64,000 nt of DNA, taken from NCBI GenBank assembly GCA_002284855.1, contig CP015603.1, positions 1-64,000 of the forward strand. Direction: 5' to 3'. Each line of letters starts with the position of its first letter. The stretch's first letter is position 1. This document shows, in pieces, positions 1 through 64,000 of this stretch. The notes below the pieces were generated by a model. The model worked only from the letters and a program-made list of their open reading frames with translations, was not told the origin of the DNA and searched no databases. This DNA comes from Actinobacteria bacterium IMCC25003 (GTDB lineage Bacteria > Actinomycetota > Actinomycetes > Nanopelagicales > Nanopelagicaceae). Both the position numbers and the translations under genes were made by a program.

Positions 1-276
1 GGCCCGCTTCCCCTGCCCCAACAACTAAAGTCGAGACCGTTCACCCCCAAGTTTTTTTAAATTTTGGGTATTAAGAAACGTTTTTTATACGCTATTTAAT
101 TTTTAGACAACTCACCCATATTAATTTTCACGTGGAAAATTTATTTGAAGTGGATTGGTTTCCTAGAAGGTATGGAGCGGCATTCTTGTCTACCAACTCG
201 ATCTATCTAAGCGATGTCCCAAGTATAGAGAACACCTAGGACAAGTGAGAAATTCCCTGAAAATTAGGCGTAAGAA
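1..276. other. AT-rich non-coding stretch downstream of smpB
   Basis: No convincing open reading frame or tRNA-like fold is visible. The first 120 bases are rich in A and T runs. I looked for the 3' end of a tmRNA gene, which often neighbours smpB, and found none on either strand. A weak hairpin of a C run, T run and GGG near 45-70 could act as a poor terminator for the leftward smpB operon. The upstream gene lies outside the window. Confidence 0.5.
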
Positions 277-759
277 CTAGAAGGAGTCTTTGCCCGATTG
301 ACGGCGAGAGAGTTCGCGATTTACTTCGCGGGTGGCTTGCTGCTCCATCAAGGTGCTGCGCTTATCGTGCGCCTTCTTACCCTTGGCAATAGCAACTTCG
401 ATCTTTGCTTTTCCATCTTTAAAGTAGAGCTGCAGAGGAACAAGAGTGATTCCTGAATCTTTTGTGCGCGCAGCGATTTTGCGGAGTTCGAGTTTATGAA
501 CCAATAGCTTTCGCTTACGACGAGGTGTGTGGTTGGTCCACGTTCCTTCTGTGTATTCAGGGATATGAACGCCATGAAGCCAGAGCTCACCATTTTCGAC
601 CATGGCAAAGCCATCGATCAGAGATGCGCGCCCTGCGCGGAGTGATTTCACTTCAGTTCCCATTAAGACGATGCCACATTCATAGACATCATCGATAGAG
701 AAATCGTGACGAGCTTTCTTATTCTGAGCGATGAGCTTCTTACCTACCTCTTTAACCAC
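277..759 (-). CDS. smpB: SsrA-binding protein SmpB
   Basis: SmpB binds tmRNA and delivers it to stalled ribosomes for trans-translation. The 160-residue product has the family hallmarks: an N-terminal basic KKARHDF segment, the [19 protein letters not shown] core, a [10 protein letters not shown] segment, and a basic C-terminal tail with KKAHDKR. I place the start at the GTG at 759 because GGGAGGT lies 6 nt upstream. A longer reading from a TTG at 777 would put the ribosome binding site inside the gene. It is the last gene of a leftward prfB-ftsE-ftsX-smpB group, an order common in actinobacteria. No tmRNA gene is visible downstream within the window. Confidence 0.95.
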
Positions 760-797
760 GAGCTCACCTCCCAGCAAGTACTAGTTCGAAGGACTAA

Positions 798-1700
798 TTA
801 AACCTTTAAGTAGCGTCGAAGTGTAATGAGAGAGGCGACCGTTGAAACAACGAGGCCAGTGAGGAGCAACCACGCTGATGCTGCAGCAACTTCGCCCCAA
901 CCAAAGAACTTGGTGAAGGTCAGTAGCGGCGCCACCTTAGCTTGGACAACGTATTTCAGTGCTGAAAGAAGTCCTGTTGCTAGCGCCCAGCCGATAACTG
1001 CTGAGAAGACGCCTTCAAGAAGGAAGGGCAGTTGGATTGACCACGATGATGCTCCAACAAGTTTCATGACGCCGGTTTCGCGGCGACGGTTAAAGGCTGC
1101 GATGCGAAGCGTGTTGCTTATAAGCAACGCAGCTGTGAGAACTGAGAGAAGACCGACGATGAGTGCACCGTTACGAAGAACTGCAAGAAGTTTAAAGAAC
1201 TTCTCGAGAATGGTTCGCTGATCTTGAACGATATCGACGCCAGGTCGACCGCTAAATGCACTTACGACAACATCGAATTGTGTTGGATCCTTGAGCTTGA
1301 CGCGGAATGACTCTGGAAGCTGATCTGCTGTCACATTCTGCGCGATTGCAGATTCCTTAAATCGCTCTTGGAAGCGCTTAAATGCTTCAGCCTGTGATTC
1401 ATAGAAGACGCTGTCGACAACAGGGAGTGCTTCCAGATCTGCCTTAATGGATGTGCGCTGCTCAGGTGTTACTACGCCTGCACCACATGATGGTGATTCA
1501 GAGAGAGAACCACAGAGGAATACTGAAACTTCGATCTTGTCATACCAATAATCCTTCATCGCGCTGACCTGTGAATTGGAGAGCAATCCAATTCCAAGGA
1601 GCGATAGCGAGATAGCAACAGTGACAATAACCGCGAAGGTCATGGTGAGGTTTCGACGAAGTCCAATACGGACTTCGCTCATTAAGAATCCTGCGCGCAT
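798..1700 (-). CDS. ftsX: Cell division protein FtsX
   Basis: Membrane partner of FtsE. The complex activates peptidoglycan hydrolases at the septum. The 300-residue protein has one membrane segment near residues 20-42, a large extracellular domain with two cysteines near 63-72, then three C-terminal membrane segments (about 175-200, 225-250 and 270-295). This is the standard FtsX topology. The NRRRETGVMKLVGAS loop before the last segments is typical of the family. The ATG at 1700 is preceded by GGGAG at 7 nt. It lies 27 nt after ftsE, so the two are probably co-transcribed. Confidence 0.95.
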   Translation of the reverse strand: MRAGFLMSEVRIGLRRNLTMTFAVIVTVAISLSLLGIGLLSNSQVSAMKDYWYDKIEVSVFLCGSLSESPSCGAGVVTPEQRTSIKADLEALPVVDSVFYESQAEAFKRFQERFKESAIAQNVTADQLPESFRVKLKDPTQFDVVVSAFSGRPGVDIVQDQRTILEKFFKLLAVLRNGALIVGLLSVLTAALLISNTLRIAAFNRRRETGVMKLVGASSWSIQLPFLLEGVFSAVIGWALATGLLSALKYVVQAKVAPLLTFTKFFGWGEVAAASAWLLLTGLVVSTVASLITLRRYLKV

Positions 1701-1727
1701 GTATCTACTCCCTATATCTCGTGAAAA

Positions 1728-2417
1728 TTAACCGGTGTATCCGTAGACGCCACGAACCTGATCGCGAATTACGTGGCCGCCATCGAGTTCGATAACGCGC
1801 TTACGCATCTGATCCACAATTCCGGAATCGTGTGTTGCCATCAATACTGTTGTGCCTTCGCGGTTGATGCGATCGAGCAACTTCATAATTCCAACAGAGA
1901 GCGCTGGGTCGAGGTTTCCTGTTGGTTCGTCGGCGATGATGATGGATGGACGAGTGACATAAGCACGTGCAATTGCAACGCGCTGCTGTTCTCCACCTGA
2001 AATCTCTGAAGGAAGACGGTCGCCCTTATCTTCAAGTCCCACAAGCTCGAGCATCTCTGGAACTTCGCGGTTGATCTCTTTCTGCGAATATCCAAGGACG
2101 TGCAATGAGAATGCAATGTTCTCTGAAATTGTCTTATTTGGAAGCAAACGGAAATCCTGGAAGACAGTTCCTACCTGGCGGCGAAGTTCTGGAACCTTAT
2201 GGTTTGCAAGAGTTCCGAGATCCTTACCTGCAACATGGATGATGCCCGATGTTGGGCGTTCTTCACGCAAGATCAAACGTAAGAAGGTTGACTTACCTGA
2301 ACCTGACATACCAACAAGGAAGACGAATTCGCCTTTGGTGATTTCAAGGTTTACCTTCTCGAGGGCAGGGCGTTCCTGACCCGAGTAAATCTTCGTGACG
2401 TTTTCAAACTTAATCAA
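1728..2417 (-). CDS. ftsE: Cell division ATP-binding protein FtsE
   Basis: Cytoplasmic ABC ATPase that pairs with FtsX. The 229-residue protein has Walker [10 protein letters not shown] (about 36-44), signature SGGEQQR (about 140-146) and Walker [13 protein letters not shown] (from about 159). The reading starts with a TTG at 2417 that has GGAG 6 nt upstream, so TTG is the likely true start. It sits between prfB and ftsX on the same strand. Confidence 0.95.
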
Positions 2418-2529
2418 TTACTGCTCCTTATGTTCGTGCAGGGGTGCACGTTTGAGACCTGCCCATAGTTTATGGAGCGTAAGGAGAAATTCAGGGTTGA
2501 TTCGAGGTATTTAGCGGCAATTCACAGGA

Positions 2530-3636
2530 TTAAGAGTGAGATGCGCTACGGCGCCAGCGAATTCCCGCTTCGATGAAATCATCGATCTCGCCATTGAGAA
2601 CTGCTGAAGTATTACCAGTTTCATGGTTATTTCGAAGATCTTTCACCATTTGATACGGAGCTAATACATAGGAACGCATCTGATTTCCCCATGAACCTGA
2701 GTTATCACCCTTGAGCGCATTGATCTTCGCCTGCTCTTCTTGGCGGCGGCGTTCCAAGAGCTTTGATTGCAAGACAGCCATCGCTGTTGCCTTATTTTGA
2801 ATCTGTGAACGCTCGTTCTGACATGAGACAACAATTCCGGTTGGAATGTGCGTTAAGCGAACTGCAGAGTCTGTTGTATTTACACCTTGCCCACCAGGGC
2901 CTGATGAGCGATAGACATCAACGCGGATTTCTTTCTCATCTAATTCAATGTGGTCGCTCTGTTCAACAACGGGAACAACTTCAACGCCAGCAAAAGATGT
3001 GTGGCGGCGAGATTGTGAATCAAAGGGAGAGATACGAACTAGGCGGTGTGTTCCTTGTTCCACCGAGAGAGTTCCATATGCATATGGCGCATTCACTCTA
3101 AATGTTGTCGATTTAATTCCCGCTTCTTCGGCATAGGAAGTTTCTAGGACATCAACTTTAAATTCATGGCGTTCGCAGTAACGCAGATACATGCGCATCA
3201 ACATCTCAGCCCAGTCAGCTGCTTCAACGCCGCCAGCTTCAGAGCGAATAGTGATCAAAGCATCGCGGTCGTCATACTCACCATTTAATAGCGTGGTTAC
3301 TTCTAACTCACTAATCGCCTTCACCGTTGCATCAAGTTCGCCCTCTGCATCGACAAGTGCAGAACCATCTGGTTCACCTGCCGCTAATTCAAAGAGCACA
3401 GGCAGATCATCAACGCGACGACGCAATCCCTTAAGGCGAGCAATCGTCGATTGCACTCGAGATAACTTACTTGTGACCGCTTGAGCTTTCTCGGGGTCAT
3501 CCCACAAATTCGGAACGCCCGCAGCTGCCTCAAGTTCGACAGCTTCTGCTTCAAGTTTGGGAAGATCTAAAACCTTCTCAATCGAGGTAAGGGTCGCGCC
3601 AATCTCATTGATTTCGAGGTTGTATTCGCGAGCCAT
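2530..3636 (-). CDS. prfB: Peptide chain release factor 2
   Basis: RF2 recognises UGA and UAA stop codons and triggers peptidyl-tRNA hydrolysis. The 368-residue product contains the SPF tripeptide (203-205) that reads the stop codon, and the catalytic GGQ (248-250). The gene is one continuous frame. The in-frame UGA programmed-frameshift site found in many bacterial prfB genes is absent, as is usual in actinobacteria. A TATCCT box lies 6 nt before the ATG with no Shine-Dalgarno, which suggests a leaderless transcript. Confidence 0.96.
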
Positions 3637-3656
3637 AGGTGAAGGATAGCGAGTAC

Positions 3657-4205
3657 CTAGCCGATATTAATTCCATAGTAATTAGTGCTTACTTTTCGCT
3701 CATCGAAGGTGGCGATATGTGAGGAGATTTCTATTGTGCTGATGTTGATAAATGGAAGCACGAATGGCAATTGGGCAGTTGCTGAAGTCTGCATGGAGAT
3801 TTGATATCCATCGCAGGTAATGGCATCGACTCTTATCGCACCAAGATGCTGGCCAAAGATTTCTCGTCGATTACGACTCAATTGATCAATTGCGCCACGA
3901 GCATCTACCTCCCCTTGTGAGCAATCGATGGGAATTCCAGGATCTTTCTCTCTGTCGCTAGTGAGATTTATGAGAAATTGTGTTGCGTTGTACTTGCCCC
4001 GATAGTAAGTCTCTAAATCTAAGTTCCTCACACCTCGCTGCGCTGCAGCTTCGGTAGCTTGAGTAAGTGAACGTTTTGCAAAGTAGATTGCTGAAATGTC
4101 GGTGAGAATTATCAAGGTAATCAGAATAGTCATGAAGAAGCTAAGTATCAGGATCGAAAGAGAGCCCTCTTCATCGGTAATAAACTTTCGAAACTTCACG
4201 CCCAT
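3657..4205 (-). CDS. TadE/TadG-like pilus assembly protein
   Basis: The 182-residue protein begins with a short basic segment and [13 protein letters not shown], then one hydrophobic helix (about 15-40) and an extracellular-looking domain with two cysteines. This matches TadE/TadG-like minor pseudopilins of Flp pilus systems: a type IV pilin-like N-terminus without a classic prepilin cleavage site. It overlaps the preceding TadE-like gene by 10 nt and is the last gene of the tad operon. The start could also be the GTG four codons or fewer downstream. The family assignment comes from architecture and context rather than strong motifs. Confidence 0.7.
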
Positions 4206-4624
4206 GGAGATACAAACTCGATAGCAGATACGCGGATATCAGATTGATTTCTCTCAACTCGAGTGAGAACTATTCGAACGCTTGCGTTAGGAGAGATGCA
4301 GGGTCGGGCGCTGCACTCAATCTTCATCTGCAAATCCCCGCCCTTAATTGCTTCTTCATAACCTAAAATGAGCGCACCGTTGGTAACAATTTCATGGGCG
4401 ACTCCATAAGCGATTTCATCGTTCGAGCTTGTGACAAACCCTCGAGCAGCTTCACGAGCTAAAGTGCGAAGTGAGTCCTGGCCATCGCTCATCGATGCGA
4501 AGTTATTCATAAATATGAAGAGAGGAATAAAGAGGGGAATTGCCAACGCCACAAACTCAACGGAGGCGCTTCCTCGTTGGTCGCTGAGTAAATACGTGAA
4601 GGCGCGCCAAACCCTTGAAATCAC
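4196..4624 (-). CDS. TadE-like minor pseudopilin
   Basis: The 142-residue protein has the TadE-family opening: a short basic N-terminus, DQRGSASVEF, then a single hydrophobic helix to about residue 40, followed by a small soluble domain with two cysteines. The G-S-A-S-V-E-F stretch fits the TadE consensus closely. It starts with a GTG whose last bases overlap the upstream stop (GTGA) and ends inside the next gene, so translation is probably coupled. Likely a minor structural or assembly component of the Flp pilus. Confidence 0.75.
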   Translation of the reverse strand: MISRVWRAFTYLLSDQRGSASVEFVALAIPLFIPLFIFMNNFASMSDGQDSLRTLAREAARGFVTSSNDEIAYGVAHEIVTNGALILGYEEAIKGGDLQMKIECSARPCISPNASVRIVLTRVERNQSDIRVSAIEFVSPWA

Positions 4625-4986
4625 CGTTGATTCTCAACAATCGCAATTCCACTTACATCGGTCGCCAAATCTGAACCAGTGAGTTTCGATAATCCGGGCA
4701 CCAAAGTTGGAAGGGGTTTCTTTCTATGGCTAATGACTAAGTCCAAGTTTTGATTGGGGTCGGGTGAATAGATGTGAAGATAGGTATCTGAAGATTTGAA
4801 ATCCCCACTGATTGCTCGTGTGGAAGCTTCATCCTGCGCTGCAATTTTCTCCATATTTCTCCCATGGATTGCAACTGTCAGTTGAGCTGCCACTAGAAAA
4901 AGCGTCAAAAGTGGAATCAAGACGAGAGAACTTTCGACACTTCCATCCTCCTCTCTAATAAATCTCAGCAGATTTCTTAAGAACAT
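4621..4986 (-). CDS. Small TadE-like pseudopilin
   Basis: The 121-residue protein starts with a basic segment, EEDGSVESSLVLIPLL and one membrane helix (about 17-38), then a short soluble domain. The D-G-S-V-E-S motif parallels the SASVEF motif of the neighbouring TadE-like protein, so this is probably a second, divergent minor pseudopilin. Its ATG follows the stop of the pilin gene directly, and its own end overlaps the next start by 4 nt. This is tight operon packing. A specific role cannot be given. Confidence 0.65.
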   Translation of the reverse strand: MFLRNLLRFIREEDGSVESSLVLIPLLTLFLVAAQLTVAIHGRNMEKIAAQDEASTRAISGDFKSSDTYLHIYSPDPNQNLDLVISHRKKPLPTLVPGLSKLTGSDLATDVSGIAIVENQR

Positions 4987-5226
4987 CTAGTGGATGCCGT
5001 TCATTGCATCGAGTGAGTTCTTCAATATCGCCGTCAGCCTTGGCGCTGCAATTGTCCACAGTGCAGTTACTAGGCCAGTGGTCATCAGAACGACAAGGAC
5101 CCAACCTGGTACATCGCCGCGATCATCTTTCAGCGCCTTGTAAAAGCGACTTCTCTTAAAATCTGATAACCAGATTGAGAGACGTGTAGTGGCTTCGGTG
5201 ATCTTCATTGTTATTGCATCATTCAT
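4987..5226 (-). CDS. Putative Flp-type pilin (short single-helix protein)
   Basis: The 79-residue protein has a basic N-terminal half ending in DDRGDVPGWVLVVLMTTG. One hydrophobic helix (about 41-60) and a short tail follow. Size, single helix and position between tadC and the TadE-like genes fit the Flp major pilin. The segment before the helix (RGDVPGW) differs from the usual G/XXXXEY cleavage region of Flp pilins. It could therefore be processed differently or be a pilin-like accessory protein. AGAGGAAG precedes the ATG. Confidence 0.6.
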   Translation of the reverse strand: MNDAITMKITEATTRLSIWLSDFKRSRFYKALKDDRGDVPGWVLVVLMTTGLVTALWTIAAPRLTAILKNSLDAMNGIH

Positions 5227-5280
5227 TGCTTCCTCTTTCTCTTACTTTTTTTTATTAGCATGTTGTAGTTAATTGCCTCT

Positions 5281-6078
5281 TCACCCTTGGGCGAAGAGGT
5301 TTAAATTTGAGAGGGAAGGCCAGAGTGCGAAGAGAATTGAGATTGGAAGAATAAGAAAGACAACTGGAATCATCATGGAGAGCTCTGCCTTTGATGCAGC
5401 AGAAAGAACTCGATTGCGTTGATAATCACGCGCCTCCTGAGCATGGCTATGCAGTACATCAATAAGTGGGGCGCCTCGCGTAATGGCAATAACAACAGAA
5501 TCGACGAATCGACGAACGGCCACGGATGTCACTCGTCGACCCATCGAATCAAGGGCAGTTGCAAAGGGAACGCCTTCGGTAACCGAAGTAATAACGGTAG
5601 AAAACTCGTGCGCTAATGCGCCTTCTCCTCGCGATGAGATGCGCTGCATTGAGGTGAGTGGTGATTCTCCAGCTGAGAGTGAAAGGGTGAGCGCCTCTAC
5701 TATTGCAGGAAAGTCAGATTCAATAGATTCACGGTGGCTCTTAACTTCACGAGACAACCCATTTTCTGTGACGTACAAGATTGCAGCAATCGAAAAAGCT
5801 GCAAGGGCAAAGAGTGATGTTAGTTTTATTGAGAAGAATATTGCAGAGACGATTTCGAAGGAGATAGCAAGAAAGATCAGAATAATCTGCCTATAACGAT
5901 AATTCTCATAGCTTCGGTCATCCGCATAGCCAAGTTCAGCTAATTTGCTTCTCGCATCAGTGCGATCACTAATTCTTCGGATGTAGTTAAGGCTTAACTT
6001 CTCCCAATGAATATCTTCTGCAACGAGAAGAAAGACGGGAATCAAAATTAAGGCAGTTACTAAAAAGTTGTTTCTCAC
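5281..6078 (-). CDS. tadC: TadC-like pilus assembly membrane protein (T2SS F family)
   Basis: Inner-membrane platform protein of the Tad pilus and partner of TadB. I choose the GTG at 6078, which overlaps the tadB stop as GTGA and has GGGAG just upstream. The product is about 265 residues. A longer reading from 6150 would overlap tadB by 76 nt. Membrane segments lie near the N-terminus, in the middle (two close helices) and at the C-terminus. Between them is a type II secretion F domain with ESDFPAIVEALTLSLSAGESP and RGAPLIDVL, typical of the family. Confidence 0.85.
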   Translation of the reverse strand: MRNNFLVTALILIPVFLLVAEDIHWEKLSLNYIRRISDRTDARSKLAELGYADDRSYENYRYRQIILIFLAISFEIVSAIFFSIKLTSLFALAAFSIAAILYVTENGLSREVKSHRESIESDFPAIVEALTLSLSAGESPLTSMQRISSRGEGALAHEFSTVITSVTEGVPFATALDSMGRRVTSVAVRRFVDSVVIAITRGAPLIDVLHSHAQEARDYQRNRVLSAASKAELSMMIPVVFLILPISILFALWPSLSNLNLFAQG

Positions 6079-6824
6079 GCTCTCCCACCATCCAGATTGC
6101 TCATAAAGATTCGATTGGGAGATGGAATTCGACTTAGTGAGTTCATCCAAAGGTAGGCAAGGGCGGTGAGACCGAGACCAACGCAGAGAATGAATATTCC
6201 AGTCGGGGTTGAGAATGCTGCAGAGGTGGCTGGTTGAGTGGAGAGAAGTAAGAGGAGAATCCAGGGTGCCGCTGCAGATAGATGAGCTGAATTCTTAATC
6301 CAATTCTGCTTCACCTCGATTTCGCGGCGAAGTGCTAAATCTTCACGAATGAATTTTCCGAGAAGACGAAGGATGGTCAGTAGCTCTGCTCCACCCAATT
6401 CCTTTGCAATAAAAAGCGCTTCGATGATTTGGTCGACGCTGGGGTGTGCAAGCGACTCCTTAACGGATGTGAGAGCTCTATTGAAATCACCATCTCTATA
6501 GATGTTCTCTGTGAATTCTTGGAATTCAGATTTAAAGATGTCAGGACCTCGCAGTGCAAGACCCGAGAGAGATTCATTGAGAGAAAGTCCTGACTGCACT
6601 CCAGATATCAGGATGTCGATTAATTCAGGGCATGCTCCATGAATTTCCGAGTTTCTCTTTGTATCTCCTCTCTGTTGTGCGATGAAGATGAATATCGCGA
6701 TAAAGAGTGAGAAGGCAATTGATATGAGCAGCGAGTGCGAGAATAGGAATGCGACCAGACACGATGCGATGACTATGCTGACAGAGGAAATGGTCCGCTT
6801 CTGAAATCTTGGATTGATCTTCAT
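6075..6824 (-). CDS. tadB: TadB-like pilus assembly membrane protein (T2SS F family)
   Basis: Second platform protein of the Tad system. The 249-residue product from the ATG at 6824, 5 nt after the tadA stop, has two N-terminal membrane helices (about 15-55), the T2SSF domain with ELIDILISGVQSGLSLNESL and LGGAELLTILRLLGKFIRED, and two C-terminal helices. An ATG at 6872 would lengthen it by 16 residues into tadA. The downstream start is preferred because the operon is otherwise tightly abutted. The Shine-Dalgarno is weak. Confidence 0.85.
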   Translation of the reverse strand: MKINPRFQKRTISSVSIVIASCLVAFLFSHSLLISIAFSLFIAIFIFIAQQRGDTKRNSEIHGACPELIDILISGVQSGLSLNESLSGLALRGPDIFKSEFQEFTENIYRDGDFNRALTSVKESLAHPSVDQIIEALFIAKELGGAELLTILRLLGKFIREDLALRREIEVKQNWIKNSAHLSAAAPWILLLLLSTQPATSAAFSTPTGIFILCVGLGLTALAYLWMNSLSRIPSPNRIFMSNLDGGRA

Positions 6825-6829
6825 GGCTA

Positions 6830-7810
6830 TTATCCGAGTCCGCGTTCGTAGGAATTTCCATTCCACCGCCAAATCGATTCAATTTCAGCGCGATCATTTT
6901 CGTAACGACCAGTGACTCTTGCTACCTCCACTATGCGTCTTGCCCCATCAACACCGAGTGAGACCTGAACTACAAGGTCGATAGCTGAAGCAACTGTTGG
7001 CGCAATGAATTTATGTGAGATGTTCTCACCAGCTAGTAGCGGCAATGTCTGCAATTTAGTAATGGCATCTCGTGCGGAATTAGCATGAAGTGTTCCCATG
7101 CCGGGGAGACCGGAGTTGAGAGCGAGAAGAAGATCGAGCGCCTCAGCTTGTCGGACTTCACCAATAATGATTCGTGATGGTCGCATACGAAGCGCCTCTT
7201 TAATCAGCTGACGAAGCGTGATCTCGCCATCGCCCTGCAGATTGGCTCCTCGCGTCTGCATCTGAATGAGATCCGGGACTCGAGGTTGGAGTTCAAAGAC
7301 TTCTTCAATTGTTATCACTCTCTGCGAAAGCGGCGTCTCGGATACCAGAGCATTAAGCAGAGTGGTCTTGCCTGCTTGAGTTCCCCCGCTGACAAGAATG
7401 TTCTCTCCATTCTTTACAGAGAGGGAGAGCTGTTCGGCGATTTGAAGGGACATCACTTCCATTGCCGCTAATTCATGGAGAGTTTTCTGCCGCATCAAAT
7501 GTTTACGAATATTTACCGCCCAATGTTCGGCCGTGACTTCTGGAATTGCGACGTGAAGTCGACTTCCGTCAGGTAGACGTGCATCCACAAAAGGTTGTGA
7601 GAGATCTAGCCGCCTTCCGCTCCAAATAAGTGCACGGTCTACTAGTTGTTTGACAGCATCTGATGTGAGTACCAAGTTGATGAGTTGGCTCTTACCGCCA
7701 CGTGCGACAAAAATTCTTTGCGGGGAGTTAATCCAAATCTCTTCGACAGATGGATCGGCGATGAGATCGGCGATTGGGCCAAAGACAACATCGGGATCCA
7801 TTGTTTCCAT
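6830..7810 (-). CDS. tadA: TadA/CpaF-type pilus assembly ATPase
   Basis: Cytoplasmic secretion ATPase that powers Flp pilus assembly. The 326-residue protein has an N-terminal domain, Walker A GGTQAGKTT (about 142-150), an Asp-box-like ITIEEVFEL (about 166-174), Walker B RIIIGEVR (213-220) and the His box GTLHANS (239-245). It is shorter than many CpaF proteins, lacking a long N-terminal extension. It is first in the operon tadA-tadB-tadC-pilin-TadE-like genes. No prepilin peptidase, TadZ or RcpC gene is present in the window. Confidence 0.92.
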   Translation of the reverse strand: METMDPDVVFGPIADLIADPSVEEIWINSPQRIFVARGGKSQLINLVLTSDAVKQLVDRALIWSGRRLDLSQPFVDARLPDGSRLHVAIPEVTAEHWAVNIRKHLMRQKTLHELAAMEVMSLQIAEQLSLSVKNGENILVSGGTQAGKTTLLNALVSETPLSQRVITIEEVFELQPRVPDLIQMQTRGANLQGDGEITLRQLIKEALRMRPSRIIIGEVRQAEALDLLLALNSGLPGMGTLHANSARDAITKLQTLPLLAGENISHKFIAPTVASAIDLVVQVSLGVDGARRIVEVARVTGRYENDRAEIESIWRWNGNSYERGLG

Positions 7811-7880
7811 GGCGCAGAAGGTAGAACTCCACTGACATCTCTAAAGCGGGTTTGAGCTCCCTTGTGGATTCCCTGGAGGT

Positions 7881-8330
7881 TCAGTGACTGCCGGTAATTC
7901 CTCTTAACTCTTCGTTATCTAAACGATTGAGAATTTCGAGAGAACTCTCTCCCAAAGTCGCAGCAATACATGAGGATTTACAGGTGAAATCTTCACTCTG
8001 CCACTGCTCGAGTACTCGCTCAGTGAGGGAGAGTGCTACATCTCTTCCTGCGCGCAGAATCAATGTGAATTCAAATCTGCCTAATCGCGCACATAGATCT
8101 TCCGCTCTGCAATTAGCTTTCAGCAGTTCGGCGAAAGAGAGAATGGCGACTTCATAGTGCGACTCTTCATCAGAACTCTGAATACTTGGAAATATCTGAA
8201 AGCGGATAAGAGTGAGCCTGCTTTTGTTCCGCTCAGCAGTAGCTAAATCGCGTCTCAAGTTTTCGTAGAAGTATGGAGGCGCCGCTAAATGGGTTAGCGA
8301 ATCCCTTAATCCATCGTGTGAAAATGTCAT
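7881..8330 (-). CDS. Degenerate GGDEF-domain protein upstream of the tad operon
   Basis: The 149-residue protein reads as a single GGDEF-like domain: NLRRDLATAERNKSRLTLIRFQI, then CRAEDLCARLGRFEFTLIL, where diguanylate cyclases have RxGGDEF. The signature is GRFEF (about 84-88), so the glycine and acidic residues needed for c-di-GMP synthesis are missing and catalysis is not expected. No other domain or membrane segment is visible. It is on the same strand as tadA, 70 nt upstream, and may be a regulatory or binding protein for pilus assembly. The fold is inferred from motif spacing. Confidence 0.65.
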   Translation of the reverse strand: MTFSHDGLRDSLTHLAAPPYFYENLRRDLATAERNKSRLTLIRFQIFPSIQSSDEESHYEVAILSFAELLKANCRAEDLCARLGRFEFTLILRAGRDVALSLTERVLEQWQSEDFTCKSSCIAATLGESSLEILNRLDNEELRGITGSH

Positions 8331-8348
8331 GACAACAGGAACGTTCTA

Positions 8349-8780
8349 GTGACCACTGATAAAGTCAGCGCCATGCCTAAAGATTCTGCAGCGAAAGATC
8401 CCATGAGAAGAAGAGTTTCCAGCGGTTCTCCACATCGCTCAACGGTGGCAACCCTTCTTTATATCGAAGCGGCAATCGTGCTCGCCCTAGGTTTATGGCT
8501 CACCTTCTTTAGCTTTACCCATGAGAATGTAGAAGTTGCTCCACTATTAGGAGAGATTTCATTTGCAGTGCTGGGCGCTATCGGGCTCTTTATTGCTGGC
8601 CGCGGATATGCGCGAGGCAAGAATTACGGTCGATCACCTGCGATATTGGCTAATTTAATTGCAGTAGGCGTTGCTTACTATCAAATCCAAGGCGCCTTCT
8701 ATATCGGCGCTGTCATCATCTTGGCCCTTGCTTTACCTACCCTGTACTTCGCTTTCAGCATTGCCAAGAACGAAGGTTGA
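8349..8780 (+). CDS. Small integral membrane protein of unknown function
   Basis: The 143-residue product has a basic, hydrophilic N-terminus of about 35 residues, then four hydrophobic helices (about 36-55, 67-85, 95-110 and 115-138). I do not recognise a family with certainty, though small four-helix membrane proteins of this form are common in actinobacteria. The GTG at 8349 has AGGA about 9 nt upstream. An alternative ATG at 8373 has TAAAGT 7 nt before it and could be a leaderless start. It is divergent from the GGDEF-like gene and convergent with the SDR gene. Confidence 0.7.
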   Translation: MTTDKVSAMPKDSAAKDPMRRRVSSGSPHRSTVATLLYIEAAIVLALGLWLTFFSFTHENVEVAPLLGEISFAVLGAIGLFIAGRGYARGKNYGRSPAILANLIAVGVAYYQIQGAFYIGAVIILALALPTLYFAFSIAKNEG

Positions 8781-8792
8781 TGCAGATGCGCA

Positions 8793-9548
8793 TCACCAAG
8801 GTATTACTTGTTGATCTTCCCAGAGCACGCCCGTTGTATCGCCTGCGTTAAATTCTCGTGTTGCTAACCAGATTGCAGTAGCTGCACCTTCTTCTGCAGA
8901 ACGCGGTGCATCGGGTCCACCCATATCGGTACGTGAATGGTTGGGGCAGGTTGCATCGACGAGAAATCCGCGAGCGCCAAGTCCTGTTTCATGTGCAAGG
9001 TTTCGAACGAGTGCATTAACGCCTGCTTTTGAAATTCTGTAAGGAGCAAGCCCTCCCGCATTTCCAGGTCCTGACATTCGACCTAAACATGCAGAGAAGA
9101 TAATGACGCGACCGTTACGTGCATCTGCCATGGCAGGGGCAATTCCATTGACGAGTTGGAAGACAGAGTCGAGATTGATTGCCATCACTCGTCGCCATTC
9201 GGCATCGTTGGTCTTCAGAGTCTTCGACATCTTTTCACTCATCACTCCGTGGGCGAGAACGAGAACTGTTGGAGTGGCAAGTGATTGGTTGAGTGAATCA
9301 ATGAGTTCGCGGACAAGGTGAGGTTGCTCTAGATCGCAGGCAAAGGTCGAGATATGTGCTGTGCTCGTACCGTTCTGATGCATATCCGCATCACGTAATA
9401 GCTGAGCTGCGCTCTCTAACCGTTGCGCATCCTTTGCAATGAGAGCGAGATCGAATCCCTGGAGGATCAAAGCCTTGGCGACTTCGAAGCCCAGGCCTCG
9501 ACTTCCACCTGTGATGATGGCGAGTGGGCGGGCGCTTGGCGTTGTCAT
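8793..9548 (-). CDS. SDR family NAD(P)-dependent oxidoreductase
   Basis: Classical short-chain dehydrogenase of 251 residues. The nucleotide-binding TGGSRGLG is at 13-20, an LAHG segment (near 98-101) replaces NNAG, and catalytic Ser (about 152), Tyr170 and Lys174 (YRISK) are present. The NHSRTDMGGPDAPRSAEEGA segment resembles the carbonyl-reductase type. The substrate cannot be told. It stands alone between a convergent membrane protein gene and the divergent kgd. Confidence 0.88.
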   Translation of the reverse strand: MTTPSARPLAIITGGSRGLGFEVAKALILQGFDLALIAKDAQRLESAAQLLRDADMHQNGTSTAHISTFACDLEQPHLVRELIDSLNQSLATPTVLVLAHGVMSEKMSKTLKTNDAEWRRVMAINLDSVFQLVNGIAPAMADARNGRVIIFSACLGRMSGPGNAGGLAPYRISKAGVNALVRNLAHETGLGARGFLVDATCPNHSRTDMGGPDAPRSAEEGAATAIWLATREFNAGDTTGVLWEDQQVIPW

Positions 9549-9753
9549 GAGCGAACTCTCTCAAGATTTGGGATTCCTCGCCTTTTGGATTCTTGGCCTT
9601 GCGAAGGTGGCGATGGGCAGATGCCTTCAAAAATGTGCGCAATCTCGCGGTATTGAGCACGCCTTCGCCATTTATTCAGCACGCTCACAGCCGATAGTCT
9701 TAGCCTGCAGTCGCACGCGTAATAGATAAGTACAGATCGCAAAGGAGCGCTCA

Positions 9754-12700
9754 GTGTCGCAATCAGGTCAGGACTTCGGCGCAAATGATTGGCTCGTTGA
9801 AGAAATGTACGAGCGCTACCAAGCAGATCCAAGTTCTGTACCCGCTGAGTGGGTGACCTACTTCCAGAATAATCCGCAGGCAGGTGCAACATCAGCGCCA
9901 GTTGCCGGCGCACCAAAGGGTGGAACTCCCCCAACACCAAAGCCTGTAACTCCTCCGAATATCTCCTACACGCAACCTTCAACTTCTCCGGCTACTCCAG
10001 CACCTGTAACACCAGCACCAGTGCAATCACAACCAATTGTTCGCACACTTGATACGACTCCTGCGACTCCAGCTCAGCCAGTTGCAAAACCAATTCCAAC
10101 GCTGGCAACACCTAGTGCATCAACTCTGGAACCAATTCGCGGTGTATCTGCTCGCGTTGTTCAGAGCATGGAAGCATCGCTCTCAGTTCCCACTGCAACA
10201 TCAGTGCGCGCAATTCCTGCGAAGTTGATGATCGATAACCGCATCGTTATTAATAACCACCTCAAGCGCACACGTGGTGGAAAAGTTTCATTTACTCACA
10301 TCATCGCCTACGCCATGATCAAGGCGCTTCGTGCAATGCCAGAGATGAATGCCTTCTACGGCGAACTCGATGGCAAGCCAGCGCTTGGAAAACCTGAACA
10401 TATCAACTTAGGTATTGCAATCGACTTAGCAAAGCCTGATGGAACTCGTCAGCTTCTTGTTCCATCTATTAAGGGTTGCGAAGGGCTTGATTTTGGTCAG
10501 TTCTGGGTTGCCTATGAGGAGATTGTAAAGAAAGCTCGCGGCGGAACTCTGACCGTTGAAGATTACGCCGGCACAACTGTTTCACTGACCAACCCAGGAA
10601 CAATCGGAACGGTTCACTCTGTTCCGCGTCTGGTTCAGGGACAAGGTCTCATCATCGGCGTTGGTGCGATGGATTACCCAGCTGAATTCCAAGGAGCAAG
10701 TGAAGCAACGCTAGCCCGTATGGCTATTAGCAAGGTCATCACTCTTACAAGCACATACGATCACCGCGTTATTCAAGGCGCACAGTCAGGTGATTTCTTA
10801 AAGCGCATTAATGAATACCTTCTTGGTGCAGAACATTTCTACGATGAAATCTTCACAGCGCTCCGTATTCCTTACGAGCCAATTCGTTGGGCATCAGACT
10901 TTGCATTTACCAAAGATGATGAGATTGATAAGACTGCACGCGTTCAGCAACTAATTCAGGCATATCGCACATGGGGGCACCTCATGGCAGATATCGATCC
11001 GCTGGTTTATGTGCAGCGCACCCATCCAGATCTCGATGTTGTCACACACGGTTTAACTCTCTGGGATCTCGACCGTGAATTTGCAACAGGTGGATTCGGT
11101 GGAAAATCATTCCTTCCACTGAGAAAGATTCTTGGAATTCTCCGTGATTCATACTGCCGCTCTATCGGCGTTGAGTACATGCATATCTCTAACCCTGAAG
11201 AGCGTCAGTGGATGCAGCAACATATAGAAATTGGTCTCCCACCTATTGAACGTGATGAGCAGCTCCGAATTTTGCGCAAACTCAATAGCGCTGAAGCATT
11301 TGAATCCTTCTTGCAGACAAAATTTGTAGGACAGAAGCGCTTCTCACTCGAAGGTGGCGAATCTGTTATTCCATTGACCGATGCCATTGTCTCTGCCGCT
11401 GCAGAGCGCGGACTCGATGAAGTCTGTATCGGTATGCCACACCGTGGTCGCCTCAACATGCTTGCCAATATCGCTGGTAAGTCAGTGGGACAGATCTTCC
11501 AAGAGTTCCAAGGCCACTATGCGGAGAATGAAGTTCATGGTTCAGGAGATGTGAAGTACCACTTAGGTACTGAAGGTGTCTTCACCGCACAATCTGGGGC
11601 AACAACAAAGATTTATCTCGCTGCAAACCCTTCACACCTTGAAGCTGTGAACCCAGTCCTTGAAGGAATTGTCCGCGCCAAGCAGGATCGCCTCAATACA
11701 AAGGGCGCTTACTCAGTTCTTCCAATCCTTCTCCACGGTGATGCCTCATTTGCAGGACAAGGCGTCAACGCTGAAACCTTCCAGTTAGCTGGACTTCCGG
11801 GGTATCGCACTGGCGGAACTATCCACATCGTCGTCAATAACCAAGTTGGATTTACAACTTCACCAAGTTCTTCACGAACATCTCGTTACTCAACAGATGT
11901 TGCCAAACTTGTTGAAGCACCTGTCTTCCATGTCAATGGTGATGACCCTGAAGCGTGTGTTCGCGTTGCGCACCTCGCCTTTGAATATCGCCAAGCATTT
12001 AAGAAAGATGTCGTCATCGATATGGTCTGCTACCGACGCCGCGGCCACAACGAGGGTGACGAACCAAGCTTTACTCAGCCACTTATGTACAAGCTCATCG
12101 ATGCCAAGCGCACAACTCGTACCTTGTATACAGAGGCGCTCGTTGGCCGCGGAGATATCACTCCACTTGAGGCTGAAGAGATCGAAGCTGAGTACCAGAG
12201 TCAACTTGAGCAAGTCTTTGCTTCAGTTGCTAATTACCAAGAAGAGCACGATCCAAACTTCGTACCTCCTATTGTTCCTAATGCAGAAGATGTTCCAACA
12301 TTTATCTCAGAAGAACTCATCCGCGAAATTGCAGCGACACAGACTGCAGTCCCTGAAGGATTCCATGTACACCCTAAGTTGTTGCCACAACTTCAAAAGC
12401 GTGCAGAGTCAATCAATGATGGCACTATCGACTGGTCAACCGGTGAAATGCTGGCATTTGGTTCACTTCTTAAGGAAGGTCGACCAATTCGTTTAGCTGG
12501 ACAAGATTCGCGACGTGGAACATTCTCAAACCGACATGCAGTAATCATCGATAAAGAGAACGGCAGCGAGTGGACACCACTTCGCTCACTTATCTCTGAC
12601 GCAAATCAATTCTTCGTCATCGACTCATTGCTCAGCGAATACGCTGCGATGGGCTTTGAATATGGCTATTCGGTAGAGCGCGAAGAGGCTCTCGTCTTGT

Positions 12701-13455
12701 GGGAAGGTCAGTTCGGTGACTTCGCCAATGGCGCGCAGACCATCATTGATGAATTTGTATCTTCTGCTCTGCAGAAGTGGGGCGAGCGATCCTCTGTAGT
12801 GCTCTTGCTTCCACATGGTTATGAAGGCCAAGGCCCAGATCACTCATCTGCTCGCATTGAGCGCTTCTTAGCTCTCTGCGCTGAGAAGAATATGACTGTC
12901 GCCCAGCCATCAACACCGGCTTCTTACTTCCACTTGTTGCGCTTCCACGCAGCAAATCCAAAGCGTCGCCCCATGGTTGTCTTCACACCGAAGTCAATGT
13001 TGCGTCTTAAGGCTGCAGCATCATCCATCAGTGACTTCACTTCAGGAACATTCCTTCCTGTTATCGGTGATTCAACAGTAAATAACGCATCACGATTGAT
13101 CTTCTGTTCAGGAAAGATTTATCACGACCTCGTTGCAGAACGTAATCGTCTCAACGACAGCAGCACAGCAATCGTTCGTGTTGAGCGTCTCTACCCTCTT
13201 CCTGTTGCACAGATGGAAGTTGAAGCGAAGAAGCATCCCAACGCTAACTTGCTCTGGGTTCAAGATGAACCTGCCAACCAAGGCGCATGGCCACACGTTG
13301 CACTCAGCACAACAGAGGCAATCGGTGGAACATCTGTCGATGGTCGCGTATTGCGTCGTATTTCTCGTCGCGCATCTGCATCTCCTGCAACTGGTAACCA
13401 CCACTTGCACGAGGATGAGGCAAAGGCGTTAATGGACGAGGCCTTTACTAGATGA
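9754..13455 (+). CDS. kgd: Multifunctional 2-oxoglutarate metabolism enzyme (Kgd / OdhA type)
   Basis: Actinobacterial fusion of a dihydrolipoamide succinyltransferase-like domain with the thiamine-diphosphate E1 of 2-oxoglutarate dehydrogenase. It acts in the TCA cycle. Length is 1233 residues. There is an N-terminal E1 helix (NDWLVEEMYERY), a Pro/Ala/Thr-rich linker (about 45-125), an E2-like acyltransferase domain ending near TYDHRVIQGAQSG (about 335-350), then the E1 domain with GMPHRGRLNML, GDASFAGQG and NNQVGFTTSP. The GTG start has AAAGGAG 7 nt upstream. It overlaps the mycoredoxin gene by 4 nt. Confidence 0.96.
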   Translation: MSQSGQDFGANDWLVEEMYERYQADPSSVPAEWVTYFQNNPQAGATSAPVAGAPKGGTPPTPKPVTPPNISYTQPSTSPATPAPVTPAPVQSQPIVRTLDTTPATPAQPVAKPIPTLATPSASTLEPIRGVSARVVQSMEASLSVPTATSVRAIPAKLMIDNRIVINNHLKRTRGGKVSFTHIIAYAMIKALRAMPEMNAFYGELDGKPALGKPEHINLGIAIDLAKPDGTRQLLVPSIKGCEGLDFGQFWVAYEEIVKKARGGTLTVEDYAGTTVSLTNPGTIGTVHSVPRLVQGQGLIIGVGAMDYPAEFQGASEATLARMAISKVITLTSTYDHRVIQGAQSGDFLKRINEYLLGAEHFYDEIFTALRIPYEPIRWASDFAFTKDDEIDKTARVQQLIQAYRTWGHLMADIDPLVYVQRTHPDLDVVTHGLTLWDLDREFATGGFGGKSFLPLRKILGILRDSYCRSIGVEYMHISNPEERQWMQQHIEIGLPPIERDEQLRILRKLNSAEAFESFLQTKFVGQKRFSLEGGESVIPLTDAIVSAAAERGLDEVCIGMPHRGRLNMLANIAGKSVGQIFQEFQGHYAENEVHGSGDVKYHLGTEGVFTAQSGATTKIYLAANPSHLEAVNPVLEGIVRAKQDRLNTKGAYSVLPILLHGDASFAGQGVNAETFQLAGLPGYRTGGTIHIVVNNQVGFTTSPSSSRTSRYSTDVAKLVEAPVFHVNGDDPEACVRVAHLAFEYRQAFKKDVVIDMVCYRRRGHNEGDEPSFTQPLMYKLIDAKRTTRTLYTEALVGRGDITPLEAEEIEAEYQSQLEQVFASVANYQEEHDPNFVPPIVPNAEDVPTFISEELIREIAATQTAVPEGFHVHPKLLPQLQKRAESINDGTIDWSTGEMLAFGSLLKEGRPIRLAGQDSRRGTFSNRHAVIIDKENGSEWTPLRSLISDANQFFVIDSLLSEYAAMGFEYGYSVEREEALVLWEGQFGDFANGAQTIIDEFVSSALQKWGERSSVVLLLPHGYEGQGPDHSSARIERFLALCAEKNMTVAQPSTPASYFHLLRFHAANPKRRPMVVFTPKSMLRLKAAASSISDFTSGTFLPVIGDSTVNNASRLIFCSGKIYHDLVAERNRLNDSSTAIVRVERLYPLPVAQMEVEAKKHPNANLLWVQDEPANQGAWPHVALSTTEAIGGTSVDGRVLRRISRRASASPATGNHHLHEDEAKALMDEAFTR

Positions 13456-13727
13456 GTACGCCCGTTCAAGAGTTAGGTATATCTGGCCAGGAGTTTGTCA
13501 TGTTTAGCACCGATTGGTGCGGATATTGCAAACGGCTGAAGAGTCAGCTCAACGAGCATGGAATACATTTTCGTGAAATCAACGTTGAGCAAGAGATGAA
13601 CTATGCATCTTTCGTTGAAGAGGTAAATGGTGGAAACCGTGTTGTTCCAACTCTTCTATTCTCAGATGGGGTTGCACTGACCAATCCATCAGTCATTGCC
13701 GTGAAAGAGAAGCTCGCTAGCCTTTAG
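13452..13727 (+). CDS. Mycoredoxin (glutaredoxin-like, CGYC)
   Basis: The 91-residue thioredoxin-fold protein has the CGYC active site (about 23-26) and a GGNRVVPTLLFSDG cis-proline segment, very like mycoredoxin-1, which reduces mycothiol mixed disulfides. Its ATG overlaps the kgd stop (ATGA), implying coupled translation. Its last 11 nt overlap the 3' end of the convergent sodX gene. Together with SigR/RsrA nearby and Ni-SOD next door, it belongs to the thiol and oxidative stress functions of this region. Confidence 0.9.
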   Translation: MSTPVQELGISGQEFVMFSTDWCGYCKRLKSQLNEHGIHFREINVEQEMNYASFVEEVNGGNRVVPTLLFSDGVALTNPSVIAVKEKLASL

Positions 13728-14085
13728 CTCTTTTCATACGACTAGCTCTTTTCATACGACTAGCTCTTTTCATAGTAAAGAGAATCTTCGCCCGCACTGA
13801 TGTGATGGGTAACCAGCCCCAGGTGCGTGAATCAGTTCCCGCCTCGTTATCGCTTAAGAGATAGATGGCGGGAATTTCACCGCCTGATGAACGGGTCTGG
13901 CTAATGCGCTTTACATAGAAGATTCCGGGCTGTTCATCGCGTTCTATCACGACAACATCACCGACTTTGATGCGGTTAAGGCCAGTGAGTTTGTACTTAG
14001 CCCAGCGCCCCATCAACCAATCGCCGGCGCTATAGGTGGGCTCCATCGAATCGCCTTCGATAATCATCGATGCATGCTTTGCCAT
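13717..14085 (-). CDS. sodX: Ni-superoxide dismutase maturation peptidase SodX (S26-like)
   Basis: Small signal-peptidase-like protein next to sodN that removes the SodN leader so that the new N-terminus can bind nickel. The 122-residue product has the S26 nucleophile in GDSMEP (Ser13) and the general base in FYVKRI (Lys59). There is no membrane anchor, as is usual for SodX. The C-terminus carries a repeated six-residue unit (SRMKRA) made by an 18-bp DNA repeat, and the gene end overlaps the mycoredoxin gene by 11 bp. A TAGAAT box lies 6 nt before the ATG, with no Shine-Dalgarno. Confidence 0.88.
   Translation of the reverse strand: MAKHASMIIEGDSMEPTYSAGDWLMGRWAKYKLTGLNRIKVGDVVVIERDEQPGIFYVKRISQTRSSGGEIPAIYLLSDNEAGTDSRTWGWLPITSVRAKILFTMKRASRMKRASRMKRAKG
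13725..13774. repeat. 18-bp tandem repeat (2.8 copies) in the sodX 3' end
   Basis: The unit tagctcttttcatacgac occurs at 13725-13742 and 13743-13760 and in part at 13761-13774. It is in frame with sodX on the minus strand and extends the protein with repeated basic hexapeptides. The first copy starts exactly at the stop codon of the convergent mycoredoxin gene. It is likely a replication-slippage expansion, and copy number may differ between strains. Confidence 0.9.
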
Positions 14086-14120
14086 GGCGAGATTCTAGAG
14101 CTTCGAGTACCCTCGCGCTT
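14086..14120. promoter_or_regulatory. Divergent leaderless promoters of sodX and sodN
   Basis: Within 35 bp between the two start codons, the plus strand has TACCCT (14108-14113) ending 7 nt before the sodN ATG. The minus strand has TAGAAT ending 6 nt before the sodX ATG. Neither start has a Shine-Dalgarno. Both boxes sit where a -10 element would place the transcription start on or next to the start codon. The -35 regions would lie inside the opposite gene. This is a sequence-based inference. Confidence 0.55.
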
Positions 14121-14519
14121 ATGAGAAATATTCTTACACCGAAAATTACTGTCCACGCACACTGCGATCTTCCTTGCGGTGTCTACGATCCTGCTCAGGC
14201 AAAGATTGAAGCTCTCTCTGTCAAGGCTTGCATGGAGAAGTATGCAGCTAACCCAGATGCAGATTTCCGTTCACGCTCTGTAGCAATTAAAGAAGAGCGT
14301 TCACATCAGGTAAAGGAGCACCTCTGGGTTCTCTGGACTGATTACTTCAAGGCTCCACACTTCGAGAAGTACCCACAGTTGCACTCACTCTTCAATGAGG
14401 CGACAAAGCTTGCAGGAGCTGCAGGAACAAAGGGAACTCAAGATGTTGCAGTTGCAGATTCATTGATCGCAAAGATTGACGAAATTGCAGCGATCTTCTG
14501 GGAGACCAAGAAGGCTTAA
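14121..14519 (+). CDS. sodN: Nickel superoxide dismutase
   Basis: Converts superoxide to oxygen and hydrogen peroxide. The 132-residue precursor has a 13-residue leader ending in HA, followed by the nickel hook HCDLPCGVYD (His14, Cys15 and Cys19). Residues beginning at His14 form the metal site after SodX cleavage. The four-helix body follows, with KEERSHQVKEHLWVLWTDYF. The ATG at 14121 is chosen because it gives this known leader length and sits 7 nt after a TACCCT box. An in-frame upstream start at 14070 would fall inside sodX. KatG elsewhere in the window would remove the peroxide produced. Confidence 0.97.
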   Translation: MRNILTPKITVHAHCDLPCGVYDPAQAKIEALSVKACMEKYAANPDADFRSRSVAIKEERSHQVKEHLWVLWTDYFKAPHFEKYPQLHSLFNEATKLAGAAGTKGTQDVAVADSLIAKIDEIAAIFWETKKA

Positions 14520-14532
14520 TTTCCGAAGGAAA

Positions 14533-14937
14533 TTACTGAATTAAAGATTGAGCGGCTGTGCGAGCGAGGAAAGATAATCGCTCGACAGTCGCTCTTCTTA
14601 TTTCTGCTTGTGCCAGGTGGCGTTCGCCGTCATAGACCTCGCACTCAAAGGTGAGCTCGCGACCTTCAATATTGATGACTCGAGCATTGGCGCGAATTTC
14701 AACGCCGGCAGTTGCTGAACCAACAATTTCAAGAGATGAGTGCGTAAGAAAGGTTGTCTCACCAGAGTCGAGATATTCAGATAACGCTGCAACACAGGCG
14801 CTCTCCATCAGTGAGAGATAGATCGATGGTGCAACAACAGGAAGATCAGAGACGCCCATCGTTACGCAGGTATCACCTGGGCGAACTGAGAGGACTGAGA
14901 AACCAACTGCTCCGAGTACTTCTTCGGCTGGTCTCAT
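14533..14937 (-). CDS. Hotdog-fold thioesterase family protein (FlK-like)
   Basis: The 134-residue protein from the ATG at 14937 has a hotdog thioesterase pattern: VAPSIYLSLMESACVAALSEYL, then TTFLTHSSLEIVGSATAGVEIRANARV and a final strand region. This resembles fluoroacetyl-CoA thioesterase-like proteins, whose catalytic Thr-Glu-His residues may correspond to Thr, Glu58-like and His in these segments. The substrate is unknown. A TAGCCT box 7 nt before the ATG suggests a leaderless start. A longer frame to 15036 would overlap rsrA. Confidence 0.7.
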   Translation of the reverse strand: MRPAEEVLGAVGFSVLSVRPGDTCVTMGVSDLPVVAPSIYLSLMESACVAALSEYLDSGETTFLTHSSLEIVGSATAGVEIRANARVINIEGRELTFECEVYDGERHLAQAEIRRATVERLSFLARTAAQSLIQ

Positions 14938-14947
14938 ACTTAAAAGG

Positions 14948-15343
14948 CTAGTCCTCGTCGTCGATAAAGTGCTGGATATGTGTCTGTTCGATCTGTATTT
15001 CTCGATGCTCCACATTTCCAAATTCATCAATCTCAATTGAAATTTCAGTCATGCTGAATTGGGTAACTACTTCAGTGGCTCCGGCGCCAGCCATCTGGGC
15101 GCGAAGTTGGCGGTGAATGCTCTGGTGGAGATCTTCAGGTGCTTGCTCATCGCAGGTGCGCTTCAGAACATCTTGCAACATCTGCTGCATCAAACGTTCA
15201 TGTTCGATTTCGGCAGAGCATGGAGCACACGTTACGAGGTGAGATTGGATGGCATCAGCCTGAGGAATCTCGTTAAGTTCGCCTTCAATAATAAATACGA
15301 CAGATGCCAAGACATCTCCGCATTGAATCTCGATGAAACTCAT
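14948..15343 (-). CDS. rsrA: Zinc-associated anti-sigma factor, RsrA-like
   Basis: Redox-sensing anti-sigma factor for the overlapping sigR gene. The 131-residue protein has the ZAS signature: Cys8, then His35, Cys39 and Cys42 in HLVTCAPC. Oxidation of such cysteines releases zinc and sigma. The C-terminal third (about residues 85-131) is an acidic extension with repeated Glu/His and ends in DDED. This is longer than I expect of a plain RsrA, which is about 100 residues. It overlaps the end of sigR by 4 nt (ATGA), the usual sigR-rsrA arrangement. Confidence 0.85.
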
Positions 15344-15942
15344 TCTGCGCCTCCTTTCTCAACTGTGTAGCCGAGCTCTTTGGCATAAGAAGAGAGCTTC
15401 TCGCGCAGTTGTTTACGTCCGCGGTGAAGTCGTGACATCACCGTGCCGGCAGGTGCGCCGACAATTTCGGCAATCTCTTTATAGGAGAAACCTTCAACAT
15501 CAGCGAGATAGACAACGATTCGGAACTCTTCAGGAATCTCATGGAGTGCGCGCTTAATATCGCTATCAGGAAGATTTTCGAGAGCCTCTTGCTCTGCAGA
15601 TTTTCCTTGATCACTTGTATGTGATTGCGCCTCAGCAACTTGCCAATCTTCGAGTTCATTATTGGCAATCTGAGGTTGGCGCTGGCCCTTGCGATAGCTA
15701 TTGATAAAGGTAGTTGTGAGTACACGGTAGAGCCATGCACGTAAGTTGGTTCCTTCTTCAAATTGATGGAAGGAGGCAAATGCTTTTAAGTAGGTATCTT
15801 GAACGAGATCGCGTGCATCTTCAGGGTTCTTTGTGTAGCGAAGCGCTGCTGCATATAACTGATTTGTGAACACAAGAGCATCGCGCTCGAACCGAATGGT
15901 GCGATCGGCGGCGCTCTCGAGAACTAAATCTTTCGATGTCAT
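15340..15942 (-). CDS. sigR: ECF sigma factor SigR/SigH type
   Basis: Group 4 sigma factor controlling thiol-oxidative stress genes. The 200-residue protein has region 2 ([25 protein letters not shown]) and region 4 ([15 protein letters not shown], then [14 protein letters not shown]). It is followed by overlapping rsrA, and the genes aroA, rsgA and hisN lie just beyond, as in other actinobacterial sigR loci. A TAGCCT box 7 nt before the ATG suggests a leaderless start. No clear SigR-type GGAAT/GTT promoter was identified by eye. Confidence 0.92.
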
Positions 15943-15957
15943 TACGCCTAGGCTATA

Positions 15958-16680
15958 TCAAAAGAGGGTCTCTGGCGCTCCCAGCTCAATGGGAATAATT
16001 AGTTCAGGGCCGTTGTTTGCTACTACGTTCACCCTCGCAGATACCGGCTGGGCGATGAGCCCCGCATCAGGTTCTGGAATATTCATCATATTGATGAGGT
16101 GGTTAATATCTCGCGATTGTGGATTGAGCCAATCGTTCCACCGTTCTATCGGCATAAAGACCGGCATACGACTATGAATCGTTGCAAGTTCGCCTACTGC
16201 TTCGCGAGTAATAATTGCAGCGCTCTGAATGACCTGACCTTTCTCGCTCTGCCATGAACTCCAGATTCCTGCAATAGAAAGTTGTTCGCCATCTTTGCGG
16301 GAAATATAGAACGGTTGTTTCGGTGCGTACTTACCGAGAGATGTCGCCCATTCGTAATAACCCGTTGCAGGGATCAAGCACCGTGATGTTCTAAAAGCGT
16401 GACGAAATGTTGGCTTCTCATGAATTGATTCACTGCGCGCATTGATGGCATGTGATTGCGATGCGCGTGCATCGGCAAATGATTTCTGCCATGGCGCAAT
16501 AATTCCCCACGATGCAGAATCAAGGATGCGAGAGTCAGATTCATTACGGATGATGTAAATATCGTTGGTGGGAGCGATATTCCAATTGAGCGGAAGAGAT
16601 TGATCAAGAGTAGATCCCGCTAAATCGAAGGACTCCACAATCTCTTCAGCGCCAAGTGTTTGGGCATATCTACCGCACAT
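15958..16680 (-). CDS. SOS response-associated peptidase (SRAP / YedK / HMCES family)
   Basis: Forms a covalent DNA-protein crosslink with abasic sites in single-stranded DNA to shield them. The 240-residue protein has the catalytic Cys2 after Met removal (MCGRY), Asn80 in NARSE, Glu110 in GYYEW and His169 in IHSRMPV. These are the full set of SRAP residues. TAAGAT lies 7 nt before the ATG. The gene is divergent from aroA. Confidence 0.94.
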   Translation of the reverse strand: MCGRYAQTLGAEEIVESFDLAGSTLDQSLPLNWNIAPTNDIYIIRNESDSRILDSASWGIIAPWQKSFADARASQSHAINARSESIHEKPTFRHAFRTSRCLIPATGYYEWATSLGKYAPKQPFYISRKDGEQLSIAGIWSSWQSEKGQVIQSAAIITREAVGELATIHSRMPVFMPIERWNDWLNPQSRDINHLINMMNIPEPDAGLIAQPVSARVNVVANNGPELIIPIELGAPETLF

Positions 16681-16722
16681 ATTACGAATCTTATGTGCTC
16701 ATGGAGCCGTTAGACTTTGCTT
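16681..16722. promoter_or_regulatory. Divergent leaderless promoters of the SRAP gene and aroA
   Basis: In this 42-bp gap TAGACT (16711-16716) ends exactly 6 nt before the aroA ATG at 16723. On the minus strand TAAGAT ends 7 nt before the SRAP ATG. No Shine-Dalgarno is visible for either gene. This spacing puts transcription starts on or near the start codons. Confidence 0.55.
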
Positions 16723-18000
16723 ATGACAGCACATGAACTCTGGCCCGCGCCCTTTCGCGGACGCAAGCCAGTGGCATCCCGCGTCACTATTCCTGGATCT
16801 AAGTCGGTAACAAACCGCGCTCTCATCCTTGCTGCACAAGCAGATTCACCATCAACGCTTCGCCGCCCACTGATCTCCCGCGACTCTGAATTGATGTCTG
16901 CTGGCTTACAAGCAATGGGTATTGCAATCACAGGCAGCGACGATGCCTGGACTGTTACACCTGCCCCACTACGTGGACCTGCAAAAGTTGATGTCGGTAA
17001 CGCCGGAACAGTTATGCGCTTTCTTCCACCGCTTGCAGCGCTAGCTCAGGGCGATATCTCATTCGATGGAGATCCGCGTTCCTATGAACGACCATTGGGT
17101 CCTGTAATTAAGGCGCTCGAAGAGCTTGGTATCGAGATTGAACATGATGGTCGCTACTCATTACCTATGGTGATTAAGGCAAAGGGTTCTATTCCTGGTG
17201 GCGAACTCACCATTGATGCCAGCGCATCGAGCCAATTCTTATCTGCACTCTTACTTGTAGCACCTAGTATGACAAATGGAATTACCGCACAACATCGCGG
17301 AGGATCACTTCCATCGATGCCACATATCGATATGACTGTGCAGATGCTCCGAGACTTTGGTGCAACTGTGCACGTTGATAAGGCTGCTGAAAGCTGGAGA
17401 GTTGAGCCAGGTACTTTGCGTGGCCAAGACTTAGTGATTGAACCTGATCTCTCGAATGCATCACCATTCTTATCGATTGCCATAGTCTGTGGTGGAAGTA
17501 TCACCATCGCTGACTGGCCGAAGCAGACAACTCAGCCTGGTGATCAACTGCGCGACATCTTTACTCAGATGGGTGCACGGGTTGAATTCACAGCAGAAGG
17601 TTTAACTCTTACAGGTGGCGAATCTGTTCACGGCATCGACATCGATCTCCATGATGTTGGTGAGCTCACTCCATCGATTGCCGCACTTGCTGCTCTTGCC
17701 GATTCACCATCGCACTTGCGCGGCATTGGGCACTTGCGCCTACATGAAACAGATCGTTTAGCTGCTCTTACCCGCGAAATTAACTCACTTGGTGGCAGCG
17801 TCGTTGAAGAAGAGACAGCGCTTCACATTACCCCCGCGCCACTTCATGGTGGAACTTTCCATACCTATGAAGATCATCGCCTCGCAACAGCGGGCGCTGT
17901 CATCGGCTTAGTTGTGCCTGATGTTCTCGTTGAAAATGTTGCTACAACACGAAAGACCCTGACTGATTTCCCAGGGCTCTGGAATAGTTTGGTTCTATGA
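16723..18000 (+). CDS. aroA: 3-phosphoshikimate 1-carboxyvinyltransferase (EPSP synthase)
   Basis: Shikimate pathway enzyme joining shikimate-3-phosphate and phosphoenolpyruvate. The 425-residue protein has the N-terminal PGSKSVTNRALILAA, the central GNAGTVMRFLPPLAAL, and RLHETDRLAAL with EDHRLA near the C-terminus. These cover the substrate-binding segments of the family. The ATG at 16723 is preferred over an upstream TTG because of the TAGACT box 6 nt before it. The stop overlaps the rsgA start (ATGA). Confidence 0.97.
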   Translation: MTAHELWPAPFRGRKPVASRVTIPGSKSVTNRALILAAQADSPSTLRRPLISRDSELMSAGLQAMGIAITGSDDAWTVTPAPLRGPAKVDVGNAGTVMRFLPPLAALAQGDISFDGDPRSYERPLGPVIKALEELGIEIEHDGRYSLPMVIKAKGSIPGGELTIDASASSQFLSALLLVAPSMTNGITAQHRGGSLPSMPHIDMTVQMLRDFGATVHVDKAAESWRVEPGTLRGQDLVIEPDLSNASPFLSIAIVCGGSITIADWPKQTTQPGDQLRDIFTQMGARVEFTAEGLTLTGGESVHGIDIDLHDVGELTPSIAALAALADSPSHLRGIGHLRLHETDRLAALTREINSLGGSVVEEETALHITPAPLHGGTFHTYEDHRLATAGAVIGLVVPDVLVENVATTRKTLTDFPGLWNSLVL

Positions 18001-19004
18001 GTCCACGCGAATACGACGAATCGGATGCACGTATCCGCCCTTCTCGCACAACGCGTAGACGTACCAAAGATCGACCTTCTCACTCAGACTCCATCACAGC
18101 TTTTGTCACCACCGTAGATCGTGGTCGCACCACCTGCGTTACCGATGATGGCGTAGTCATCACTGCTATGAAAGCCCGCGAACTCGGACCAAAATCAGTA
18201 GTTGTTGGAGATCTCGTTGAAATCGTTGGCGATGTCACTGGCACTGAAGGAACGCTGGCGCGCATCGTTACCGTCAATGAACGCACCAACTCTCTAAGTC
18301 GAACAGTTGATGATGCAGCGCGAGTAGAACGAACCATCGTTGCCAATATTGATCAGCTACTTATTGTTGTGGCATCTGCAAATCCAGAACCTCGTCGCGG
18401 ACTCATTGATCGCTTCCTCGTCAGCGCATTTCACGAGTCGATTAAGCCCATCATTGTGGTGACAAAGGTAGATGTCTCCCCCGTTCCAGATTTCATAAAA
18501 GAGTACGCCGCTCTCGGCGTTGACATCATTACAACGTCGTCCAAGAGTGAAGCTCGCGCGAAAGATGTTGCTGGAATTCTAGAAATTCTCGATGACAAGA
18601 TCTCAGTTCTCGTCGGCCACTCTGGCGTAGGTAAATCAACTCTCATCAATGATTTAGTCCCTGAGGCAGATCGCATGACAGGCGATGTCAACGATGTCAC
18701 CGGCCGCGGCCGCCACACTTCATCGAGTGCAATTGCACTTCCGCTCATTAATGGTGGCTGGATTATCGATACCCCAGGAATTCGCGCCTTTGGCCTGGCC
18801 CACCTCAATAGAGAGCGCATCATCGAATCATTCCCAGATATCTACCAAGTGACTCAAACATGCATGCCTAACTGTTCACATCACGAAGCATCGTGCGCTC
18901 TCAATCCGTGGGTTGACTCAGATCCCGCCCTCCACGATGAGCGCTTGATTAGAGTCACAAGTTTGCGCTCTCTCTTAGAGGTGAAGCCCCTCACCGACGA
19001 GTAA
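17997..19004 (+). CDS. rsgA: Small-subunit ribosome biogenesis GTPase RsgA
   Basis: Circularly permuted GTPase acting late in 30S assembly. The 335-residue protein has an OB-fold N-terminus and the permuted motif order: VTKVD (G4) first, then GHSGVGKSTLIND (G1) and DTPGIRAF (G3). At the end is a zinc-binding knuckle with CMPNCSHHEASC. The start overlaps the aroA stop, indicating coupled translation. Confidence 0.96.
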   Translation: MSPREYDESDARIRPSRTTRRRTKDRPSHSDSITAFVTTVDRGRTTCVTDDGVVITAMKARELGPKSVVVGDLVEIVGDVTGTEGTLARIVTVNERTNSLSRTVDDAARVERTIVANIDQLLIVVASANPEPRRGLIDRFLVSAFHESIKPIIVVTKVDVSPVPDFIKEYAALGVDIITTSSKSEARAKDVAGILEILDDKISVLVGHSGVGKSTLINDLVPEADRMTGDVNDVTGRGRHTSSSAIALPLINGGWIIDTPGIRAFGLAHLNRERIIESFPDIYQVTQTCMPNCSHHEASCALNPWVDSDPALHDERLIRVTSLRSLLEVKPLTDE

Positions 19005-19030
19005 TTGCTCGAGAGCGTTAGACTCGCACT

Positions 19031-19831
19031 ATGAGCACGCGACGCGGAGAAGACCTCGCACTCGCCCACCGATTAGCAGATGCGGCAGATGCAATAACGC
19101 TCTCTCGTTATCAAGCAATTGATCTGACCGTAACAACAAAGCCTGATAACACCCCTGTCACTGATGCTGATAAATCTGCTGAAGATGCAATTCGATCACT
19201 TCTTCACGCACATCGCCCCGATGATGGAATCGTTGGCGAAGAGTTTGGTACAGAAGGAACCGAGAAGAACCGTTACTGGGTTATCGATCCTATTGATGGA
19301 ACTAAGAATTTCTTGCGTGGGGTCCCGACCTGGGCAACTCTTATCGGTTTGATGGAGAGAGATGCCGATGGCGTTGAAAAAGTTGTTGTTGGTGTTGTGA
19401 GCGCCCCAGCGCTCTTCCGCCGTTGGTATGCCTTCGAAGGTGGTGGCGCATTTGTCATCGTCAATAAGGAAGTTCCCAAGAAAATAAACGTCTCTGCAAT
19501 TTCTGCTATCGAAGATGCCTCTATCTCTCACTCTGACTTTATTGGGTGGGGCGATCGTCTCGAACCATTTAATAATTTGATGAAGAGCGCTTGGCGCACT
19601 CGCGCGCATGGTGATTTCTGGTCACACATGTTGGTGGCAGAAGGGGCTGTCGAAGTTGCTGCAGAGCCTTCACTTGCGCTCTGGGATATGGCTGCGCTCG
19701 ACATTATCGTGCGCGAAGCTGGTGGACGATTTACCAATCTCGATGGCAAAGATGGATCTTTAGGTGGAAATGGACTCTCTACCAATGCCGCAATCCATGA
19801 CTACGTTATTAGCGCGCTGAATCGTAGGTAG
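19031..19831 (+). CDS. hisN: Inositol monophosphatase family, histidinol-phosphatase HisN
   Basis: Metal-dependent phosphatase of 266 residues with the family motifs: GEEFG (first metal ligands), DPIDGTKNFLRG, and WDMAALDIIVREAGG near the C-terminus. In actinobacteria the homologue next to rsgA and aroA acts as histidinol-phosphatase, the last phosphatase step of histidine synthesis. The specific function is inferred from this context. TAGACT (19019-19024) lies exactly 6 nt before the ATG with no Shine-Dalgarno. Confidence 0.85.
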   Translation: MSTRRGEDLALAHRLADAADAITLSRYQAIDLTVTTKPDNTPVTDADKSAEDAIRSLLHAHRPDDGIVGEEFGTEGTEKNRYWVIDPIDGTKNFLRGVPTWATLIGLMERDADGVEKVVVGVVSAPALFRRWYAFEGGGAFVIVNKEVPKKINVSAISAIEDASISHSDFIGWGDRLEPFNNLMKSAWRTRAHGDFWSHMLVAEGAVEVAAEPSLALWDMAALDIIVREAGGRFTNLDGKDGSLGGNGLSTNAAIHDYVISALNRR

Positions 19832-19833
19832 AT

Positions 19834-22152
19834 ATGGAAGATATCCAGATAGATCTCGCTAAGCACCGCGATTCAGACTCTGATTACTCGCCATCTGAAT
19901 CTGCGCCCTTACTTGCTCAAACTTTTGCAGTGACAGGTATGACCTGCTCGGCCTGCGTTAACAGTATTGAGCGCACTCTTAATGAGATGGATGGCGTATC
20001 TGCTTCAGTTAACTTCGCATCAGAGACCGTGCATGTACTCGCCCCAGCAAATCTGCCTGCCGAGTTAGTTATTAAGAAGATCAAAGCAGCTGGGTATGGG
20101 GCAACGCTCCTCAGCAATAACTCTGATCCAGCACTTCATCGAAAAGGTGCAGCCCGCGCACTCATTTTCGCAATTCTCTTAGCAGTGCCATCGATTGCAA
20201 TATCAATGGTTATGAGCTGGCATCCGCCAATCAACGATTGGTTAATTGCTCTCTTCAACGATTATTCAATTCCATTGCCGCCACATGCACACCATCTCTT
20301 TGCATCATGGCTCGTTCTCGTAATCAGTGCACCACTTATCTTTATCGTCGCCTTCCCGATTCACCGCGCAGCAATCAGAAATATCTTTCATCCAACGATG
20401 GATACCCTGGTTTCGCTGGGTTCACTGAGTGCATATATCTGGTCGGTTTATGCGACGTATACAGCACAAGGTGATGTCTATACCGAAGTTTCTGCCGGCG
20501 TTCTTCTCTTTGTCATTCTCGGTCGCTTCCTCGAATCGCGAGCAAAGCGCAGCGCAGGAAGCGCTCTCTCCACACTCTTAGCGCTCGGTGAGAAAGAGGT
20601 TGCTGTGCTTCGAAACGGCACTGAGGTTCTTATTCCTATCTCGCATCTTGTAATTGGTGATGAGTTTGTTGTGAAGCCAGGTACACGCATAGCAACCGAT
20701 GGCGTTGTCATTTCGGGTCAGAGCACGGTCGATAATTCCTTGATTACAGGTGAATCCACTCCCATAGAGATAAACCCGGGGATGTCTGTCATTGGATCTG
20801 CGCTCAATAACAACGGTCGCCTCATTGTGCGCGCTACTCGTATCGGTAGCGATACCGAGCTCGCCCGCATCACAGCAATGGTTGTTACTGCGCAAGGTAC
20901 GAAAGCTCCGATTCAAGCTCTCGCCGACAAGATTGCATCTATCTTTGTACCCGTTGTCACAGTTCTAGCTATTGGAACTTTTGAAGGTTGGTATTACTTC
21001 GGAGATAAATCTCTGACCTACTCAATCTCTACTGCCATTACAGTCCTTGTTATCGCCTGTCCCTGTGCACTGGGGCTAGCAACACCTGTGGCACTCCTTG
21101 TTGCATCAGGACGTGGGGCGCTGCGCGGCATTGTTATCCGCCATCCGCGCGTACTAGAAGCTTCACATTCCATTACTACGGTCGTTCTTGATAAGACTGG
21201 AACACTCACAGATGGAGCGATGAAGGTGCAACAAGTTTCAATTCCAGTATCAGCGCAGAAAGTTTTCGGCGCCTCCTTTGCGACACTTATCAATGAGAAA
21301 AGTGTGCTCTCTTCTGCTCTCGCCCTTGAAAGTCAGAGTAACCATCCAGTTTCACAAGCAATCGTCTCTTACTGCATTGCACGTGGTGCTCAGCAACTTC
21401 CTGTCACTGACTTTAATCAAACACCAGGCGTAGGGGTCGCCGGCCGTGTACGCATTGGAGATCAATCTCCGGTTGTCATCATCGGCTCGCCAGAATCAGT
21501 TGCACATAGCTCAGTTCCCTTTAATGCAGAGATTGAGAGCGCCATCCGTGATGCTCAATCTCACTCCTTTGCTGTCGCAGTTCTTGCCTGGGATGGAGTT
21601 GCGATCGCTGTCTTTGCCGCTGGTGATGTCATTAAGAAAGATGCCGCTGCAACAATCGCAGCGCTTCAGAGTAAGAAGATTGATACCTGGCTATTGACTG
21701 GCGATAACCCTGAAGCCGCTGCCAAGGTAGGAGCATCAGTCGGAATTTCCGCAGACCACATCATCGCCCTAGCTAAGCCTGAAGATAAGCTAGCCAAGAT
21801 CTCCTCTCTGCAATCTGAAGGAAAACGCGTTCTTATGGTGGGCGATGGCGTCAACGATGCGGCGGCGCTTGCGCAGGCAAATTTGAGCATTGCAATGGGA
21901 ACCGGAACTGATACTGCAATTGCGACTGCAGATATCACCATCATGCGTCCGGAACTAATGAGCGTCGTTGATGCACTTGCACTGTCGAAGCGAACACTGC
22001 GCACCATCAAAGTAAATCTAGGGTGGGCATTTGCCTACAACGCAGTTGGAATTCCTATTGCAGCAGCAGGGCTCATGTCACCGATGTATGCGGCGGCAGC
22101 CATGGCCTTAAGTAGTCTCTTTGTTGTGACTAACTCATTGCGCATTAAGTAA
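19834..22152 (+). CDS. copA: Copper-transporting P1B-type ATPase
   Basis: Copper efflux pump of 772 residues. It has an N-terminal heavy-metal-associated domain with MTCSAC (about 36-41), eight predicted membrane helices, the transmembrane CPC motif in ACPCALGLATP (about 408), the phosphorylation motif DKTGTLT (about 452) and the hinge GDGVNDAAAL. The CPC type with a CxxC HMA domain points to Cu(I). It starts 2 nt after the hisN stop, so it may be co-transcribed with hisN, a pairing without an obvious functional link. Confidence 0.93.
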   Translation: MEDIQIDLAKHRDSDSDYSPSESAPLLAQTFAVTGMTCSACVNSIERTLNEMDGVSASVNFASETVHVLAPANLPAELVIKKIKAAGYGATLLSNNSDPALHRKGAARALIFAILLAVPSIAISMVMSWHPPINDWLIALFNDYSIPLPPHAHHLFASWLVLVISAPLIFIVAFPIHRAAIRNIFHPTMDTLVSLGSLSAYIWSVYATYTAQGDVYTEVSAGVLLFVILGRFLESRAKRSAGSALSTLLALGEKEVAVLRNGTEVLIPISHLVIGDEFVVKPGTRIATDGVVISGQSTVDNSLITGESTPIEINPGMSVIGSALNNNGRLIVRATRIGSDTELARITAMVVTAQGTKAPIQALADKIASIFVPVVTVLAIGTFEGWYYFGDKSLTYSISTAITVLVIACPCALGLATPVALLVASGRGALRGIVIRHPRVLEASHSITTVVLDKTGTLTDGAMKVQQVSIPVSAQKVFGASFATLINEKSVLSSALALESQSNHPVSQAIVSYCIARGAQQLPVTDFNQTPGVGVAGRVRIGDQSPVVIIGSPESVAHSSVPFNAEIESAIRDAQSHSFAVAVLAWDGVAIAVFAAGDVIKKDAAATIAALQSKKIDTWLLTGDNPEAAAKVGASVGISADHIIALAKPEDKLAKISSLQSEGKRVLMVGDGVNDAAALAQANLSIAMGTGTDTAIATADITIMRPELMSVVDALALSKRTLRTIKVNLGWAFAYNAVGIPIAAAGLMSPMYAAAAMALSSLFVVTNSLRIK

Positions 22153-22160
22153 AGCGAGAT

Positions 22161-22892
22161 TTAGTTCGTTTCCTCTGGCTCGGGCTTCATGGTGCGCCAG
22201 ATTGAAATAGCGGCGATATAGAGCGGGAATGCACTCATTAAAATCTCTGAGATAAGTTGATGATGAATTCCTATCTCATTGGAGTAACTCCATGAGAGAT
22301 AAAAGAGATTGGCGATGTATAGAACTCCAAATGGCAAAGTGATGAATCGCAGAGCTTTCACGCGGACTATATGTGGGAATTTGAGCATCGTTAATTGAGA
22401 GAAGCAGAGAATTAAGGTGACGATTGCCACCGTATTTGGTCTCAGATCGAGCACTAAATACGTCGGCACAGCAAGGTTCCATACAGCTGGAAAACCATTG
22501 AACCAATGATCGTCAGTCTCAATATCTGTACGTGCAAACCAGAGAGCAGACATTAAGAGAATAAGTCCTGCGATAAGCGTTTGAAATTCATGAGGGAGTA
22601 GCTCGAGTCTCACAAGGAGTGCGACTGGTACAACGACGCAGGTTAAGTAATCGACGATGAGATCGAGAACATAGCCATCTACTCGTGGCGCATGAATGAC
22701 GACATCAATTTTGCGAGCAATAGGACCGTCAAGGCCGTCAAGAACCTGACAAATTACCAACCAGATAAGAGCGCCACGAATATTGCTGTCGATAACAGCC
22801 TGAAGAGCAAGGAGTCCAGCAACTGCACCACTTGCGGTCATTACATGGAGCGCGTAACCAGCTCTCTTACTCTTCTGTTCCGATGTAGCCAC
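22161..22892 (-). CDS. pcs: Phosphatidylcholine synthase-like CDP-alcohol phosphatidyltransferase
   Basis: Integral membrane enzyme of 243 residues with about eight helices. The CDP-alcohol phosphotransferase motif is present: Asp52-Gly53, Asp55-Gly56, Ala59-Arg60, then Gly73, Asp77 and Asp81. The gap between Ala-Arg and Gly is 12 residues rather than the usual 8. From memory this spacing, the opening ALHVMTASG and the DHWFNGFPAVWN segment match bacterial phosphatidylcholine synthases, which condense choline with CDP-diacylglycerol. Another head group cannot be excluded. It starts with GTG, 5 nt after TATTCT, and converges on copA. Confidence 0.72.
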   Translation of the reverse strand: MATSEQKSKRAGYALHVMTASGAVAGLLALQAVIDSNIRGALIWLVICQVLDGLDGPIARKIDVVIHAPRVDGYVLDLIVDYLTCVVVPVALLVRLELLPHEFQTLIAGLILLMSALWFARTDIETDDHWFNGFPAVWNLAVPTYLVLDLRPNTVAIVTLILCFSQLTMLKFPHIVRVKALRFITLPFGVLYIANLFYLSWSYSNEIGIHHQLISEILMSAFPLYIAAISIWRTMKPEPEETN

Positions 22893-22936
22893 ACTTTAGA
22901 ATATCTCTAAATCACTTCAGCGCCTACCATGAGCAC
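22893..22936. promoter_or_regulatory. Divergent compact promoters of pcs-like gene and membrane protein gene
   Basis: The 44-bp gap has TACCAT (22925-22930) exactly 6 nt before the ATG at 22937 on the plus strand. The minus strand has TATTCT 5 nt before the pcs GTG. No ribosome binding sites are visible. This is consistent with leaderless expression in both directions. Confidence 0.5.
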
Positions 22937-23344
22937 ATGAGGCCGCGCGATCTACTCCAATACTTAGAAGATGCTGAGGCGCGCCGCAAAGGTTTGCGCA
23001 TCTGGATATTTTTAGTTCTCGCCTGGTCTATCGCTCGGTCAATTGTTGTTGCGAAGGTCTTTGCTGAATACGGCTTAAATCCACAGCTCTACTTTGCGAT
23101 CGACTTTCTCTCATCGATTCCCTATGCCTATGCATCGGCACAATCACTTCTGGCATACATTGATAAGAAACGATTTCAATCTATTGCATGGGGTCTCGTT
23201 ACAGTCGCTGCGTTCTATCTACCTGACATCTATATTGTTATTGCATCTCGACATGTTCCGCCATCAACCTATCTAGGATTTGCACTGATTTTGGCGGTCT
23301 TATCGGTTCTGGCATATGCGCAATGGAATGAGAAAAGGCGCTGA
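22937..23344 (+). CDS. Conserved-looking small membrane protein, function unknown
   Basis: The 135-residue protein starts with a charged amphipathic segment (about 1-20), followed by four hydrophobic helices (about 22-40, 50-68, 80-100 and 107-125) and a basic tail. I do not recognise a family. It is expressed from its own compact promoter. Its stop codon lies inside a perfect 28-bp palindrome that could form a hairpin. Confidence 0.7.
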   Translation: MRPRDLLQYLEDAEARRKGLRIWIFLVLAWSIARSIVVAKVFAEYGLNPQLYFAIDFLSSIPYAYASAQSLLAYIDKKRFQSIAWGLVTVAAFYLPDIYIVIASRHVPPSTYLGFALILAVLSVLAYAQWNEKRR

Positions 23345-23359
23345 TATCAGCGCCTTTTC
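23332..23359. terminator. Perfect 28-bp palindrome at the end of the membrane protein gene
   Basis: The two 14-nt arms, 23332-23345 and 23346-23359, are perfectly complementary, with flanking A and T runs of four. On either strand the RNA gives a G+C-rich hairpin ending in UUUUC, so it could terminate transcription from both directions: the rightward gene and the leftward initiator tRNA. It overlaps the TGA stop (23342-23344). The central GCTGATATCAGC is shared with the inverted repeat at 28900-28932. Confidence 0.6.
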
Positions 23360-23373
23360 ATGCCTTACTTCAT

Positions 23374-23450
<77 letters not shown>

Positions 23451-23512
23451 TCGGAAGTGCAATTGTAGGACGCGCTAGCTACTTCTACCAAATCGGTACG
23501 GCTTGTACTGAA

Positions 23513-26317
23513 TTACTTACGTGCTTGCGCAGCAACTGCAGCCGCGATTGCTGCCTTCAATCGATCTTGTGCTCGACCATATGCAGCAAAGTCACCCTTT
23601 GCAAGAGCTGCTTGTCCATCTGCAATCGCTTGCTTCGCACTTTGTAGTGCACTTGCAAGGTCTGCTGAACTATTTGTTGTAGGTGCGTTTGATGTATTTG
23701 AGTTAGTACCAGAGTTTCCACCAAATACCTGATCAAGTGCACCCTTGAGTGAACTATCGAATCCAATTACATCACCGAAGGAGACAAGCACTTTCTGCAG
23801 AAGTGGGTAGGCAGATGCGTTACCTGTTGCGCGAACGTAGACAGGTTGTACATAGAGCAGACCATTTCCAACTGGAAGTGTGAGCAAGTTTCCAAGGACT
23901 ACATCAGAACCACCTTGACGCAAGAGCGAGAGCGCATTTGCGACATCAGGTTTTGCCTCGAAGTTAGAGGCAACCTGTGATGGACCTGCAATGTTGGTGC
24001 TTCGTGGAAGCTGAAGAACGGTGATCTTTCCGTAGTCAGCACCTGCAGTTGAATTTACTGAAGCAAATGCTGAAAGGTTCTCGCGTCCACCGCGCGGTAC
24101 AAATGGTGTTGTCAGTGAGAATGTAGGAGTTGCAGCCCCTGGCATCTGAAGCGTCATGTAATACGGTGGCTGTGCGCCAGCGTTAGCTCCGAAGGTAGAT
24201 GGGTCGCGAGGTACGCGCCAGAAATCTTGTCCGCCGTAGAACGCTGCTGCGCTCTTGACGTGATATGAACTCAAGATGTCGCGCTGTACGCGGAACATAT
24301 CTTCTGGATAGCGGATGTGCTCGAGAAGGCTCTTCGAGATCGCGCTCTTTGCCTTCACTGTATTTGGGAAGGCCTTCATCCATGTCTTGAGGACAGGATC
24401 CTTGGCATCCCATTGATACAAGGTGACTGTTCCATCGTATGCATCGACAGTCGCTTTGACTGAGTTACGGATGTAATTGACTGCCTTATTGGATTGCGCA
24501 GTAATCGATGTTGAATTTGCAGTCAGAGCATCATTAGTCGCCGTTGCAAGAGATGTGGACTTTGAATATGGGTAACCAGCACTTGTTGTGTAGCCATCGA
24601 TAATCCATGTGATCTTTCCATCGACGACAGCTGGGTATGGATCTCCATCCAAGGTGAGCCATGGAGCAACCTTGGCAACGCGCTCACGTGGTGCGCGGTT
24701 GTAGAGAATCTTTGAATCTGAGTTAATCAAGTTAGAGAGCAAGATGCGCTGTTCGCCGTATTTAATGGCAAAGAGCAACTTATTGAGAGTGCTTCCAACT
24801 GGAACTCCACCCTTACCTGTGTAGGTGTAGTTCTTCTGACCATTGGCAGATGTGTCATCTGGATAGTCGAATTCGACTGGAGAGTTGCTCTTCTTTCCAC
24901 CAATGATGGAGTAATCAGGAACGTTCTCGCCGAAGTAGATGCGAGGTTCAAACTTGCCAAGACCCTGAGTTGGTGGAAGGTCGCCCACTAGGAAGTTCGG
25001 CTTTCCATCTGCATCCACTTGGTTTCCATACGCGGCAACGAAACCAAATCCGTGTGTGTAGACAAGGTGATCGTTGATCCAGTTACGGCTTGGGTTGCCA
25101 TTAATATTGAGTTCACGAACTGCAACAACCGCATCGCGAGAAACGCCATTGACCGTGTAGCGATCTATATCGAGTGATTCTGGGAAGGTGTAATAAGGCT
25201 TAATTTGCTGGAGCTGACGGAATGTCGCAGAGAGAACGTTGGGATCCATCAAGCGAATATTTGCGATTGTTGCTGCATCTTTAGCGAGCTGTCCTGCACT
25301 CGTCGACAAAGTTGCGTTGTAATCCTGCATCTCAACGCCATTGAGGTCGTAGGCAGCACGTGTTGCATCGATATTGCGCTGAATAAATGGCGCTTCCTTC
25401 GATGATTCAGATGGCTTTACCTGGAACTGTTGAATCGCACCTGGGTAAATGCCTGCGATAAGTACAGATGAGACAACGAGAAGCGCTGTTCCAGCAGCTG
25501 GCAGGAGCCATGAGCGGCGCACAATATTGGCAAAGAAGAGAAGGGCGCAGACAACAGCGATAGCAGAGAGGATTGCCTTCGCAGGAAGTGTGGCATTGAC
25601 ATCTGTATAAGTAAGACCAGTGATCAACTTATTCTCTTTGAGAGCAAGTGAGTAACGGTCGAACCAGTAGGCAACAGACTTTAGAAGAACGATGAGTCCG
25701 AGTAGGACGGAAATTTGAACGCGTGCCGCAACCGTTGTGCGATCAGTCTGAACATTGGTGCGGATTCCGCCATACATGTAATGGATAAAGGCTGATGCAA
25801 GAGTTGCAAGGACCAAAGTTGAGATTGCCCAACCAATGATTGCCTGCCACATTGGTAAGCGGAATGCAAAGAATGAAATATCTAAACCAAATTGTGGATC
25901 TTTCACTCCAAAATCTGTGGAGTTCTTAAAGAGCATCCACTCGCGCCAGAAGACCATTCCTGAAGTTCCAGCGAAGTAGGTAAGGACTAGAACAATTCCA
26001 AGAAATACCCAACGACGAATCGGTTCGACCTGAGCGCGAAGGCGCTCGAGCCCACTGATTTCAATACTTGTGGGAACGTAGAGCGGACGACGCTTATATG
26101 CGAGATAAATATTGAGTGAAATCGTTGCAGAGGTGAGAAGACCCACAATCGCAAAGAGTTGAATCTTGGTAATCAGAACCGTCGACCAGACCGATGTGAA
26201 ATCTACCGATTTAAACCAGAGCCAATCGATGTAGTAACCGCTGAAGTAAGTGACGAGCGCACCCAGTGCGACGAGAATTGCTGCGGTAATTACAAGCGGA
26301 CTGCGATTTCTATTCAT
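23513..26317 (-). CDS. UPF0182 family large membrane protein
   Basis: The 934-residue protein has seven predicted membrane helices in the first 300 residues, then a large extracytoplasmic region of about 550 residues with many aromatic and Gly residues. An Ala/Asn/Ser-rich linker (near 865-890) leads to a short Ala-rich C-terminal helix. The architecture and the stretch SGYYIDWLWFKSVDFTSVW identify UPF0182, found throughout actinobacteria but with no established biochemical role. Its start overlaps the ylbL-like stop by 4 nt. That gene precedes it here, as in other actinobacteria. Confidence 0.93.
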   Translation of the reverse strand: MNRNRSPLVITAAILVALGALVTYFSGYYIDWLWFKSVDFTSVWSTVLITKIQLFAIVGLLTSATISLNIYLAYKRRPLYVPTSIEISGLERLRAQVEPIRRWVFLGIVLVLTYFAGTSGMVFWREWMLFKNSTDFGVKDPQFGLDISFFAFRLPMWQAIIGWAISTLVLATLASAFIHYMYGGIRTNVQTDRTTVAARVQISVLLGLIVLLKSVAYWFDRYSLALKENKLITGLTYTDVNATLPAKAILSAIAVVCALLFFANIVRRSWLLPAAGTALLVVSSVLIAGIYPGAIQQFQVKPSESSKEAPFIQRNIDATRAAYDLNGVEMQDYNATLSTSAGQLAKDAATIANIRLMDPNVLSATFRQLQQIKPYYTFPESLDIDRYTVNGVSRDAVVAVRELNINGNPSRNWINDHLVYTHGFGFVAAYGNQVDADGKPNFLVGDLPPTQGLGKFEPRIYFGENVPDYSIIGGKKSNSPVEFDYPDDTSANGQKNYTYTGKGGVPVGSTLNKLLFAIKYGEQRILLSNLINSDSKILYNRAPRERVAKVAPWLTLDGDPYPAVVDGKITWIIDGYTTSAGYPYSKSTSLATATNDALTANSTSITAQSNKAVNYIRNSVKATVDAYDGTVTLYQWDAKDPVLKTWMKAFPNTVKAKSAISKSLLEHIRYPEDMFRVQRDILSSYHVKSAAAFYGGQDFWRVPRDPSTFGANAGAQPPYYMTLQMPGAATPTFSLTTPFVPRGGRENLSAFASVNSTAGADYGKITVLQLPRSTNIAGPSQVASNFEAKPDVANALSLLRQGGSDVVLGNLLTLPVGNGLLYVQPVYVRATGNASAYPLLQKVLVSFGDVIGFDSSLKGALDQVFGGNSGTNSNTSNAPTTNSSADLASALQSAKQAIADGQAALAKGDFAAYGRAQDRLKAAIAAAVAAQARK

Positions 26318-27117
26318 GCTCCTAGGTTAGTGCAACCGCTGACGCCCCGAAAATTGGAAGTAGGGGCCTTTTGAAGGTAATCCAACGCTTCATCGAGCGT
26401 GGAAATAGCCACAACGGAGATACCTGTTACATCTCTTGCAATCTCATCGCAATTACTGCGGGAGGCGAAGAGCACAGTTGCACCAGCTTTCTTTGCAGCG
26501 ATGATCTTCTCTGAGATTCCACCAATAGGACCCACTGTGCCGTTAGCGGAGATAGTTCCAGAGCCTGCAACTTTTCTCCCTTGCAAAATATCTTCAGGAG
26601 TAAGCAAGTCGATAAGTCCGATTGTGAAAATTAAGCCACCACTTGGGCCACCGACATTGGGTAGGGAAACTTTGAGTGAGCTATCCGATAACTTCGAAGT
26701 GTCGATAGATGGATAATTTTTAGCGAGGTACTTCTTTGTTGCAGTCATTGCAGCGCTCTGAGAAACCTTCATCTCTTTGAGAGCCTTCTTCTCTTCTTTG
26801 ACTGCAGATGTGTTTCGCTTGTAAATCACTGATCGTGGAAAAACTACACACTCTGCACGCACCCAACATCCCAGCGCTTCCGCACCAAGAATCTTTGCAT
26901 CGGCAGTCGAGACCCAGATGGAGAGTAGATATATCTGACCATGAGGTGCATAGGTCCTAACATCCGCGCTCTTTACTGTGAGCACCTTAGGAAAGAGTGG
27001 GGTGCCTTCGCCCGGTTGAATGATGACGAAGTTAACGGGGGTGACGAGCGGAACGAGAAAGAGAAGTGCGAAGAAGAGAGTGAGAAGACGTGGCGTCTTA
27101 GAGAATCGAAGCGACAT
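26314..27117 (-). CDS. YlbL-like Lon-domain (S16) protease lacking the PDZ domain
   Basis: The 267-residue protein has an N-terminal membrane anchor (about 10-32), an extracytoplasmic segment, and a Lon proteolytic domain. The catalytic Ser is in GGPSGG (159) and the Lys in GISEK (204). YlbL proteins usually run to about 340 residues with a PDZ domain between the helix containing SQxAA and the Lon domain. Here only about 39 residues separate SQ (119-120) from Ser159, so the PDZ domain is missing. TAGCCT lies 6 nt before the ATG. Confidence 0.85.
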   Translation of the reverse strand: MSLRFSKTPRLLTLFFALLFLVPLVTPVNFVIIQPGEGTPLFPKVLTVKSADVRTYAPHGQIYLLSIWVSTADAKILGAEALGCWVRAECVVFPRSVIYKRNTSAVKEEKKALKEMKVSQSAAMTATKKYLAKNYPSIDTSKLSDSSLKVSLPNVGGPSGGLIFTIGLIDLLTPEDILQGRKVAGSGTISANGTVGPIGGISEKIIAAKKAGATVLFASRSNCDEIARDVTGISVVAISTLDEALDYLQKAPTSNFRGVSGCTNLGA

Positions 27118-27130
27118 AAATCGAGGCTAC

Positions 27131-27382
27131 TTAATGTGGGGTATCTGAATCTGCCTCAGATGAGGCCGGTGGGGACTCGCGGAAAGATTCTTGAAAGCGC
27201 TGGAATTGGTTCACAGATCGCGATGTTTCAGATTCAAATTTCGACTTATATTTAGAGATCCAGATGACATAGCCGATTGCACCGAAGAGGCCTACTGCAG
27301 GAACTACCCACCAGATCAGCGCAGCAAAGGCGCTAGAGCCAGCAAGGAGTTGAACACTTGTGAGCGAGGCTACAGGGGACAT
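27131..27382 (-). CDS. Small single-helix membrane protein
   Basis: The 83-residue protein has a hydrophobic region (about 10-42, one long or two short helices) followed by a hydrophilic tail rich in Ser, Glu and Gln. No family is recognised. It sits 13 nt upstream of the ylbL-like gene on the same strand and has TAGGCT exactly 6 nt before its ATG, so it is probably the first gene of the leftward operon with ylbL and UPF0182. Confidence 0.7.
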   Translation of the reverse strand: MSPVASLTSVQLLAGSSAFAALIWWVVPAVGLFGAIGYVIWISKYKSKFESETSRSVNQFQRFQESFRESPPASSEADSDTPH

Positions 27383-27487
27383 GTAAAAAGCCTAGTGCTT
27401 TCGGGAAGAAAGTGCCCACTTCGATGGTTAAAGACTGTAGATAGAGCAAGTAGATAGAATTAAACTCTTCACTGGATGGAGTAATTG

Positions 27488-28852
27488 ATGTCACCTTTTG
27501 GATTTACGCCCGATGATGGCGATGATGAAAAGAGCAAGCCCGAAGATTCCAATCAGTCGGAGCTCAATGCGATGATGCGACAGATGCAAGAGCAGATTCA
27601 GAAGCAATTTGAACAACTCGGTATCAGCGTCGATGGCGTCAATCCAGCAGGTTTCGTTAATCCATTTGCAGCTTTTGCACAAGGTTCACAGGATGCACTT
27701 CCACAAGCAGTTGTCCGTGATACAGCAAAGAAATTTGTACAGGCACAGGGATCGCAACCCATCGGAACGAAAGATGTCACAGTTGTCGATAATGCATTTG
27801 AGATTGCAGATCTCTGGCTCAATGAAGCAACAGTATTTCCAGCAACTTCAGGGAATACATCAGCGCGCGCAGTAAGCCGACTCGATTGGGTCGATGAAAC
27901 TCTCAAAGGTTGGCAAGCAACCATGGAGCCACTTGCGACTGGACTTACATCTGCGATTTCATCTCTTCTCGATGATGCGATGGCACAACAATCACACGAT
28001 GTTGAATCCGGTGAATCGATGGCAGGTCCCATGGGCGCTATTGCAGGTCTCTTGCGCACTTTTATCGGTTCGCTCATCGCAACCCAGCTAGGACAAGCAA
28101 TCGGTAGCATTTCAGCGACAGCTACCGGTGCTCACGATGTTGCTTTACCGCTCTTAGATCCTGCTCGCCCGCTCCTCATCCCTGAAAATATCGAGAAGTG
28201 GAGCGAAGATCTCGAGATTCCAAAGACAGAGATCTACTTATTCCACGCCCTTCGCGAAGCATCTATCGCTCGCCTCTTTGAATCTAATCCATGGCTTGTT
28301 TCCTACATTCGCAGCGCTATCGTTGAATACGGTCGCGGAATTCATATCGATATGGAAGCAATTCAACGCCAGGCAGAAGAAGCAATGCAGAACTTCGATC
28401 CTTCACAGATGAACCCTGAATCTGGCGAAAACTCTTTCACTATTGCACTCAACAATGGAATCTTTACTCCTGAAGAAACTCCAGCACAGCGCGCAGCTCT
28501 TTCAAAGTTAGAGACAGCACTTGCACTTGTCGATGGTTGGGCAGATGAAGTCACAACTCTTGCTGCCGGAGATCGACTTCCTTCACTTTCACAGCTTCGT
28601 GAGATGTATCGACGTCAGCGTGCAACCAGCGCACCATCACAACAACTCTTTAAAACTCTTCTCGGACTTGAAGTAACGCCCAAACTGGCACGCGAAGCGA
28701 GCGCCTTCTGGCAGAAAGTGCGTGAATCGAAAGATATCGCTGCGCGCGATCAGATCTGGAGCGGAATTTTGCCTAACGCCGACGAATTGATCGAACCTGA
28801 GAAGTTCTTAACGTCGACTGAGATTCCAGATGATCTCAGCGGGCTGCTCTAA
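27488..28852 (+). CDS. Zincin-like protein, DUF2342 / Zincin_2 family
   Basis: The 454-residue soluble protein belongs by sequence pattern to the actinobacterial DUF2342 group annotated as zinc-dependent metalloproteases. Recognisable segments are GPMGAIAGLLRTFIGSLIATQLGQAIGS and LFHALREASIARLFESNPWL. In this copy no HExxH-type zinc motif is visible: the related position reads REASI. Protease activity is therefore doubtful. The ATG at 27488 has GGAG 6 nt upstream. It is divergent from the small membrane protein-ylbL operon, a neighbourhood conserved in actinobacteria. Confidence 0.82.
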   Translation: MSPFGFTPDDGDDEKSKPEDSNQSELNAMMRQMQEQIQKQFEQLGISVDGVNPAGFVNPFAAFAQGSQDALPQAVVRDTAKKFVQAQGSQPIGTKDVTVVDNAFEIADLWLNEATVFPATSGNTSARAVSRLDWVDETLKGWQATMEPLATGLTSAISSLLDDAMAQQSHDVESGESMAGPMGAIAGLLRTFIGSLIATQLGQAIGSISATATGAHDVALPLLDPARPLLIPENIEKWSEDLEIPKTEIYLFHALREASIARLFESNPWLVSYIRSAIVEYGRGIHIDMEAIQRQAEEAMQNFDPSQMNPESGENSFTIALNNGIFTPEETPAQRAALSKLETALALVDGWADEVTTLAAGDRLPSLSQLREMYRRQRATSAPSQQLFKTLLGLEVTPKLAREASAFWQKVRESKDIAARDQIWSGILPNADELIEPEKFLTSTEIPDDLSGLL

Positions 28853-28879
28853 ACCACAAAATCTGAGGGAAAAGAAAAG

Positions 28880-28951
28880 CGAAGTCCCCGGGCGCACATT
28901 TTGATATCAGCCTTCCCCTTGCTGATATCAAACGGTTATCCGAGGACTTCG
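28880..28951. repeat. Nested inverted repeats between the zincin-like gene and the M48 gene
   Basis: An inner perfect 12-bp stem, TTTGATATCAGC (28900-28911) and its complement (28921-28932), encloses a 9-nt loop. An outer 8-bp stem CGAAGTCC (28880-28887) pairs with 28944-28951. It could be an end-of-gene structure, but there is no T run directly after either stem. Most of the 223-bp gap is otherwise unexplained. The inner arm shares ten bases with the palindrome at 23332-23359. Confidence 0.6.
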
Positions 28952-29075
28952 TATGCGAAAAGTACGACGAATAGTGGGCAGAATCAAATGAAAATGGCGC
29001 AGACACAAGAAAATTTTTCTGTCAAAATTTATCGATAGATCTGTAAATAATTGTCTTATCCAATACATTTCCTCA

Positions 29076-29657
29076 ATGACAACTGGAGAGTTTGCAGGAG
29101 AGTTTGAAGAGGTTACTCTCCCCGGTGTCGATGAGGGCGAAATTCTCGTTATCCGCTCCACTCGTCGTAAGAAGAGCATCTCCGCCTATCGCCAGGGCGG
29201 TCGCATCGTCATCTCTATCCCTGCCCGATTGAGCAAAGCTGATGAGCGCGCCATCGTTCCCGAGATGATCGCCAAGATCCGCAGCCAAGAAGAGGCTAAG
29301 ACCCCAGGAGAAGCTGACCTCATCGCCCGAATCGATGAGCTACTCACCGAATTGGCCCCTGAAATCACCGAACGCCCCGTCTCGGTGACATGGAGAGCGA
29401 TGCGCGAGCGCTGGGGCTCATGCACCAGCGTCGACTGTTCGATCCGCATCTCCGACCGCCTCAAGATGGCGCCAGACTATGCCCTCGATTATGTCCTCTT
29501 CCATGAGGCTATCCACCTTCAATACTTCGACCATGGGGCTGAATTCACCGAAGTCCTAGCCCGATTTGAAGATTCAGAGCTGGCCAGCGCCTATCTCGAT
29601 GGATATGAGGCAGCGGAGAGATCGCTCCTTGCCCCTGTGGAGCTCGACAAGATCTAG
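29076..29657 (+). CDS. DUF45 / M48-type metallopeptidase (YgjP-like)
   Basis: The 193-residue soluble protein has WGSCTS (about 105-110), the zinc motif HEAIH (about 145-149) and a downstream HGAEF segment, the pattern of the YgjP/DUF45 metallopeptidase family. The role is unknown; this gene is common near the uvrD2-whiB region of actinobacteria. TACATT (29064-29069) lies exactly 6 nt before the ATG with no Shine-Dalgarno. Confidence 0.88.
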   Translation: MTTGEFAGEFEEVTLPGVDEGEILVIRSTRRKKSISAYRQGGRIVISIPARLSKADERAIVPEMIAKIRSQEEAKTPGEADLIARIDELLTELAPEITERPVSVTWRAMRERWGSCTSVDCSIRISDRLKMAPDYALDYVLFHEAIHLQYFDHGAEFTEVLARFEDSELASAYLDGYEAAERSLLAPVELDKI

Positions 29658-29681
29658 CAAAGATCTAGCCAAGATCTAGCC
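29647..29681. repeat. Short tandem repeat of an 11-12 nt unit over the stop codon
   Basis: The unit aagatctagc occurs three times in a row with one or two spacer bases. The first copy contains the TAG stop of the metallopeptidase gene. It probably arose by slippage. A separate 7-bp hairpin (TCCACGC / GCGTGGA, 29698-29720) follows and may be a weak terminator or leader structure. Confidence 0.7.
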
Positions 29682-29802
29682 AAAACCGGGTTAAATCTCC
29701 ACGCACAATCTCCGCGTGGAATCGGCGTTTTGAGCGTGAGCGGGAGTATCGTTCCAGCCAGTACACATGAGCGCCAAGCACATGGGTCGAACGGAGGCAA
29801 AA

Positions 29803-29973
29803 ATGGCAGAGGTAGAGACATACAAGGGTGACGCTTACTGCGTTAAGTGCAAAGAGAAGCGTGATTTCGAGGGAACTGTAAAGATCTCAGACTCTGGTCG
29901 TCGCATGGCACAGGGCATCTGCCCAGTGTGTGGCACCAAGGTAAATCGCATTCTCGGCAAGAAGCCAGAATAA
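29803..29973 (+). CDS. DUF5679 small zinc-ribbon-like protein
   Basis: The 56-residue protein has YCVKCKEKRDFEG and ICPVCGTK, two CxxC pairs that probably bind zinc, matching DUF5679. The ATG at 29803 is chosen because GGAGG lies 6 nt upstream. A longer frame from 29767 adds 12 residues before this. Function is unknown. It is followed closely by a strong intrinsic terminator. Confidence 0.85.
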   Translation: MAEVETYKGDAYCVKCKEKRDFEGTVKISDSGRRMAQGICPVCGTKVNRILGKKPE

Positions 29974-29997
29974 GTTTTACGTCACTATACGTAGTGA

Positions 29998-30034
29998 TAA
30001 CCCTCGCCCTTATGGGCGGGGGTTATTTCTTTTT
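29998..30034 (+). terminator. Intrinsic terminator after the DUF5679 gene
   Basis: A strong hairpin with arms TAACCC-CGCCC and GGGCG-GGGTTA around a TTAT loop is followed by TTTCTTTTT. A second small hairpin, TCACTA / TAGTGA, lies just upstream (29982-29997). It is one of the few classic intrinsic terminators in the window. Confidence 0.85.
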
Positions 30035-30092
30035 CCACAGAAAGTAAGAGCGCTCGCAATGGGCCACGCGTACCTGCCCAGAATGCGCAGCT

Positions 30093-31235
30093 ATGAGAAC
30101 GTTAAAGCGCGGTACATCACTCTTCTCCACCACTACACCCGGCGAATATTTCCTCGGAACATCCACGCGAGCAATTCGCATCTACACCACTGAGCAGAAG
30201 CTCATCGCTGAACAACTCGCACGCGGCCTCAGCGAGGATGCAGTTGCCCAGCTCACAGGAGTTTCGCCGATTGCGATCCACAATCTCATTACAGAACTTG
30301 CCCATCAATCTCTCTTAGATACTTCGCAGGGAAGTATCACGCTCAGCAATCGCTTCATCTCAAAGCTTGAAGGTCGTGCCGATAAAAATAGTAAGCCCGA
30401 GCGCGATGCCGCCTTTATCCAACTGCAAGCACGAATCGCACCCGAGCTCAACTACTGCACATGGTCACGCGGTGCCACCGATGGTGGAGTTGCGATCCTC
30501 AGCGAACGGCAGAACTACCTCATTGAAATCTCCGGAGGCAATCGCGTCGCCACTCTTCTCTATTCGCTCTTACTCACAAGTGGCTTTACGCAAGTGCGCT
30601 TCACTGCAACAGCGCGAGGTCGACATTCATCGATAGGAGATCTCGATATCGGCGTAGATGGAATCAACTCATCACACTTTGGATTCTCATTCACCAAGAA
30701 TCGCGAAGATCTGCGACGTGATTACACCCTCTTTCCACTTGATAAGAGCGCCAACTATCTTGATGAAGCTTCCACTCCAGATCTGGCAATTCATTGTGGT
30801 GATATCGATCCTGAAAAGTTGGCGTTATGGATGAGTTATAGCCAGCCATTTCTGCATATTCCTCATCCTCAAGGAGGTCGCGCAGAGATAGGGCCTTTGG
30901 TGATTCCTGGAAAAACTCCCTGTCTACGATGTGCAGAGCTTTCTGAGCGCGATCAAAGTGGCGTTATTTCTCATCGTTCACTTCGTAGCGATGAAATATA
31001 TGAATATCCGCAGATTGCCGCTCATGCCGTTGCAGCACTCGCGGCTGCGCAGGTTGTTGCCTATTGCGATGCGCTCACAACGATTCAGAGTAAATCACTT
31101 ACAAAAGAAGAGACGTGGCTCGAAGTAACGCATCAAGATCTCTTCGGAAAGATCACACTCATTGACTATCAATTACTAGCGCAACCACAGGTGGTGGCGA
31201 TTGCTCGCCATCCACTTTGCGGATGTGCTTTCTAA
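30093..31235 (+). CDS. ThiF/TOMM cyclodehydratase-like protein
   Basis: The 380-residue protein has an N-terminal helical region resembling a winged helix (about 35-90), then a Rossmann-like part. There follow GPLVIPGKTPCLRCAELSERD (near 270-290) and a C-terminal RHPLCGC. The CxxC and CxC pairs can form the structural zinc site of E1-like (ThiF) proteins, and the GPLV-PG-PCLRC pattern is that of the TOMM cyclodehydratase partner domain. No YcaO gene or precursor peptide is seen nearby. It converges on whiB7. No clear Shine-Dalgarno or TAnnnT box marks the start. Confidence 0.7.
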   Translation: MRTLKRGTSLFSTTTPGEYFLGTSTRAIRIYTTEQKLIAEQLARGLSEDAVAQLTGVSPIAIHNLITELAHQSLLDTSQGSITLSNRFISKLEGRADKNSKPERDAAFIQLQARIAPELNYCTWSRGATDGGVAILSERQNYLIEISGGNRVATLLYSLLLTSGFTQVRFTATARGRHSSIGDLDIGVDGINSSHFGFSFTKNREDLRRDYTLFPLDKSANYLDEASTPDLAIHCGDIDPEKLALWMSYSQPFLHIPHPQGGRAEIGPLVIPGKTPCLRCAELSERDQSGVISHRSLRSDEIYEYPQIAAHAVAALAAAQVVAYCDALTTIQSKSLTKEETWLEVTHQDLFGKITLIDYQLLAQPQVVAIARHPLCGCAF

Positions 31236-31243
31236 TTTCTTAC

Positions 31244-31606
31244 TTAGATATCTTCTTCAATCATGCGAGCAGCAGCAATCACCTGACGTGGTGGTCGACC
31301 AGCGCGACGCTTACGTTCGATGATCACACCATCTTCAATTAATTGGCCGCCCCATACGCCACATGGCTCTTGGCGAGATAACGCGCCATCGAGACACTTA
31401 TTACGCGCAGGACATGTGCCGCAGAGCGCCTTCGCCTCTGCAATTCCCTGGTCTGTCTCTGAGTAGAAGAGCTCAGGGTCTGCAGAATGGCAGGGCAAGG
31501 TGAAAGCCTTAGCGTTGTCATATGTGAATGTCACATCCTTCAAGCCAATCTTTTCGCCGCTATCTGCCCAGCCTGGTACCTGTAGTTCGCTGAAGAGAAC
31601 TGTCAT
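31244..31606 (-). CDS. whiB7: WhiB7-type transcriptional regulator
   Basis: Iron-sulfur WhiB protein of 120 residues with Cys39, Cys62, Cys65 and Cys71, and the GVWGG turn. It is followed by KRRAGRPPR, an AT-hook-like tail that marks the WhiB7/WblC subgroup and binds AT-rich DNA next to -35 boxes. WhiB7 activates intrinsic resistance to ribosome-targeting antibiotics. Its place beside uvrD2 and nudC matches the mycobacterial order. The ATG at 31606 has GAGGTGA 6 nt upstream. The 300-nt leader holds a uORF and an attenuator, described separately. Confidence 0.88.
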   Translation of the reverse strand: MTVLFSELQVPGWADSGEKIGLKDVTFTYDNAKAFTLPCHSADPELFYSETDQGIAEAKALCGTCPARNKCLDGALSRQEPCGVWGGQLIEDGVIIERKRRAGRPPRQVIAAARMIEEDI

Positions 31607-31682
31607 AGCTCTCACCTCTTCTCTCTATCTAGATCTTTCGATCTATCTCGTTTCTTTCTTTTATTTATCTGTTTGTTGGGGG
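31607..31682 (-). promoter_or_regulatory. whiB7 leader between attenuator and start codon
   Basis: This AG-rich stretch on the minus strand has a small hairpin TAGATC-GAAA-GATCTA capped by a GNRA-type tetraloop, about 16 nt before the whiB7 Shine-Dalgarno. It may tune translation or mRNA stability once the attenuator is read through. Confidence 0.45.
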
Positions 31683-31724
31683 AAATAAAAAAGGACCTAC
31701 AAATCCTTTGTGGATTTGAGGCCC
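31683..31724 (-). terminator. whiB7 attenuator (intrinsic terminator in the leader)
   Basis: On the minus strand GGGCCT-CAAATCC pairs with GGATTTG-T-AGGTCC around an ACAAA loop, then comes TTTTTTATTT. It lies between the uORF and whiB7, so it would stop transcription before whiB7 by default. The GGCCTCA of its 5' arm (31717-31723) is also a perfect 7-nt complement to TGAGGCC at the end of the uORF (31764-31770), giving a mutually exclusive antiterminator. Confidence 0.8.
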
Positions 31725-31742
31725 TTGTGGGTTCTTTTCGAT

Positions 31743-31889
31743 TTATTCGACTAGAGCTCCTGTGGCCTCATTCTCCGCATAAAAGTTGGCGTAAAACCAG
31801 CGCTTTGTAGCGGTCTTTGAGGTTGTATGAGCAGCAGAAGGAACAGACGCACGAGCGCCTGCTGTTGTTGAAGCGAATACTGAATTCAT
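31743..31889 (-). CDS. Upstream ORF of whiB7 (attenuation leader peptide)
   Basis: A 48-codon frame starts at the ATG at 31889 with AAGGAG 5-6 nt upstream, the best ribosome binding site in this leader. It ends in TAA 18 nt before the attenuator hairpin. The peptide is rich in Ala, Ser and Thr in its first half and aromatic (WFYANFY) near the end. Known whiB7/wblC genes of actinobacteria use a uORF plus terminator to sense slowed translation, and this frame fits that role by position. The peptide itself need not be functional. Confidence 0.75.
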   Translation of the reverse strand: MNSVFASTTAGARASVPSAAHTTSKTATKRWFYANFYAENEATGALVE

Positions 31890-31918
31890 TTCAACTCCTT
31901 CTTCTAGTAGATGGAGTA

Positions 31919-31959
31919 AGGGTACGGGAGGCCTAATACTTCTGGCAACCCAATTAAAT
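31919..31959 (-). promoter_or_regulatory. whiB7 promoter with AT-rich WhiB7-type element
   Basis: On the minus strand TTGCCA (31948-31943) and TACCCT (31924-31919) form -35 and -10 boxes 18 bp apart, giving a transcription start about 20-25 nt before the uORF. Directly upstream, ATTTAATT (31959-31952) is separated from the -35 by GGG. WhiB7 is known to bind an AT-rich block 3 bp upstream of the -35, including at its own promoter, so this predicts autoregulation. Confidence 0.65.
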
Positions 31960-31963
31960 CCCT

Positions 31964-33613
31964 CTAAGAACCGGCGAGTAACCCAGATTCACGCAGGAAT
32001 GGGCTGGGGCTCTTGCGATACGAAATATGTAAATCGGCCTTGGCACGCGTAATTCCCACGTAGAAGAGGCGTCGCTCTTCATCAATCGATGCATCCGATA
32101 CGGGTAGCTGACCCTCAGAAGCGCCAATCAAAAAGACTCGCTCCCACTCAAGGCCCTTGGCTGCATGCAGAGTTGCCAAGGTAACGACAGGCATAGTCGG
32201 TGGATTGTTCTGCTGCACACGATCTTCAACTTCGCGCAAATATCCGCGCAACGTCTTGGGCGTAAAGTTATCGTCGCTATCAAGTTCGCGCGCTAAATGC
32301 AGAAGCGCTGCAATGCCATCGATTGCTTCACCTGTTAAATATGGTTGAGCTAATGTGCGAAGTTCATCAATCCATCCTTGGCCTTCGGTGGGAATAACAG
32401 ATGCTTTACGTACTTCGCTTAAGAAATCACGAACTTCTTTGCGATCGAAGAATCGCTCGGTGCTACGAACTTGATATGGCAAATTTACTTTGAGCATTGC
32501 GCGTTCGACGCTCTTCAGCTGTGAATTGGTACGAGCCAAGATTGCGACTTCGTGTGGTGGAGTTCCAGAGTTCAGGAGATCTGTAATTTCTGAGAGCACG
32601 CCAGTTACTTCAGCAGCCTCATCAGAGTAGCCAACGACGCTAGGCGCGCTGCCATGGTCGTTCTGGGCGACGAGCTCTTGTCCCATCGATCCGTGGCGCA
32701 AGAGCGCATTAGCGGCAAAGGTGATTTCAGGTGTAGAGCGATAACCGGTGCTGAGTCGAATTACTTCGGCATCAGGAAAACGTTGTGTAAAGGTATTGAG
32801 AAATACAGGAGTAGCGCCAGCGAATGAATAAATAGTCTGGGCAGGATCTCCGACGACGCAGATATCGTTTCGTTTTCCGAGCCAGGCATTGATGAGTCGC
32901 TGTTGGACGGGAGAAACGTCCTGATACTCATCAATGGTGAAGTATCTGTATTGGTCTTGCACGCGTTCGCGGACTTCGCGCTCTTCTTCGAGCATTGCTG
33001 CACAGAGCAGCAGAACGTCTTCAAAATCAATTGCTAACTCTTGCTTCTTTACGGATTCATAGGCGGTATAGATCTGCACCATCTGCTCAGGAAGTACGCG
33101 TGGTTTCTGCATCCGCTTAGAGATTTCATCGACGTAATCGCTCGGTGCAACTTGTGAAACCTTCGCCCATTCGATTTCGGATGCGATATCGCGCATGAGT
33201 TCGCGATTTGTTGCCCGGATTGCATCGCTTAGCCCTGCGCGATTAATTGCTTCGGTGAGAAAACCTGTCTTTGTTGTCATTAAATCTGGAGTACGACCGC
33301 CAAATACTGAGGGCCAGAAGTAGAGCAATTGCTTCAGCGCAGCCGAGTGAATTGTGCGCGCTGCAACGGTGGGGACTCCGAGTGAACGTAAACGTGCGCG
33401 CATCTCGCCTGCCGCTTTTGCGGTAAAGGTAAGCGCCAAGACTTTCTGGGGATCCATAGTGCCGATTGCCGCCGCATAAGCGATGCGATGTGTAATTGCA
33501 CGAGTCTTTCCGGTGCCTGCGCCAGCGATAACGCAGACAGGTCCACGTGATGCCAGTGCTACTGCGCGTTGATCGGGATCGAGCGCAGCGAGGATTTCGT
33601 CTTCTATCGCCAT
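31964..33613 (-). CDS. uvrD2: UvrD2-like DNA helicase without HRDC domain
   Basis: Superfamily 1A helicase of 549 residues with Walker A AGAGTGKTRA, motif II IDEYQD, motif III GDPAQTIYSF, and C-terminal motifs TLHAAKGLEW and VGITRAK. The position between whiB7 and nudC marks it as UvrD2. Mycobacterial UvrD2 is about 700 residues with an HRDC domain and a tetracysteine module after the motor. Here the protein ends about 20 residues after the last helicase motif, so both are missing. The ATG at 33613 follows the nudC stop by 1 nt. Confidence 0.87.
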   Translation of the reverse strand: MAIEDEILAALDPDQRAVALASRGPVCVIAGAGTGKTRAITHRIAYAAAIGTMDPQKVLALTFTAKAAGEMRARLRSLGVPTVAARTIHSAALKQLLYFWPSVFGGRTPDLMTTKTGFLTEAINRAGLSDAIRATNRELMRDIASEIEWAKVSQVAPSDYVDEISKRMQKPRVLPEQMVQIYTAYESVKKQELAIDFEDVLLLCAAMLEEEREVRERVQDQYRYFTIDEYQDVSPVQQRLINAWLGKRNDICVVGDPAQTIYSFAGATPVFLNTFTQRFPDAEVIRLSTGYRSTPEITFAANALLRHGSMGQELVAQNDHGSAPSVVGYSDEAAEVTGVLSEITDLLNSGTPPHEVAILARTNSQLKSVERAMLKVNLPYQVRSTERFFDRKEVRDFLSEVRKASVIPTEGQGWIDELRTLAQPYLTGEAIDGIAALLHLARELDSDDNFTPKTLRGYLREVEDRVQQNNPPTMPVVTLATLHAAKGLEWERVFLIGASEGQLPVSDASIDEERRLFYVGITRAKADLHISYRKSPSPFLRESGLLAGS

Positions 33614-33614
33614 G

Positions 33615-34544
33615 TCAGCGCCAAGTCTCGCCGCCTTGCGCGCTTTCGCCGAGCCAACCTTCAATCATCTTTCGTGCAACAGAGATTGACGGTGGGAGAA
33701 GAAGTGAACCATCGGCAGCTGCAGCTTTGAGTTCGGCGCGACTAAACCATTTCACTTCAGTGATCTCTTCGCCATCGCCCTTTGCAACGCCAGGATTATC
33801 GGTAACAGCTTCGAATGCAATCATGATGCTGGCAGGAAATGGCCACGGTTGTGAACCGAGATATTTGATTTCGCTGACCGTGATTCCAGATTCTTCAAAG
33901 ACTTCGCGCGAAACACATTGTTCAAATGTTTCACCTGGTTCGAGGAAGCCGGCAAATGTGGAGAAGCGACCTTCAGGCCACACAGGTTGATGTCCTAGCA
34001 AAATTCGATCGTCGCGATCTTTAATGAGAACGATGACTGCAGAATCTGTACGTGGGTGATGTTGGCTCTGATCTGCATCGCAGAAGCGTGCAGCTCCCCC
34101 AAGATCCACACGTGTTGGACCACCACATCGAGGACAACGCGGATGTGCACGATGCCAGTTGCTAATAGCCGTTGCATGGAGTGATAGTTCAAATTCGAGA
34201 GGTGAAAGTTGTGCGCCTATTTCTCGTAGCGTTGTAAATCCAACGCTCTTCTCTTCATCAGAGACTTCCTCTACCCACTGGGTATCCCATGCAAAGTAGG
34301 GAGAACGGTCATTGAGATCAAGGCCTAAAAAGTAGCGAGCACCTTCAGTGAATTTTCCCGATGCAATAAGTTGGGAAACCTGAGGCGCGTGAGAAAAGGC
34401 GAGCTTTTCATCAACCGATGCGATGCGACCATCTGCGATATGAAGAATCTTTGCCTTCTGCCACAAGGTATCGAGAGTGCCTTGATTGGTACGCAATTCT
34501 CCAGCGCGATCTATATGGGAAGGGTGCTGATGAATCGCGCTCAT
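33615..34544 (-). CDS. nudC: NAD(+) / NADH diphosphatase NudC
   Basis: Nudix hydrolase of 309 residues that splits NAD(H) and can remove NAD caps from RNA. It has a zinc-ribbon-like CPRCGG and FCDAD pair (about 135-155), the Nudix box GFLEPGETFEQCVSREVFEESGI, and the NudC-specific SQPWPFPAS segment just after it. TAACCT lies 6 nt before the ATG. It is directly upstream of uvrD2, and the two are likely co-transcribed. Confidence 0.94.
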   Translation of the reverse strand: MSAIHQHPSHIDRAGELRTNQGTLDTLWQKAKILHIADGRIASVDEKLAFSHAPQVSQLIASGKFTEGARYFLGLDLNDRSPYFAWDTQWVEEVSDEEKSVGFTTLREIGAQLSPLEFELSLHATAISNWHRAHPRCPRCGGPTRVDLGGAARFCDADQSQHHPRTDSAVIVLIKDRDDRILLGHQPVWPEGRFSTFAGFLEPGETFEQCVSREVFEESGITVSEIKYLGSQPWPFPASIMIAFEAVTDNPGVAKGDGEEITEVKWFSRAELKAAAADGSLLLPPSISVARKMIEGWLGESAQGGETWR

Positions 34545-34569
34545 AGACGCAGGTTACTAGTCTGTGGGG
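34545..34569. promoter_or_regulatory. Divergent leaderless promoters of nudC and the EEP-family gene
   Basis: Only 25 bp separate the start codons. TAGTCT (34558-34563) lies exactly 6 nt before the GTG at 34570. On the other strand TAACCT lies exactly 6 nt before the nudC ATG. The two -10 boxes nearly overlap, so polymerase binding in the two directions should be mutually exclusive. Confidence 0.5.
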
Positions 34570-35394
34570 GTGCGCCTCACCTCGTGGAATCTCCTGCATG
34601 GAATGGCTATCCCCCCACAGCCAGGCATAGATAGAGAGCCACTCAATCGCGCCGTCATCTCCCTTGACTCTGATGTCTTCGCCTTTCAAGAGGTCGATCA
34701 TTTTCTGCCGCGTTCGCAATCTCGACCACAGATGCGCGATATCGCAGAGCAGATCGGTGCTCGTGATTGGGCGATGGCCCCGAGCGTTATTGGCACACCA
34801 GGTGAATCGTGGCGGAAGTTAAATGCAGATGAACCAGAGATTATTACATCGGCATCACCACATGCAGAGTTAATGCATGAGTCATACGGAATCGGAATAG
34901 TCTCTAAAGTTCCAGTAATTAGTTGGCATCGACTTAACCTTGGTAATTCTCCCCTAGGACTTCCGCTCATTGTTCCGGGTGATGAAACTGGAAAAGGTAG
35001 ACTACGTTTTATCTATGTGAAAGATGAACCACGTCTTGCACTGGCTGCAGTTCTGGAAAATGGATTTACCGTTGTCAATACGCATCTCTCCTTTGTTCCT
35101 GGATTTAATCTCGCGCAATTGCGCCGAGTAAAGAAGTGGGCGCTAGAGATTGCAGAATCCACCGGAACTCGCGCCGTTGTATTGGGAGACCTCAACTTGC
35201 CGAAGAATCTGCCTGTTGTTGCTTCTAAGTGGAAATCACTCGTGACCCAAAATACCTACCCAAGCTGGGGTGGCAAGATTCAATTTGATTACATCCTCAC
35301 CCCTGACCTCGCCTTTGGTGAATATTCGGTGAGGGATTTTGCGTCCACTGGGGTAAGTGATCACCTACCTATCGGAGTTGAAATCTTCGAATAA
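34570..35394 (+). CDS. Endonuclease/exonuclease/phosphatase family protein
   Basis: The 274-residue protein has the EEP fold motifs in order: LTSWNLLHG, FQEVD (metal-binding Glu), NTHLSF, LGDLNLP and a C-terminal SDHLPI with the catalytic His. The substrate may be DNA, a phospholipid or an inositol phosphate; nothing visible decides. I choose the GTG at 34570, two codons into the longest frame, because of the TAGTCT box 6 nt upstream. There is no signal peptide. Confidence 0.85.
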   Translation: MRLTSWNLLHGMAIPPQPGIDREPLNRAVISLDSDVFAFQEVDHFLPRSQSRPQMRDIAEQIGARDWAMAPSVIGTPGESWRKLNADEPEIITSASPHAELMHESYGIGIVSKVPVISWHRLNLGNSPLGLPLIVPGDETGKGRLRFIYVKDEPRLALAAVLENGFTVVNTHLSFVPGFNLAQLRRVKKWALEIAESTGTRAVVLGDLNLPKNLPVVASKWKSLVTQNTYPSWGGKIQFDYILTPDLAFGEYSVRDFASTGVSDHLPIGVEIFE

Positions 35395-35430
35395 AAGTTC
35401 TGAATAGTGCATTTGGTGGGGATTCATTAA

Positions 35431-37680
<2,250 letters not shown>

Positions 37681-37682
37681 AA

Positions 37683-40600
37683 CTACTTCACACTCAACAG
37701 ATCGATGAGTTGAGCCTCCGTAAGGAGGTTTGCTCGTCGATCTGTTGTATTTGTGGGAACATAATGGAAAGCAGCTGTTACCTGATCAACGGGGACTCCC
37801 TGTAACTTCGCCCACGCTAGACGATAGACCGCGAGCTGCACCGCTGAAGATTCACCTAAGACCTTTGAGCCAGTCTTCCAATCGACAACTTCGAAACCAG
37901 TTTCAGTCTTATAGACGGCATCGATACGGCCACGCACCAGAATTCCTGCAATAACAGTTTCGAAGGGAACTTCGACAGCATGCGGTTGAAGTGAAGCCCA
38001 TTCAGATGCCAACCACTTTGATTTAAGGTCTTCCAGTTTCTGATCTTCTTCAAAGGGAGTTAAGAGATCGAAATCTTCATCGTCGAAGAGCGTCTTGGCA
38101 TTGAAGTGGTTCTCAATCCAGAGGTGGAATGCAGTACCGCGATGTGAGTACTCATCCATCGCACGAGGCATCGGTCTCCGAATTGTGCGGGCAAGTTCTG
38201 CAGGGTCTTGATGCAGTGCAATCAGCGTTGATGTAGATAGACGTGGAGGAAGAGCAACATCGAGAGCGCCCGCCTTGTACTCATTAAATTCGGCGATGAT
38301 CGCGCGAGCATCTTCCACGAGGCCTGTCATAGCTCCATCCGGAGTTGAAGCAAGATCGAGTGGAGCTGATGATTCAACGAGCGCCACAGTGCGATTGAAT
38401 TCTGCGCGACGATTGCCCAGAGGATCGCGTGGCCACTGAGCTGTAATCTCTATATCTTTTGCAGGATTTCGGTCTGTGCTGGCTGGTGAATCGGGGGCTG
38501 AAAGTACTGTTCCTACTGCACTTGCGACATTGAGGACCTTGTCGAATAAGACTGAAGGAGCCACTGGCTTTGCGCCATCGCGCCAGAAGGAAGTGGAACA
38601 GAAGAGATGTGTGCGCGCTCGTGTCATGGCGACATAGCCAAGGCGAATCTCTTCACGCATCTTGAAATCAACACACTCTTGGGCAAAGGCATCGATTGCT
38701 TTCTTTGCTGCCGCATTTGTCGTTGCCGCGTTCCAGGAAAAGACCGGCAAGATATCGGCATCCCCACGCAGAGCAAAGGGAATATGACGTTCATTGGTGA
38801 TCCAATTATCGGGATCTGAAGTATTAGCGCCCGGAAAAGTTCCTTCTGCAAGTCCTGGAACTGCAACCACATCCCATTCGGCTCCCTTAGCCATATGGAT
38901 AGTAAGAATTTGTACAACGCTGGCATCGACATCAGGTGCGCCAGCTTTGAGTCCACCTTCTTCTTCACTGGCTACATCGAGCCATTGCAAGAAGGCTGAG
39001 AGCGTTCCACCACTTCGAGCAAACTTTGCCGCCTCATCCATAAAGCGATCGAGGTGGCGACGTCCATGCGTTCCACCATCGCGCAACATCACTTCAGTTT
39101 CAAGGTTGAGGTAGCGCTCGATATCAACAATCAAATCGGTTATGGGCGCAGATGCGCGAGAACGTAGGCGTCGAAGGTCAGATGCAAATGTTGAAAGACG
39201 TTCATACCCTGCAGAACTAAACTTTGATTTATCGCACTTTTCAATCTCATCGAGAGCATCGATGACGCTGCCGATAAATTGATCATCGGCTTCAGCAGAT
39301 TGCGGATTGCCCGCCACAATATTCTTGACGATGCTACGACTGTCGGCTGCAAGGGATTCAGAGCGTGAACGTGCAAAGCGACCCAGAGCTGCAATATCGC
39401 GCGGACCTAAGTTGATACGTGGCCCTGTCAGATGGCGCATCAGTGATGCACCAGCATCGGGGTTATTGATTACCTTCAGCATTGCAACAAGATCGGCGAC
39501 CTCAGGAACGTGGACAAGTCCGCCTAAACCAAGGACTTCAGATGGAATTCCGGCCTTGGCGAGGGCTTCTTGGATTAAGGCAATTTGTGCACGCTTACGA
39601 ACGAGGACAGCAAAGGTCTGAGCAACTTTTGCTCCAGCCTTAACGCGTTCTGGGTTATTCCAGAGCGGTGCAAAGTATTCAGCGATGGCAGTTGCTTCAC
39701 CTTCAAGGTTTTCAAAGACGCCGCAGGTGAGATTTCCTTTTCCTGCACCTTTACGTGGCTTCAGAGCAGCAACTGTGATGCCCTCATCTTTACGGACATC
39801 GGCAGAGATTTCATTGGCGAGAGTAAGAATAGATTCATCGTTGCGATAAGTAGTCAAAAGTTCGTACACACTCTTACCAGTTGCACCTGCTGCTTTAGGA
39901 AAATTTGCGTTAAATGCGCTGATGGTGCCAGATGATGCACCGCGCCATGTGTAGATGGATTGGCAAGGATCGCCCACTGCAGTAACAGGATGTCCTGAAC
40001 CGAAGAGCGCAGAGAGTAAACGCACCTGAGATTGCGAAGTATCTTGGTATTCATCGAGAAGAACGATTGGATACTTAGCGCGTTCCAGAACTCCGACATC
40101 AGGGAAGTTGACGGCGATATCTGCTGCAAGTGCAATCTGATCATCGAATGAGAGTTCTCCAGATTGGCGACGAGCTTCTAAGAAGGCCTCAACCATAGGA
40201 AGCATGGCCATACGTTGCTGGAGAACTTTCGCAACCTTGCGGGTTTCATCATTGGTCTGTCCTGTCATTGCAGCGACTTCGTGCAAGACCTTTTCATCTG
40301 CTTCGCGAATCTGCGCCAAGGTAACGCGATGTTCGAGGATCATGGAGGTAAGACCCAAGAGATCCTTTACTACTGTGCTCGCCGCATCACTTGTTGCAAA
40401 GGTGGCGTCATCCCATTCGCGAACTAATTTATTGGCGCTCATCCAGAGAGCTGCTTCGCCTAGTGGTTGTACATCGGCATCGATTCCGTAGCGGATGGCA
40501 TGTTCGCTCAAGAGGCGCCCTGCATAGGAGTGATAGGTAGTCACCGCTGTATCGAGGCTGCTGAAAGTGCGCGGAATACCGAGGCGGTCTTGCGCCTGTT

Positions 40601-40895
40601 GGAACTGGCGCAGGCGTTTGCGGATACGGGTATTGAGTTCGCCGGCTGCTTTGCGGGTAAAGGTAAGTCCAAGAATTTGATCAGGGCGTGCGATTTCGTT
40701 GGCAACTAAGTACACAACGCGAGCCGCCATGGTTTCGGTCTTACCTGAACCGGCACCTGCAATAACGACAGCAGGTTCGAGTGGATTATCGTGAATCGAA
40801 ATGATGGGGCGCTGTTCATCGGAAGGAAGATGGAAAGTTGGATCGATTGAGATGATCATCTCGGCGACTTTGTCAGGTGAGTATTTCTCTATCAC
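37683..40895 (-). CDS. adnB: AdnB subunit of the AdnAB helicase-nuclease
   Basis: One subunit of the actinobacterial double-strand break resection motor-nuclease. The 1070-residue protein has a UvrD-like motor with Walker A AGAGSGKTET, LDEYQDTS and GDPCQSIYTWRG, later TIHMAKGAEWD and YVAMTRAR. The C-terminal RecB-type nuclease has GTAFHLWIE, RGRIDAVY, EVVDWKTGS and QLAVYRLAW. The start overlaps the adnA stop by 4 nt. Gene order and length match mycobacterial adnA-adnB. Confidence 0.92.
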   Translation of the reverse strand: MIEKYSPDKVAEMIISIDPTFHLPSDEQRPIISIHDNPLEPAVVIAGAGSGKTETMAARVVYLVANEIARPDQILGLTFTRKAAGELNTRIRKRLRQFQQAQDRLGIPRTFSSLDTAVTTYHSYAGRLLSEHAIRYGIDADVQPLGEAALWMSANKLVREWDDATFATSDAASTVVKDLLGLTSMILEHRVTLAQIREADEKVLHEVAAMTGQTNDETRKVAKVLQQRMAMLPMVEAFLEARRQSGELSFDDQIALAADIAVNFPDVGVLERAKYPIVLLDEYQDTSQSQVRLLSALFGSGHPVTAVGDPCQSIYTWRGASSGTISAFNANFPKAAGATGKSVYELLTTYRNDESILTLANEISADVRKDEGITVAALKPRKGAGKGNLTCGVFENLEGEATAIAEYFAPLWNNPERVKAGAKVAQTFAVLVRKRAQIALIQEALAKAGIPSEVLGLGGLVHVPEVADLVAMLKVINNPDAGASLMRHLTGPRINLGPRDIAALGRFARSRSESLAADSRSIVKNIVAGNPQSAEADDQFIGSVIDALDEIEKCDKSKFSSAGYERLSTFASDLRRLRSRASAPITDLIVDIERYLNLETEVMLRDGGTHGRRHLDRFMDEAAKFARSGGTLSAFLQWLDVASEEEGGLKAGAPDVDASVVQILTIHMAKGAEWDVVAVPGLAEGTFPGANTSDPDNWITNERHIPFALRGDADILPVFSWNAATTNAAAKKAIDAFAQECVDFKMREEIRLGYVAMTRARTHLFCSTSFWRDGAKPVAPSVLFDKVLNVASAVGTVLSAPDSPASTDRNPAKDIEITAQWPRDPLGNRRAEFNRTVALVESSAPLDLASTPDGAMTGLVEDARAIIAEFNEYKAGALDVALPPRLSTSTLIALHQDPAELARTIRRPMPRAMDEYSHRGTAFHLWIENHFNAKTLFDDEDFDLLTPFEEDQKLEDLKSKWLASEWASLQPHAVEVPFETVIAGILVRGRIDAVYKTETGFEVVDWKTGSKVLGESSAVQLAVYRLAWAKLQGVPVDQVTAAFHYVPTNTTDRRANLLTEAQLIDLLSVK

Positions 40896-43800
40896 TGATG
40901 CACCGCCTTACCTTCGAGGTAGAGCGGACACGATGGTTTTACCTTGCACTGCTTACACATATCGTTCTTGCGTGCGGTAAATGTTGCACCACCCATGCCG
41001 ACTGCAATCTCTTCGAGAATTGCGGTTGTTGCTTCGACATCGACGAGCGCGCCTTGTTCGCGAGTGCTGTAACTCTTATTCTTACTTGCGAGATAGACAA
41101 GTTGCGCACCCGATACTTGCGTGGATTTCAACTTCTCTTCAAAACCATCGAGGACAACGCCAAGTTGGTAACAAGCAAGTTGCAAGTTGGTCTTGGCATC
41201 ATCGCCTGTAATCTCTTTCTTACCGGTCTTAAAGTCGATGATGTAATGCTTGCCATCGCTATCTACTTCGATGCGGTCGACATTGCCACGGATAAGTGCG
41301 CGTCCTACAGTGATTTCAAAGCTCTTTTCGACTCCTGCAACGGTGCGGTTATTGTCAGATAAGGATTTCTGGTGGAATACCGAGAAGCGCTCGAGCATCT
41401 TCTTGGCGCGAGCAAGGGCTGCATGGCTAATCCAGCCTTGGCTATCGTCAATCAAAGGCCATGCATCAATGAGTTTGCTCTGTAACTGTTCGTCGGTAAT
41501 GCCAGGCTCTTCGACCTTGATGCGAGCAAATTCGTGGATGACAGAGCCAAGTAACTGCGCAGTGGAATCACCATCGGTACCGCCGCTCTTCTCGAGGAAC
41601 CACTTGAGTCCGCATTCGGTGAAGTTTTCCGCACCTGATGGCGAGACTGGAACGAGAGAGCCTTCATCGATAACAGGGAGTTCGCTCGTAATGGGCGCTG
41701 TTCCGAGCCACTGTGAAGGTTGAGCAAGGTGAATTCCATTGGCGCTTAAAGTCTTCAGAAGCGAAGCGGCTGATGTATTGCCCGTCAGATTTACTTCACG
41801 TCGCAGTGTGGCAACGAGAGCCGATGCTGTCAGTGGCCGTGGAACTTCGACAGCGGAATCTGCAGTGCCTAGCGATTCAGCGAGATCTTCAAAGAAGATA
41901 GACGGAGTTTCATCTTCGCGAGAGATTGCGGTGACAAGAAGTGTATGACGGGCACGAGTTGTCGCAACATGGAAGAGGCGCGCTTCATCGTCGGCAAGAG
42001 AAGAGGCAGCAATCATGTCGAGAGTAACTTGTGCGAGTTCGTCTCCGTGGCGCACTCTTTCAACAAGGCGTTCGGCTCCTAATAAAGAGCTACGTTGTTT
42101 GAGGTTTGGCCATGCACCTTCTTGTACTCCAGCAACTGCAACGTACTGCCACTGGCGACCCTTTGCGGAGTGCACAGTAAGGATTTCCACCACATCGGGG
42201 CGAACGCCCTTTGCGGTAATGAGGTCAGAGACAATGGTTTCATTGGAAATTTCAGTGAGAAAGAGATCGGGCTTTGCTCCAGGAAAACGTTCGATATGGC
42301 GAGCTGCAGTATCGAAGAGTTGAATCATCGCATCGAGATCGCGATCGGCTGCCGCTCCACGTGAACCTCCGCGCAGTGCTGCTGCACGCCACGAGTCGGC
42401 AATCTTCTCGTTATCGCTATTGGTTGCGTTATTCCAGATTGCCCACAACAAGTCGTGAATTGTGGCGTTCTTCTTTGTAATTGATTTCTTGGCAAGTTTC
42501 AACAAGTTGTGGATGCGCAATAACTCTGCTGAATCTTCGATGGCGACATCGCCTGTTGTGATGGCATCGAGAATTAACTGTGTTCCTGAACGCTTATCGC
42601 TAGCTTCATCGCGAGCTGCCAAGAGCGCAGCACGTGTACGACGCAGTGAGACCGAGGTTGCTCCCCCGAATTCAGATGTCAGTAGCTTTTCAGCAGTATC
42701 GAGGTTGAGCGGCTGAGCACCTGTTGCAACGCGTGCCAGCAGTAAGAAGGGAGCAATAGCAGCGTTATTCGCTAGCGCTTCAACATCGCCAGCAGTGGGG
42801 ATAGAGACCTGCGAGAAAGCGCGACGTATAGCTGATGCTGTCTGTCCGTGAGAGCGAACAATGACAGCCATCTGCGAATAAGGAATGCCCTGCATCAAAT
42901 GAGCGCGTTTAAAGAGGTATGCGATGTACTGCGCCTCTTCAGATTCGGAAGATAAACGAGCAGTCTGAGCCACGGGAGTTCCGCGGAAATTGGTTGTGAG
43001 TGCAATTTCCTTAGCGCCCTGCGAGATATAGGAATCAATGACTGCAGCAATGCCTTCAGGATCTGCGCCGCGGAAGCGACCTACAGCACTTGCACTATCT
43101 GCGACGATCACTAAATCAGAGCCTGCCAAGAGCGAGAGCAGAGTGCGTTGTGCAGGGTCGCTCTCTTGGAACTCATCAACGATGATGGTGGTAAATCGCG
43201 CGCGGAGTTCGGCAAGTAGTTCAGGGTTTGCTCGCAGATAATTGATTGCGGAGTTGATGATTTCCGATGGATCGATTCGTACCTTGGCATCTCCTGCCAG
43301 AACTTCTTGCAGAGTCATGGCGCCTAAGTAACGCTTCCAGAAATCAGCGGCGCCTTCCCAATACTTTTCTCCGAGTTGATGTCCGCGCTCTGCCAAAGTA
43401 TCTGGAGTAATTCCACGTTCGTTGGCGCGCATGATGAGGTCGCGGAGTTCGCGGACAAAGCCTTGAGTCTGCAGAGGCTCACCCAGCGATTCGGGAGTCT
43501 TCTTTAAATCATCGTGCCACTTCTTATACCCATCTTCAATATCGCCATTGAGAAGTTGAGAGATGAATGTTTCTTGTTCAGCGCCTGACAACAGAACGAT
43601 TTCGCGATAGTTATCGCCAGTGCGCATTTTGAGAATGGAATATGCAAGTGAGTGAAATGTGCGCGCAAGTGGTTCAAATGCTGTCTTTTCAGAGCGAGTG
43701 ACAATCGCATCGCGTAACTCAGAAGCTCGTTCGCGGCCATAGGTGAGCAAGAGAATGGAGTCAGGAGATTGCCCTGCGGCTATGCGCGATAAGGCAGCTT

Positions 43801-43960
43801 CGATGAGAACAGTGGTCTTACCTGTTCCGGTAGCTCCAGTCAGAATCAGTGGCGACCCGCGATGCGCAACCGCCGCCTTCTGTTGATCACTGAGCGTGAT
43901 TGCAGATGCGCTGGATTCACCACGTACAAGACGTAATGGCGTTACAGGCTGCTTACTCAC
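40892..43960 (-). CDS. adnA: AdnA subunit of the AdnAB helicase-nuclease
   Basis: Partner of AdnB. The 1022-residue protein has Walker A TGATGTGKTTV, IVDEFQESDPAQ and a VHSAKGRQW segment in the motor part. The C-terminal nuclease domain has GSVIHEFARI, GNVDRIE, YIIDFKTGKK and QLACYQLG. It ends in CKQCKVKPSCPL, three of the four cysteines of an iron-sulfur staple. A GTG start at 43960 lacks a strong Shine-Dalgarno. No recA, recB or recD gene occurs in the window. Confidence 0.9.
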   Translation of the reverse strand: MSKQPVTPLRLVRGESSASAITLSDQQKAAVAHRGSPLILTGATGTGKTTVLIEAALSRIAAGQSPDSILLLTYGRERASELRDAIVTRSEKTAFEPLARTFHSLAYSILKMRTGDNYREIVLLSGAEQETFISQLLNGDIEDGYKKWHDDLKKTPESLGEPLQTQGFVRELRDLIMRANERGITPDTLAERGHQLGEKYWEGAADFWKRYLGAMTLQEVLAGDAKVRIDPSEIINSAINYLRANPELLAELRARFTTIIVDEFQESDPAQRTLLSLLAGSDLVIVADSASAVGRFRGADPEGIAAVIDSYISQGAKEIALTTNFRGTPVAQTARLSSESEEAQYIAYLFKRAHLMQGIPYSQMAVIVRSHGQTASAIRRAFSQVSIPTAGDVEALANNAAIAPFLLLARVATGAQPLNLDTAEKLLTSEFGGATSVSLRRTRAALLAARDEASDKRSGTQLILDAITTGDVAIEDSAELLRIHNLLKLAKKSITKKNATIHDLLWAIWNNATNSDNEKIADSWRAAALRGGSRGAAADRDLDAMIQLFDTAARHIERFPGAKPDLFLTEISNETIVSDLITAKGVRPDVVEILTVHSAKGRQWQYVAVAGVQEGAWPNLKQRSSLLGAERLVERVRHGDELAQVTLDMIAASSLADDEARLFHVATTRARHTLLVTAISREDETPSIFFEDLAESLGTADSAVEVPRPLTASALVATLRREVNLTGNTSAASLLKTLSANGIHLAQPSQWLGTAPITSELPVIDEGSLVPVSPSGAENFTECGLKWFLEKSGGTDGDSTAQLLGSVIHEFARIKVEEPGITDEQLQSKLIDAWPLIDDSQGWISHAALARAKKMLERFSVFHQKSLSDNNRTVAGVEKSFEITVGRALIRGNVDRIEVDSDGKHYIIDFKTGKKEITGDDAKTNLQLACYQLGVVLDGFEEKLKSTQVSGAQLVYLASKNKSYSTREQGALVDVEATTAILEEIAVGMGGATFTARKNDMCKQCKVKPSCPLYLEGKAVHQ

Positions 43961-44010
43961 AGTTCGTATTCAACCGTAGAGAGGTGACAAACAGGAGGAT
44001 GCGAGGGTTG

Positions 44011-44075
44011 AAATGAAGAAGGGGCTAAGCGCAGGGAGTTTAAGGAGCAACTCCCAAGCTAGCCCCTCTTCATTT
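44011..44075 (-). terminator. Large inverted repeat downstream of typA
   Basis: The outer arms AAATGAAGA-GGGGCTA and TAGCCCC-TCTTCATTT enclose an inner stem GGGAGTT / AACTCCC. The long hairpin lies just after the typA stop, upstream of adnA. It is likely the typA terminator. The AAATGAAGA / TCTTCATTT flanks give a T-containing end on either strand. Confidence 0.65.
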
Positions 44076-44082
44076 GTACGAA

Positions 44083-46011
44083 CTAGTTTTGGTTGTTCTT
44101 CTTTGCGCGTGATGTTGCTCGGGCACGCTCTGCGCCATCGAGAGTCACCTTGCGGATACGAACAACGGCTGGCGTTACTTCTACACATTCGTCTTCGCGA
44201 CAGAATTCGAGAGCACCTTCCATATTAAGTCGCTTAGGTGGAATCAACTTTTCAGAATCATCGGTACCTGAAGCACGCATATTGGTGAGCTTCTTTTCGC
44301 GAACACAGTTGACATCCATATCGTCAGAACGTGAGTTCTCACCGATAACCATGCCTTCGTACACTTCATCGCCTGGTTCAACGAAGATTGAACCGCGCTC
44401 TTGAATACCTGCAAGTGCATAAGAAGTTACTGCGCCCATACGGTCTGAAACAAGAGAACCTGTTGCACGTGTACGAAGTTCACCAAACCATGGTTCGTAT
44501 GAATCGAATACATGGTGCAACAAACCTGTTCCGCGAGTTTCTGTAAGGAACTCTGTACGGAATCCGATAAGTCCACGTGATGGAACCTTGTAATCAAGAC
44601 GGATCCAACCGGTGCCGTGGTTCACCATCTGCTCCATACGGCCCTTACGAAGCGCCATCAACTGAGTGAGTACACCGAGATATTCTTCAGGTGCATCAAT
44701 GGTGAGACGTTCCATCGGTTCGTTAAGTTTTCCATCGATCATCTTGGTAACAACCTGTGGCTTACCGACTGTAAGTTCGAAGCTTTCGCGCTTCATGATT
44801 TCAACGAGAACAGCGAGCTGGAGTTCGCCACGTCCCTGAACTTCCCATGTATCTGGGCGCTCGGTATTGAGAACACGGAGTGAGACGTTACCGATGAGCT
44901 CTTTATCAAGACGATCCTTCACCTGGCGCGCAGTGAGCATCTTGCCGCTCTTGCCCGCTAGTGGAGATGTATTGATGCCGATTGTCATCGAAATTGATGG
45001 CTCATCGACTGTAATAAGTGGAAGTGCGTGTGAGTTTTCGAGATCAGCAAGGGTTTCACCCAAAGTGATTGTCTCGATACCAGCAACGGCAATGATGTCT
45101 CCGGGACCAGCTTCGAGTGCAGGAACGCGCTCGAGAGCTTCGGTCATAAGAAGTTCTGAAACCTTGACGCGCTCTGTAGTTCCATCAGTCTTAATCCACG
45201 AAACTGTCTGGCCCTTCTTAATTGTTCCTTCATGAACGCGGCAGAGAGCCAGACGTCCAAGGAATGGTGAAGAGTCAAGGTTGGTGACGTGTGCCTGAAG
45301 TGGTGCACCTTCGTGATAAACCGGTGCTGGAATTGCAGAGAAGATTGTGTCGAACAAGACGTCGAGGTTCTCTTCTTCTGGCATTCCACCATCTGCTGGA
45401 CGAGTAAGTGATGCGCGACCAGCTTTAGCTGATGCATACACAACTGGGAATTCGATCTGCTCTTCATTTGCATCGAGATCGAGGAAGAGTGCATAAGCCT
45501 CATCAACAACTTCTGCGATACGTGAATCTGGACGGTCGACCTTATTGATCAACAAAATAACTGGAAGATTCTTCTGAAGCGCTTTACGTAATACGAAACG
45601 TGTCTGTGGAAGCGGACCTTCCGATGCATCGACGAGAAGGATTACGCCATCAACCATTTCGAGACCACGTTCAACTTCGCCACCGAAATCTGCGTGGCCT
45701 GGTGTATCGATGATGTTAATGATGGTGTCGCCGCGCTTGACCGCAGTGTTCTTGGCAAGAATCGTGATTCCCTTTTCGCGTTCCAGATCCATTGAATCCA
45801 TCATGCGGTCTTGACCTTCTTCTTGCTTCTTATGTGCAGCGAAGGCTCCGGATTGCCACAACATCGCATCAACGAGTGTTGTCTTTCCGTGGTCAACGTG
45901 AGCGATGATCGCTACGTTGCGAAGGTTGTCGCGAGTCTTCCGTGGAAGATCCTTGAGGTGAGCCTGGTTAAGGCGTGCGCGGGCTGTGTTTTGAACTGGT
46001 GTATTAGACAT
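44083..46011 (-). CDS. typA: Ribosome-associated GTPase TypA/BipA
   Basis: Translational GTPase of 642 residues that acts in ribosome assembly and stress adaptation. G1 is AHVDHGKTTL (about 36-45), G3 DTPGHADFGGE and G4 NKVDRPD. The BipA-specific C-terminal domain contains GTGLLHHVFDSYEPW and an ENSRSDDMDVN stretch, with a short basic tail. The start lies 8 nt inside the ychF end, so the two are in one operon. Confidence 0.96.
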   Translation of the reverse strand: MSNTPVQNTARARLNQAHLKDLPRKTRDNLRNVAIIAHVDHGKTTLVDAMLWQSGAFAAHKKQEEGQDRMMDSMDLEREKGITILAKNTAVKRGDTIINIIDTPGHADFGGEVERGLEMVDGVILLVDASEGPLPQTRFVLRKALQKNLPVILLINKVDRPDSRIAEVVDEAYALFLDLDANEEQIEFPVVYASAKAGRASLTRPADGGMPEEENLDVLFDTIFSAIPAPVYHEGAPLQAHVTNLDSSPFLGRLALCRVHEGTIKKGQTVSWIKTDGTTERVKVSELLMTEALERVPALEAGPGDIIAVAGIETITLGETLADLENSHALPLITVDEPSISMTIGINTSPLAGKSGKMLTARQVKDRLDKELIGNVSLRVLNTERPDTWEVQGRGELQLAVLVEIMKRESFELTVGKPQVVTKMIDGKLNEPMERLTIDAPEEYLGVLTQLMALRKGRMEQMVNHGTGWIRLDYKVPSRGLIGFRTEFLTETRGTGLLHHVFDSYEPWFGELRTRATGSLVSDRMGAVTSYALAGIQERGSIFVEPGDEVYEGMVIGENSRSDDMDVNCVREKKLTNMRASGTDDSEKLIPPKRLNMEGALEFCREDECVEVTPAVVRIRKVTLDGAERARATSRAKKNNQN

Positions 46012-47077
46012 TGAATCTGAACTCCACTACGTCTCCGTCTTGCATGATGTATTCCTTGCCTTCCATACGCACTTTGCCCTTAGCTTTCGCTTCGGTCATT
46101 GAGCCCGCTTCTACCAAGTCGGCAAAAGAAACGATTTCAGCTTTGATGAAACCCTTTTGGAAATCTGTGTGAATGACGCCCGCTGCCATTGGTGCGGTAT
46201 CGCCTTTATGAATAGTCCAAGCGCGTGCTTCCTTTGGACCTGCTGTTAAGTAAGTTTGTAGACCAAGAGTGTCGAAACCAACGCGAGCAAGAGTTGCAAG
46301 GCCAGGTTCAGTAAGTCCAATTGCTTGTAAAAGTTCGAGAGCATCTTCATCGGAAAGTTCAGCAAGCTCTGCTTCAGTCTTTGCATCTAAGAAGATTGCC
46401 TCGGCAGGGGCTACGAGTGCAGATAACTTTGTACGGAGTTCCTGATCTGCAAGTTCTGCAGCATCGACGTTAAAGACATAAAGGAATGGTTTCGCAGTAA
46501 GTAAATGAAGTTCGTGCAAAAGTTCGCGATCAATCATTGATTGTGAGAGTGGCTTTCCAGATTGCAACCACTCATTGGCAGCCTTTACCGCTTCAAGAAC
46601 GGGGGCCTTCTCTTTAGCAACGCGCGCCTCTTTCTCGAGTCGCGGGATTGCCTTTTCAATTGTCTGTAAATCTGCGAGCGCGAGTTCCATATTGATGGTC
46701 TCCATATCGCTCGATGGATCGATACGACCATCGACGTGAACAACATCGCCATCGGTAAAAACGCGGATAACCTGACAGATGGCATCGGTCTCGCGGATAT
46801 TGGCAAGGAACTTATTGCCAAGGCCAGCGCCTTCAGATGCGCCCTTTACGATGCCTGCGATATCGACGAACGAGAGCGCGGCTGGAAGAAGCTTTTCAGA
46901 GCCGAAGATTGTGGCGAGCTTGGCTAGACGCTCATCCGGAACGCCCACGACGCCGACATTGGGCTCGATGGTGGCGAAGGGATAGTTAGCGGCCAAGACA
47001 TTGTTCTTGGTCAGAGCATTAAAAAGGGTCGACTTTCCGACATTCGGAAGACCGACGATTCCAATAGAGAGGCTCAT
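46004..47077 (-). CDS. ychF: Redox-regulated ATPase YchF (OLA1 family)
   Basis: Obg-family nucleotide hydrolase of 357 residues that prefers ATP. G1 is [11 protein letters not shown] at the N-terminus. The usual NKxD base motif is replaced by NVDAA-type sequence (FNVDAAEL), as in YchF. The C-terminal TGS-like domain contains [13 protein letters not shown] and ends in [16 protein letters not shown]. It overlaps typA downstream. Confidence 0.96.
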
Positions 47078-47128
47078 AAGTAGGACAGCCTACGCGGGAT
47101 TGTCAGTGCCTCCTGCCACGATTGCCCC

Positions 47129-48310
47129 ATGTCCAGCGCACTCGTGACCTTAATAACTCTGATTATCGGCCTCTTTCTTGGGTTGGGCCTCGGTATCTGG
47201 ATTTCTCGGATTAAAAATTCAGCCGGCTCATCCGATTCATTGGCGCAAGAACTCAACGATGTGAAGGTCCTTCTTAAAGCATCTGACGAACGTTTAAAGG
47301 CAGCTGAAGAAAAATCACAAGCAGATACAAAGATTGCAACGCAGATGGAAGAGATGAAGGCGACTGTCGAACGTATGCGCACACAATCGCAAGAGGCTGC
47401 CGAAAAACGTATTGCATCCGAGACACAACTTGTCAGCACCATCGATGAAATGCGAAAAGCTTCCACCACATTCTTCGATGAGACAAAGAAGATTGCCGGC
47501 GCACTTGCAAGTTCGCAGACGCGTGGAAAATTTGGTGAAGCACAGTTACAACTTCTCCTCGAACAAGCAGGTTTGCGCGAAGGCCACGAATACGATGCAC
47601 AGCGTTCAACAACTGACTCTGATTCATCTGGAATTCCTGACATCACAGTGCATATGCCTGGCGGCTCTAAATTATTTATCGACTCCAAGTTTCCCTTCGA
47701 TCGCTTCCTCGAAGCATTCGGCACCGAAGATCAAGCAGAGCGCGATGAATTACTTGCCGCTCACACCAAAGATCTACTCAAGCATGTCGATGCGCTCTCC
47801 AAGCGCGGCTATCACAAGTCACAGGGCTCACCTGATTTCGTCGTTCTCTTCCTGCCATTTGAAACCCTTCTGGCAGAGGCACTTCGTATCGATCCCACCC
47901 TTCTCGAAAAGGCATTTAAAGTCGGCGTCACGCTTGCTACACCGACAACAACGATGGCACTACTTCGCACTGTTGGACATATCTTTACCCGTAACCAATT
48001 AGCTGAAAACGCTGATGACATCACCAAGGTTGCGGCAACATTCCTGAAGAACATCACCCTTCTTCATACCAAAATCGTTGCAGTCGGCAAGGCGATAAAC
48101 TCGACATCGAAGGCATATGAAGATTTGGTACCAACAGCTGAAAAGACTGTCCTTTCACCTGCCCGACGCATTCATAAACTTGGAGTCACAGGGGATAAAG
48201 AGAAGCTTGCAATCGAATATCCTGATGCACCTGCAGATGTTCGAGCTCTCAATAACCCAGATCTCGATGCACCAGATGATTTCATCGATGTAGAAGTAGT
48301 AGAGGAGTAA
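47129..48310 (+). CDS. rmuC: DNA recombination protein RmuC
   Basis: The 393-residue protein has an N-terminal membrane helix (about 3-25), a long coiled coil (about 30-115), and the RmuC nuclease-like domain with GKFGEAQLQLLLEQAGL, FIDSKFPFDRF and the RTVGHIFTRNQLAENADDI region. RmuC limits inversions at short inverted repeats in E. coli; the biochemical action is not firmly settled. It is divergent from ychF and 3 nt upstream of the DUF6542 gene. Confidence 0.94.
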   Translation: MSSALVTLITLIIGLFLGLGLGIWISRIKNSAGSSDSLAQELNDVKVLLKASDERLKAAEEKSQADTKIATQMEEMKATVERMRTQSQEAAEKRIASETQLVSTIDEMRKASTTFFDETKKIAGALASSQTRGKFGEAQLQLLLEQAGLREGHEYDAQRSTTDSDSSGIPDITVHMPGGSKLFIDSKFPFDRFLEAFGTEDQAERDELLAAHTKDLLKHVDALSKRGYHKSQGSPDFVVLFLPFETLLAEALRIDPTLLEKAFKVGVTLATPTTTMALLRTVGHIFTRNQLAENADDITKVAATFLKNITLLHTKIVAVGKAINSTSKAYEDLVPTAEKTVLSPARRIHKLGVTGDKEKLAIEYPDAPADVRALNNPDLDAPDDFIDVEVVEE

Positions 48311-48313
48311 GAA

Positions 48314-48742
48314 ATGGCAACAGCAATCAAGAAGCCCGCGCTCACAGGTCCTGGCCTTAAGAAGCAAGGTGTTGTTGTCTTGCAATCCTTCTTTATCTTC
48401 GTATTTGTCTGGCTCGAGATGTGGATCCGCGGAGGTGCCGGAATTCTCTCTGGCCTCATCCTCTGTCTTGTTACCTATGGCGGAGTTTCTTATGGCCGAG
48501 TTGGAACTCGCTATGTATCAGCTGTAACTCCACCACTTGCCTATGCAGCAACGACTCTGCTCTACACAATTGTGAGCGATGGTCTTCGCCCATCACGCGT
48601 GGGCATTGATTTCATTGCATCTCTTGCCAGCGTTGCACCGTTCTTACTAATCAGCGCACTCTATGGCTGGTTTATGTTCCTCAACGAAAGAGCGAAGAAC
48701 CGTCCTTCACAACGTTTACAGGCTGCTCCAGAAGTTCGTTAA
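48314..48742 (+). CDS. DUF6542-type membrane protein
   Basis: The 142-residue protein has a basic N-terminus and four predicted membrane helices (about 22-38, 43-60, 72-88 and 105-125), then a basic tail. It fits the DUF6542 membrane proteins found near ychF, xseA and ispH in actinobacteria. The function is unknown. It starts 3 nt after rmuC. Its last 27 nt overlap the 3' end of the convergent hydrolase gene. Confidence 0.7.
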   Translation: MATAIKKPALTGPGLKKQGVVVLQSFFIFVFVWLEMWIRGGAGILSGLILCLVTYGGVSYGRVGTRYVSAVTPPLAYAATTLLYTIVSDGLRPSRVGIDFIASLASVAPFLLISALYGWFMFLNERAKNRPSQRLQAAPEVR

Positions 48743-49501
48743 AACCTTTACGGTCTCTTCTGGTTGATCTTCATTGGGGCAATGGCCTGCGCCCTTAATA
48801 ATGGTGCGGGGCGCTGATAAATCCTGCGCCATCTGATCCTGCATCGCTAGCGGCCAAGCATCATCGTTCTCGCCATAGATAACATGGACAGGGATCTTGG
48901 TGGCAGCAATCTTCTCAATGAGCGGTTGTGCGTTCTGCAGATGCAACGCCATCGTATGGGTTGAGCGAGGATCTGATGCGGTCCAACGCTTCTTATAAAG
49001 CTCATATCGCGGAAGCAATTTATCTGTCTCTTCTTTAAAGCGATCCCACGACTCTTGCATCGTCATCGTCTTCATAATTTCGATAGTTGCTTCAAGATCT
49101 GGTTTATCAGGAATCCAATGTGGGCCGCTACAAAAAATAGTGAGTGAGGCAAATGTTTCGGGTGAATCAGCAACAGCTCTCTGTGAGACAAGCCCACCAA
49201 ATGAGTGGCCAAGTAGATGTGGTTTTTCAAAGCCATGGTGTTGAGCCAGCTCAACCACATCGCGCGCTAGTGAACCAGCTTCGTAGGCATCTTCGCGTTT
49301 GCTATGCGCTGATTCATGTTGTCCGCGATTATCAAAGGTCAGTACGCGATAACCCTGATCGGCAAGAAGTGGACCAATGAGATTGAAATCTTCCTTGCTG
49401 CCAGTGAAGCCGTGAACCAGCACCACATCGGCAATACGAGCTTTTGGTTCGTAGATTTCAACGGCAAGTTTCTCGCCCTGAATATCTACGAAGGTAGCCA
49501 C
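48716..49501 (-). CDS. Alpha/beta hydrolase
   Basis: The 261-residue protein has the oxyanion segment VLVHGFTGSKEDF, the nucleophile elbow GHSFGG (Ser at about 97) and a C-terminal Asp (GENDDAW) and His (GAGHCPNEDQPEE), completing the triad. The cap domain (about 125-195) is charged. The substrate is unknown. The start overlaps the ispH stop, so it may be translated from the ispH message. Confidence 0.88.
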   Translation of the reverse strand: MATFVDIQGEKLAVEIYEPKARIADVVLVHGFTGSKEDFNLIGPLLADQGYRVLTFDNRGQHESAHSKREDAYEAGSLARDVVELAQHHGFEKPHLLGHSFGGLVSQRAVADSPETFASLTIFCSGPHWIPDKPDLEATIEIMKTMTMQESWDRFKEETDKLLPRYELYKKRWTASDPRSTHTMALHLQNAQPLIEKIAATKIPVHVIYGENDDAWPLAMQDQMAQDLSAPRTIIKGAGHCPNEDQPEETVKVLTNFWSSL

Positions 49502-50451
49502 TATTTCGCTGCCTTAAGGTCTGCGCGGAGCTCCTTGGGAAGAGCGAAGAGCAAGGTTTCTTCAGTTGCACGCACTTCTTCGACATTATCAAAGCCGTGT
49601 GTGTTCAAATGCTTGAGTAGATCATCCACCAGAATTTCAGGTACTGATGCGCCACTTGTGACGCCGATGGTTTCAACGCCGTTGAACCATTCATCTTTGA
49701 CTTCTGCTGCATAGTCCACGAGATAGGCAGCCTTAGCTCCATATTCAAGAGCTACTTCAACGAGGCGAACAGAGTTGGAAGAGTTAGTGGAGCCAACAAC
49801 GATGACGAGATCTGCCTGCGGGGCAATCGCCTTGATTGCTTCTTGGCGATTCTGGGTGGCATAACAGATGTCATCGCTAGGAGGGTTGGCAATCTCTGGG
49901 AAGCGGTCTTTCAGAATTGCAACTGATTGCATAGTTTCATCAACAGAGAGAGTTGTCTGAGTAAGCCAGACAAGTTTCTTTCCAGGTGTTGGCTGGATGG
50001 TGCGTGCTTCTTCTAAGCCATCGACAACGCGAACTTTCCCGGGAGCTTCACCGGCAGTTCCTTCAACTTCTTCGTGTCCATTATGACCAATGAGCAAAAT
50101 TTCAGTTTCATCATCGGCAAAGCGCTTGACCTCGTTATGCACCTTGGTAACGAGTGGACAGGTAGCATCAATAGTTTTGAGATTGCGCGCTGCAGCTGCT
50201 TCGTGAACTGCAGGAGAAACGCCATGGGCCGAGAAGACAACAGTTGCGCCTTCAGGGACTTCGTCGGTCTCGTTGACGAAGATGACACCGCGCTTTTCAA
50301 GAGTGGAGACCACATGCTTGTTATGGACAATCTCTTTGCGGACATAGACCGGAGCTCCGTAGAGTTCGAGCGATTTTTCGACCGCCACAACTGCACGGTC
50401 GACGCCTGCACAATATCCACGCGGCGCCGCTAGCAGAACTCTCTTGCTCAT
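49501..50451 (-). CDS. ispH: 4-hydroxy-3-methylbut-2-enyl diphosphate reductase
   Basis: Last step of the MEP isoprenoid pathway, an iron-sulfur enzyme. The 316-residue protein has the three cluster cysteines in [24 protein letters not shown] and [13 protein letters not shown], and the substrate-binding [22 protein letters not shown] lies 7 nt before the ATG. It is divergent from xseA across a 26-bp gap. Confidence 0.96.
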
Positions 50452-50477
50452 GGAGCGCAGTCTATTAGGCTCCCGCT
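50452..50477. promoter_or_regulatory. Divergent leaderless promoters of ispH and xseA
   Basis: The 26-bp gap holds TAGGCT (50466-50471) exactly 6 nt before the xseA ATG. On the minus strand TAGACT lies 7 nt before the ispH ATG. Neither has a Shine-Dalgarno. The two -10 boxes overlap in the centre of the gap. Confidence 0.55.
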
Positions 50478-51677
50478 ATGTTCGAAACTTCAAGTGAATC
50501 CCCTGCGCCGGTGCGCGTGGTCTCTGAAGCAATCAAGGAATACATCGATCGATTAGGCCCTATCTGGATTGAGGGCGAGATATCAGAACTCAATGAACGC
50601 AGCGGCGGAATGGCCTTTATGCGCCTGCGCGATACCAGCGCCGATATGAGCATTTCAGTGATGTGTTACAAAACAGTATTAGCGAGTGTGCAACCTCTTC
50701 CTGCCAATGCTCGCGTTGTTATCCATGCCAAGCCATCGTGGTTTACCAAGAATGGTTCGCTCACAATGTCGGCGAAAGAGATTCGTCAGGTCGGCGTTGG
50801 TGAACTCCTTGCACGACTGGAAGCGCTAAAAGAGAAGTTAGCTGCCGAAGGGTTATTTAGCTCAGATCGAAAGATTGCGTTACCTCGTCTACCGCGCACA
50901 GTAGGCCTAATCTGCGGACGCAATACAGATGCTGAAAAAGATGTTGTCGAGAATGCACGTCGTCGTTGGCCCTCTGTGCAATTTGAAATCCGCGAGGTCG
51001 CAGTGCAAGGTGCAGCTGCCGTTGTTGAAGTATCAGCTGCTCTCTCTGAGCTAGAAGCCAACCCAGAAGTCGATGTCATCATCATTACTCGCGGCGGTGG
51101 TTCCTTTGAAGATTTACTTCCCTTCAGCGATGAATCGCTCGTGCGACTCGCTTCTTCCTGCACCACACCGATTGTCAGCGCCATTGGCCATGAGAAGGAT
51201 TCACCTCTACTCGATCTCGTCGCTGATTACCGCGCATCAACACCGACCGATGCTGCAAAGCGCGTTGTCCCCGATATTGCACAAGAGATCAGCGATATCG
51301 AGAAGATCCGCGATCGCATGTATCGCCGCTTACTTTCAACGATTGATTACGAATTCAATCAGATTGCCCAGTTACGCAATCGCCCCGTGATGAAAGACCC
51401 AAGCGTCATGGTCACTTCACGGCGCGATGAAATCAAAGCTTGGCGCGACCGCTCTCATCGAAGCTTCGCCTCGATTCTTGAGATTGAGAAGAAGGAGCTC
51501 AAAGGAGTACGCGATCATCTTCGTTCACTCTCACCACAATCGACAATGGATCGTGGCTATGCCGTTGTGCAGCTAGAAAATGGCTCGATTGTTCGTGATG
51601 CCTCAAAGGCAAAGGCGGGTACTCGTTTACGAATTCGTGTGGCTAAGGGCGAGACCAGCGCCACAGTCAACGAGTAA
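50478..51677 (+). CDS. xseA: Exodeoxyribonuclease VII large subunit
   Basis: Single-strand-specific nuclease subunit of 399 residues. There is an N-terminal OB fold (WIEGEISELNERSGGMAFMRLRD), then the catalytic core with VGLICGRNTDAEKDV and IITRGGGSFEDLLPFSDESLVR. A coiled C-terminal region ends in SPQSTMDRGYAVVQ. It is followed 23 nt later by xseB. Confidence 0.95.
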   Translation: MFETSSESPAPVRVVSEAIKEYIDRLGPIWIEGEISELNERSGGMAFMRLRDTSADMSISVMCYKTVLASVQPLPANARVVIHAKPSWFTKNGSLTMSAKEIRQVGVGELLARLEALKEKLAAEGLFSSDRKIALPRLPRTVGLICGRNTDAEKDVVENARRRWPSVQFEIREVAVQGAAAVVEVSAALSELEANPEVDVIIITRGGGSFEDLLPFSDESLVRLASSCTTPIVSAIGHEKDSPLLDLVADYRASTPTDAAKRVVPDIAQEISDIEKIRDRMYRRLLSTIDYEFNQIAQLRNRPVMKDPSVMVTSRRDEIKAWRDRSHRSFASILEIEKKELKGVRDHLRSLSPQSTMDRGYAVVQLENGSIVRDASKAKAGTRLRIRVAKGETSATVNE

Positions 51678-51700
51678 TCGACAAGGAGTAGATTGAACCC

Positions 51701-51919
51701 ATGGCCACCAAGGATGCAAAGCCTTCTTATGAAGAGGCTCGCGATGAACTCGCTGAAATTGTTGAATCACTTGAAGATGGCAGCGCGACTTTAGAAGAAT
51801 CCCTCAAGCTCTGGGAACGTGGCGAAGAGTTAGCAAAAATCTGCCAAGAATGGCTCGATGGTGCGAAGAAGAAGCTCGACGCTGCCAAGAAACCAGCTAA
51901 AGCATCAGAGGCGGAGTAG
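51701..51919 (+). CDS. xseB: Exodeoxyribonuclease VII small subunit
   Basis: The 72-residue helical protein has [36 protein letters not shown], the XseB signature. AAGGAG lies 12 nt before the ATG, rather far. TAGATT lies exactly 6 nt before the ATG, so the gene may also have its own leaderless promoter within the operon. Confidence 0.94.
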
Positions 51920-51921
51920 CG

Positions 51922-53577
51922 GTGCCTGATTTCTCGTATTCAGATCTTCTGCCAATCGGGGCAGATACAACGAAGTACCGCCTTGTATCTAAAGAAGGTG
52001 TCAGCGTCATCAAACTTGGCGATAAGGAATTTCTCCAGGTCGAACCCTCTGCACTCACACTGCTTACTGAAACTGCCATCCACGATATTTCGCATTACCT
52101 ACGTACCGAACACCTTGAGCAGCTAGCAAAGATTCTGAAGGACCCCGATGCATCTGCCAACGATCGCTTTGTGGCTCTTGATCTCTTAAAGAATGCCAAT
52201 ATCGCAGCAGGTGGAATTCTGCCGATGTGCCAAGACACGGGCACCGCACTCATTATGGGCAAGAAGGGTCAATACGTTCTGACTACCTCAAAGGATGAGG
52301 TTGCACTTTCGCAGGGCGTCTATGACGCATATACAAAACTCAATCTTCGTTATTCGCAGATGGCCCCAGTAACAACGTGGGAAGAGAAGAACACCGGCAA
52401 TAACTTGCCGGCGCAAATCGAAATCTATGCAGATAGCGATCATCACGATGAGTACAACTTTATGTTTATCGCCAAAGGTGGCGGTAGCGCTAATAAATCT
52501 TTCCTCTATCAAGAGACCAAGGCAGTCTTAAACCCAACATCATTTATGAATTGGCTCGATGCCAAACTGCGTTCAATCGGAACTGCAGCATGCCCTCCGT
52601 ATCACCTTGCCATTGTTATCGGTGGAACAAGTGCCGAGCACACAGTAAAGACAGCAAAACTTGCCAGCACTCACTACCTCGATAACTTGCCTACAACAGG
52701 CGATGCAGCTACTGGTCACGGTTTCCGCGACTTAGCCCTAGAAGAAGAAGTTTTTAAGTTAACTCAGAAGCTCGGAATCGGCGCACAATTTGGTGGCAAG
52801 TACTTCTGCCACGATGTTCGAGTTGTCCGCTTGCCTCGCCATGGCGCTTCCCTTCCAATCGCTATTGCAGTCTCATGTTCAGCAGATCGCCAAGCAAAGG
52901 CGAAGATCACTAAAGATGGAATCTTCCTGGAACAACTCGAGACTGAACCAGCCCACTTCTTACCTGAAACTACTGATGAGCATTTAAATGACAACGTAGT
53001 TTCAATTGACCTCAATCAGCCTATGGATGCAGTGCGGGCCGAGCTTTCCAAGCACCCCGTAAAGACCCGTGTTTCACTGACCGGAACGATTGTGGTGGCT
53101 CGCGATATCGCCCACGCAAAGATTAAAGAGATGCTCGATGCGGGCAAGGCGATGCCTGATTACTTCAAAAATTATGCTGTGTATTACGCAGGGCCTGCCA
53201 AGACTCCAACTGGATATGCATCGGGTTCATTTGGTCCCACAACTGCCGGACGCATGGATTCCTATGTCGATCAATTCCAGGCAGCTGGTGGTTCCTTTGT
53301 GATGTTGGCAAAGGGCAATCGCTCCAAGGCCGTTACCGATGCATGTGCAAAGCACGGTGGTTTCTACCTCGGATCTATCGGCGGGCCTGCCGCGCGTCTG
53401 GCACAAGATTGCATTAAGAAAGTTGAAGTTCTCGATTTTGAAGAGCTTGGAATGGAAGCTGTCTGGAAGATCGATGTCGTGGACTTCCCAGCATTTATTG
53501 TTGTCGACGATAAGGGAAATGATTTCTTTGCCGAGACTATGCGCCCGCTGACTATTGGCCTGAAGCCAGAGAATTAA
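51922..53577 (+). CDS. fum: Class I (iron-sulfur) fumarate hydratase
   Basis: TCA-cycle enzyme hydrating fumarate to malate. The 551-residue protein has an N-terminal cluster-binding domain with PMCQDTGTA and [18 protein letters not shown], a third cysteine further on ([16 protein letters not shown]), and the C-terminal domain with [15 protein letters not shown]. The length suits the fused class I form. GTG start with GGAG 6 nt upstream, 2 nt after xseB. It is oxygen-sensitive in other organisms, which is notable beside the oxidative-stress genes. Confidence 0.94.
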
Positions 53578-53591
53578 TTAAGAGATATTAA

Positions 53592-54179
53592 TTAGTAGTA
53601 ACGGTGGCTACGCCACTTTGCCCATGCAGTACATGGATCGTCATAGCGAAGGTCGATATAGCGAAGTCCCCACTGAATCTGAGTCACTGGGTTGGTGCGC
53701 CAATCGCTAGAGATAACTTCCATCTTGACGGCCGGCAGCGCCTGAGCAATTCCATGTGCGCCTGAGCGATAGTTATGCGCCTTGTAATTCCAATGGCTCT
53801 CTTTCGTCCAGAGCTTATTGAGGCAGGCGTACTGATCATCGCCCCATTGGTAATCGATATTCATGATCGCCTTTGCAACCTTCTTGGCGCCCATCATCTC
53901 GCGAGCCATTTCGACTTGCTGACTGATATCAGCGACGAGTGCCATCTCAGCCATCTGAGAAGCAAGCGCTGCCGAAGCTGGATTGGTGGCGACTGTCAGG
54001 TTCTTGGAATCAGCGAGAGTGAGTCGAGTCGTCATGGGAAAGTCGAGACCGTAGGCGCTCTGCTGGGCAGTTGCGAGGAAGAGCATCGATCCAACCGTCG
54101 CCCAGATGGCGACCTTGCCGGTCCGTGAAATGCGCAGGACGGAGAGAGCGGTGAAGAACTCGCGGATATCGCGCTTCAT
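53592..54179 (-). CDS. Lytic transglycosylase-like SLT domain protein
   Basis: The 195-residue secreted or anchored protein has an N-terminal hydrophobic segment (about 22-42) and a C-terminal transglycosylase fold: LWTKESHWNYKAHNYRSGAHGIAQALPA, with Glu as the catalytic acid, then NPVTQIQWGLRYIDLRYDDPCTAW. This form is common in actinobacteria beside phoH. The ATG at 54179 has GGAAGGAG 6 nt upstream. An in-frame start 7 codons earlier overlaps that site. Confidence 0.9.
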   Translation of the reverse strand: MKRDIREFFTALSVLRISRTGKVAIWATVGSMLFLATAQQSAYGLDFPMTTRLTLADSKNLTVATNPASAALASQMAEMALVADISQQVEMAREMMGAKKVAKAIMNIDYQWGDDQYACLNKLWTKESHWNYKAHNYRSGAHGIAQALPAVKMEVISSDWRTNPVTQIQWGLRYIDLRYDDPCTAWAKWRSHRYY

Positions 54180-54438
54180 CGTGTACTCCTTCCGACTCAT
54201 CTAGCTTCCTGGCCCCGTGGCGCTATGGCCTCAAAATGAGGCTAAGGCTGTGGGGGAATGGGTAAAGGGTTCCAAGATGGGGGGTGAGTCGCAAATTTTG
54301 TCGTGCGTGAGTCGGAAATTCTCAGGATTGGCCCAAGCTGTGGACAGGTAAAAGCGCAGGTCAGTTAGGGCAAAGTCCTAAATGTCCTATTTGTGACTGT
54401 GAGATTTAAAGAGGCTATAAATATGGGTGATAGCGGCG
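54180..54438. other. Intergenic region between phoH and the SLT gene
   Basis: The 259-bp stretch carries no open frame with support. On the minus strand there are a repeated GACTCAC element and a short GCCTCA-TTTT-GAGGC hairpin about 50 nt before the SLT start. I looked for a c-di-AMP (ydaO-type) riboswitch, often found before cell-wall hydrolase genes in actinobacteria. The conserved blocks are not visible. Confidence 0.4.
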
Positions 54439-55773
54439 CTATGCCTGAGGCCCTTCGAGCATCTCGGTCACCAGCGCCGCGATCGGCGAGCGCTCTGAGC
54501 GAGTCAGGGTCACGTGGGCGAAGAGCGGATGGCCCTTGAGGGTCTCGACCACGGCGACGACGCCATCGTGGCGGCCGACTCGCAAGTTATCGCGCTGGGC
54601 GACATCGTGGGTCATAACAACTCGAGACCCCTGACCGATTCTGGAGAGGACGGTGAGCAGAACTCCGCGTTCGAGCGACTGGGCTTCATCAACGATGACA
54701 AAGGCATCGTGCAGAGAGCGACCGCGGATATGGGTCAGCGGCAGAACTTCAATGAGTCCGCGATCGATGACTTCATCGATGACTGCTTGGCTGACCAAAG
54801 CTCCCAAAGTATCGAAGACTGCCTGCGCCCATGGCGACATCTTCTCGCCTTCGCTGCCGGGCAGGTAGCCAAGCTCCTGTCCCCCGACGGGATAGAGAGG
54901 ACGGAAGATGACGACCTTCTTATGGAGGCGCTTCTCCATCACCGCTTCAAGACCGGCGCAGAGAGCGAGCGCCGACTTACCGGTTCCGGCGCGACCTCCC
55001 ATAGAGACGATGCCGATGCTGTCATCGAGAAGTAGATCGAGAGCGATCCGCTGTTCTGCTGAACGGCCATGGAGACCAAATGCTTGGCGATCGCCGCGGA
55101 CCAATTGCAACTGCTTATCTGCAGTGACGCGAGCAAGGGCGCTCCCCTTTTCGGAGTGGAGAACGATTCCGGTATGCACTGGGAATTGATGTGCGCATTC
55201 ATGATCGGCGCGATCTGAGGCATAGAGCTCATCGATGATGTTGTGGCCAACTGAAACTTCTTCAATTCCGGTCCAGCCGCTATTGGAGACTAACTCGGCG
55301 AGATACTCCTGAGCCTCGACGCCGACGGAGGAAGCTTTGACGCGAAGTGGAAGATCTTTGGTGACAAGGACAACGTGCTTTCCATCAGACATTAAATTCT
55401 TTGAGATCGCAAGGATGCGCGAATCGTTGGTGCCATCGCGCAAGAATCCGTGAGGCAGAGTGCTTAAATCAGTGTGGTTGAGCTCTACCGAAAGAGTTCC
55501 ACCTTCAGGAGTTACAGTCAGCGGCGAATCGAGGCGGCCATGTTCGACGCGAAGGTCATCGAGGGCGCGCAGAGCTGCTCGGGCAAAGTAACCGAGTTCA
55601 GGATGATCGCGCTTTGTCTCGAGTTCGCCGATGACAGCTATAGGAATGATGACTTCATGCTCTTCAAATCGCTTTATCGCCCCGGGGTCTGCCAGAAGTA
55701 CAGAGGTATCTAAAACATAGGTTTTACGGGCAGAATTTTTCTTCCCACTAGCTGCCGACTTTGAAGTAGCCAA
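54439..55773 (-). CDS. phoH: PIN-PhoH family ATPase
   Basis: The 444-residue protein joins an N-terminal PIN RNase domain ([28 protein letters not shown], with acidic residues for metal) to a PhoH ATPase. The latter has Walker [12 protein letters not shown] (about 259-269), [17 protein letters not shown], and [10 protein letters not shown] as Walker B. PhoH2 proteins unwind and cleave RNA. The start is a TTG at 55773 with no strong Shine-Dalgarno. It lies upstream of the SLT gene on the same strand. Confidence 0.92.
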
Positions 55774-55949
55774 GGCTTAACCATTCTCTTTAGTTGTAAC
55801 TAGCCGCATCAGATTCGATGTGGTGGGGAAGAGACCGGAGGTGCTTCTGACTCGTAAAAGATAGAACTACTGAATCGGACTTTTAGTGCGACACGCCATT
55901 AATCAGAAAATCGTCATCAACTGTTTACTTAACGACGACGAGCTCGGAT

Positions 55950-56261
55950 TTAGCTGTACTTCTTTACAATCTTGCGCTCGGCGATAAATGAGGCGAAGGG
56001 AAGAGTGCCGGCAGCGATGAGAACCAAGATGGTCAAGAGCGACATCTTCTTCTGAACGCCGATCTGAAGCGCGGTCAGGATGTAGACGATGTAGAGGTAG
56101 CCGTGGGCGATTGGGATAAAGACCATCCACTTATTGGTATCGACGAGGTCGAAGATATGTTTTGCTGGCATATAGCCAAAGACCAAGAGCAGAAGATTGA
56201 CGCCGCACAAAATTGCCATCAGGCGGAAACGCGTAAGGACTGCAGTCGATGGTTGAGTCAT
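55950..56261 (-). CDS. DUF3817 membrane protein
   Basis: The 103-residue protein has three hydrophobic helices (about 12-32, 45-65 and 72-92). The FRLMAILCGVNLLLLVFGYMPAK and HGYLYIVYILTALQIG segments are typical of DUF3817. It is the last gene of a small leftward group with surf1, 9 nt downstream. The function is unknown. Confidence 0.85.
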   Translation of the reverse strand: MTQPSTAVLTRFRLMAILCGVNLLLLVFGYMPAKHIFDLVDTNKWMVFIPIAHGYLYIVYILTALQIGVQKKMSLLTILVLIAAGTLPFASFIAERKIVKKYS

Positions 56262-56270
56262 GGAAGAACT

Positions 56271-56981
56271 CTAAACCTTTGTCTCTCTACGCGTCTGATT
56301 TGGGCGATAGAAAGGCAGCCACAGAACGAGCAGCGCCATAAACCACCACACAACTACATAAGAAATATGTTGCCAATAGAAGCCAGGTACCCCTGAAGTC
56401 AGTTTGGGTGCCGAGATGCGCGTGCGATCGACTGCGCCGCTACGGCTGGATTCGGCGGTAGCCAAGATAAATCCATCGAAGAGTTGAGCATCGGTACTGC
56501 TGACCAAGAGGCTGCTATCGAGTCGAGATAGTTGCTGCGCTGTATTTGCGGCGCGATCATCGTTCTGATGGGGCATTAAAGTTCCAGTTACTTCAACCTC
56601 TGTTGCCATAACAATTTCGGGGCTAGAGAGGCGCTCACTCCAGAGACCACGGACGACCAAGATTGCGGTATCGACATCATTTTGAAGCAGCCCGACCTCC
56701 CAATCTGCAACTGCGCCACTGCCATCCTTCTGATTCGGCGCCTTAAAGGTTGCGATGTAATGCCCAGAAGTAGTTACGAGCCTTCCGATACTTTCGGGCG
56801 GAACAATTCCATCTGCACTTGTCTTAGAAAGAAGCGGATAAACGGTTGTATCCGCAGGTTGTTTTTCATAATCCTGCATATCTTGGGCGCGCTGTAACTG
56901 CCACACACCTAGCCCGACGAAAGAGCCTGCAAATAGCAGGACGAGGAGTGCAGTGAGAATCTTCTTAATTGTCGTCTTCAT
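56271..56981 (-). CDS. SURF1 family protein
   Basis: Cytochrome oxidase biogenesis factor of 236 residues. It has an N-terminal membrane helix (about 8-27) followed by GVWQLQRAQ, a periplasm-facing central domain, and a C-terminal helix (about 205-225) with PGFYWQHISYVVVWWFMALLVLW. This is the standard SURF1 hairpin topology. It overlaps the end of the preceding small membrane protein gene by 17 nt. Confidence 0.9.
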   Translation of the reverse strand: MKTTIKKILTALLVLLFAGSFVGLGVWQLQRAQDMQDYEKQPADTTVYPLLSKTSADGIVPPESIGRLVTTSGHYIATFKAPNQKDGSGAVADWEVGLLQNDVDTAILVVRGLWSERLSSPEIVMATEVEVTGTLMPHQNDDRAANTAQQLSRLDSSLLVSSTDAQLFDGFILATAESSRSGAVDRTRISAPKLTSGVPGFYWQHISYVVVWWFMALLVLWLPFYRPNQTRRETKV

Positions 56982-57132
56982 TCTCCTGGACGACTTCTGC
57001 GCTCTGCTGCATACGCGTATAGCGCTTATAGAAACTACGGAGCAATAAAGTCACAGTAGTAAAGAGAGCAATCATGGTGAGAGAGCCAGCTACTCCAACA
57101 TCGTATTCCTTAACCAGCAACTCTTTCATCAT
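56965..57132 (-). CDS. Small single-helix membrane protein before SURF1
   Basis: The 55-residue product from the ATG at 57132 has one hydrophobic helix (about 12-32) and a charged tail ending in EDDN. No family is recognised. The start is uncertain: a longer frame begins at 57156 and a second ATG follows directly. A GGGAG lies about 9 nt before 57132. It overlaps surf1 and diverges from the DUF4307 gene. Confidence 0.55.
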   Translation of the reverse strand: MMKELLVKEYDVGVAGSLTMIALFTTVTLLLRSFYKRYTRMQQSAEVVQENEDDN

Positions 57133-57146
57133 GAGAGGATTCTCCC

Positions 57147-57542
57147 ATGTCTGCAAGCAAGAGCCAATTCGATTTTAACGATCGTTATGGTGTTAAGCCT
57201 GCACGCGCGTGGATTAAGTACGCTGCATTCTTCGCAATCGTTGGTGGCGGTTGGCTCATCTGGGCAGGTTTTCATCACTCCAACCCTGAAATTCGTACTC
57301 AATTAATTTCATTTATTACTGAAGATCCTCGTAACCCAGAGATTCGATACTCCTTACAACGTAAATCAGGTAGCGATGTTGTTATCTGCACACTTACCGC
57401 TCGCGACTTTGAGAAGAATGTCGTAGGTCAGATTGAAGAGACTATTCCTGCGGGTGATACCTATCTTGAGCTCACCACCACCATTCCTACGCGTGCTGAT
57501 GCGGTCAATGCAGGTATCGAACGCTGCCACGTCACGCCTTGA
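57147..57542 (+). CDS. DUF4307 membrane-anchored protein
   Basis: The 131-residue protein has a hydrophilic N-terminus with DRYGVKP, one helix (about 24-42) and an extracytoplasmic domain with two cysteines (VVICTLTARDF and IERCHV). This matches DUF4307, which in actinobacteria stands next to greA as it does here. GAGAGG lies about 8 nt before the ATG. The role is unknown. Confidence 0.85.
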   Translation: MSASKSQFDFNDRYGVKPARAWIKYAAFFAIVGGGWLIWAGFHHSNPEIRTQLISFITEDPRNPEIRYSLQRKSGSDVVICTLTARDFEKNVVGQIEETIPAGDTYLELTTTIPTRADAVNAGIERCHVTP

Positions 57543-57566
57543 AACTCCCCGCTAGGATTGCTCACT

Positions 57567-58046
57567 ATGAGTTCACAACAGACATGGCTTACCCAAGAAG
57601 CAGCTGATCGCCTAGCTGCAGAACTCGCCAACCTTGAAGGTGAAGGCCGTAAAGAGATCACCGCAAAGATTGAAGCAGCGCGTGCTGAAGGCGACCTCAA
57701 AGAGAACGGTGGCTACCACGCAGCTCGTGACGAGCAGGGAAAGATGGAAGCTCGTATCCGACAGCTCAAGCAGATGCTCGAAAATGCCCACATCGGAACT
57801 CCTCCAGCGAGTGCCGACGGAAAAGTTGGCGCAGGAATGGTTGTTACTGCAGTGATTGCAGGAGATGAGATGAAGTTTCTTCTCGGTTCTCGCGAAATTG
57901 CATCAGGTGATCTCGATGTCTACTCTGAAAAATCTCCGCTGGGTTCAGCGGTTCTTGGCGCTGAAATCGGTGCAACCGTTTCATACACCGCGCCTAATGG
58001 TCGCGAAATCAAGGTCGAGATTAAAGCCGCTGAGTTCTTCGCTTAA
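57567..58046 (+). CDS. greA: Transcription elongation factor GreA
   Basis: Rescues backtracked RNA polymerase. The 159-residue protein has the N-terminal coiled coil with ARAEGDLKENGGYHAARDEQGKMEARIRQL, the acidic tip residues being in DLKEN, and a C-terminal FKBP-like domain with SPLGSAVLGAEIGATVSYTAPNGRE. The ATG at 57567 is chosen over an upstream TTG. A TAGGAT box lies 8 nt before it. Confidence 0.95.
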   Translation: MSSQQTWLTQEAADRLAAELANLEGEGRKEITAKIEAARAEGDLKENGGYHAARDEQGKMEARIRQLKQMLENAHIGTPPASADGKVGAGMVVTAVIAGDEMKFLLGSREIASGDLDVYSEKSPLGSAVLGAEIGATVSYTAPNGREIKVEIKAAEFFA

Positions 58047-58049
58047 CTG

Positions 58050-58841
58050 TTAATCAACTGAGCGGCGATATTTGCGCAAGCTCAACGGCACAAAGATCAC
58101 CATAATCACGACGATATAAAAGAGTGAGGTCGTGAGCGGGTGTTCGCTCGGGAATGAACCTGCTGTCGCTCCGAATTCATTTTTAAGACCGAAGAGTTGA
58201 CGGCAAGCTGCAACCATCGTTGAAACTGGATTCCACTCTGCAAAGTACTGAAGTATCCGTGGCATACCTGTAGTTGGTGCAAATGCGTTAGATAAGAATG
58301 TCAGCGGGAATGTCACGATAAAGCTGACGTTCTGTACAACGCGCGCATCGGATGCTGAAAGACCCACCAGGACTCCGACCCATGAAAGCGCGTATCCAAA
58401 GAGAAGTAGAAATAGGAATCCGAGAGCAACATTGCCAAGACCTGCAGATGGGCGCCAACCCACAACGTAGCCAGCGGTCCCCATCACGGCGAGAACAACA
58501 ATATTAAGAAGTGAATCTCCGAGTGTGCGACCGATGACGAGCGCTGATTGAGAGATAGGAAGTGATCTAAAACGATCGATCAAACCCTTCTTCATATCTT
58601 CAGCGAGGCCAGAAGCAGTGCCAGCCAAGGTAAATGCGACTGTCTGCACAAAGATGCCTGGCATCAAGAGTTGAACATAGCCACCAGGTTGCCCCGTATT
58701 AATGGATCCGCCGAATACATAGCGGAAGAGAAGTACAAACATCACGGGTTGAATGGTGGAGAAGATAAGGACTTCAGGAACTCGAGTCAGCAGAAGTAGT
58801 TGTCTGCGAGTAATAATCGCAATGTCATTTACGGCGCTCAT
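58050..58841 (-). CDS. ABC-2 type exporter permease (DrrB-like)
   Basis: The 263-residue protein has six membrane helices and the ABC-2 signature region LSASDARVVQNVSFIVTFPLTFLSNAFAPTTGMP. The N-terminus is ITRRQLLLLTRVPEVLIFSTIQPVMFVLLF, as in DrrB permeases of antibiotic exporters. Its start overlaps the ATPase gene by 4 nt. The substrate is unknown. Confidence 0.9.
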   Translation of the reverse strand: MSAVNDIAIITRRQLLLLTRVPEVLIFSTIQPVMFVLLFRYVFGGSINTGQPGGYVQLLMPGIFVQTVAFTLAGTASGLAEDMKKGLIDRFRSLPISQSALVIGRTLGDSLLNIVVLAVMGTAGYVVGWRPSAGLGNVALGFLFLLLFGYALSWVGVLVGLSASDARVVQNVSFIVTFPLTFLSNAFAPTTGMPRILQYFAEWNPVSTMVAACRQLFGLKNEFGATAGSFPSEHPLTTSLFYIVVIMVIFVPLSLRKYRRSVD

Positions 58842-59821
58842 TTTCTTCCTCTCTTCTTCTCTGCAACTTCGACTTTCTTCTCTTCAGCTGCATGTCCTGT
58901 CAGTGAAAGGAATACATCATCGAGAGATGGGCGCTTAAGCCCCACATCAAGTGCATGAATTCCAGCGCTATCGAGAGCTTTCAGAACTTCGAAGAGAGCA
59001 GCAGACCCTGTTGAAACTGGGGCGGAGATGAGGCGAAGGCCTTCATCGAGTGTCGCCTTATTGCCGCTGACTGCAGAAACGATCTCCATAGTCTTTGCGA
59101 CATGAGTTTGTTCAACAACAACCTCAAGACGTTCGCCACCAACTTGTTTCTTCAACGCATCTGAAGTTCCGCGAGCGATTACTTTTCCAGTATCAATGAC
59201 CGCGATTTCATCTGCAAGTTGATCAGCTTCTTCCAAATACTGTGTTGTTAAGAGAAGAGTTACTCCACCTTTAACGAGCTCTTGAATGACTCCCCACATC
59301 TCTTGGCGACCACGTGGATCAAGCCCAGTAGTTGGTTCATCGAGGAAGAGAACTTTTGGCTTCACAATCAGTGATGCTGCTAAATCAAGACGACGACGCA
59401 TTCCACCTGAATAAGTCTTGATAGGGCGCTTTGCTGCTTCAGTAAGTGAGAAGCGCTCGAGTAATTCATTTGCGCGAAGAACAGCTTGTTTCTTACCGAG
59501 GTGATACAACTCACCGAACATGACAAGATTGTCATAACCGGTGAGAATTTCATCAACAGCTGCATATTGACCAGATAAGCCAATGACTTCACGAACTTTT
59601 TCGGGATTCTTGATGACATCGATACCTGCAACCTGGGCGCTACCTGAATCTGGGCGCATTAAAGTCGACAAGATGCGAACAGTGGTTGTCTTACCCGCAC
59701 CATTGGGTCCAAGAACGCTGAGAACAGTTCCTTCTTCTACATCAAGGCTGAGGTCATCGAGTGCGCGCACTCGACCTTTGTCATAGGTCTTTACGAGGTT
59801 TTCGGCGATAACTGATTTCAC
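58838..59821 (-). CDS. ABC exporter ATPase (DrrA-like)
   Basis: The 327-residue protein has Walker [13 protein letters not shown], signature [12 protein letters not shown], Walker [13 protein letters not shown], and a C-terminal DrrA-type domain with [14 protein letters not shown]. It pairs with the overlapping permease gene. It starts with a GTG, with TAAGTT exactly 6 nt upstream and no Shine-Dalgarno. Confidence 0.92.
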
Positions 59822-59839
59822 ACAGTAAACTTACCGCCT
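59822..59839. promoter_or_regulatory. 18-bp divergent start-to-start gap with overlapping -10 boxes
   Basis: The minus strand has TAAGTT 6 nt before the ABC ATPase GTG. The plus strand has TAAACT (59826-59831) 8 nt before the MFS ATG. The two boxes are largely complementary copies of the same bases. Both genes would have leader lengths of 0-2 nt. Confidence 0.5.
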
Positions 59840-61402
59840 ATGACAAAAAATGCGCCTTCTAAGGAACACTCACACCGCGAGATCATGATCATTCTCAGCG
59901 GTCTCATGACCGGCATGCTGCTTGCAGCGCTGGACCAGACAATTGTCTCAACTGCTCTCAAGAGCATCGTTGAAGACTTCAACGGTCTCGACCACTACAC
60001 ATGGGTTGTTACCGCTTACCTTCTTACATCAACTGCATCGACTCCGTTGTACGGAAAGATCTCCGACCTTTACGGTCGACGCATCGTCTTCCAGTTTGCA
60101 ATCGTTACATTCCTTATTGGTTCATTCGCAGCAGGTGCATCACAGAACATGTCTCAGCTCATCGCAACCCGCGCAGTACAGGGACTTGGCGCTGGTGGTT
60201 TGATGGCACTTACCTTCGTCATCATCGGTGACATCGTTCCTCCACGCGAACGTGGTCGCTATCAGGGTTACTTCGGCGCAGTCTGGGGTCTCTCATCTGT
60301 TGCCGGCCCACTTCTCGGCGGCTTCTTCTCAGACCATGCAACGATCCTTGGAATCACAGGATGGCGTTGGATCTTCTACATCAACCTTCCATTCGGTATT
60401 GCAGCTCTAGCGATTACCTCAGCAGTGCTTCACATCCCTAAGGTAAAGCGCGAACATAAGATCGATTATCTCGGCGCACTTCTTCTTGTTGCAGCAGTTA
60501 CTACCACTCTCCTTGCGGTTTCTATCTATGGCCCTCAAGATGGTTGGACTGACTCACACACACTCACTTACTTCGGTTCAGGTATTGCACTCACTGTGCT
60601 ATTCCTTAAGTGGGAGTCAAAGGCTGTCGAGCCAATCATTCCTCTAACTCTTTTCAAGAACCACACCTTCTCTCTTACCTCAATCCTCGGTGCCATCATC
60701 GGTGCAGGTATGTTCGGCGCAATCGTTATGTTGCCTTTGTACATGCAGGTCGTAAAGGGTTACTCAGCAACTGAAGCTGGTTTGAAGTTGATTCCACTTA
60801 TGCTCGGTATCGTTTCAACTTCGATCTTCAGCGGTAAGGCAATCACCAAGAGCGGTCGTTATAAGCGCTATCCAATAGTTGGAACAGCAATCATGACTCT
60901 GGGTATCTTGGCGATGGTTCGCCTCAATATCGATACTCCTTATTGGGAGATTTCAATCTACGCAATCATGGTCGGTGCAGGACTTGGTCTTTCAATGCAG
61001 ACCATCGTTATTGCCCTTCAGAACGCAGTTGAATTCAAAGATATGGGCGTAGCAACAAGCTCAAATACATTCTTCCGTTCACTCGGATCTGTATTCGGCA
61101 CTGCAATCTTCGGAACAATCCTCACCAACCGCCTTGGTCATTACCTGCTCACATCAGGGTTTGATCCAGCTCAGGCAAAGCTTGTACAGAGCAACACAGC
61201 AGCAATCGGCGCTCTTCCACCAGAAGGTCGCGTAACTGCTCTCAACGCTTTCGTTGAGTCATTCCATGTTGTATTCCTTGTTGCAGCGCCTGTTGTGGCA
61301 ATCGGATTCTTCGTGGCGCTCTTCCTTCGCGAAACCCCACTACGTACAAATGCAGACTATGCGTCTGCTCGTAATGAGGCAGCTGGCGAGGCGCTCGGTT
61401 AA
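59840..61402 (+). CDS. MFS drug exporter, DHA2 (EmrB/QacA) family
   Basis: The 520-residue membrane protein has 14 predicted helices. It has the DHA2 marks: [17 protein letters not shown] in helix 1, the loop motif [10 protein letters not shown], and motif C-like [10 protein letters not shown] with [12 protein letters not shown]. It probably exports toxic organic compounds by proton antiport. It diverges from the DrrAB-like exporter. Confidence 0.92.
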
Positions 61403-61423
61403 ACCGAGCCCAGTTATCTACCT

Positions 61424-62635
61424 GTGAAAAATAAGTTCACCAACCCCTTTGCGGAATTTCCGCGGGAGGTTGGTGTTCTTGTTTTCGCATCTTTTTTTGT
61501 TGCAGTGGGATTCGGAATCATCTCCCCCACTCTGCCGCTCTTCGCGCGCTCATTTGGCGTCAATAATGCACAGGTAGGTGCAATCCTCTCTGCATTCGCC
61601 TTTGCCCGCTTTGCTACAGGGCTTATCAGCGGCAAGCTCGTCGATCACTTCGGCGAACGACTTGTCTACTCATTCGGAATCGGCTTCGTCTCCATCACAT
61701 CATTTGCAGCTGGAATGGCTCAGAATTACGGCCAACTACTTATCTTCCGCGCAGTAGGTGGCTTTGGTTCATCAATGTTCTCTGTTGCAGCAGGCTCTAT
61801 CTTGCTACGTGCAGTCGATGATGATCATCGCGCACGTGCACAATCTCTCTACAACGGATCATTCTTAGTGGGAATGATGGCGGGCCCTGTCGTTGGAGGG
61901 GCGCTCTCTGGTTTCTCATTGCGAGCACCGCTTCTCATTTATGGATTCCTCCTTATCGGAGCGAGTGCATCAGGTGCATTCCTGTTACGTAACTCAACAC
62001 TTGCTGCAAAACCCACCGCTACTTCAAACCGCGAAACCATCACCATTAAATCTGCACTAGCACTGAGCCCTTATCGCAGCGCTTTGATTATCTCTTTCAT
62101 TACATCGTGGGTTCTCTTTGGTATGAGCCGTTCCATCTTGCCGCTCTTTATGGTTGAAGAAATCAAAGTAACTCCGAGCTTTATGGGCCTTGGCTTCACC
62201 ATCACCACAATCATCAATGGGCTCTTCTTACTCCGTGCCGGAAAGTTATCTGACCTCAATGGTCGTCGCTTTTCAGCTGTAATCGGCACATCCTTTGTCA
62301 CGCTCTTCATCTTCGCCTTAGCATTCACAACAAAGCCTTGGCACTTCATCGCCGCAAGCGTCATTGTCGGATTTGGGGGCGCTTTCCTATCGACAACTCC
62401 ATCATCGATTGTCGGTGATGTTCTTGAAGGTAAAGGCGGCCAGGTAATTGGCCTCTTCCAAATGTCAGGCGATGCCGGCGCAATGGTGGCGCCCATTATT
62501 CTTGGCTTTATCGCCGACCATTATGGATTTAGACCAGCATTTATTACCTCTGCTGTGCTGATGTCAGTGGCAGTTCTTGTGGCAACAAAATTGCCCGAAA
62601 CGCGGGCTTCGCATCTCGGGCAATCTAGTAAGTAG
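61424..62635 (+). CDS. MFS transporter (12 helices)
   Basis: The 403-residue protein has about 12 helices. Motif A-like sequence ISGKLVDHFGER follows helix 2, a matching GKLSDLNGRRF lies in the second half, and MAGPVVGGALSGF is in helix 5. This points to the DHA1-like efflux group, though the substrate is unknown. It starts with GTG, 21 nt after the previous exporter, and the two may be co-transcribed. It converges on the Bax-inhibitor gene with a 3-bp gap. Confidence 0.88.
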   Translation: MKNKFTNPFAEFPREVGVLVFASFFVAVGFGIISPTLPLFARSFGVNNAQVGAILSAFAFARFATGLISGKLVDHFGERLVYSFGIGFVSITSFAAGMAQNYGQLLIFRAVGGFGSSMFSVAAGSILLRAVDDDHRARAQSLYNGSFLVGMMAGPVVGGALSGFSLRAPLLIYGFLLIGASASGAFLLRNSTLAAKPTATSNRETITIKSALALSPYRSALIISFITSWVLFGMSRSILPLFMVEEIKVTPSFMGLGFTITTIINGLFLLRAGKLSDLNGRRFSAVIGTSFVTLFIFALAFTTKPWHFIAASVIVGFGGAFLSTTPSSIVGDVLEGKGGQVIGLFQMSGDAGAMVAPIILGFIADHYGFRPAFITSAVLMSVAVLVATKLPETRASHLGQSSK

Positions 62636-62638
62636 TTT

Positions 62639-63370
62639 TTAGTCGTTGCTACGAAGGATTGAGATGAGTCTCAAGACTTCGAGGTACAACCAGACCAAGG
62701 TAACCATGAGGCCAAATGCACAGCGCCATGACTCTTCTTGTGGAACGCGAGCAGCAACTGCCTTTTCGATCTGATCAAAGTCCATCACGATAAACATTGA
62801 TGCAAGCGCGACTCCACCAACAGCAATAAGAAGTCCCAATGAACCTGATGGGAATCCAGTGAAGAGTGTGACAAGACCGAATACAACGTATCCAATCAGC
62901 GCACCCATCATGATGCGTGTGAACTTAGGTGTTACACGGATCTTGCCGCTGCGGTAAGCAAGGAGAACACCACCGAAGGCACAACCTGTTGCAATAACAG
63001 CTTGTCCAACAATGCCTTGATATGCATCGTTATAAATTCGGCTAATTGTTCCGATTGCTAGACCTTGTGCAGCTGCGTAAGCGAGGACAAATCCTGGGCG
63101 GACCTTCTTAGAAAATGAGTTGACCATCGCGAGGATAAATCCGCCAAGGAAACCTACGAGTGCAAGGCCAGGGCTATTTGCTCGCCATGCAAATGTTCCG
63201 ACTGCAACGAGAACTGCAAAGAGTCCGGCAGTCTTGATAACAACATCGTCAATCGACATTGGTGCAGAAGATGGGCGGCTCTCGAGCGTATTGAGGTCGT
63301 GAGTCTGAGTGGATCCTTCTTTGATACGAGCGAAACCGCGGCCGGTAAGGACTGGGTTAGAACTGCGCAT
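62639..63370 (-). CDS. Bax inhibitor-1 / YccA family membrane protein
   Basis: The 243-residue protein has a hydrophilic N-terminus of about 45 residues and seven membrane helices. The C-terminal LRLISILRS and MDFDQIEKAVAARVPQEESWRCAFGLMVTLVWLYLEVLRL are typical of actinobacterial Bax inhibitor-1/YccA proteins. The ATG at 63370 has AAGGAG 6 nt upstream. A longer frame to 63430 would bury this site. Confidence 0.92.
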   Translation of the reverse strand: MRSSNPVLTGRGFARIKEGSTQTHDLNTLESRPSSAPMSIDDVVIKTAGLFAVLVAVGTFAWRANSPGLALVGFLGGFILAMVNSFSKKVRPGFVLAYAAAQGLAIGTISRIYNDAYQGIVGQAVIATGCAFGGVLLAYRSGKIRVTPKFTRIMMGALIGYVVFGLVTLFTGFPSGSLGLLIAVGGVALASMFIVMDFDQIEKAVAARVPQEESWRCAFGLMVTLVWLYLEVLRLISILRSND

Positions 63371-63493
63371 TAATTTCTCCTTATATATGTCCGAAGAAAG
63401 GTTCTCCGTACACTCCATAACGTACGGCAAGGGTAGAAAATTTCCACATTTAGGTGCGCCTAAAGATTTAGAAAAGGTTGTGAAAAGCCTCTT

Positions 63494-63568
63494 TGGAGCC
63501 CTCGGTCGGGATTGAACCGACGATCTGCTCGTTACGAATGAGCCGCTCTACCACTGAGCCACGAGGGC
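63494..63568 (-). tRNA. tRNA-Thr (anticodon CGT)
   Basis: The minus strand gives a full 72-nt cloverleaf plus encoded CCA. The acceptor stem is GCCCTCG / CGAGGGC, the D arm GCTC-GAGC, the anticodon loop TTCGTAA reads CGT, and the T arm is GTCGG-TTCAATC-CCGAC. One A-C mismatch sits next to the anticodon loop. Confidence 0.9.
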
Positions 63569-63590
63569 AAACTGCAGGATAAATATTACG

Positions 63591-63634
63591 TGCCCCCAGT
63601 CGGACTCGAACCGACACTGGAAGGATTTTACGAA
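63591..63634 (-). other. 3' tRNA fragment, possible attachment-site remnant
   Basis: The minus strand carries a T arm GTCGG-TTCGAGT-CCGAC followed by TGGGGGCA, the 3' end of a tRNA acceptor with discriminator A. No matching GCCCCCA 5' half, D arm or anticodon stem is present; the DUF1566-type coding region ends right where the fragment begins. Such 3' tRNA ends are typical scars of integration into tRNA genes. The parent tRNA is probably of a Leu or Arg type, not certain. Confidence 0.6.
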
Positions 63635-64000
63635 CTAGAAGGCGCGGATAGGACGGATGTAGTAGGTGTTGTTCTTACCGCTGGCGAACTGGTTGCCTCC
63701 GCTGGTCTGGAAGTTCTGGGCCCATGCCGAGAATCCAAAGCCCTCAGACGATGACCAGTAGTAGTACGCCGCGAATCCAGATGCACCAGATCCTGTGTTG
63801 ATTGCTCCACCTGTACAAACAGTTGCATCTGATATCCAGGCCTGACCTTTTGACCACTTACACATCTGATTAAGTTCATCTTTAGATGGCAGATACCAAT
63901 CATCAAAGAGAACACCTGAAACTGTGACGGTATATGAATCAGCTAGTGCTGCAGCAGAAGTAGAGGTATCGGTATTTCCTTGGCTGACAATTGCGCGGGT
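63635..64000 (-). CDS. C-terminal part of a DUF1566-domain surface-type protein (partial)
   Basis: The frame is open from the window edge to the TAG at 63635, so only the last 121 residues are seen. After a Thr/Ser/Ala-rich stretch comes a domain with DDWYLPSKDELNQM, ATVCTGG, YYWSSSEGFGFSAWAQNF and the ending YYIRPIRAF. This is the DUF1566 pattern found in large secreted or surface proteins of bacteria. An internal ATG at 63865 is unlikely to be the true start, because the domain begins before it. Confidence 0.75.
   Translation of the reverse strand, partial: TRAIVSQGNTDTSTSAAALADSYTVTVSGVLFDDWYLPSKDELNQMCKWSKGQAWISDATVCTGGAINTGSGASGFAAYYYWSSSEGFGFSAWAQNFQTSGGNQFASGKNNTYYIRPIRAF

Follow-up and report, generated by a model that had tools for sequence, protein, structure and literature searches.

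The window analysed here, the first 64,000 nucleotides of contig CP015603.1, carries copA, pcs, mp135, tRNA-Met and UPF0182 in that order (Table 1). An earlier note on this DNA had read the second of these genes as an enzyme of the phosphatidylcholine synthase (Pcs) type; the open reading frame that it delimited proved exact and lies on the minus strand, which the note had not given. Upstream of the GTG start, the TAnnnT box is retained as TATTCT, TACCCT or TATCCT with much the same spacing to the start in five related loci (L007, L008, L043, L016 and L009), while the spacer surrounding it diverges, and its sequence suggests that it may act as the promoter of a leaderless pcs transcript. The bacteria concerned belong to the acI actinobacteria, whose cells are some of the most numerous in lakes. 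The source genome is a single contig of 1,353,947 bases (GC near 49%) from strain IMCC25003, an acI-A1 strain whose genome contains an osmoprotectant ABC transporter (PMC5301498) and which has been named 'Ca. Planktophila rubra' and cultivated with catalase (PMC8353197).

Table 1. Features of the pcs locus and its borders, with positions in the window.
Feature	Position	Strand	Remarks
copA-type heavy-metal P-type ATPase	19834..22152	plus	left border; stop 8 bp from pcs stop
pcs-type gene	22161..22892	minus	243 aa, GTG start, single ORF; predicted CDP-diacylglycerol:choline O-phosphatidyltransferase
block F131-N-G-F-P-A-V-W138-N139	22476..22502	minus	Pcs signature
CDP-alcohol phosphotransferase motif, D52-D81	22650..22739	minus	Pcs-type 12-residue gap
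block H16-V-M-T19-A20-S-G22	22827..22847	minus	N-terminal Pcs signature
TATTCT, -10-like TAnnnT box	22898..22903	minus	5-nt spacer to pcs GTG (six bases upstream)
mp135, uncharacterised 135-aa four-helix membrane protein	22937..23344	plus	head-to-head with pcs, 44-bp spacer
inverted repeat AAAAGGCGCTGATATCAGCGCCTTTT	23333..23358		3' end of mp135
tRNA-Met (CAT)	23374..23450	minus	borders the variable spot containing pcs
UPF0182 membrane protein	23513..26317	minus	right border; served to place relatives

The protein encoded by pcs contains an intact CDP-alcohol phosphotransferase motif, D52-G53-x-D55-G56-x2-A59-R60-x12-G73-x3-D77-x3-D81 (pattern DG..AR-x12-G...D...D), in which R60 and G73 are separated by 12 residues, as opposed to 8 in the aligned PssA, PgsA, cardiolipin and PIP synthases. 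In an alignment of 26 Pcs-type sequences, D52, D55, G56, A59, R60, G73, D77 and D81 were invariant, as were F131, G133, F134, P135, W138 and N139 of the second block, while H16, T19, A20 and G22 of the N-terminal block were kept in at least 90% of the sequences. Both the 12-residue gap and the flanking segments that the earlier note had likened to alphaproteobacterial Pcs enzymes are present: every one of the 26 sequences, or more than 90% of them, retains H16..T19-A20..G22 and F131-N-G-F-P..W138-N139, with the exception of N132, which is conserved solely within the acI set. F134, W138 and N139 occur in the Pcs set and are absent from the PssA rows of the alignment, and W138 together with nearby aromatic residues are candidates for binding the ammonium group of choline. 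An AlphaFold2 model of the protein (mean pLDDT 84, pTM 0.82) was compared with solved structures by Foldseek, and the sole PDB matches at E ≤ 0.001 were to phosphatidylserine synthase (7b1k and 7pow; TM 0.58-0.62 over the query, 18-20% identity). A profile search of PDB sequences likewise returned phosphatidylserine synthase entries alone, so that no Pcs structure was found in the copy searched.

Pfam assigns the protein to the superfamily level only, by a match to PF01066 (CDP-OH_P_transf) of 25.7 bits against a curated cut-off of 22. The five NCBIfam Pcs models (NF045884-NF045888) matched it with E-values of 6.5e-41 to 3.3e-34 (119-140 bits), far more strongly than did the pssA model (E 2.8e-12), although it stayed below the curated cut-off of all five (best 140 vs 300 bits), cut-offs that serve as a lineage-specific naming rule and do not define the enzyme. 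As a control, the annotated Pcs proteins of S. meliloti, Pseudomonas and Legionella each passed their own model and scored 119-240 bits on the models of the others, and a PssA protein matched none of the Pcs models. Since scores across established lineages also lie below the cut-offs, the low score of the window protein is no bar to membership and, being within the cross-lineage range, it is that of a Pcs from a lineage without a model of its own; it also means that no curated rule settles the substrate.

Phylogenetic analysis led to the same assignment. One tree combined PssA rows with the remaining four CDP-alcohol enzymes that the genome encodes, namely PgsA, a PIP synthase, a ClsA-like protein and L004, to which no class was assigned; in it all Pcs-type rows grouped together. 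In a larger tree they were split from PssA with support of 100/100. The window protein showed neither a match to PgsA, PIP synthase or cardiolipin synthase models nor a grouping with these enzymes, so that the placement with PgsA or PIP synthases by which the earlier note was to be judged was not found, and it likewise had neither the 8-residue gap nor a grouping with PssA. The motif, the Pcs blocks, the NCBIfam scores with their control and the trees thus uphold the claim of a Pcs-type enzyme in an actinobacterium. Among the Pcs-type rows sampled, those of acI form the deepest branch: the Pcs proteins of the Nanopelagicaceae, together with L099 from another family, lie outside a group of proteobacterial and other actinobacterial Pcs, although several rows are long branches, which makes the deep branching order unsure. 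The window protein stands at much the same distance from every known Pcs lineage, with 34% identity to S. meliloti Pcs, and an AU test rejected a clade of acI Pcs with S. meliloti Pcs (p-AU 0.003) but not one in which the acI rows form a single clade (p-AU 0.146). The particular tie to alphaproteobacterial Pcs that the earlier note had drawn was therefore not borne out, and the window protein belongs to an actinobacterial Pcs lineage.

The gene is under purifying selection and its conservation exceeds chance: compared with homologues of the same genus, pN/pS was 0.09-0.31 (pN 0.07-0.25, pS 0.71-0.81), a rough measure given that synonymous sites are near saturation. Its distribution is patchy. 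Of 60 relatives drawn, 9 had pcs, all of them from the genus of the window (37 genomes drawn), and none was found in 23 other families of the class, each represented by one genome; in the family as a whole it is carried by 33 of 201 genomes and 10 of 17 genera. A Pcs model had strong hits in additional families of that class, a broad profile added Pcs-type matches in other families of the phylum, and no phage-borne pcs was confirmed among viral contigs. The view that phosphatidylcholine (PC) is rare in actinobacteria was thus partly right, as PC marks phospholipid type PIII in actinomycetes (PMC4048454), is found together with pcs in Geodermatophilaceae (PMC9686282), and Pcs-type genes occur in several other actinobacterial families. 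One pcs-positive relative, IMCC26077 (L056), was isolated in a cultivation study in which a stable culture was not maintained. Four public records titled Bifidobacterium breve, Fonsibacter lacus or Streptomycetaceae (L054, L057, L058 and L049) contain a pcs of the acI type, and their titles are probably wrong.

The interval between copA and tRNA-Met (22152-23374 in the window; compared with L187 and L193) occurs in several states, namely empty, with pcs, with pcs and mp135, or with a different frame of 204 aa (G087). In pcs-negative genomes of the same genus copA, tRNA-Met and UPF0182 adjoin without pcs, and G068 has the spot empty of pcs and carries the gene elsewhere. In the pcs-negative locus L187, a hairpin similar to the inverted repeat of Table 1 directly follows copA. 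In a tree of UPF0182 proteins, L187 (genome G110) stands beside the pcs-positive L043 with almost zero divergence, which implies a very recent change in pcs, and four changes were required for the label 'pos'. One older gain at the tRNA-Met spot followed by several losses is the simplest reading, in a tree that cannot separate gain from loss. The gene adjoins tRNA-Ser(GCT) (L019/L047, L020 and L022) or tRNA-Arg(TCG) (L037 and L060) in other lineages; we used tRNA-defined sites alone to type the loci, as sorting by flanking proteins gave one cluster of 33 that was probably joined by common protein families. An integrase-type island was considered and set aside: a direct repeat of the tRNA end was not obvious at the borders of the window site and ten empty sites, which makes plain recombination likelier. 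GC content was 46.8-47.9% in windows over the pcs insert and 47-51% around it, with no clear break in composition. Of the horizontal gain proposed in the earlier note, only the movement of a small cassette among actinobacterial genomes and sites is thus supported, and an alphaproteobacterial source is not.

The neighbouring mp135 had no NCBIfam match and no Pfam family common to its members, and its AlphaFold2 model (pLDDT 84), which consists of four long helices, matched no solved structure. It adjoins pcs in many relatives and at different sites. The mp135 family occurs in 54 of 201 family genomes, with a member in 20 of 33 pcs-positive genomes (19 beside pcs) compared to 34 of 168 without pcs. 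All 18 top-scoring mp135 loci lie beside pcs, in a ranking biased toward such loci by a profile built on pcs-linked copies, and weaker members stand alone among varied neighbours (L175-L186). As five pcs loci of the same genus (L009, L010, L011, L017 and L154) are without mp135, the protein is not required for Pcs in every case. No plasmid copies of mp135 were found. In L062/L153 (G434), a distant member adjoins a proteobacterial-type Pcs; this actinobacterial Pcs groups with the Pseudomonas type and likely reflects a separate transfer, and the mp135-like part of the frame beside it is C-terminal. That pcs and mp135 are a two-gene module which moves between tRNA-flanked sites and switches PC on or off between sister species, with mp135 serving Pcs directly, is conceivable but rather doubtful; if so, mp135 might deliver choline to Pcs, move PC across the membrane or control the enzyme.

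As to the lipid pathway, family searches, on which all gene absences in the source genome rest, found no phosphatidylserine (PS) decarboxylase in the complete genome, and none of its CDP-alcohol enzymes was assigned to the PssA type. Without the decarboxylase, phosphatidylethanolamine (PE) is unlikely to be formed by the usual route, and the two absences together make PC via methylated PE unlikely; PS itself could still be formed, given that L004 has no assigned class. The search for choline transporters that the earlier note had proposed turned up one OpuC-type ABC operon in the genome (binding protein at 1091729-1092523, two permeases and ATPase) at 1.09 Mb; no BCCT transporter was found in any of 30 genomes tested, the source genome included, and the OpuC type is not in all pcs-positive relatives. 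Next to the operon lie genes for an iron alcohol dehydrogenase and an aldehyde dehydrogenase, with matches to models of choline and betaine-aldehyde dehydrogenases that all stay under the cut-off, and the operon can be counted as a candidate system for choline or betaine. The surrounding region (C1:1084000-1100000, L148) also encodes an IclR-type regulator, an enolase-superfamily protein and a 3-hydroxyisobutyrate-dehydrogenase-like protein, the aldehyde dehydrogenase being of betaine-aldehyde type, and it has the look of a locus for the breakdown of a quaternary ammonium compound or a similar substrate. No tight association of pcs with OpuAC-type transporters was seen, as pcs-positive G075, G178, G036, G002 and G250 lack one and several pcs-negative genomes have one; G075, which is complete, lacks BCCT transporters as well as OpuAC-type binding proteins. 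A GDPD phosphodiesterase failed as a tell-tale choline source, for it occurs with and without pcs and was not found in pcs-positive G068 and G178. Choline of algal origin is a plausible source. Our search for published lipid analyses of acI strains returned none.

Taken together, we consider it very probable that the window gene encodes a Pcs that makes PC, and that it belongs to an old Pcs lineage of actinobacteria as an accessory cassette, one that has come and gone repeatedly at the spot beside tRNA-Met and is often, though not always, paired with mp135. This reading draws on the NCBIfam scores and their control, the motif and the Pcs-only blocks, the trees, the fold, the selection on the gene, the missing PS decarboxylase, and the agreement between pcs and PC in Geodermatophilaceae. 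An enzyme of Pcs fold that uses another amino alcohol (e.g. dimethylethanolamine, ethanolamine or serine) and forms a lipid other than PC is improbable: scores below the equivalog cut-offs, a deepest branch with invariant residues of its own such as W130, N132 and C85, and choline uptake that is unexplained in some pcs-positive genomes would all be compatible with it, yet every residue conserved over the Pcs set is retained, the scores match those between established Pcs lineages with the pssA model far weaker, and PS would, without a decarboxylase, not become PE by the usual route.

It is harder still to credit that a phosphatidylserine, phosphatidylglycerolphosphate, cardiolipin or phosphatidylinositol-phosphate synthase has been misread, since the tree joins the window protein to Pcs and apart from these synthases, its gap has 12 residues, and separate PgsA, ClsA-like and PIP synthase genes are already in the genome, even if all belong to PF01066 and the nearest solved fold is that of an enzyme using serine. 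A recent horizontal gain from alphaproteobacteria, which concerns the origin of the gene and not its function, is equally remote: it could account for the shared motif spacing and the patchy occurrence in the family, but is opposed by the rejected S. meliloti clade, the low identity, the lack of a clear GC break at the locus and nearest outgroups in other actinobacterial families.

As a PC-forming Pcs, the gene product would be an integral-membrane enzyme of the EC 2.7.8.24 type. Through its four aspartates, the motif would bind two metal ions together with the CDP-diacylglycerol diphosphate, whose beta-phosphorus would be attacked by the hydroxyl of choline, supplied from outside the cell, with release of PC and CMP. 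From the sequence, PC is expected to be produced in acI cells and may be an optional zwitterionic lipid in the source cell. If some acI species make PC from scavenged choline and their near-identical sisters do not, a streamlined genome would have membrane composition as an exchangeable trait, and algal choline would be linked, on a small scale, to bacterial lipid. The acI genes also widen the known Pcs family and draw attention to the unstudied protein often encoded alongside. Pcs in Actinobacteria is not new in itself; what is new here is its patchy occurrence in acI, the variable spot beside tRNA-Met and the frequent head-to-head pairing with mp135.

Akin to the Pcs of S. meliloti and other bacteria, the window protein has the 12-residue gap, the H..TASG and F.GFP..WN blocks, a similar length and the features of a predicted membrane protein, but at 29-36% identity it falls below every lineage cut-off and on a separate branch, and we found no choline transport gene beside its gene in the window. 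It has the fold, the metal-binding Asp motif and the F.G.P element in common with phosphatidylserine synthase (7b1k and 7pow), which differs in its 8-residue gap, its lack of the WN pair present in the window protein, and serine as acceptor. The Pcs of Geodermatophilaceae comes from the same phylum, and PC is reported by TLC in strains with the gene, presence of pcs agreeing with PC and the gene missing, as expected, in Modestobacter and Klenkia (PMC9686282). In the tree, acI proteins are separate from the Pcs found in other families of actinobacteria (27-35% identity) and, unlike Geodermatophilaceae Pcs, are encoded by an accessory gene that differs between sister species.

Follow-up and report, generated by a model that had tools for sequence, protein, structure and literature searches.

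The question raised by this locus is whether the position of a ribosome on a short reading frame decides if whiB7 is transcribed in a planktonic freshwater actinomycete, Actinobacteria bacterium IMCC25003. Attenuation of whiB7/wblC by a uORF is established in mycobacteria and Streptomyces (PMC11550727, PMC13236596, PMC13393426, PMC12421871), where it is induced by antibiotics and by amino acid starvation (PMC11550727, PMC13236596, PMC12421871). Early evidence for attenuation in the whiB7 leader was given by Dinan 2014 (PMC4128351), and the attenuator of Lee, Lee and Roe 2022 (doi 10.1111/mmi.14834) is known here as it is related in PMC11550727, PMC13393426 and PMC13236596. The precedent that an earlier note on this DNA had invoked is therefore real (PMC11550727, PMC4128351, PMC13236596). 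Among PMC papers under CC0, CC BY or CC BY-SA licences, we found no description of the leader in Planktophila or Nanopelagicales. As set out below, the leader is very probably a ribosome-controlled transcription attenuator of whiB7, and is conserved almost without gaps throughout the order: a known mechanism in a new host lineage.

The whiB7 locus

The window, the whole 64,000-nt stretch of DNA that was analysed, starts at the first nucleotide of a genome assembled as one contig of 1.35 Mb. The genes concerned lie on the minus strand in the order nudC-like NUDIX gene, uvrD2-like helicase, uORF and whiB7, and M. tuberculosis whiB7 is presumably flanked by the same neighbours (nudC and uvrD2).

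33615–34544, minus strand: nudC-like NUDIX gene, upstream of the uvrD2-like helicase (Pfam)
31964–33664, minus strand: uvrD2-like helicase, upstream of the leader (Pfam)
31244–31606, minus strand: whiB7, with a Wbl domain, a GVWGG turn and an AT-hook-like GRPP (Pfam Whib, 9.5e-16)

The downstream gene has the four cysteines, the GVWGG turn and the AT-hook of a WhiB7/WblC orthologue. The best solved relative of its product is M. tuberculosis WhiB7 (7kif, 2.5e-22), with WhiB1 far behind (5.8e-9), and C38, C61, C64, C70 and the GRP are invariant in the WhiB7 alignment. Among its close relatives, the protein of Candidatus Planktophila versatilis is 90% identical and that of P. lacus 84%, which marks the host as Planktophila-like within the Nanopelagicales; NCBIfam gave no match for WhiB7. 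Across the family, whiB7 was found in 244 of 296 genomes, and in 103 of the 108 of good quality. On the plus strand, an ORF of 380 amino acids without a Pfam match (30093–31235) converges on whiB7, and a small, Cys-containing protein of 68 amino acids (29767–29973) has a DUF5679 domain.

Promoter, uORF and terminator

Between uvrD2 and whiB7, the leader begins with a predicted promoter, followed by the uORF and an intrinsic terminator.

31919–31958, minus strand: promoter region, with an AT-rich WhiB7 box (TTTAATT) 3 nt upstream of the −35 and an 18-nt spacer
31948–31943, minus strand: −35 sequence TTGCCA
31924–31919, minus strand: −10 sequence TACCCT
31895–31900, minus strand: Shine-Dalgarno AAGGAG of the uORF, 5 nt before its ATG
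31743–31889, minus strand: uORF of 48 codons, MNSVFASTTAGARASVPSAAHTTSKTATKRWFYANFYAENEATGALVE, a conserved frame (ATG at 31889, TAA ending at 31743)
31683–31726, minus strand: intrinsic terminator, with its stem-loop at 31726–31691 and its U tract at 31692–31683

WblC targets carry a binding box 3 nt upstream of the −35 (PMC7157823), and by its motifs the window promoter is a predicted WhiB7-type autoregulated promoter from which transcription would start near 31912. The same pattern of box, TTGC, spacer and TAYYCT stands upstream of the uORF in 83 of the 89 leaders tested. In a search for a wider regulon, the pattern box-TTGC-TANNCT matched the whiB7 promoter and one other site, its TAATT version matched 2 sites (3 in the control), and a scan allowing two mismatches gave 156 matches (74 in the control); no regulon could be drawn from these searches. 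A second GGCCTC, at about 31930, resembles region 1 of a trp-type leader and was rejected as such: it falls within the promoter spacer, outside the expected transcript. In leaders of relatives, L088, L093, L017 and L036 among them, the −10 is closely followed by a short inverted repeat at about the position where transcription should begin, for example TTTCACCAAGTTGGTGAA and CTTCATCCAAAATATGGATG; it recurs with changing sequence and may form a stem-loop at the 5′ end. In the window, ACTCC and GGAGT could pair over the Shine-Dalgarno of the uORF.

Both elements that the earlier note had placed here, a 48-codon uORF with a strong Shine-Dalgarno and a terminator shortly after it, were confirmed. 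The terminator folds at −20.9 kcal/mol (RNAfold; z = −5.9), a stability that none of 200 shuffles reached, and its 5′ arm begins 16–18 nt past the uORF stop. In 45 aligned leaders its positions are 92.7% paired and 9 of its 14 pairs show double-sided change, a result matched by 0 of 500 shuffles. About 75 nt separate the hairpins from the whiB7 start (31606), and the conserved element is a terminator with a U tract, both of which argue against a leader fold that regulates translation by hiding the whiB7 ribosome-binding site; we regard such control as extremely unlikely, common as uORF-dependent translation attenuation is in antibiotic-resistance leaders.

The arrangement recurs throughout the order. 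Our comparison set comprised 127 usable whiB7 upstream regions across the family (order Nanopelagicales), and a script recovered both uORF and terminator in 121, with a gap of 14–24 nt (median 17) between the uORF stop and the terminator in those 121 leaders. Of the remaining 6, four lie at contig ends and two (L041 and L079), which the script had scored as lacking a terminator, each have one that is visible on reading the sequence. One genome, G043, holds two whole copies of the whiB7 leader (L078 and L079) on different contigs; they are 96% identical over 1.25 kb and take in the end of uvrD2, so that either the region was duplicated recently or the assembly mixes two strains.

A predicted antiterminator around the uORF stop

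The 5′ arm of the terminator has a second potential partner, inside the uORF, whose codons are numbered here backwards from the stop.

31764–31770, minus strand: core of strand X, TGAGGCC, with pairing that reaches upstream to about 31779
31717–31723, minus strand: strand Y, GGCCTCA, shared by the terminator and the antiterminator
31738–31750, minus strand: apical hairpin UCGA/UCGA, with the uORF stop UAA (31745–31743) in its loop
31709–31779, minus strand: whole antiterminator hairpin (fold −25.2 kcal/mol)

TGAGGCC (31770–31764) is perfectly complementary to GGCCTCA (31723–31717), as the earlier note had pointed out, and the pairing appears in the fold once the 3′ arm of the terminator is withheld. 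These 7 bp are above chance but are not the whole structure: the second of the two folds that the note had proposed computing, at −25.2 kcal/mol, is one long irregular hairpin that starts near codon −12, reaches into the terminator loop and encloses the stop within some 22 pairs. In the predicted folds, the 5′ arm of the terminator and its loop can thus be taken up by strand X (about codons −12 to −7), which excludes the terminator.

Several observations point to this pairing as a selected feature of the RNA. First, we exchanged codons near the uORF stop for synonymous ones, so that the peptide stayed the same. In the window, the observed duplex energy was reached in 0.7% of trials and the energy of the full antiterminator in 0.5% (p = 0.005). 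Among the relatives, whose sequence relatedness makes these recoding and leader counts overstate their independence, the X:Y duplex alone was better than 95% of recodings (p < 0.05) in 60 of 94 distinct leaders, and the whole hairpin was favoured (p < 0.05) in 94 of 110, with a median of −30.8 kcal/mol against a null mean of −20.4 kcal/mol across those 110.

Second, we swapped X and Y between genera, using one leader from each of 14 genera, a comparison that is the least affected by relatedness. Own partners pair at −18.2 kcal/mol and swapped partners at −14.5 kcal/mol, and none of 20,000 permutations equalled the true pairing.

Third, the apical loop holds the uORF stop codon in 107 of 110 distinct leaders. 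At least 4 pairs enclose it in all 106 distinct spacers, 78 of which beat shuffled spacers (p < 0.05); the apical stop hairpin of the window, at −4.6 kcal/mol, is on the weak side.

The earlier note had proposed to look for compensatory changes in both stems. The terminator has them; for the antiterminator, a column count in a fixed register gave 59.3% pairing against 58.5% in shuffles (108/500), not above them, probably because the X codons and the register shift between genera. Three leaders from two outlying genera (L239, L245 and L247; g5 and g7) have little X:Y pairing and still have the terminator. Their uORFs are short and end in ..IPPTE or ..TPPTPEL, nearer to the ..PP. ends of other Actinomycetes. 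Pairing of CCUCA (codons 23–24) with UGAGG, seen in the naked leader, was not taken as a designed 1:2 hairpin. Rfam gave no family match, only two at chance level (E-values 0.69 and 0.93).

Judged by its substitutions, the uORF evolves as coding sequence: its frame is kept with in-frame indels, and dN/dS has a median of 0.48 and lies below 1 in all 447 pairs. Purifying selection, together with a promoter, Shine-Dalgarno and terminator of its own, would also be expected of a plain small protein gene, with whiB7 transcribed from another promoter or by constant read-through. The pattern of conservation makes this very unlikely. The N-terminal part of the uORF varies in length and sequence between genera, whereas the RNA pairing and the position of the stop are kept, and in Planktophila two codons of strand X hardly vary even as nucleotides (GAG in 33 of 40, GCC in 37 of 40), a constancy that a role of the protein leaves unexplained. 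The peptide has no NCBIfam match and no significant Pfam match. Scanning the region for promoters yielded no sigma-70-like site, but the same scan also misses the leader's own promoter.

The attenuator also extends beyond the order. Most of 25 whiB7 loci from other families of Actinomycetes have a terminator with a GGCC core, a uORF stop 15–26 nt upstream of it and a long hairpin enclosing that stop; Streptomyces is probably among the lineages that share the design. By this anatomy, the attenuator is common to Actinomycetes and not peculiar to a streamlined lineage, and the Planktophila leader therefore belongs to the published whiB7/wblC attenuator family. The circumstance that the earlier note had named as refuting its reading, a lack of conservation of the uORF or of the pairing in relatives, is not what we found: members of the order share the uORF, the terminator and the antiterminator pairing.

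Ribosome position and the modelled choice of fold

To relate the two folds to translation, we used a masking model in which a ribosome hides the RNA from the 5′ end to 16 nt downstream of the first base of its P-site, and whatever is free is folded before the 3′ arm of the terminator has been made. As long as the P-site has not passed codon −14, X:Y forms ahead of the 3′ arm in 25 of 25 representative leaders; at codon −13 it forms in 17, and from codon −12 onwards in at most 1. The model thereby gives a precise map of the ribosome positions that would switch whiB7 on. At equilibrium in the full-length RNA, the terminator usually beats the antiterminator, and in the window it wins at most stall positions, giving way only when the P-site lies at about codons −20 to −16. 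Most of the decision must accordingly be a matter of kinetics during transcription.

It had been proposed that a ribosome finishing the uORF covers TGAGGCC. This is so while the ribosome passes about codons −13 to −7. At the stop, a ribosome of the usual footprint would instead sit inside the hairpin and block the pairing from there, because TGAGGCC lies 19–25 nt upstream of the stop.

We envisage the following sequence. RNA polymerase would start from the WhiB7-activated promoter and transcribe the short uORF. In unstressed cells, ribosomes would reach the end of the uORF and either cover X or sit inside the hairpin, the terminator would form, and whiB7 would stay untranscribed. An earlier stall, caused by ribosome-targeting antibiotics or by a shortage of charged tRNA, would leave X free when Y emerges; the antiterminator could then form first and let the polymerase into whiB7, whose product would go on to boost its own promoter.

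A Phe/Tyr/Ala-rich segment in the uORF

The part of the uORF where a stall is predicted to turn on whiB7 has an unusual composition.

31776–31805, minus strand: candidate control segment KRWFYANFYA, codons −20 to −11 from the stop, rich in Phe, Tyr and Ala

In 25 representative leaders from across the order, Phe and Tyr account for 30% of the residues at codons −20 to −11, whereas their share is 5% upstream and 3% downstream. None of the 250 residues at these positions is Leu, Ile, Met, Asp, Glu or Gln. The 23 uORFs from outside Nanopelagicales show no such enrichment (5% Phe/Tyr at the segment), so that the stretch is apparently order-specific and new. Within Planktophila, codons −17 to −11 (FYA[A/N]FYA) have a pN/pS of 0.11 while synonymous sites are free to vary. 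The exact FYAxFYA motif is confined to Planktophila and its near relatives; other genera keep the aromatic richness alone. Across the order, the uORF as a whole draws on a narrow amino acid alphabet: codons −45 to −21 are rich in Ala, Thr, Ser and His and nearly lack Glu, Gln and Asp (0.3, 0.5 and 1.3%).

As the segment coincides with the stall positions that free X in the model, a natural reading is that its aromatic and Ala codons are control codons within the same attenuation mechanism. The enrichment, the six absent amino acids and the low pN/pS with free synonymous change all accord with this, as does the masking model, in which stalls at the Phe/Tyr/Ala codons of the window give the strongest antitermination. 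We nevertheless put the chance well below even that these are control codons and that, in consequence, poorly charged tRNA for Phe, Tyr or Ala rather than antibiotics is what chiefly triggers the switch in nature. The Phe/Tyr positions shift between genera, and an effect of the nascent peptide would leave the same signature. Nor is an auxotrophy for Phe or Tyr evident: the genome keeps prephenate dehydratase and a match to prephenate dehydrogenase, so that auxotrophy does not explain the codons and was set aside as their cause.

The nascent-peptide effect would be a pause in which FYAxFYA slows the ribosome at a point where its front covers X, keeping the switch off until the terminator has been made. 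A P-site at codon −11 does cover X in the masking model, and the constraint at codons −17 to −11 acts on the peptide, but the restriction of the exact motif to Planktophila and near relatives counts against it, and we think such a pause unlikely. Whether by supply or by pause, it is rather doubtful that the Nanopelagicales attenuator has been retuned from antibiotics to sensing aromatic amino acids or alanine or a nascent-peptide pause. If it has, the stall-sensitive part of the uORF has come to be built largely from Phe, Tyr, Ala, Lys and Thr, and whiB7 in nutrient-poor lakes would be chiefly a sensor of the supply of aromatic amino acids or alanine, or of a peptide pause.

Comparison with known attenuators

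Read as a ribosome-controlled attenuator, the leader would add lake plankton to the soil and pathogenic actinomycetes in which the whiB7 attenuator is known, and would mean that an elaborate ribosome-sensing switch, one of few, survived genome reduction in some of the most abundant freshwater bacteria. It also raises the question whether, in oligotrophic water, the switch naturally responds to antibiotics or to the supply of amino acids.

The closest parallel is the whiB7/wblC attenuator itself. The two have in common a WhiB7 orthologue, a WhiB7-box promoter, a uORF led by a Shine-Dalgarno, a Rho-independent terminator between uORF and whiB7, and a mutually exclusive antiterminator; in leaders of other Actinomycetes, too, a long hairpin is found at the uORF stop and the terminator has a GGCC core. 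They differ in the end of the uORF, which is typically ..TWSxIG in the order (..EATGALVE in the window) and not ..WSPPV, and in the terminator, which here is lower in GC and weaker. The Phe/Tyr/Ala-rich segment at codons −20 to −11 is absent from the other Actinomycetes sampled, and the host here has a planktonic genome of 1.35 Mb.

Amino acid attenuators that act through a leader peptide, such as the trp type and that of M. tuberculosis ilvB1 (PMC13236596), likewise let the position of a ribosome on a short ORF choose between antiterminator and terminator, and clustered control codons may be a further common point. Unlike in these systems, the gene controlled here is a stress regulator and not a biosynthetic operon, the uORF is longer, and the candidate control residues do not match the product of the gene.

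Finally, the uORF attenuators of ABC-F genes (vmlR, vgaA, lmrC and are5sc; PMC12421871) combine, as does this leader, a uORF, a premature terminator and an antiterminator released by stalling. They control a different gene family, and the uORFs of are5sc and tiaA are very short and stall the ribosome at the start codon.
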